Source: a virus. From it: DNA of 22,423 nucleotides. A program made the position numbers and the translations under genes. Location of the stretch: IMG/VR virus record IMGVR_UViG_3300032797_000035, positions 1 through 22,423 of that record, one strand, 5' to 3'. Below the pieces are notes generated by a model that was given only the letters and a program-made list of their open reading frames with translations, made no database searches and was not told the origin of the DNA. Below, piece by piece: positions 1-22,423 of the stretch (position 1 is its first letter; each line of letters starts with the position of its first letter).

Positions 1-323
1 GGTATCTTCGTGTTCAAAAGAATTGGTCTACACATAATGTCAGTAATACTGTCTATGTTAAACCGAACGAATGGATTAAAGTTGGTAATTGGGTATACGA
101 GAACTTCGACGATATAGTTGGAATCTCCTTCCTGCCATATGACGACCATAAGTACCAATTAGCTCCATACGAAGAAATAGATGAAACAATGTATGATAAA
201 TTGGTTAAGGCGTTTCCTAAAATAGATTTTACCAAACTCAGTTATTTTGAGAAAGAGACTGGCGATAAGACCGAAGTTGCTAAGACCTACGCATGCACGG
301 CAGATAAGTGTTCTCTAACTTAA
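1..323 (+). CDS. nrdJ: Adenosylcobalamin-dependent ribonucleoside-triphosphate reductase, C-terminal fragment
   Basis: The open frame enters from the left edge (first full codon at base 3) and gives 106 residues ending at TAA 321-323. The run beginning HNVSNTVYVKPNEW, then VGNWVYENFDDIVGISFLPY, then YQLAPYEEI matches the C-terminal region of monomeric class II reductases of the Lactobacillus leichmannii RTPR type. The tail ends YACTADKCSL, a C-x4-C pair like the one that in RTPR re-reduces the active-site disulfide. Known of the family: it reduces ribonucleoside triphosphates to deoxy forms using adenosylcobalamin in the cytoplasm, without oxygen and without a separate small subunit. The radical and active-site cysteines lie outside the window. 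Inference: it boosts dNTP supply for phage replication, together with the dUTPase about 3 kb downstream. Family assignment is firm; only the fragment boundary limits it. Confidence 0.9.
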   Translation, partial: YLRVQKNWSTHNVSNTVYVKPNEWIKVGNWVYENFDDIVGISFLPYDDHKYQLAPYEEIDETMYDKLVKAFPKIDFTKLSYFEKETGDKTEVAKTYACTADKCSLT

Positions 324-348
324 CATTAATTATCTACAAGGTAATAAT

Positions 349-837
349 ATGAACTGCACTAAATGTGAATATAAATACGTTTGTTGCTCTCCTGATGCTT
401 GGAAAATTCCACTAACAGTTGAAGAAGCCAAACGAATTTCTCCAAGAATAAAGTTACCCGACGACCAATTTGTAATGGCTTCCAAATCGGATGGAATGTG
501 TTTCTTTTTTATAGATGGTTCCTGTTCTTGTTATGAGGAACGACCCGAGACTTGTCGGAAATTTACTTGTCTTAATCGAGAAAATGACATGAAGATACTT
601 GAAACAAAGCTTGCCAAGATTCAGGAAACTTTAGATTCAACTCACTCGGGTTACTTTGTTGCTTTTATATTTCCAACTGATAAGACCATGACCTCGAGCG
701 ACATAGTTATTAAAAATTCAGATACTGGGAAGGAATTAAAATTAACTCCAACTCAGGTATTTGGCCAGAGCGAAGAGGAAGTTAAAAATAAAATTATTGA
801 GATTATTAAGCAACCTTTCAAAAAGGAAGATATTTAA
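349..837 (+). CDS. YkgJ-type cysteine-cluster (putative Zn/Fe-chelating) protein
   Basis: 162 residues; SD AAGG seven bases before the ATG. The N-terminus carries C3, C6, C12, C13 (CxxCx5CC), followed by a second block MCFFF-DGSCSCYEERPETCRKFTC with C51, C59, C61, C69 and C74. This two-block arrangement is the signature of the YkgJ/UPF0153 family, thought to bind zinc or an iron-sulfur cluster; some members act near flagellin lysine methylation or as protein modifiers, but most have no assigned role. The C-terminal 70 residues are charged and without motifs. Its stop overlaps the start of the next gene by one base (TAATG), so the two are probably co-translated. The family call is confident, the function in a phage is unknown. 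Confidence 0.8.
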   Translation: MNCTKCEYKYVCCSPDAWKIPLTVEEAKRISPRIKLPDDQFVMASKSDGMCFFFIDGSCSCYEERPETCRKFTCLNRENDMKILETKLAKIQETLDSTHSGYFVAFIFPTDKTMTSSDIVIKNSDTGKELKLTPTQVFGQSEEEVKNKIIEIIKQPFKKEDI

Positions 838-1103
838 TGCGAGTTCAATTAAGAGAGTGGGCCCCAGAACCTGTACATAACGTAGAGGATAAAGAATACA
901 AAAAGACCTTAATATACTGTATTGGTCATCTTGAGTATCTAATTGATAAAGGTCTGGTTATGGGACCTAAACTATTAACATCTAAAGGTAAAAGAAAATT
1001 TAGGTTACTAACTAGAGATAACTACGAGCCGCATCCTAGGGTTTTTGAAGAAGTTATGGAAATTTTACAAAGTATGGACTTTTCAATAAATAGGAATTAC
1101 TAA
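837..1103 (+). CDS. Hypothetical protein, 88 aa
   Basis: I do not recognise this protein. It is small, soluble and basic, with no cysteine cluster, signal peptide or membrane segment. A central helix-rich part (YCIGHLEYLIDKGLVMGPK) is followed by a basic stretch TSKGKRKFRLLTRD, which could contact nucleic acid, but there is no clear helix-turn-helix. Its ATG shares a base with the TAA of the YkgJ-type gene, pointing to coupled translation. The 49-base gap after it holds nothing except the SD of the next small gene. Confidence 0.6.
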   Translation: MRVQLREWAPEPVHNVEDKEYKKTLIYCIGHLEYLIDKGLVMGPKLLTSKGKRKFRLLTRDNYEPHPRVFEEVMEILQSMDFSINRNY

Positions 1104-1152
1104 GTTACTGTATTATTGCACTAACTTTTCAATTAAATATTAAGGATAAAAT

Positions 1153-1323
1153 ATGATTCAGGTCATTCCCGACAGCCAATCGTTTCCAGATATTGACTGT
1201 CTTATTAACTGTCTCAAAGCTGCCAAACAGAAATTAGGTGAAATTAGTATTGATTATGTTATCAAAGGACTAGAAAATACAAAAACACAAGGGTATGATA
1301 TTAAGAGAATCGGAAAAGAATAA
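1153..1323 (+). CDS. Small hypothetical protein, 56 aa
   Basis: An ATG at 1153 is preceded by AAGGA at a good distance and opens 56 codons ending TAA 1321. The product starts MIQVIPDSQSFPDIDCLINC and contains two cysteines four apart (C16, C20), then an amphipathic helix and a lysine-rich end. I do not recognise it. The next gene lies in the same frame 21 bases downstream after two in-frame TAA codons, so the two are separate unless recoding occurs. The good SD and unbroken packing with its neighbours are the main support. Confidence 0.5.
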   Translation: MIQVIPDSQSFPDIDCLINCLKAAKQKLGEISIDYVIKGLENTKTQGYDIKRIGKE

Positions 1324-1344
1324 GAATAACCAGAATTCAAGTGC

Positions 1345-1566
1345 ATGATTTGCGAGAAGAAAATAGCAGTGGAAAACGGAGGAAGATATCATGAAGGGGA
1401 CACACTACCAGAGGTTATAAAGAATTTGAATTCAGATGGCATCGTCGACTCAATTCGCGCTGGACACTGGAGTAGACATGATGGCGACACATTTATTTTT
1501 GCGTTGTGTGATGATTGTCTGGACAACTTAAAGGAAAAAAAGACAGTTTATTATATTGAGGAGTAA
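1345..1566 (+). CDS. Small putative zinc-binding protein, 73 aa
   Basis: 73 residues starting MICEKKIAVENG and containing LCDDC late in the chain, which looks like one half of a two-knuckle CxxC...CxxC zinc site. The first knuckle is incomplete in the called protein: only C3 is present, while the codon just before the ATG is TGC, which would complete CMIC. No ATG, GTG or TTG lies between that codon and the upstream in-frame TAA at 1327. There is also no good SD before 1345. The start is therefore doubtful and the gene may begin with an unusual codon. The ORF itself is supported by the conserved-looking LCDDCLDNL motif and by the SD of the next gene lying at its very end. Confidence 0.55.
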   Translation: MICEKKIAVENGGRYHEGDTLPEVIKNLNSDGIVDSIRAGHWSRHDGDTFIFALCDDCLDNLKEKKTVYYIEE

Positions 1567-1569
1567 AAT

Positions 1570-2043
1570 ATGGTTTATCGAGGAACATCAATGCTCGTAC
1601 CTGAATTACGAGAATTATACTATAAATTTTATAATAAAGTTAAACTTGCAGGTCTGGATACTTCATTAACTTGTACCGCTAGAGAATTAAAGGATCAAAT
1701 TGCTCTCTATGCTCAAGGCCGACAGGATCTTAAAGAAGTTAATGAACTTCGAAGGATTGCAAAATTGCCACCTATTAATGACTTAGAAAATAAGAAAAAA
1801 GTTACTTGGACATTAAAAAGTAAGCACTTAATAAATTCAGACGACCAGAATCCAACTAATAACCTATCGAGAGCCTTCGATATTGTTATACTAAAAGATG
1901 GAAAAGCTATTTGGGACGTTAAAGCTGATATTAACAACGATAATATCCCAGATTATCAGGAAGCTGGTCAAGTAGGTAAATCTATAGGACTTAAATGGGG
2001 TGGAGATTTTCCTTCTCCAGACTATCCACACTTCGAAATATAG
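1570..2043 (+). CDS. M15-family peptidoglycan peptidase (putative endolysin)
   Basis: 157 residues, SD GAGGAG seven bases before the ATG. The sequence follows the VanY/Ply500-type fold: a T-x-R...QIALYAQGR block (residues 36-51), S84-x-H86 as first zinc ligand, R101-A-F-D104 as the aspartate ligand, and GLKWGGDF...PHFEI with H154 as last ligand, ending right after it. Known of the family: zinc D-Ala-D-Ala or L-Ala-D-Glu peptidases that cleave cell-wall stem peptides; single-domain forms of about 130-170 residues are common phage endolysins. The H86 to D104 spacing is longer than usual because of an NSDDQNPTNN insertion. There is no signal peptide, so release would need a holin; none is obvious next to it. 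A short inner start at 1591 also has an SD but is weaker. Confidence 0.85.
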   Translation: MVYRGTSMLVPELRELYYKFYNKVKLAGLDTSLTCTARELKDQIALYAQGRQDLKEVNELRRIAKLPPINDLENKKKVTWTLKSKHLINSDDQNPTNNLSRAFDIVILKDGKAIWDVKADINNDNIPDYQEAGQVGKSIGLKWGGDFPSPDYPHFEI

Positions 2044-2052
2044 GAGGTAATT

Positions 2053-2181
2053 TTGCCATTTCGTTCACGACAACAGCAAAAATTTATGTTCATTAAGCAC
2101 CCGCGCATAGCCAAACGCTGGGCTCAACACACCCCTAATATTAAATCATTACCAAAGAAAGCTCCTAAGAAGAAAGGGTAG
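2053..2181 (+). CDS. Small basic phage protein of the MPF-RSR-QQ-FMF type, 42 aa, TTG start
   Basis: A near-ideal SD (TAGGAGGTAA, 2041-2050) sits just before a TTG at 2053, giving 42 codons to TAG 2181. The product reads MPFRSRQQQKFMFIKHPRIA, then KRWAQHTPNI, then a lysine/proline tail. I recall very similar short proteins (MPFKS-x-AQRRFMYAKHP-x-IAKRW) in many unrelated phages, where they are annotated only as hypothetical. The chain is strongly basic and may bind nucleic acid or virion parts; this is inference. The SD overlaps the stop of the endolysin gene, so the two are on one transcript. Confidence 0.75.
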   Translation: MPFRSRQQQKFMFIKHPRIAKRWAQHTPNIKSLPKKAPKKKG

Positions 2182-2184
2182 CTA

Positions 2185-2400
2185 ATGGCAGCTGATTATC
2201 GAACTAAGGTTTATGACCTAAAAGCAGAGAAACATACTAATATGAAAGACGTATTTAATATCATTGAACTAGAAGGTCTTCTATCCCAACCTTATGCACT
2301 CTGGGACGAAGACCGAGAAGGTCTACTAGATAAAGTCGGTCTTCAGGAGTATAATATTACTATTACCGTAGTAAGGAATAAAAAGACAAGGAAAAGATAA
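2185..2400 (+). CDS. Hypothetical protein, 71 aa
   Basis: 71 residues beginning MAADYRTKVYDLKAEKHTN; mixed charge, a central acidic patch (WDEDREGLLDKVG) and a basic C-terminus (RNKKTRKR). I do not recognise it and see no catalytic motif or membrane segment. A purine-rich SD (GAAAGGG) precedes the ATG, and its TAA overlaps the ATG of the next gene by one base, so it is part of a tightly coupled run of small genes from the endolysin to the cysteine-rich protein at 2690. Confidence 0.6.
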   Translation: MAADYRTKVYDLKAEKHTNMKDVFNIIELEGLLSQPYALWDEDREGLLDKVGLQEYNITITVVRNKKTRKR

Positions 2401-2693
2401 TGTATTGTCTTCTATATCGAACGGACTGTAATCTTGATTGTGCCAAACTTGACCCCGAGAATTGCAGACATTTAGGAACTTTAGAAAATGTTCTTAGATG
2501 GGCAGTTTTAAATAGTCAATCGCTGAACCGTTATAGTTTTGAAGATAACGTCGAAGTTAAACACTTAGATGGGAGCACTTACAAATTTAAAAGTGCTTGT
2601 TTTGAAACTTTAGACAAATTTTTAATAGTTTATCCAGAACATGGCCATCCTTGTGTTTTTTATATTGAAGATTTAGTATTATTTCCAAAATGA
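2400..2693 (+). CDS. Cysteine-containing hypothetical protein, 97 aa
   Basis: 97 residues with cysteines at 3, 10, 14 and 22 in the N-terminus (CNLDCAKLDPENC) and two more further on. The four early cysteines could form a metal site, but the spacing does not match a family I can name. The rest looks like a small mixed alpha/beta domain ending in a hydrophobic strand (FYIEDLVLFPK). Start and stop overlap both neighbours (TAATG before, ATGA after), so translation is probably coupled with the PF04071-like gene, and the two may work together. Confidence 0.6.
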   Translation: MYCLLYRTDCNLDCAKLDPENCRHLGTLENVLRWAVLNSQSLNRYSFEDNVEVKHLDGSTYKFKSACFETLDKFLIVYPEHGHPCVFYIEDLVLFPK

Positions 2694-2950
2694 TAATACC
2701 CGAGATTACATTCTTTGAGAATAGAGAATGCCAGCATTATCCCTGTCACGACGCCGATAGGATTAATTGCATATTATGTTATTGTCCCTTATATCATAAA
2801 TTAGACTGTGGTGGGACGTTCGATCTCTTTTATAGGAAAGAAGGAGGTTATATCAAAGACTGTTCTCTATGTACCTTTCCACATAAAGAGGAAAATTATC
2901 AGAAAGTACTTGACTTGTTATGTACAAAAGATTATATTATATTGTATTAA
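2690..2950 (+). CDS. Cysteine-rich small-domain protein (PF04071 zf-like)
   Basis: 86 residues that are almost entirely one domain. Ordered landmarks are FFENRECQHYPCH (C14, C19, H20), NCILCYCPLY (C27, C30, C32), DCGG (C40), and GYIKDCSLCTFPH (C58, C61, H65). This is the pattern of the cysteine-rich small domain (PF04071/COG2158), a probable metal-binding unit. From memory, in bacteria and archaea the domain is often fused to or beside cobalamin-synthesis proteins; that is notable because a B12-dependent reductase lies at the window's left edge. There is no SD; the ATG overlaps the previous stop (ATGA), so it is read by coupling. Domain call is strong, biological role unknown. Confidence 0.8.
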   Translation: MIIPEITFFENRECQHYPCHDADRINCILCYCPLYHKLDCGGTFDLFYRKEGGYIKDCSLCTFPHKEENYQKVLDLLCTKDYIILY

Positions 2951-2969
2951 CTAAACCAAGGGAGAGAGG

Positions 2970-3527
2970 ATGAAGCTGTACGTAGAAAAAGTTGATAAAA
3001 ATGCCAAGATGCCTGAAAGAGCACACGCAACAGATAGTGGTTGCGATGTTTTTGTTTGTTCCTTCGATAAAGTTTTCTTTCCTGGTGCTGGGAACGAAGA
3101 AGTCTGTCTCGATACTCCAGAAAAAATCAAAACCCGTGCTATCGACCAGATTGATAGTAGTTTAGATCTTCCTACTCATGGTCGAGTTCTTGTTAACACA
3201 GGTCTTAAAGTCACTGTAGATGAGGGATATGATATTCAGGTTATACCAAGAAGCGGTCTTGCTATTAATAAGGGTCTAACTGTTTGTAATACGCCAGGGT
3301 GTATCGATAATGACTATCGAGGAAATTTATCTATTATCATCGTTAATACATCTAGAAAGAACCAAAAGATTTCAATCGGTGATAAAATTGCACAACTTGT
3401 AGTTAGAAAAGTAGAAATTCCAGAAATTGAAGAGGTTCAAAAACTTCCAGCTGCAAAAACTGATAGAGGTTCGGATGGATTCGGAAGCACGGATAAACTC
3501 GATAGGAGGGGTCGTGAAATTAGATAA
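2970..3527 (+). CDS. dut: dUTP diphosphatase
   Basis: 185 residues; SD AAGGGAGAGAGG directly upstream. All five motifs of trimeric dUTPases are present: ATDSGCDV (20-27), PRSGLA (93-98), GCIDNDYRG (110-118), IGDKIAQLV (136-144) and the C-terminal lid RGSDGFGST (166-174). It hydrolyses dUTP to dUMP and pyrophosphate, keeping uracil out of phage DNA and feeding dTMP synthesis. The protein is longer than the usual 140-150 residues because of an extra loop after motif 1 (roughly residues 36-68, acidic, with EEVCLDTPEK) and an 11-residue charged tail after the lid. Its last 14 bases overlap the preferred start of the lipase gene. Confidence 0.93.
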   Translation: MKLYVEKVDKNAKMPERAHATDSGCDVFVCSFDKVFFPGAGNEEVCLDTPEKIKTRAIDQIDSSLDLPTHGRVLVNTGLKVTVDEGYDIQVIPRSGLAINKGLTVCNTPGCIDNDYRGNLSIIIVNTSRKNQKISIGDKIAQLVVRKVEIPEIEEVQKLPAAKTDRGSDGFGSTDKLDRRGREIR

Positions 3528-4272
3528 ATCTGAAGCACTTCACTTCACCGAATATGTTGAGGCATCGAACTTAGATAGCAAGGCTTTAATAAATAAATAT
3601 CCAAATGCCACATATATCGAAAGTCATGAGACAGATACTCAATGCTTTGCTCTACCTTTAGAACGAGGTTCTAAGATAGATTTAGTAGTAACTTTCCGAG
3701 GCACAGAACCAAAGTTAAAGGACTGGATAACTGATATAGACGCTTTTAAAGTAGTTTATCCATATAACAATTTTAATAGTAAAATCAAAGTTCATAGAGG
3801 AATGATAAAGGCCTATAAATCAGTTAGAGATATAATTCACGCAGTCGTTAAACCACTTCAAGAAAGAATAGGTGTTATATATGTTATTGGTCACTCACTT
3901 GGTGGGTCTTTGGCTGTCCTATGTGCCGTTGATTTACAGTATAATTTCAACTCGGTCTGTGGACCTATTGTGTGTTATACTTATGGTGCCCCTAAAGTAG
4001 GAAATAAAGCTTTCGTAACCTCATACAATGAAAGGGTGAAAGAAACCTATAGAATTTACCTACGGACGGACTTAGTTCCAAATTTACCACCAGATTGGAT
4101 CGAAAAATTATTTGGAGTTGCTTACGAACACTCTGGAATACCTTGTCCAATTGGACCATGGAACCCCATCGTTGGTATCGTAGATATGATTAGGAGGAAA
4201 TACACACAGAGGTTTATAGCTGATGTAACTAACCATCATCTTAGCTTGTATAAAAAATATCTAAGTAATTAA
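3514..4272 (+). CDS. Lipase class 3-like alpha/beta hydrolase
   Basis: 252 residues from the GTG at 3514. The nucleophile elbow GHSLGG (126-131, Ser128) follows a beta strand (VIYVIGHSLGG), and an earlier VVTFRGTEPKLKDWITDI supplies the usual class 3 oxyanion region. The later RTDLVPNLPP carries the likely catalytic aspartate (Asp186) and NHHLSLY near the C-terminus the histidine. Known of the family: triacylglycerol or phospholipid ester hydrolysis. No signal peptide or membrane segment, so it acts in the cytoplasm or on the envelope after lysis; a role in membrane breakdown or host takeover is inference. The GTG is chosen because AGGAGG (3504-3509) lies just before it; in-frame ATGs at 3427 and 3475 would extend far into dut and have weaker SD sites. 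Confidence 0.8.
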   Translation: MKLDKSEALHFTEYVEASNLDSKALINKYPNATYIESHETDTQCFALPLERGSKIDLVVTFRGTEPKLKDWITDIDAFKVVYPYNNFNSKIKVHRGMIKAYKSVRDIIHAVVKPLQERIGVIYVIGHSLGGSLAVLCAVDLQYNFNSVCGPIVCYTYGAPKVGNKAFVTSYNERVKETYRIYLRTDLVPNLPPDWIEKLFGVAYEHSGIPCPIGPWNPIVGIVDMIRRKYTQRFIADVTNHHLSLYKKYLSN

Positions 4273-4280
4273 CTATACTA
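4266..4280 (+). promoter_or_regulatory. Candidate promoter -10 region
   Basis: TAATTAACTATACTA spans the end of the lipase gene and contains TATACT, one base off the bacterial -10 consensus. Nearly the same string, with one A missing, occurs at 4980-4993, just after a terminator. No convincing -35 box is seen 17 bases upstream. The recurrence in two gene gaps is the main support. Confidence 0.3.
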
Positions 4281-4299
4281 CTTTAAAATAGGAGTACTC

Positions 4300-4452
4300 T
4301 TGGTTTACCAAGTTATTTCGAGTAGCGTTATATATCTACTAAAAACAGTAGGTAGAGAGTTGATATATAACGGTTTTAAACAAGGAATCAAGTTTGGGAG
4401 GAAGCATGCCAAGTATAATTATCGAAACCGACGTAACTGCTCAAGGTACTAA
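4300..4452 (+). CDS. Possible small protein, 50 aa, TTG start
   Basis: AGGAG (4290-4294) is followed five bases later by TTG, opening 50 codons to TAA 4452. The product starts MVYQVISSSVIYLLKTVGRE, continues LIYNGFKQGIKFGRKHAK and ends in a basic tail. The composition is protein-like: a hydrophobic/amphipathic helix followed by a basic segment, which could lie on a membrane or nucleic acid. It overlaps the next gene by 47 bases, and the last third is read in a second frame of that gene, which argues against the full length being selected. The same bases also form an inverted repeat, so this may be a structured non-coding stretch instead. Confidence 0.35.
   Translation: MVYQVISSSVIYLLKTVGRELIYNGFKQGIKFGRKHAKYNYRNRRNCSRY
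4326..4372. repeat. Perfect 11-base inverted repeat with inner hairpin
   Basis: CGTTATATATC (4326-4336) is the exact reverse complement of GATATATAACG (4362-4372). Within the 25-base spacer, CTACT (4336-4340) and AGTAG (4347-4351) can pair around AAAAAC. Just upstream, CTTGG/CCAAG (4299-4303 and 4308-4312) can form another small stem inside TACTC/GAGTA (4295-4299 and 4320-4324). This is either a structured RNA leader for the gene at 4406 or a protein-binding site on DNA. There is no T-tract after it, so it is not an intrinsic terminator. Confidence 0.6.
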
Positions 4453-4873
4453 AATTTCAGTCGATGGTAAGGATATTACCAAAGCTGAAAAAATAGTCGA
4501 TGTATCTTTTTGGGCTTCGGCGTCATATAAAAGCAAAATTTCTGGCGAAACTGTTCCAGCCTATGTGAGTGTAAGATATTCATCCGTTGATGACCAAGGT
4601 CTAATGAAAACTACCAACTTTGGACAGGGTGATCCAGCATTGGGAAAAATTGGTAAGGTCAAATCGGCAGACGAAGTAACCAGATTTGTTGGTCATACGA
4701 TTGATAAGGACATCGAAACTTTAAGCGACCAAATAATTGCCAAATCACAGGAACTTAAGAGGCACTGTCCAACAAAAGAAGTTCTAACATCTAGATGTAT
4801 TGAAAGTCTAAAAGATACAGCTGGAGACCTTGGTATAATCTTAGATTCTGCGCCCGCAGATAAGAAAGAATAA
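4406..4873 (+). CDS. Hypothetical protein, 155 aa
   Basis: I do not recognise this protein. It begins MPSIIIETDVTAQGTKISV and its first ~75 residues look beta-rich (alternating hydrophobics, DVSFWASASYKS, AYVSVRYSS), followed by a helical, charged C-terminal half with two cysteines (KRHCPTKE, TSRCIESL) and an acidic end. The ATG at 4406 is preferred because GGGAGG (4396-4401) sits just upstream; the in-frame TTG at 4394 would place that SD inside the gene. No signal peptide or membrane segment. The upstream inverted repeat and the terminator after it suggest that it is the last gene of its transcript. A strand-rich N-terminus would suit a small virion or single-strand DNA-binding protein, but no family match is claimed. 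Confidence 0.65.
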   Translation: MPSIIIETDVTAQGTKISVDGKDITKAEKIVDVSFWASASYKSKISGETVPAYVSVRYSSVDDQGLMKTTNFGQGDPALGKIGKVKSADEVTRFVGHTIDKDIETLSDQIIAKSQELKRHCPTKEVLTSRCIESLKDTAGDLGIILDSAPADKKE

Positions 4874-4947
4874 TAATGCAAGAAAAATGTAAGAAAAATA
4901 AGAAAAAGAAAGGCAAATAACTCCTCTCCTTCTCCTCCTCTCCAGCT

Positions 4948-4980
4948 GAGAGCTCGGCATCCTCGTCGGGCTCTCTTTTT
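4948..4980 (+). terminator. Intrinsic terminator after the gene at 4406
   Basis: GAGAGCTCGGC (4948-4958) pairs with GTCGGGCTCTC (4965-4975) over 11 positions including two G-T pairs, with loop ATCCTC, followed at once by TTTTT (4976-4980). It is GC-rich against an AT-rich background. A 23-base pure pyrimidine run (4921-4943) lies just upstream, and CTCTC (4938-4942) could instead pair with GAGAG (4948-4952), breaking the terminator stem. Confidence 0.85.
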
Positions 4981-4993
4981 AATTACTATACTA
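4980..4993 (+). promoter_or_regulatory. Candidate promoter -10 region before the endonuclease gene
   Basis: TAATTACTATACTA follows the terminator T-run directly and contains TATACT five bases before the next ATG. A match to 4266-4280 (one-base indel) is the best evidence. No clear -35 is seen because the region upstream is the terminator stem. If real, the transcript would be nearly leaderless for the gene at 4999. Confidence 0.3.
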
Positions 4994-4998
4994 AAAGT

Positions 4999-5493
4999 AT
5001 GAGATGTCTAATATGTCTTCGAAGAAGTACTGGAAAACTATGTCCTAAGCACGCAAATGAATATATCTGGGAACCAAGTCTTAATGGATATCGGCGAAAG
5101 AAAAGGAATAATGGCTCTCGGTATAACCTTGCTTTGTTTCATAGAACGGAGACAAGTTTAATAAAGATATTAGAACATTATTTTGGAATTGATGATGTAA
5201 TTACCAGTTATCGACCTTTATGGGCAGTGTCATCAAAAGGGGCCTTATATGAATTTGATGCTTATATTATAAGTCTATATACCCTAATAGAATATGATGG
5301 TGTTGAACATTATAAATTCGTTAAGATGTTCCACAAAAATAGGAAAGGATTTTCCGAACAAATAGAACGCGATTTAGCAAAAGCCAAATTAGCCAAAGAA
5401 CGTGGACTAAAACTTATTGTCTTTAATTACACTGAACCCATAGTTAATGATTATGTTATAAATAAGATAGTGCATCAACAGCACCAATCTTAA
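4999..5493 (+). CDS. Vsr/EDxHD-like (PD-(D/E)XK superfamily) phage endonuclease with N-terminal zinc site
   Basis: 164 residues. The N-terminus has C3, C6, C15 and H18 (CLIC...LCPKH), a probable small zinc finger. The core contains YEFDAYI (E85, D87) and LIEYDGVEHY (E98, D100, H104), then F-x-EQIERDLAKAKLAKERGLKLIVFNY. This order, with a strand ending in an acidic pair, the IEyDGxxHY strand, a QxxRDxxK helix and a final hydrophobic strand, is typical of Vsr-like nucleases of the EDxHD type, including the free-standing homing endonuclease I-Bth0305I. It is expected to cut DNA with metal ions. The gene lies alone between a terminator and small unknown genes, and has no good SD, as expected for a mobile cassette. 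A role in recombination or host DNA breakdown is also possible. Confidence 0.7.
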   Translation: MRCLICLRRSTGKLCPKHANEYIWEPSLNGYRRKKRNNGSRYNLALFHRTETSLIKILEHYFGIDDVITSYRPLWAVSSKGALYEFDAYIISLYTLIEYDGVEHYKFVKMFHKNRKGFSEQIERDLAKAKLAKERGLKLIVFNYTEPIVNDYVINKIVHQQHQS

Positions 5494-5500
5494 GGAATTT

Positions 5501-5725
5501 ATGTATACTAAAGACGATCTCGATTATTATTCTATATGGGCATCAGACGAATCTGCTATTTATACGACAATTCACGGAGATAATTACAAGGTTATGCTTT
5601 TTAATATCGTCGATGGTGTCCTCCATCCTATTCAACCTGTTGAGTTTCGAGATGCCGACTGGGTCCTCAAACTTATACATCGGTGTAAATTACACCCAAC
5701 TCACAAAAATCTTCATCTTATATAA
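5501..5725 (+). CDS. Small hypothetical protein, 74 aa (pair member 1)
   Basis: 74 residues, SD AAGGAA before the ATG. I do not recognise it. The C-terminal half (VMLFNIVDGVLHPIQ, then LKLIHR, P, K-x-L-x-L) resembles the C-terminal half of the next gene: F-N/D-x-V, DG, L-x-P, LK-x-L, R, P-x-x-K-x-L-x-L in the same order and nearly the same spacing. The two may be diverged tandem copies. Soluble, no cysteines except one (RCKLHP), no membrane segment. Confidence 0.6.
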   Translation: MYTKDDLDYYSIWASDESAIYTTIHGDNYKVMLFNIVDGVLHPIQPVEFRDADWVLKLIHRCKLHPTHKNLHLI

Positions 5726-5736
5726 AAGGAAAGGCC

Positions 5737-5958
5737 ATGTCTAGAAAAAATAAACAAAGTATATATCTTAATGCCCATCGCGCATTCATTATTGAACCTA
5801 TGCCATGTAACGGATTATTTTCGACATGGGTGTTTGATGTAAATAAGGATGGGTCGCTTACACCAGGCCACTCCGAAATTCATCATAAAAGCACTCTTAA
5901 AGAATTATTAATGCGATTTAATGCAAAACCAATTAATAAGCAATTAAAACTTGCTTAG
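5737..5958 (+). CDS. Small hypothetical protein, 73 aa (pair member 2)
   Basis: 73 residues with SD AAAGGAAAGG before the ATG. The sequence WVFDVNKDGSLTPGHSE, then STLKELLMRFNAKP, then K-x-LKLA parallels the end of the gene just upstream, supporting a tandem duplication with strong divergence. The fold is likely a small alpha/beta unit. Function is unknown. An ACTATAAAAGG string follows its stop and leads directly into the SD of the gene at 5987. Confidence 0.6.
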   Translation: MSRKNKQSIYLNAHRAFIIEPMPCNGLFSTWVFDVNKDGSLTPGHSEIHHKSTLKELLMRFNAKPINKQLKLA

Positions 5959-5986
5959 TTTTTACTATAAAAGGAGACTACTCTAA

Positions 5987-6346
5987 GTGAATACAATTTT
6001 AAATAATAGCAATTCCAGCATAACCTTATCGCCTGATCACGAATTAGGTATTATGATCGAGAAGATTGAATTTTCCATTCCAATGAACTTAGCGTCAACG
6101 GCTAGTGGATATTTGACTGCTTCTGGATCATTAGGATCATCTTACACATTTGCCAATAATATTTCTCCTAATCTAAGATTTCAACCAGATGAAGTTGTTT
6201 ATTTAACAGGGACAAATCTGATCAATGATGAATTCAACTGTAATGTATCTTGGATTCAAGTTGGTGACCAGACTGGTTATATGGAATGTAACACTGGACG
6301 TCCAAACGTCCAAATGTATATCCCAGCCAGATTGAGAGATAGATAA
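5987..6346 (+). CDS. Hypothetical protein, possibly virion-associated, 119 aa, GTG start
   Basis: GTG at 5987 follows AAGGAGA by nine bases, giving 119 residues. The chain is rich in Ser, Thr, Asn and Gly and poor in charge for its first 70 residues (ASTASGYLTASGSLGSSYTF), which is more typical of phage structural proteins than of enzymes. Later parts look like beta strands (NVSWIQVGDQTGYMEC). No recognised domain. Its TAA shares a base with the ATG of the membrane-anchored protein downstream, so the two are probably co-translated and may be partners. The structural suggestion is from composition only. Confidence 0.6.
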   Translation: MNTILNNSNSSITLSPDHELGIMIEKIEFSIPMNLASTASGYLTASGSLGSSYTFANNISPNLRFQPDEVVYLTGTNLINDEFNCNVSWIQVGDQTGYMECNTGRPNVQMYIPARLRDR

Positions 6347-7089
6347 TGTGGTCAGTTATACTTGCGCATCCATATATAACGGTAATAGTAATATCACTTG
6401 CTCTAATATCAGCATTGATTGTTTCTATTAAAGGTAAGGCCGTTATTAATTGGGGCAAGACCCAGATCAAATTGGGAGAATCTCGACGTTCCAAGAGTCT
6501 ACGAAGAACCTGCGGAGACTGTATTATGTTACTCTTTGGAAAACGTGAGATGTTACAGGCCGATTTGGATTCGATTCAAAAGAATATCTTAAAACAACAG
6601 ATGAATATTGCAGAACAGAAATTACTTGAATGCCAAGTTGAACTGTTACAAACATACCGAGCAGCACTAACGAGTAAACGCGAAGGTAAAAGGGATTATC
6701 TTCAAGAGGACAAAGAATATAAAATCTATGAAGGCGCACTTCTTCAGGCTTTGTCGCATATAAAAGATGAACTCCGTCGTTCTTTTAAAGAGAATGGATT
6801 TTCGAATCTCTCGGCTTCCGAATTCTCAAATTATGTAAAAAATAAAGTTCAATTACTGATTGGCATCAAAACTAGTTATGTCGATGGTAAATATCCAAAT
6901 GAAGGAATGATTATTATTCGAGAAGATTGGGTACGTTATATACGAACAGTATATGTTCATAAAATCGAGGAGTTATTCTTTGATTTATTTGAGAAAGGCC
7001 GAGACATAAAAAATGCATCAGATAAGGAATTAATGAACTTAAAAATCAAGTTTAAAGAAGACATAAACACCATTATCGGAAAGAAATAA
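6346..7089 (+). CDS. N-terminally membrane-anchored coiled-coil protein, 247 aa
   Basis: One strong hydrophobic segment at residues ~10-28 (ITVIVISLALISALIVSIKG) follows a short N-terminus, then a basic stretch and a long helical region (about residues 70-120) with heptad-like QADLDSIQKNILKQQMNIAE, which should form a coiled coil. The C-terminal ~120 residues are mixed alpha/beta with no motif I can name. Positive charges after the segment suggest that the body stays in the cytoplasm. Translation is coupled to the gene before it (TAATG). Candidates include a virion or ejection protein, a spanin-like or holin-associated factor, or an anchor for phage assembly; none is proven. The lack of a nearby holin makes a lysis role worth testing. 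Confidence 0.65.
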   Translation: MWSVILAHPYITVIVISLALISALIVSIKGKAVINWGKTQIKLGESRRSKSLRRTCGDCIMLLFGKREMLQADLDSIQKNILKQQMNIAEQKLLECQVELLQTYRAALTSKREGKRDYLQEDKEYKIYEGALLQALSHIKDELRRSFKENGFSNLSASEFSNYVKNKVQLLIGIKTSYVDGKYPNEGMIIIREDWVRYIRTVYVHKIEELFFDLFEKGRDIKNASDKELMNLKIKFKEDINTIIGKK

Positions 7090-7090
7090 T

Positions 7091-7783
7091 ATGGCAATTG
7101 ACCTGCGAGATAATTCGCCAAAGACCTGTGTTGATTTAATGGTACAAGAAAATCCGAACCTAAAGGCATTAATAGCCTCCTATCCTGAGGACCAACTCGA
7201 TAAAATAATCGCCAATAAAGAGAAACTATTCAAGGTCATTAGTAGTTTTACTAATATTTCTCGTGGTGGAACTATTACGGCAATGGTCATGGTCTGTCAA
7301 ATAGATACCTGTCCTTATCGAGATGTTTGTGTGCTTCGAAAGAATGATATAGCTCCAGTTGGCGGCTCGTGTCCCGTAGAGAAAAAAATGGTTATGGAGT
7401 TAGAATCGGATATCATTGATTGGCTAGAAATCGATAAGGACGATCCTATTGAGATGGAATTACTCTGGGATTTAATAGATACTAAAATTCTGGACTTAAG
7501 GGCATCAGCTATTATGAGAAATGGAGAGATGTCAAATCTATTACATACAAAGTCACGAGAATTTGAAACTCTTCGAATAGACGCAAAACCCGAATTATTT
7601 GCTAAAATCGAACTTAAAAAAATTAAGCACTCGATAATTGATTCCTTCGTGGCGAGCAGAAAAGCAAAGAAGAAATATGGAATGAATTCAACTCCAAATA
7701 CCTTGGAAGATCTGCTTCGTCGAGCAATCGAAGGAAAGCAATTTAGTAAAAATAAACCAGATATAGAAGATGCTCAAACGTAG
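7091..7783 (+). CDS. Cysteine-motif protein upstream of terminase, possible small terminase
   Basis: 230 residues. An N-terminal helical part is followed by a cysteine block CQIDTCPYRDVC...SCPVE (C69, C74, C80, C94), then acidic helices (MELESDIIDWLEI, MELLWDLIDTKILDLRASA) and a basic C-terminus (ASRKAKKKYGMN). The order of a metal knuckle, SCPVE and a helical R-rich tail looks like proteins I associate with the packaging module of large phages, and its place ahead of the large terminase suits a small terminase that recognises DNA. This is inference; no family match can be run here. The ATG lies one base after the previous stop and its last 14 bases overlap the next gene. Confidence 0.6.
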   Translation: MAIDLRDNSPKTCVDLMVQENPNLKALIASYPEDQLDKIIANKEKLFKVISSFTNISRGGTITAMVMVCQIDTCPYRDVCVLRKNDIAPVGGSCPVEKKMVMELESDIIDWLEIDKDDPIEMELLWDLIDTKILDLRASAIMRNGEMSNLLHTKSREFETLRIDAKPELFAKIELKKIKHSIIDSFVASRKAKKKYGMNSTPNTLEDLLRRAIEGKQFSKNKPDIEDAQT

Positions 7784-8456
7784 TCCAACTGATTATTATA
7801 TTCAAGCTAAAAAAATATTTGCCGTAAGGAATGCCAATGCGAGACTTCGACAGAATATTGAGACTATGTACTTAAAACAACCCAATACGCGTGAACTACG
7901 ACGAACCAATATACGAAAACATAAAAAGAAGATCGTTACCGCTGTTAGAAAGAATATATTTGGAGATTTAGCAACTAAGAAAGCGATCGTTAAAGGTTTT
8001 ACCCCAAAAAGTGAACATGTAATGCTAGATGCTTTCTGGGATGTAGGGAGTCAGTTTTTTAAGCAGTATGTCTCAGCTACTGTTCCGAAAGTCACTCAGG
8101 AATTAAAGAGTATTTCCTCTGAATGGTGGACGAAATTTACTAAGCATCCAAAACTTGCTTTTGCAGCGGGCGCCCTATTGGGAGGTGTAGTTTCTTTTAA
8201 TTTAATACGCGGAGTTTATAACCATGCTATCGGAGCAGAATCAACTATTCCCAAGAACTATCAGAAGGGTTATGATTTAATAAGTGAATATACATCAGAT
8301 TTCGGTTCTCCTGTAAGTTCCTCGGTAGTAACTAGAACCTTAGTCCCATATGTTTCAAGTCCCAGACGTGCTCGAATAACCAGTACTAATGCTGTTATTA
8401 ATTCAAATGCTGCTTTATCTACGCATAAAAATGCTATAGGCCACACGAGGTATTAA
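7770..8456 (+). CDS. Basic protein with one glycine-rich hydrophobic segment (1 of 3)
   Basis: 228 residues. The first ~75 residues are very basic (TNIRKHKKKIVTAVRKN). A single hydrophobic, small-residue segment, LAFAAGALLGGVVSFNLIRG (129-148), has the G/A-x3-G spacing of glycine-zipper membrane helices. The last ~75 residues are Ser/Thr/Asn-rich and look disordered. No signal peptide or enzyme motif. It opens a run of three genes with the same plan (basic N-terminus, one glycine-rich segment, flexible C-terminus) that ends just before the large terminase. Such features suit virion or ejection-channel proteins, but I recognise no family. Confidence 0.65.
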   Translation: MLKRSPTDYYIQAKKIFAVRNANARLRQNIETMYLKQPNTRELRRTNIRKHKKKIVTAVRKNIFGDLATKKAIVKGFTPKSEHVMLDAFWDVGSQFFKQYVSATVPKVTQELKSISSEWWTKFTKHPKLAFAAGALLGGVVSFNLIRGVYNHAIGAESTIPKNYQKGYDLISEYTSDFGSPVSSSVVTRTLVPYVSSPRRARITSTNAVINSNAALSTHKNAIGHTRY

Positions 8457-8458
8457 CT

Positions 8459-8986
8459 ATGCCAGCATCTAGTTTCTTTAAAATGATGAATCCAGTTAAG
8501 CGGTTTCTCAAGTCATCACCCATGACGGTTCGAACAGGGTTTCATTCCGCCAAAAAGAAAATTACTCAGGGTATCGAAAATCACATTGTCAAAAGATCGA
8601 TAATTGGTGGTCCATCTCCAACAACACTAAATCGTCTTGAGACATCGACACAGAAGATGTCCACGAAGATGGCCACTCACATGAACCGTCCAAGAGGCGC
8701 AAGCATCGTCAAAGGTGGACCCTCAATGTTTCGAGCCATTGGTACAACTGTTCCATGGAGTGGCATAGTACTAGGCGGCGCCGCAATGCTAACAGTTGGA
8801 ATGATGCGCGGCGCGATGAGCCAGAGTAGAGATATATTATTTGAGAGATACATGCAAGATACAAGATATTCAAGAAATATGTTATTAAATGCCTCACGCA
8901 CAGGATCAGGATATGGGTCAAGATTTGACCAATATGGGTCAACAATTGGTTTATCTAATTCGCTTTCTACTAGAAGACATGGTTAA
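8459..8986 (+). CDS. Basic protein with one glycine-rich hydrophobic segment (2 of 3)
   Basis: 175 residues, SD GAGG before the ATG. Basic N-terminal half (KRFLKSSPMTVRTGFHSAKK), then a hydrophobic segment WSGIVLGGAAMLTVGMMRGA (100-119) again built on glycine and alanine, then RDILFERYMQDTRYSRNM and a Gly/Ser-rich end. The layout mirrors the genes on both sides. The short C-terminal helix with paired arginines resembles the ATERQRAVQAISKAY tail of the next protein in position and character, though not clearly in sequence. Its stop overlaps the next start by one base. Function unknown; probable structural partner of its neighbours. Confidence 0.65.
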   Translation: MPASSFFKMMNPVKRFLKSSPMTVRTGFHSAKKKITQGIENHIVKRSIIGGPSPTTLNRLETSTQKMSTKMATHMNRPRGASIVKGGPSMFRAIGTTVPWSGIVLGGAAMLTVGMMRGAMSQSRDILFERYMQDTRYSRNMLLNASRTGSGYGSRFDQYGSTIGLSNSLSTRRHG

Positions 8987-9990
8987 TGTCAGCATCATTT
9001 TATAATCCTTACGAATCAAATACTACTGAAGGTTATGGTGAGATCGTTAAAGAACGACTTAAAAATACTTTCTCTATCTCTAATGCCGCATGGTTTTTTG
9101 TTGCTAATCCAAATAATTTTAATATATCTAAAGGATTGAGAGTCCCACTGTCTGGGTTATTTCGGAAAGGTCTCTGGACTGGAATCGGCGAGGATATCAA
9201 AAATCGAAAGAGTGGCGCTTTTATTGGCCGTACAGTTTCAGGTCTCATGAATCCTTTATACTTTGGTGGCAATCTAGCAAATGCGAAGAGAGGAGAAGCA
9301 GCATTATATAGTACAATGTCATATCGTGCAAGTCAGCATCTAAAAAGACGAATTACAGGAACATCAGCAAATTTATCCGATAAGATGATTCCGCTCCTTA
9401 CTGGTGGCAAAAACTTAAATGCTGGAAAGTTGAAAGTTGGCAGTGGAACATTACGAGATAAACTTCGACGAGAACTAAGTTCTGGTGGATTAACTACATC
9501 TGAGAGTGCTGAAAAATTTATCGGGAACCTATATGGTGATCCGACAGGAGAAATTGTTAAGAAGTTAAATAGCAAAGTTAGGGTTGGATTAGTTGGCGAA
9601 CTAACCACAGCAGGACAGAAGTCTTCTGAAGATATGGGACGAATAGCCAAATATTTGGCTACAGCAAAAAAAGCTAATTTAGGACGATATGCTATACGAG
9701 GTGGATTAATTGGGGGTAAACTTACAGCCTTTGGTATCATTGGAGCTCTTGTATTTAGCACGGCAATGAGCCTAGGTGAACCTATAGGCAAGGCTATGAT
9801 AAGTTCGGTAGATAAGGGACTAGGGTTCTATAATAACCGATTCATGGTCGAAACAGGTGGTGGATTAGCCCGAGGGTATTTATCACAAGGAGCCGCGACT
9901 GAAAGACAGAGAGCCGTTCAAGCAATTAGCAAAGCATATATTAATGGCAGATCAGCAATAGGGCAGGAAGCATTCTTTCTTCACTCATAA
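8986..9990 (+). CDS. Large protein with glycine-zipper hydrophobic segment (3 of 3)
   Basis: 334 residues, rich in Gly, Ala, Leu and Lys with long helical stretches. The hydrophobic part (238-270) includes RGGLIGGKLTAFGIIGALVF and continues to GEPIGKAM, with repeated G-x3-G/A spacing. After it comes GGGLARGYLSQG and a conserved-looking tail ERQRAVQAISKAYINGRSAI, then GQEAFFLHS. Tails of this kind (RQRAxQAI...N-x-RSAxGxEA) occur, as far as I recall, in uncharacterised structural proteins of other large phages. Known role: none. Position directly before the terminase gene and the shared design with the two genes upstream suggest a common virion or ejection function. Confidence 0.65.
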   Translation: MSASFYNPYESNTTEGYGEIVKERLKNTFSISNAAWFFVANPNNFNISKGLRVPLSGLFRKGLWTGIGEDIKNRKSGAFIGRTVSGLMNPLYFGGNLANAKRGEAALYSTMSYRASQHLKRRITGTSANLSDKMIPLLTGGKNLNAGKLKVGSGTLRDKLRRELSSGGLTTSESAEKFIGNLYGDPTGEIVKKLNSKVRVGLVGELTTAGQKSSEDMGRIAKYLATAKKANLGRYAIRGGLIGGKLTAFGIIGALVFSTAMSLGEPIGKAMISSVDKGLGFYNNRFMVETGGGLARGYLSQGAATERQRAVQAISKAYINGRSAIGQEAFFLHS

Positions 9991-10014
9991 GTCACTGATT
10001 TAAAAGGAATTGTA

Positions 10015-10074
10015 ATGAGATCAGATTCCAAAATACCTATCAAAAAGCAAGAAGGCTTTTATCTTCATCAATAA
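10015..10074 (+). CDS. 19-codon leader ORF before the large terminase gene
   Basis: AAAGGAA (10003-10009) precedes an ATG at 10015 that opens 19 codons (MRSDSKIPIKKQEGFYLHQ) to TAA 10074, six bases before the terminase ATG. The terminase start has no SD of its own, so ribosomes finishing this short frame could restart on it. AAAAGC and GCTTTT (10043-10048, 10055-10060) inside it can form a weak hairpin. It may be a translation-coupling leader rather than a working peptide. Confidence 0.4.
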   Translation: MRSDSKIPIKKQEGFYLHQ

Positions 10075-10080
10075 AAACAT

Positions 10081-11880
10081 ATGGACTTCTCAAAAGAACT
10101 ACTAGAAATCTTTAATTCGCCTTCGAAATGGGCGCGAACCTTTTTAAAAGACCCAAACGATATTACTAAGTTGTTTGTTCCGCGTTCCTACCAAGATGAA
10201 ATTCTACAGGTATCAAGACAACAAAGAAGAATCATTCTTCGTTGGGGTCGGCGATTAGGGAAGACAGTTGTAATGTGTGCTGATATTCTATGGTGGGCAG
10301 AAGCATATCCATTGATAAGAATGATTGAAAATAAAGAACCCCGAGTAAGACCATTTACAATTCGAATTTATACACCGCGAGACAAACAAATCAAAGAACT
10401 TTGGGAAGGTTTTACTCAGCTAATAGGTGATTCAGAATTGCTTAAATCTCAATTAATACGAATTCGTCGAGGAACAGATGATAGTCTAATCGAATTCGAA
10501 AATGGATCAAAGATATATGGTCAAACTGTTGGTGTGGGTTCCCAAAATAGTGGAGTGTCTTTAAGAGGACAATCAGGCGATCTAATTTATGTTGATGAAA
10601 TGGATTGGATTCCAAGAGAAATTATGGAATCCGTCATTATGCCAATATGGACGACTCACGCGGAATGTATTCTAAGAATTGCTTCAACTCCTTCTGGTAA
10701 AAGAGATCTCTTTTGGTTATGGTCGACTAAAGCTGAAGAATTAGGTTGGTTTCACTCTCATCATCCCTCATGGCACTCAGATAACACAGACTGGGTATCA
10801 ATAAGCGATGCTAGAAAACGTGGACTTCCTATTACCGAAAGCACTGAATTTCAAATTAAAGCTATCACTTCGAGCGAAAATTATACCAGAGAATATGATG
10901 CTGAATTCGGCGAAGAATTCGGCGGAGTTTATAAACATACACTTATTAATAAAAACCTTGTTAAATATAACCGATCTACGGATATGTCTAACCCTGATGT
11001 ATTTAATCCTGGCTTCCAACAGAATCCAGAAAATTTATACGTTTTAGGTGTGGATTGGAATAGTTATATCCACGGAGGTCAAATCGTCTTACTAGAATAT
11101 TGTTGCTCACCAACGAGTGTACGATATTTTGATGATTCTCAAGATCGAGATGTAACCATTGATTTTACAAACAAATATCGATTATTCTATCGAATCGGAA
11201 TCAAGAGCAAAGAAGCTACTCAGAGGAATACGAGACTAGAAATTATTCGCTTAATGACTAATATGAAGATTGATTTTGTTTATGTAGATTATGGTGCGGG
11301 AGATACAAATATTGAGGAATTAACACATTACGGTAAAGATAATCCTGATCTAAAAATGAATGAAAAACTTCGTGTTATTGATTCGGGCGCTGTTATAGAA
11401 CACTGGGATCCCGTCTTGAGGGAAAAGGTTAAAAAGCGTAATAAATCGATGATGGTTAACTTCTCTGTTCTATCTTTAGAAGAAGGATTCCTTTTATTAC
11501 CTCAAGAAGAAGATCAAAAAACAAGACTAGTTGGGCAGATGCGAAGTTACCTAGTTAAAAACATAACGACTCGCGGGGACTTTAGTTATAGTGGCGACGA
11601 CCATATTTTAGATGCTTTTAATCTAGCAATTTATGGATTTCAAAAAGAATTTGGTGACTTATTAAAGACTAAATTCCATTTCCGAATTATGAGTATCCCT
11701 GATCCTAGACGCGAAAACTATCCTATTAGAGAAATGGAACCTAAAGTCGTAATTAATTCTAAAAATTATTCTTCTATTAGAGATCCTGAAAAAACTATTA
11801 ATTTTACTCCTTTTAGGTTACATACTCGCAAACTTGGATCCCAGTCAGGTATCTTTAAGACATCTAGAAATATATTCTAA
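10081..11880 (+). CDS. terL: Terminase large subunit (ATPase-nuclease)
   Basis: 599 residues. The N-terminal ATPase has Walker A RWGRRLGKT (54-62), Walker B DLIYVDEMD (167-175, with D172 and catalytic E173) and the coupling motif STPSGK (203-208 region). The C-terminal RNase H-like nuclease carries VLGVDWN (D325), FVYVDYGAGD (D403) and YSGDDHILDAFNLAIY (D506/D507, D511). It translocates DNA into the prohead and cuts the concatemer. The length is typical. The last 80 residues after the nuclease are basic and may bind portal or DNA. There is no SD before the ATG, so translation may depend on the short ORF upstream. Its stop directly abuts the ATG of the next gene. No intein or frameshift is seen. 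Confidence 0.95.
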   Translation: MDFSKELLEIFNSPSKWARTFLKDPNDITKLFVPRSYQDEILQVSRQQRRIILRWGRRLGKTVVMCADILWWAEAYPLIRMIENKEPRVRPFTIRIYTPRDKQIKELWEGFTQLIGDSELLKSQLIRIRRGTDDSLIEFENGSKIYGQTVGVGSQNSGVSLRGQSGDLIYVDEMDWIPREIMESVIMPIWTTHAECILRIASTPSGKRDLFWLWSTKAEELGWFHSHHPSWHSDNTDWVSISDARKRGLPITESTEFQIKAITSSENYTREYDAEFGEEFGGVYKHTLINKNLVKYNRSTDMSNPDVFNPGFQQNPENLYVLGVDWNSYIHGGQIVLLEYCCSPTSVRYFDDSQDRDVTIDFTNKYRLFYRIGIKSKEATQRNTRLEIIRLMTNMKIDFVYVDYGAGDTNIEELTHYGKDNPDLKMNEKLRVIDSGAVIEHWDPVLREKVKKRNKSMMVNFSVLSLEEGFLLLPQEEDQKTRLVGQMRSYLVKNITTRGDFSYSGDDHILDAFNLAIYGFQKEFGDLLKTKFHFRIMSIPDPRRENYPIREMEPKVVINSKNYSSIRDPEKTINFTPFRLHTRKLGSQSGIFKTSRNIF

Positions 11881-13026
11881 ATGGCAGATTATAAAAACAT
11901 CGAAGACTATCTCGGGAAAGAAATTCCTATTGAAATTCTACAACAACTCGTTGTAGAAAATAGAGTTACGTTCCCGTTGGGTCAGACTGAGACTTCTGCA
12001 ATCTCGACGTCTGCAGCTGATACTACTCTTCAAGATCAAGAACAAGCAAAGATAAATAATATCCTAGATCACGTTAAAGGTATGGAGGATTTATTAGAAC
12101 AAGCCGAAGACATGGTAGACCAGTTAACTAAGGATATGAATATTCCTCCGACAAACGACTCAGTCGCTAAAGCAGCATCAAAATTAAATCCTGATGGAAA
12201 TTCGAATATAACTAAAGACACAATGGACCGAGCAATGTCCATAATAGATAACATTCCAATGTTAACTGGTTATGGCGATCCTATTCTAGGTGGATTAATT
12301 GGTAACTCAAATCTAGATGGTCCTTGGTTACAGTGTAATGAAATTACCCAAGAAATTGCTAAGTCATTTACTAGATCACTTAACTCAAAATCGAGTGACG
12401 AACCTCCCAGTGACCAGACCTCAGATATGGAAGACAAATATAATCAAAAAATGCAGAACATATTGTTAGAAATGCTTAATATGTTCTGGTGGAATATGAT
12501 ATGGGGAAAATATCTCGTTGATCCACTATTAATTAAACCACTAAGGATCCTCGTCTATCCAATCGATGTTATTATTGTGTTCTTGAAAACCTTTAAGAAA
12601 CCCAGTAAGGAAACCGTAGAAAAGAAGGGTCCGCTCAATAAGTTAGTTACAAAACTCCGATTTAGGCTTTTATGTGAGGTTCCTAAAAAGTATTATAAGA
12701 GATATGAACCACCGAAGGATATTACTTGTCCAGAACCTTGCACGAAAGGAGTGGGTTTAACTGAAAGCAATAGCGAAGCGGGCGACTTAAAAGATGTTAA
12801 GTCTTCAATGAATGATATGTTTCCAGACATCGAACCATGTATTACAGACGAGGACGATAAACCAGATCAAAGTACAATGCCTAAAGAAGCATCGGGATTA
12901 GGCACTCCGCCCGATTGTATTGAAGCAGCAAAGATAGTTTTAAATGCTATCATATCGGACGCTCTCACTCCTAATAGTCCTACAGGTTTAGGATTACCAA
13001 TGTCGCACACTGGAGGAGTTTCATAA
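11881..13026 (+). CDS. Unknown packaging-module protein with hydrophobic block, 381 aa
   Basis: I do not recognise this protein. Residues 1-190 are acidic and helical (MEDLLEQAEDMVDQLTKDM), with a glycine-rich turn at GYGDPILGGLIG (130-141). Residues ~193-237 form a long hydrophobic, aromatic block (MLNMFWWNMIWGKYLVD, then LRILVYPIDVIIVFLKTFKK) that could be one or two membrane helices or a buried core. A basic stretch follows, then a cysteine pair CPEPC (283-287) and a low-complexity acidic tail. It starts the base after the terminase stop and sits before the portal gene, where minor head or portal-associated proteins are common. The hydrophobic block is unusual for a head protein. Confidence 0.65.
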   Translation: MADYKNIEDYLGKEIPIEILQQLVVENRVTFPLGQTETSAISTSAADTTLQDQEQAKINNILDHVKGMEDLLEQAEDMVDQLTKDMNIPPTNDSVAKAASKLNPDGNSNITKDTMDRAMSIIDNIPMLTGYGDPILGGLIGNSNLDGPWLQCNEITQEIAKSFTRSLNSKSSDEPPSDQTSDMEDKYNQKMQNILLEMLNMFWWNMIWGKYLVDPLLIKPLRILVYPIDVIIVFLKTFKKPSKETVEKKGPLNKLVTKLRFRLLCEVPKKYYKRYEPPKDITCPEPCTKGVGLTESNSEAGDLKDVKSSMNDMFPDIEPCITDEDDKPDQSTMPKEASGLGTPPDCIEAAKIVLNAIISDALTPNSPTGLGLPMSHTGGVS

Positions 13027-13278
13027 ATGCATAGTAATAAACATGGATATGTATCAGGAGCCGCTTTAATGATTCCAGCTTTAAAGAAAATAAGGGACCA
13101 CGTTGAATGGGAAAAATTTTGGTGTCGTTTAATTGCCGACAATGAGACAACCCAGGAATTTAAACTCAAAACTGAAGGTTTGTCGAATAAAATATATGCC
13201 TTTAGATTTAATAGTCCAGAAGTAGATAGATTAACACTTTGGGGCAAGAAGAATGCCAATCAACAACCAAGCAGCTAA
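13027..13278 (+). CDS. Small hypothetical protein, 83 aa
   Basis: SD GGAGGAG lies eight bases before the ATG, which follows the previous stop directly. The product (MHSNKHGYVSGAALMIPALK onward) looks like one small alpha/beta domain with a WEKFWCRLIADNE helix and a VDRLTLWGKK strand. I see no known motif. The last 26 bases overlap the start of the next gene, which has its own AAGAAG SD inside this one. Placement between two hydrophobic unknown proteins suggests a shared complex, but that is only inference from order. Confidence 0.6.
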   Translation: MHSNKHGYVSGAALMIPALKKIRDHVEWEKFWCRLIADNETTQEFKLKTEGLSNKIYAFRFNSPEVDRLTLWGKKNANQQPSS

Positions 13279-14473
13279 CGCTGAACAGGACATAGAAAAA
13301 TTCAGTCGAGGAGTTGATAATCTCCTGGATCAAGTTCCAGAGATATCTTTGGCTGATATCGTAAATCTATCTACTAAAGGTACCTATTCGAGATTTAATA
13401 CATTACTTGAAAGAAATATAGAAGAAATTGATAAGCCAATTTTACGTGGTTTTCTAAGAGACATCACTACGGTACTAACGAATTGGTTTGAAAATCCAGA
13501 AGTTGTATGCTGCTTAATTCAAGGAATTTGGGCTTGGTACGTTAAAAGTAGTATGGATCAAGATTTTAAAATTAATCTTCTTTCAACAAACTTTGGCAAG
13601 TGGATCGATGCTCTCGTCGCTTTCTTAGATTTAATTATTGCTCTGTTATCAGGACAGATGAAGAAATTTGCATTCTTCCTACCTGATGTTTTTAAAGAAA
13701 TCATGAATGGAGTATACGCCGCAATTATTACGCTATTACAACAAACGTTTATTACTCTTCGAGATTCTATCTTTGGTAGAGTCCTAGATATAATTCGCCA
13801 AGAAGCACTAAGAGATAGAGTCTGGGCTAAGTGTTTACCATTACATGACTTAATACGGGTTATGTTAAAATATGTAGATGATTATGGACTTTTTGCTGAC
13901 TTATTTAATAAGATGACAGGACTTATTGCAGGTGAATACAATTTTTGGAAAGCAATGAAAGATCTTTGTGTTTCCTCCAAAGACCTCGAATTTCTACTGT
14001 GGCTTCGAGATTTATTATTAAAGATGAAATATGCTTATGCTAGTCTGGATCTCTGTGTTCAATATGCATATAGTCCTGATGCTCAGAATCCAGATATTGC
14101 ACAAATTATTCAGAGTGGACCCATGATACGAGGGCAGGGAGATTTGCCTCCAGATATAAAACCATCAGATCTTGGATATACATTTATGCCTTCCGATCGA
14201 GGACGTATACTAATTGATAAGAACAGGTTACAAGAAAACGGATCTATCCCGTTATTATCAAATTCCTCGGTTCGAGAATTCTTGCATACATATATGGGAT
14301 ATAACTATGATCAAATTGATAATATTTTAACAAATAGTCTTGCAAGTGATAGTATTCAAGGAACAAATATTAATTCTGATAGACTATCAAATATTAATGC
14401 AGATTGCCCAAATACACCAGAACCAGAAGCACTCATTCGATGGGCTCTCGGCCTAAGGGATAGAGGAAAATGA
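13253..14473 (+). CDS. Unknown packaging-module protein with hydrophobic helices, 406 aa
   Basis: I do not recognise this protein. It is mostly helical. After an acidic N-terminus come ENPEVVCCLIQGIWAWYVKS (80-99), then a hydrophobic helix WIDALVAFLDLIIALLSG (117-134) and another at GVYAAIITLLQQTFITL (153-169). The rest is helical with several Trp and Tyr, ending in a flexible Asn/Ser-rich region and a short helix. The aromatic-rich stretch followed by an ID-x-hydrophobic helix recalls the middle of the 381-residue protein two genes upstream, which could mean distant relatedness. The stop overlaps the portal ATG by four bases (ATGA). A virion role is likely from position; membrane insertion is possible but not shown. 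Confidence 0.65.
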   Translation: MPINNQAANAEQDIEKFSRGVDNLLDQVPEISLADIVNLSTKGTYSRFNTLLERNIEEIDKPILRGFLRDITTVLTNWFENPEVVCCLIQGIWAWYVKSSMDQDFKINLLSTNFGKWIDALVAFLDLIIALLSGQMKKFAFFLPDVFKEIMNGVYAAIITLLQQTFITLRDSIFGRVLDIIRQEALRDRVWAKCLPLHDLIRVMLKYVDDYGLFADLFNKMTGLIAGEYNFWKAMKDLCVSSKDLEFLLWLRDLLLKMKYAYASLDLCVQYAYSPDAQNPDIAQIIQSGPMIRGQGDLPPDIKPSDLGYTFMPSDRGRILIDKNRLQENGSIPLLSNSSVREFLHTYMGYNYDQIDNILTNSLASDSIQGTNINSDRLSNINADCPNTPEPEALIRWALGLRDRGK

Positions 14474-16446
14474 ATATAAGAAATTTTCTTCGTCGAAAAG
14501 TCAAGGACTTAAGTATCAGCGGGACAGTTCTCGAAACAGGTCTTGTTAAAGACAAGATAGATGTTGAAGATCCAACAGCTAAATTTTCTAGAGTTCAACT
14601 GGCCAAGATAACATACCCATCAGCGATAGCTAGAAATGTTGCATTCGTTCGTCCTGAATATGATCTAAAAACAATAGCCAATGCCGTTATGCTAGATGGG
14701 TTTCTTCGAAGATCAGTTAATATTTTTACCGAACAGATACTTAAAAACGGTTATGAATTTACTTCAAAAAATTCTAGGATTCAAAAACACGTTACTAAAA
14801 GAATTAAAGAAATTGAAAACTTAACCAATTTAGCCTTCTATGAGGTCGTTTCTCAAATTGCTCGCCAACTTGTAACCTACGCTAATGCCTATCTAATTAA
14901 AGTAAGATCTGATGCCAAATCTATCATAGGTAACACATATAGATTATACGGTCGAGACCTAATGCCGATAGTGGGACTTTTTATCGCTGAAGCATCAACG
15001 ATGGAAATAGGTCTTAATGATCGGAACCAGGTAGTTAATTATAAACAATACGTTAATGGTCAGGAAGTAATTTGGGACGCCAGAGATGTTATACATTTGA
15101 CTTACAATAAGATTCCTGGAACCATAACTGGTCTTTCCAATATTATATCGGTCTTAGATGATGTAAGAGCCCTTAGAAAACTTGAAGAAGAAGTAGAAAT
15201 ATTAGGATTTCAGTATTCGGTACCATTATATCTATACAAAGTTGGATCCAAGGATATCCCACCAGCTCCAGGAGAAATTGAACAAGTTAGGACGACAGTA
15301 AATAATATGCCGTCTTATGGAATGTTAGTGGTTCCTGGGCACCACACCGTTGAAGTTCCAACTAATAATAATTCTCCTCTAGATATTATCTCCTATATTA
15401 ATCACTTTAAGAAACGAATCTTTGCTGGATTAGGTGTTTCTCCCGTCGCGATGTCCGAATCCGATTCATCAAATAGAAATACCAGTCAGATATTAGATTT
15501 GTCCATGCAGGCTATCACGATTTCATTTCAAAGAATAATTAAAAGCAAATTTGAAATGGAACTAATTCGCGAATTGATGCTCGATGGCGGCTTTGGAAAT
15601 CTAAATGATGATTTTGAATTTAACTTCCCCGAAATAGATCTAGAAAATCAGATTAAGAAAGAAACTCATATTATAGCCAAATGGCAAAATAATCTGATAA
15701 CAAGAGCCGAAGGTAGACTTGAGATGGATTATGATACAACACTCGATGAGACCGACACATTCTTGGAAAAAATAAGTATTCCTCTAATCGAAGCCAAAAA
15801 TAATGGAATGATTCAAATTGCCAAGGAAAGCGCTAAAGCTAAAGCAATCTCCAATAAAAATCAACCAGCTAATCAGCATGGTAAACTAAATGCTAAACCT
15901 AAGATTGCTAAAGATCTAACAAGTTTATTAACGGCCACAAATGTTAAACTGATGGATACGTTAATAACTGATGAAGGTTATAAATCTCCTTTGAATATAT
16001 CTAAATATAAGACATCAATTAAAGAAGATATTTTAGATCAAGCGCTGAAATTCTATCTAATAACTACTAAGAAATATCTAGATTTTTTTAGATTAAATAC
16101 TACCGTTGATAATAGTTTATATAATCAGTTTATAAATTCAGTCGAATTAATTCTTGATTCCAAATTGGATATGATAAAAGATATTAAAAACGATGACTAT
16201 ATATCAGGTTACTCTGTTATATTACAGGAAATGTTTAGTGTCCTTGAATCAAAACTTCAGAATCTATCAAAATTATCAATATACAAGTCCTTGGGATATC
16301 TGACTATACTAACTAATACAGGTGAGTGTTCGCTGCACACAGAAACAAATATAAATATTAAGAATTTATCATATCGCGACCTCCCACCTTTCTCCTACGG
16401 ATGTAGGTGTGAAATAGAAGAAGAAAGTTTCTATGAGTTCAATTAG
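14470..16446 (+). CDS. Portal protein with MuF-like C-terminal extension
   Basis: 658 residues. Residues ~55-420 have portal character: SAIARNVAFVRPEYDLKTIA, then LDGFLRRSVNIFTEQILKNG, ARQLVTYANAYLIKVR, the WDARDVIHLTYNKIPGTITG turn that is typical of SPP1/HK97-type portals, and FAGLGVSPVAMSESDSSNRN at 316-335 region. It forms the ring through which DNA enters and leaves the head. After an acidic, lysine-rich linker the last ~170 residues end with LTNTGECSLHTE...LPPFSYGCRCEI (C620, C645, C647), which resembles the end of MuF-type head morphogenesis proteins (C..H...lPP-x-H/Y-x-x-CRC). The fusion would put a portal and a minor head protein on one chain. Portal call is firm; the MuF call moderate. 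Confidence 0.88.
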   Translation: MNIRNFLRRKVKDLSISGTVLETGLVKDKIDVEDPTAKFSRVQLAKITYPSAIARNVAFVRPEYDLKTIANAVMLDGFLRRSVNIFTEQILKNGYEFTSKNSRIQKHVTKRIKEIENLTNLAFYEVVSQIARQLVTYANAYLIKVRSDAKSIIGNTYRLYGRDLMPIVGLFIAEASTMEIGLNDRNQVVNYKQYVNGQEVIWDARDVIHLTYNKIPGTITGLSNIISVLDDVRALRKLEEEVEILGFQYSVPLYLYKVGSKDIPPAPGEIEQVRTTVNNMPSYGMLVVPGHHTVEVPTNNNSPLDIISYINHFKKRIFAGLGVSPVAMSESDSSNRNTSQILDLSMQAITISFQRIIKSKFEMELIRELMLDGGFGNLNDDFEFNFPEIDLENQIKKETHIIAKWQNNLITRAEGRLEMDYDTTLDETDTFLEKISIPLIEAKNNGMIQIAKESAKAKAISNKNQPANQHGKLNAKPKIAKDLTSLLTATNVKLMDTLITDEGYKSPLNISKYKTSIKEDILDQALKFYLITTKKYLDFFRLNTTVDNSLYNQFINSVELILDSKLDMIKDIKNDDYISGYSVILQEMFSVLESKLQNLSKLSIYKSLGYLTILTNTGECSLHTETNINIKNLSYRDLPPFSYGCRCEIEEESFYEFN

Positions 16447-17920
16447 ATTCATACCCGATTCGATAAATATTAAAATCAAAGCAACACACTTTGAATATAT
16501 TAATCGAAATGCTGTCTTGTATACCAAAAACGCTATCGATAAGGGTGCTAAAACTTGGGTTACTCCTTATAAGAAACCTAAACTTGTAGGGCACGATTCA
16601 AAAAAGGATCCTATCGGGCGCGTGACTGCTTATAATATAATTACAACTGACGCGGTTAATGAACCACCTAACTATATTGAACTTATTGCTCATATCACTG
16701 ACAAAGATGCCATCGCTAAGATATTAGATGGCAGATATTACACAGTTTCTGTTGGGTCCCGAAGTAATAAGGTTATCTGTAGCGAATGTAGTCAGATTAT
16801 AACAGAAGATGGTCTTTGTGAACATAAAAAAGGAACATACAATGGCGCAGGCAAACAGATATATTGGAAAATTGATCAGATTGATTATATAGAGAGTTCA
16901 TTTGTTAATGATCCCGCAGATGAATACGCTGCAGTCGATCAAATAGACCTAGGAACGGGCTGGATAGCATATCAGCAGTTTCTTGATCACCGAGAAGTTA
17001 TCTTATCAGAACTCCAAATGGAGGATATAGTAATGAATCCAAAAGATGCTGTTTTGACGGCTACAGCAAGGAACAATCTGCCTGATTCCGCCTTCTGTTA
17101 CGTTGTAACAAAGGATGGCACTAAGGTCAGAAAATTTCCCGCGCACGATGCCGCTCACGTTAGAAATGGCCTAGCTCGACTCTCACAGGCAAAACTTCCA
17201 GATTCAGTGAAGAATAAGATTAAGGCCTGCCTTTATCGAAAAGGCAAAAGATATGGCATTCAGCCATCGAAGGATGAACTGGAAGCACAACCAGACCTTG
17301 TAATCTATCGCATGGACGATGATTTTACTGCAGAAGAAATTCAAGCAGTTGAAGATCTCTTCAAGGCCGAACCTGATTTTGATGAGCCAAAAGAGGAATC
17401 GACTGAATCGGCTCCTAATACTTCCGAATCCAAGGATTTTAATTCAATGAAGAAGAACGAACTTCTTGATTATCTTAAAGAATTGGAAGAGGAACACAAA
17501 GATGCCTTAGAAGCTAAAGATAAAAAGATAACTGAACTGACTGAAACAATCAAACAGAAAGATACTATACTATTAGAAAGAGATAATGAGATTCAGAAAT
17601 TTCTTGATGAAAATGCTCTAATCAATGTTCGTTACCGAGACTCCGTCGTGAATCACATCGTCGATCTAAAAATTCTTGGCGGGGAAAAGACACAAAAAGA
17701 AGAACTTGGGAAGAAATATTCGACAAGAAAGGTCGAAAGTCTCATCGATACATTGTCTGATTTAAGACCGACACTCTCAATTCCCGATCCAAGTCAGACG
17801 CAGCCGCCCGTTCCCGATCCAACGCAGGCAGCTGAAAAACCAAAAGAAAATCAGGATGCGAATAAGGACAATCCTTACTCTATCTTTGATGTAGACAGAA
17901 CAACTATGGAGGTTGAATAA
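16433..17920 (+). CDS. Capsid maturation protease fused to scaffold
   Basis: 495 residues. Residues 1-~175 look like a serine prohead protease: VGHDSKKDPIGRV (His54), YIELIAHI, then GRYYTVSVGSRS (Ser106) and YIESSFVNDPADEYAAV. Between the Ser and SFVNDPAD lies an inserted zinc-like knuckle, C116, C119, C129, H131 (CSECS...LCEH). Residues ~213-276 (LPDSAFCYV...KVRKFPAHDAAHVRNGLAR...KRYGI) match a small domain common in phage protease-scaffolds (DUF6582-like). Residues 339-393 are a coiled coil, then proline-rich IPDPSQTQPPVPDP and an acidic end, as in scaffolds that fill the prohead and are later digested. An internal SD and ATG at 17033 lie between protease and scaffold. It overlaps the portal gene by 14 bases. 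Confidence 0.85.
   Translation: MSSIRFIPDSINIKIKATHFEYINRNAVLYTKNAIDKGAKTWVTPYKKPKLVGHDSKKDPIGRVTAYNIITTDAVNEPPNYIELIAHITDKDAIAKILDGRYYTVSVGSRSNKVICSECSQIITEDGLCEHKKGTYNGAGKQIYWKIDQIDYIESSFVNDPADEYAAVDQIDLGTGWIAYQQFLDHREVILSELQMEDIVMNPKDAVLTATARNNLPDSAFCYVVTKDGTKVRKFPAHDAAHVRNGLARLSQAKLPDSVKNKIKACLYRKGKRYGIQPSKDELEAQPDLVIYRMDDDFTAEEIQAVEDLFKAEPDFDEPKEESTESAPNTSESKDFNSMKKNELLDYLKELEEEHKDALEAKDKKITELTETIKQKDTILLERDNEIQKFLDENALINVRYRDSVVNHIVDLKILGGEKTQKEELGKKYSTRKVESLIDTLSDLRPTLSIPDPSQTQPPVPDPTQAAEKPKENQDANKDNPYSIFDVDRTTMEVE
17020..17035 (+). promoter_or_regulatory. Internal ribosome binding site for a nested scaffold
   Basis: GGAGG (17020-17024) lies eight bases before an in-frame ATG (17033-17035). 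It sits at the boundary between protease domain and scaffold part, at codon 201, better placed than most true starts in this window. This is the arrangement seen in lambda C/Nu3. Confidence 0.6.
17033..17920 (+). CDS. Predicted nested scaffold protein (internal start in the protease-scaffold gene)
   Basis: Starting at the internal ATG 17033 gives 295 residues, beginning MNPKDAVLTATARNN. It would contain the DUF6582-like domain, the coiled coil (residues ~139-193 of this product), the proline-rich spacer and the acidic C-terminal end, but no protease residues. Known from lambda and other phages: scaffold made in excess from an in-frame internal start assembles with a few protease fusions, so that proheads carry limited protease. 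The SD, spacing and exact domain-boundary position are seen in the sequence; production of the shorter protein is inferred. Confidence 0.55.
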   Translation: MNPKDAVLTATARNNLPDSAFCYVVTKDGTKVRKFPAHDAAHVRNGLARLSQAKLPDSVKNKIKACLYRKGKRYGIQPSKDELEAQPDLVIYRMDDDFTAEEIQAVEDLFKAEPDFDEPKEESTESAPNTSESKDFNSMKKNELLDYLKELEEEHKDALEAKDKKITELTETIKQKDTILLERDNEIQKFLDENALINVRYRDSVVNHIVDLKILGGEKTQKEELGKKYSTRKVESLIDTLSDLRPTLSIPDPSQTQPPVPDPTQAAEKPKENQDANKDNPYSIFDVDRTTMEVE

Positions 17921-19026
17921 TGGCTATTGGAAATTTTGGAATGCAATTCAACACCCAGAATGCTCACAAGTTCGATATCAGAACTCGGCCATCAAAGTAT
18001 GCTGTATCTGATATTGGAAACCTCCGTTTTGAACAGAGCGAAGGTATTAGACCTGCAGAGTATTTTGGCGTGTACAAGTATCTGCCCGTCGCCATGGAGG
18101 ATGTAACATCCGAAGATTGGATTGTTATTCCAAAGGGGCGTATTGTGGCGGCTGTTTCAAGTGAAGATTCGTCAGTTACTGGTCGACTGACTTATCCCAA
18201 TTCCAGCGGATCTATTTATATAGGTCATGCTGCAAGTGAACTGGGCGGGGCGGCAATTTCAGTAAGTATTGATGAGTCTTTCTTTGGTTACAGTGAATTC
18301 ATCTGTGGCCTATTAGTTCCAGCAAATGGTGGAAGTGTATGTAGTGGTTTCTACACAGCCGATGACGTAACAGCTGGAACATTGATGTCTAATGGTGTCG
18401 TAGCCGTTGCAGGTAGTGGATGTACTCTTCCAGCAAATGCTCCTATTGGCGTGGCCTACCACGACTGGTATCAGGATTTGACAGGCAGATATCTAAACTA
18501 TCGTATGCATTCAGACGGCGGGCACGTGCTAACTGACTGGTACGTTGAAGTTCCATATGTTAAGGTTAGCAATAGTGCTTACTCTGGAGTAGATCCTCGG
18601 TATGATAATACTTATGCTGGCGGAAATACTTGGAAAGATATCAATGAGAAGTTTGCATATCTAGCTGTTGATACGGTTAATAGTGATGTCTTCAGAACTG
18701 GCGTCTTCGTAACATCCGACCTAATTGGTAACTATAAGATTCAAGGTGGCGCGAGTGCTCTGACACAAAGCAAGACCGTTCAGACAGTCGGTAAGATTCT
18801 AGCGATTGATAATAGATTCCCCAAGGGTGGGATGGAAGATGTTCTAACCTATCCGAGATCTGGAATGCCTGGCACTCAGACTGCTGGTCTGCCTAAGTAT
18901 CTGTTCGATTTCGTCTACGATTGTATTCGAATCGGTCAGGGAACAGCACCCACAATCGAGGGTGTCTATAATGCCGTCCGAGAAGGCGCATTTGGACTAG
19001 CTAGAATTCAGCTACTCGTATCATAA
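17920..19026 (+). CDS. Probable capsid decoration or minor head protein, 368 aa
   Basis: SD GGAGG (in ATGGAGGTTGAATAATG) lies seven bases before the start, which overlaps the previous stop. The 368 residues begin MAIGNFGMQFNTQNAHKFDI and are rich in Gly, Ser, Val and Tyr with an alternating beta-strand pattern, no cysteine cluster and no membrane helix. There is no enzyme motif. It lies between scaffold and major capsid, where decoration or cement proteins are common. Codon use here and in the capsid gene shifts to more C-ending codons, which fits high expression. Another option is a head-fibre or capsid-vertex protein. The structural role is well supported by context, the exact role is not. 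Confidence 0.65.
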   Translation: MAIGNFGMQFNTQNAHKFDIRTRPSKYAVSDIGNLRFEQSEGIRPAEYFGVYKYLPVAMEDVTSEDWIVIPKGRIVAAVSSEDSSVTGRLTYPNSSGSIYIGHAASELGGAAISVSIDESFFGYSEFICGLLVPANGGSVCSGFYTADDVTAGTLMSNGVVAVAGSGCTLPANAPIGVAYHDWYQDLTGRYLNYRMHSDGGHVLTDWYVEVPYVKVSNSAYSGVDPRYDNTYAGGNTWKDINEKFAYLAVDTVNSDVFRTGVFVTSDLIGNYKIQGGASALTQSKTVQTVGKILAIDNRFPKGGMEDVLTYPRSGMPGTQTAGLPKYLFDFVYDCIRIGQGTAPTIEGVYNAVREGAFGLARIQLLVS

Positions 19027-19040
19027 GGGAGAAAATAATT

Positions 19041-20348
19041 ATGGAATACATGAACATTAGAGATGAAGTAGCTCTCGATTTCTTCCCGAAGAAGGAAGAT
19101 CGGGTGAAATTCTACAACGTCTACGATGCATTCACAAGCAGAGGACGGCTGACCGACAAAGATGGTAACGTCCAGAAGTTTGAACTTCGAGACTTAGTAA
19201 CAAAGGAAGACTTGGCTAGATTTGTTCCTCAGACGGTTGAAACAGTCGTAAGGGAAGCAATCGAACCAAACCTCTTCATCGTAGATAAGTTGTTTAAGAG
19301 TATCACTATGGAGCGTGGTTCTCGTGTACAAATCGGCGCCCTGGGTGTTCTAGAAGCAGGAAGAGTGGGTCAAGGGGGCGAGTATCCAGAAAGAACATTG
19401 GATCTGGATAGCGGCGATATGATTGTCATTACTACGGACAAGTATGGTCTTAAGATTTCTCTGACTGAAGAGGTTCTTAATGAGAATGCTTGGGATGTTG
19501 TGAATGTATGGCTACGAGCCGCAGGTAAGGCACTAGCTCGTCTAAAAGAGAGGCTAGCAGCCAAGCTTATCAACGAAATGGGTTACGACGTCTTTGATAA
19601 CGTAACTCCAACAAACTCCTATGCAGGAGTAACAACTGGTCGCGATATTACAGGTGCAGCAAACGGGTCATTAACAGCGAATGATACTTTTGAACTTTAT
19701 GCCTATTTGCTCAATCGCGGTTTCACCCCAGATACCCTTCTGATGCATCCTCTCGCATGGAAGACCTTCATGTGCGATACCGAAATGCGCGAAGTCGTTC
19801 TAGCAGGTGGAACAGTTGCTTCAGTTCGTTCGCCAAATGGTTCAGCTGCTCAAGTTTGGGGCACGACCCATAATGGTTACGGTCTCAGAATGGCTGGTAC
19901 AGGTACAGGTTCAACCAGTGGTAATACCGCTAAGGGACCAAGTGCTTGGACTCAGACTCTAAACCCAATCGGCGCGACTTTTAACATCGCTCCAAGATAC
20001 TTACCAACACCACTCGAAGTTATTGTAACCCAATACGTTCCATTTAGTTATGGTTCCTTTGGTTACGAAAGAATCGATACTGGCGCGAGGACTAACGTTA
20101 TAATGGTCGATTCAGATGCTTGTGGTGTTATTGGACAGTCTATGCCAGTAACAACCGATCAGTGGACAGATCCCGAACGTGATATTCAGAACATTAAGCT
20201 TCGTGAAGCTTATGGTATGACGCTACTTGAACAAGGAAAGGGTGTTGCTATCGCACGGAACATCGCAATTGCTCGGAATTACAATTTCGAGAATTATCAT
20301 AGTGTAACTCTTAGTACTATCCCAGCCAATAGTGGCGTTCTGAGTTAA
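19041..20348 (+). CDS. Major capsid protein (HK97 fold)
   Basis: 435 residues, SD GGGAGA nine bases before the ATG. After an N-terminal arm (RDEVALDFFPKKEDRVKFYN) comes ETVVREAIEPNLFIVDKLFK, the usual N-arm to spine entry; RVQIGALGVLEAGRVGQGGE and YPERTLDLDSGDMIVITTDK form the E-loop and its strands; YGLKISLTEEVLNENAWDVV leads into the long spine helix AAGKALARLKERLAAKLINE. A later NRGFTPDTLLMHPLAWKTFM is the typical A/P-domain strand-helix. These together mark an HK97-fold capsid. No cleavable delta domain is evident at the N-terminus, consistent with a separate scaffold. The gene has C-ending codon preference and is followed by a strong terminator, as expected of the most abundant virion protein. 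Confidence 0.9.
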   Translation: MEYMNIRDEVALDFFPKKEDRVKFYNVYDAFTSRGRLTDKDGNVQKFELRDLVTKEDLARFVPQTVETVVREAIEPNLFIVDKLFKSITMERGSRVQIGALGVLEAGRVGQGGEYPERTLDLDSGDMIVITTDKYGLKISLTEEVLNENAWDVVNVWLRAAGKALARLKERLAAKLINEMGYDVFDNVTPTNSYAGVTTGRDITGAANGSLTANDTFELYAYLLNRGFTPDTLLMHPLAWKTFMCDTEMREVVLAGGTVASVRSPNGSAAQVWGTTHNGYGLRMAGTGTGSTSGNTAKGPSAWTQTLNPIGATFNIAPRYLPTPLEVIVTQYVPFSYGSFGYERIDTGARTNVIMVDSDACGVIGQSMPVTTDQWTDPERDIQNIKLREAYGMTLLEQGKGVAIARNIAIARNYNFENYHSVTLSTIPANSGVLS

Positions 20349-20370
20349 ACGTTTCTAACGTACGAACCCT

Positions 20371-20410
20371 AGGGGAGTTGGAGTCAAATTCTGACTCTTC
20401 TCCCCTTTTC
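20371..20410 (+). terminator. Intrinsic terminator after the major capsid gene
   Basis: AGGGGAG (20371-20377) pairs with CTCCCCT (20400-20406), and inside it GAGTCA (20381-20386) pairs with TGACTC (20392-20397) around AATTC, with a small internal loop between the two stems. TTTTC follows. It sits in the 91-base gap between the capsid gene and the next ORF. Confidence 0.88.
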
Positions 20411-20439
20411 TATATTCACCCCTAATGAAGGATTAAAAA

Positions 20440-21120
20440 ATGGCAAAGGAAGAAAAGAAGTCGAGTTTTAAACTCCCAAAATATCTAAGATTGGGTAAAG
20501 GTGCAATGTGGTTTGATACTGACGGTCCAGATTCTTCTGGGATTAAGCTTTATTCCTTTAACGAGGTTTTTATTGGTCGAGGAAAACTTAGATTGGAAAA
20601 AGATCCAAAAACAGGTCAAGATATATACTTGAAAGATCAACCAGAGATACCGAGAGATAAATTTGATAATCAGAATCCTATTGTTTATGGGTACATAGAA
20701 AAAGAACTTCCTTGGTATGTTGAAACTACCACTATACCAACAGAAAAACTATCTAGAGTAATTACGGCCTATAAGACAGGTGTCTTAGTAGAGACAAATC
20801 CAAAAAATCCACCTAAACCAGAGAGGCCTGAGCCACGCAAGGATTTTAAAGTGGATAACAAAGGAGAAAGAGTTTTCGTTGGAAAAAATAAAGAAATGTA
20901 TCGAAAACTCATGAATTTGAAATCAACAGAAATCCAAAAATTCATAGTAGATTGTCCAAAATCACCGAAGACTCGAGATAATTTACTGGATTTATTGGAT
21001 TATGAAAAACGCGGGTTTAATAATCTCAGCCGTCCAAGGGCGGAAATTTTGGACCTTATTAAGACCAGATTAACGGAATTTGGTCCAACTATGTCGGCTA
21101 TAAGAAAGAATGACATCTAA
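20440..21120 (+). CDS. Hypothetical protein of the head-tail region, 226 aa
   Basis: AAGGA lies eight bases before the ATG. The 226 residues are strongly charged with many lysines (MAKEEKKSSFKLPKYLRLGK at the start), a proline-rich middle (NPKNPPKPERPEPRKDFKVD, ~121-140) and a helical C-terminus (LDLLDYEKRGFNNLSRPRAE, then LDLIKTRLTEFG). I see no known domain. Position after the capsid gene would suit a head completion or neck protein, or a decoration protein. The terminator between it and the capsid means it may have its own promoter. Its stop overlaps the next start by one base. Confidence 0.65.
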   Translation: MAKEEKKSSFKLPKYLRLGKGAMWFDTDGPDSSGIKLYSFNEVFIGRGKLRLEKDPKTGQDIYLKDQPEIPRDKFDNQNPIVYGYIEKELPWYVETTTIPTEKLSRVITAYKTGVLVETNPKNPPKPERPEPRKDFKVDNKGERVFVGKNKEMYRKLMNLKSTEIQKFIVDCPKSPKTRDNLLDLLDYEKRGFNNLSRPRAEILDLIKTRLTEFGPTMSAIRKNDI

Positions 21121-21686
21121 TGAGCCTAAGAATAATCAGCCATACTCCTGATATTAATGAGACCAACGTTTATCGAAATTCCAACATCAAGATCTACTTT
21201 AATAAGGGTATAAATCCAAACTCGGTTTCATATATTAACATGTCAGTAAATGACTATGGAACATACGTAACCGTTCCTGGAACATTAGGTCTTGAGTACA
21301 CAAGTGGTGTGGCTGATGTTCTTGTTTTTAATCCAAACGTTAATCTTTCTCCAGTTTCGAAATATAAAGTGTACGTTTATGGAAAAGAAAACAGTGTCAT
21401 TAGTGTAGACAGCGAACAGATGGATGATACCTATAGTTATGCTTTTACCACAGGTACTGGCCTCTATGGTACAGAAGATGATACTGGCCTTCCTTTAACA
21501 GATGAAGAAACTGCAATAACTTATTCAGGTATGTACTTATCTGTTGTCTCTACAAGTCCAAAAAATCAAACCCCAAATCTATCCAATCTCGAATACATAT
21601 CTATCAAATTTAACTATCCTTTAAATCTAAGTGGTATTGATGTGTATGATTATGTTACGGTAACCAGTAAGGATGTTCTTGAGTAA
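21120..21686 (+). CDS. Ig-like (Big_5/SbsA-type) domain protein, 188 aa
   Basis: Residues 1-~112 form a full Ig-like unit of the SbsA type: LRIISHTPDINETNVYRNSN, KIYFNKGIN, VLVFNPNVNLSPVSKYKVYV, and YSYAFTTG. After a linker (TGLPLTDEETAITYSG) a second unit begins in the same way (LSVVSTSPKNQTPNLSNLEY, IKFNYPLN, VTVTS) but the protein stops after about 45 residues, where the first unit has 60 more. Such domains on phage virions are thought to bind host-surface glycans or stabilise fibres. It has no signal peptide or membrane segment. Its TAA shares a base with the next ATG. The cut-short second unit could be real or the result of a past mutation. Confidence 0.75.
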   Translation: MSLRIISHTPDINETNVYRNSNIKIYFNKGINPNSVSYINMSVNDYGTYVTVPGTLGLEYTSGVADVLVFNPNVNLSPVSKYKVYVYGKENSVISVDSEQMDDTYSYAFTTGTGLYGTEDDTGLPLTDEETAITYSGMYLSVVSTSPKNQTPNLSNLEYISIKFNYPLNLSGIDVYDYVTVTSKDVLE

Positions 21687-22423
21687 TGGCAACTGTAACT
21701 TGGTCACAAGACGCCAATTTAGATGATAGCGAATACACCCCAGGTGTTAGCAAACTTGGCTTGGTTCATGGTGATACTATCGCTATTGATACTGGTGCCA
21801 CGCTTACTCAGAATAGTGATAGCAACTGGAGTCGTCAGGCGGCAGTACCTAATGCTATAACTATTGCGGCTGCTACTGGTGGTAAGTTTAAAGTTGATGC
21901 AACCGCAGTCTGGAATTTACCTTTTGATACAGGCGATAGCACAATTAATCATATGCCAATTGGATATGCTCAATCGTGGGATGCATCAGCCGCTCCATCA
22001 GGTTATATAGACTGTACTTCTGGTATTAATGAAGCAACTGCTAATGACGTATCTCCTTATCCTGAAACTACCGTCGCAGTAGGCGATAGATTTTATGTGG
22101 GTGCCTCTTACAAGTTTAGTAAAATATGGGTTAACGTTGGAACCGCAGGAACAGGAACATATACTGTAACTTGGAAATATTGGAATAACTCTGCTTGGAC
22201 AACAATTCCAGGAGTTTCAGTAAGCACACTAACTGGAGTAACGGCATTTGGTACTACTGGTTGGGTGAGTATGACTTTTGCATCTTGTGCAGATTGGACG
22301 AGTTATGCTGTAAATGGTCAAACTTATTATTGGATTGCTGCTGAAATAACCGCATATACATCAATGACGGTTAAACCGTTAATTACCCAAGCCAGAATAG
22401 ATTGTCTCGGATTAACTCTTTCA
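21686..22423 (+). CDS. Fibre-like beta-rich structural protein, N-terminal 246 aa, runs off window
   Basis: ATG at 21686 overlaps the previous stop and opens a frame without stops to the right edge. It begins MATVTWSQDANLDDSEYTPG and is rich in Thr, Ala, Gly and Trp with alternating strands. From about residue 136 the sequence FYVGASYKFSKIWVNVG, then GTYTVTWKYWNNSAWTTI, then VNGQTYYWIAAEITAY and PLITQARI resembles a beta-sandwich module common in phage tail-fibre, baseplate and head-fibre proteins. It probably contributes to host contact or decorates the virion; C-terminal domains that would tell are outside the window. Confidence 0.7.
   Translation, partial: MATVTWSQDANLDDSEYTPGVSKLGLVHGDTIAIDTGATLTQNSDSNWSRQAAVPNAITIAAATGGKFKVDATAVWNLPFDTGDSTINHMPIGYAQSWDASAAPSGYIDCTSGINEATANDVSPYPETTVAVGDRFYVGASYKFSKIWVNVGTAGTGTYTVTWKYWNNSAWTTIPGVSVSTLTGVTAFGTTGWVSMTFASCADWTSYAVNGQTYYWIAAEITAYTSMTVKPLITQARIDCLGLTLS

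Follow-up and report, generated by a model that had tools for sequence, protein, structure and literature searches.

Nested scaffold genes in described systems

In bacteriophage lambda, the scaffold gene nu3 lies in frame within the protease gene C, with its own start inside C and a shared stop; the portal gene (B) overlaps the start of C, and a small head gene and then the major capsid gene follow. The I/Z pair of phage Mu is laid out alike, its nested scaffold start being codon 179 of 361 and carrying an annotated RBS. Other phages again have split scaffold genes. Excerpts of a report on the Mu-like phage PaMx73 propose a nested start at Val177 with a Shine-Dalgarno sequence (SD) at 9 nt (PMC4378225). 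In herpesviruses, the protease gene UL26 overlaps in frame with the 3′-coterminal scaffold gene UL26.5, as described in excerpts of PMC4498786, and titles cited there describe 3′-coterminal transcripts. Given lambda C/nu3, Mu I/Z and UL26/UL26.5, the type of arrangement is already known, and the locus described here is a well-supported new case of it, from a large uncultured phage group. Our search of the open-licence PMC literature turned up no recognised description of this nested start or of DUF6582 in phage scaffolds.

The protease-scaffold locus

The DNA analysed, hereafter the window, is an IMG/VR virus fragment of 22,423 bases, in which the gene at 16433-17920 stands in the order portal, protease-scaffold, 368-aa head gene and major capsid gene. 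Profile searches identified the upstream portal gene (phrog_9232, E 4e-43) and the downstream major capsid gene (PF25209, E 2e-17), and the first 14 nt of the 16433 gene are shared with the end of the portal gene. The 368-aa head gene (17920-19026) sits where lambda has its decoration gene D, and it is conserved in relatives (19 aligned); profile searches found no family for it, and the AlphaFold2 model of its product was of too low quality for use (mean pLDDT 52). The features of the locus are as follows.

16433..17920, plus strand: protease-scaffold fusion gene of 495 aa, ATG start with a weak SD (phrog_18299 match)
16451..16912, plus strand: segment of the protease domain that superposes on T4 gp21, model residues 7-160 (5jbl alignment)
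17020..17024, plus strand: internal Shine-Dalgarno sequence GGAGG (sequence, conservation, codon bias)
17033..17035, plus strand: candidate nested in-frame ATG start, codon 201 (sequence, conservation)
17033..17920, plus strand: nested scaffold frame with a predicted product of 295 aa (conservation, SD scores, model)
17048..17287, plus strand: DUF6582-like or phrog_16160 domain, about residues 206-285 (profile searches)
17453..17671, plus strand: long predicted helix, residues 341-413, a coiled-coil-like scaffold core (AlphaFold2, pLDDT about 82-92)
17687..17764, plus strand: two conserved C-terminal helices, residues 419-444 (alignment, AlphaFold2)
17908..17912, plus strand: GGAGG of the next gene (start 17920), within the end of the protease-scaffold gene (positive control at synonymous sites)

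In our judgement it is very likely that 16433-17920 is a prohead protease-scaffold fusion gene in which 17033 serves as another functional site of translation initiation. The GGAGG at 17020-17024, the 8-nt spacer at 17025-17032 and the ATG at 17033, codon 201 of 495 and in frame with 16433, were all confirmed as the sequence-only reading had described them.

Domains of the fusion protein

The 495-aa protein was modelled with AlphaFold2 from 26 sequences (mean pLDDT 73), resulting in a compact protease up to about residue 195, a linker at 197-205 containing the nested Met, then residues 206-285 as a domain of weak model quality, a long helix (341-413), two further helices (419-444) and a disordered tail. 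The proposal that the ATG sits at the protease/scaffold boundary was borne out by this model, as the codon lies within the linker, modelled at low confidence, that separates the protease fold from what follows.

Residues 89-167 match phrog_18299 (head maturation protease), weakly, at E 1e-5. When the protease model was compared with known structures, VIA-align placed T4 gp21 (5jbl) at the top, with a Z of 9.1 and 121 residues aligned at an rmsd of 2.7, and ranks 1-18 were all gp21 or herpesvirus proteases, the latter with Z 5.6-6.9; Foldseek alone gave T4 gp21 at E 0.03 and probability 0.95. The protease domain is thus modelled with a T4 gp21/herpesvirus assemblin-type fold. S106 is invariant in 26 of 26 relatives and H54 is present in at least 90% of the aligned rows; the two may be the catalytic Ser and His. 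Profile searches of the protein and its relatives gave no match to the S49 family. Since lambda C is annotated as an S49 peptidase, the two loci share a layout and probably differ in protease family; the match in layout with lambda C/Nu3 put forward earlier stands, and it extends to Mu I/Z. With a protease that models best on T4 gp21 and the herpesvirus enzymes, the nearest parallel in fold is UL26/UL26.5, which also has the in-frame, shared-end layout; for translation it is lambda C/nu3 or Mu I/Z.

Residues 116-131 (16778-16825) hold a CxxC...CxH cluster, invariant in 26 of 26 aligned relatives, which may form a zinc-knuckle-like insertion near the conserved Ser of the protease domain.

Behind the nested start, residues 206-266 match phrog_16160, a family of unknown function, at E 3e-8, the match beginning just past the start codon. 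The scaffold had also been said to keep a DUF6582-like domain, and what stood of this was a weak likeness, PF20223 being matched by 5 of 26 relatives (E up to 0.1, best 0.0048) and by the window protein not at all at E 1. The record of phage Mu notes no DUF6582-like domain, unlike the present group. Neither profile nor fold searches matched a scaffold family to the C-terminal half, and a profile search of PDB sequences with the alignment of relatives gave a weak coiled-coil match only (E 0.066).

Conservation of the probable nested start

By itself, the nested site is only moderately unusual. Among 119 internal in-frame ATGs in the 29 ORFs of the window, the ATG at 17033 has the strongest anti-SD duplex (-9.3 kcal/mol). 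GGAGG or AGGAG precedes 4 of 1233 internal ATGs in the other ORFs of the clade-1 loci (defined below), and about 0.4 ATGs so preceded are expected per window by chance, which makes the single case at 17033 weak evidence when taken alone. Significance from one gene was likewise tried and rejected: in a codon-shuffle and candidate-start test of 94 genes (70 after dereplication), shuffles of synonymous codons in a single gene attained the real score too often, with no more than 10 of 200 doing so in only 9 of 31 clade-1 and 9 of 14 clade-2 genes. As most of the clade-1 genes were not significant, the case for the nested start is one of conservation, and on conservation across relatives the start is, from the alignments, far more than chance would give.

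Clade 1, collected from scans of viral contigs, comprises 33 rows with the junction, the window included, of which 31 are less than 90% identical; the rows aligned with the window protein are roughly 40-77% identical to it. Loss of the ATG or SD in close relatives had been named as the finding that would count against the site. On alignment, none of the 33 rows had lost the ATG, and 31 of 33 had GGAGG, the exceptions being L017, with AGGAG, and L031, with a weak SD, AAAGGA, 10 nt from the ATG. The spacing from GGAGG to ATG is 5 or 8 nt (6 in L017; L062 has ATGs at both 5 and 11). The linker residues around the start are hypervariable, and the aligned position of the ATG moves by one codon between lineages, always within reach of the SD. 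In L034 the DUF6582-like domain is absent and the SD and ATG are kept. Rows left out of the junction alignment were incomplete genes (L033, L036, L039) or from the same contig as another row (L010, with L005), and L008/L051 and L064 are without the junction. No clade-1 row with a full gene has a split protease and scaffold.

Selection on nucleotides and rival readings

The codons that make up the SD are strongly biased. In 23 dereplicated genes, GAG encodes the Glu of the SD core in 22 of 22 cases, compared with 26% of 983 other Glu codons, the remaining gene having Lys at that position, and the Leu before this Glu is encoded by TTG or CTG in 13 of 14 cases, compared with 13% elsewhere. The same 23 genes hold 123 internal in-frame ATGs, and GGAGG or AGGAG occurs solely at 22 junction ATGs. 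The GAG usage indicates that selection acts at the nucleotide level. A synonymous-constraint scan of 31 genes in 5-codon windows, whose z values ignore shared ancestry, placed codons 193-199 among the top peaks, as it did codons 489-494, the SD of the following gene and the positive control; the highest peak in the gene, above the nested start, is at codons 376-382, which hold the octamer CTATACTA.

Leu/Met-Glu-Asp is common at the site, so that a boundary peptide of the form LED/MED-x-M might be kept for protein reasons, as a linker or cleavage site, with the SD and ATG as by-products. We give this reading hardly any weight, because selection among synonymous codons in the SD (GAG and xTG, above) excludes a purely protein-level cause, because L017 is without the Asp yet keeps AGGAG and ATG, and because the Met moves by one codon from lineage to lineage. 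Ribosomes can be delayed at SD-like sequences within genes, and the SD lies just downstream of the protease domain, where a translational pause could assist co-translational folding of the protease; a pause, however, needs no ATG or GTG 5-8 nt away, and start codons are kept in 33 of 33 genes of clade 1 and 14 of 14 of clade 2, which leaves a pause without initiation just as improbable as the boundary peptide. Slightly less remote, though still very unlikely, is that the start is the relic of a fusion between the protease gene and a once-separate scaffold gene, as its place exactly at the domain boundary and the split genes of other phages would allow: it is retained, with selection at synonymous sites, across relatives of roughly 45-50% identity, and the split arrangement is missing from the clade-1 rows with a full gene.

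The strongest of the rivals, unlikely as it also is, accepts that a short product is made and assigns it another role, for example in protease regulation or DNA ejection. The profile searches, which gave no match to a known scaffold, and the DUF6582-like domain, which has no known function, would agree with such a role, whereas the gene order before the head genes, the coiled coil, the conserved C-terminal helices and tail, and the precedents of lambda, Mu and herpesviruses speak for scaffolding.

Two probable products of one gene

On the reading we prefer, a functional nested start, the gene very probably makes a long protease-scaffold fusion and a shorter scaffold alone. Initiation at 16433, with its weak SD overlapping the portal stop, would yield the 495-residue fusion, the scaffold half of which would bring the protease into the procapsid. 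Initiation at 17033 on the same message would yield a 295-residue scaffold free of the protease and composed of the DUF6582-like domain, the coiled coil and the conserved C-terminal helices and tail. The protease would later remove the scaffold. The sequence itself shows the site, its conservation, the selection on nucleotides, the modelled protease fold and the gene order, while initiation at 17033, the scaffold identity of the product, its excess over the fusion and its later removal by the protease are inferred.

The mean SD energy is -4.0 kcal/mol for the main starts and -9.0 for the nested starts, and the nested SD beats the best SD of a main start in 25 of 25 loci scored (the main starts of L015, L016 and L030 are uncertain or missing). 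In lambda the order is opposite, the protease start having the strong SD (-11.9) and nu3 the weaker one (-7.4), whereas in the present phages it is the protease start whose SD is weak. SD strength is thus no proof of a product ratio, and we rejected it as such. When internal starts of the same gene were ranked by SD pairing, nu3 came second in lambda and Z first in Mu. The suggestion that a single gene could give a few protease fusions and many scaffolds is accordingly supported by the conserved site as far as the two products go, while its few-to-many ratio draws only on SD strength, which the lambda control shows to be unreliable. The simplest reading would be a single message translated from both starts, the fusion being scarce and the scaffold more plentiful.

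Clade 2 and the wider family

A second set of 14 dereplicated, more distant genes (clade 2) carries AAGGAGG 5 bases before GTG (12) or ATG (2) in 14 of 14 cases, about 70 codons past the protease and directly ahead of the coiled coil. Val at this nested start is encoded by GTG in 12 of 12 genes, compared with 14% elsewhere. The DUF6582-like domain falls within the nested product in clade 1 only and not in clade 2, and from the alignments the nested-start positions of the two clades do not look homologous. Outside both clades, 4 of 25 dereplicated relatives (L117, L004, L038 and L123) have a strong candidate start, defined as -8 kcal/mol or better within 100 codons after the protease, and the scan of candidate starts found no convincing one in Moorella phage MTATph1. 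A nested start as a universal rule of the wider family was therefore rejected, and on these counts the device is probably frequent, not universal. A similar fused protease-scaffold-like gene was also seen in Oceanobacillus, Alicyclobacillus and Paenibacillus genomes (L121, L122 and L123), presumably in prophages; L123 has a candidate internal ATG and L121 has none.

Bacillus phage vB_BauM_KLEB27-3 (L004) provides a cultured relative of the protease domain in gp014, annotated as a prohead protease. Its gene has an in-frame GTG at codon 256 behind GAGGAGG, which is not annotated as a start; no DUF6582-like domain was seen, and the coiled coil follows the GTG immediately, an arrangement shared with clade 2. 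This makes gp014 the handiest system for a bench test. Since annotation gives one protein, as in KLEB27-3, the scaffold would be missed in a large, mostly uncultured phage group, some members of which are on contigs longer than 200 kb, and the conserved SD-ATG lets the true scaffold be located by a simple rule. The group may also serve as a bacterial counterpart of herpesvirus UL26/UL26.5, with the same modelled protease fold, in which the protease-to-scaffold ratio is directly testable.

A strand-biased octamer in the head region

The octamer CTATACTA occurs 91 times in sense and 4 times in antisense in the 33 clade-1 loci (275 kb, some rows being duplicates), where about 11 are expected. In the window it lies at 16304-16311 and 17565-17572, and also at 4273-4280 and 4986-4993. 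Its fixed places are within the portal gene before the protease gene (16304), inside the coiled coil, about 350 bases upstream of the head gene that follows (17565), and in the gene before the portal; in several loci (L055, L056, L058 and L063) it also stands behind terminator-like hairpins after the capsid genes. In relatives its DNA sequence is conserved within the portal and scaffold frames, and it resembles a late promoter. In three contigs longer than 200 kb it was not enriched over a reversed-pattern control, and in two shorter contigs (G005 and G006) it was strongly one-stranded, which may mean that only late regions, or only some members of the group, carry it. None was found between the 16433 and 17033 starts in the window, which makes a translational choice on one message more likely here, in contrast to the 3′-coterminal transcripts of UL26/UL26.5.

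A broader proposal, tentative and perhaps a little likelier to fail than to hold, is that in phages a prohead protease gene of herpes fold gained a nested scaffold start on two or more occasions, the positions being non-homologous and the start codons unlike (in clade 1 an ATG ahead of a DUF6582-like domain, in clade 2 a GTG ahead of the coiled coil), the UL26/UL26.5 layout being a recurrent solution to the protease-to-scaffold ratio. With CTATACTA as a late promoter in the scaffold coil, the doses of protease, scaffold and head protein would then be set from one 1.5-kb stretch.

Elsewhere in the window, the ORF at 3427-4272 contains a GHSLGG motif, which we take as lipase-like. Its listed TTG start overlaps the dUTPase-like ORF at 2970-3527, and its true start is probably further downstream.
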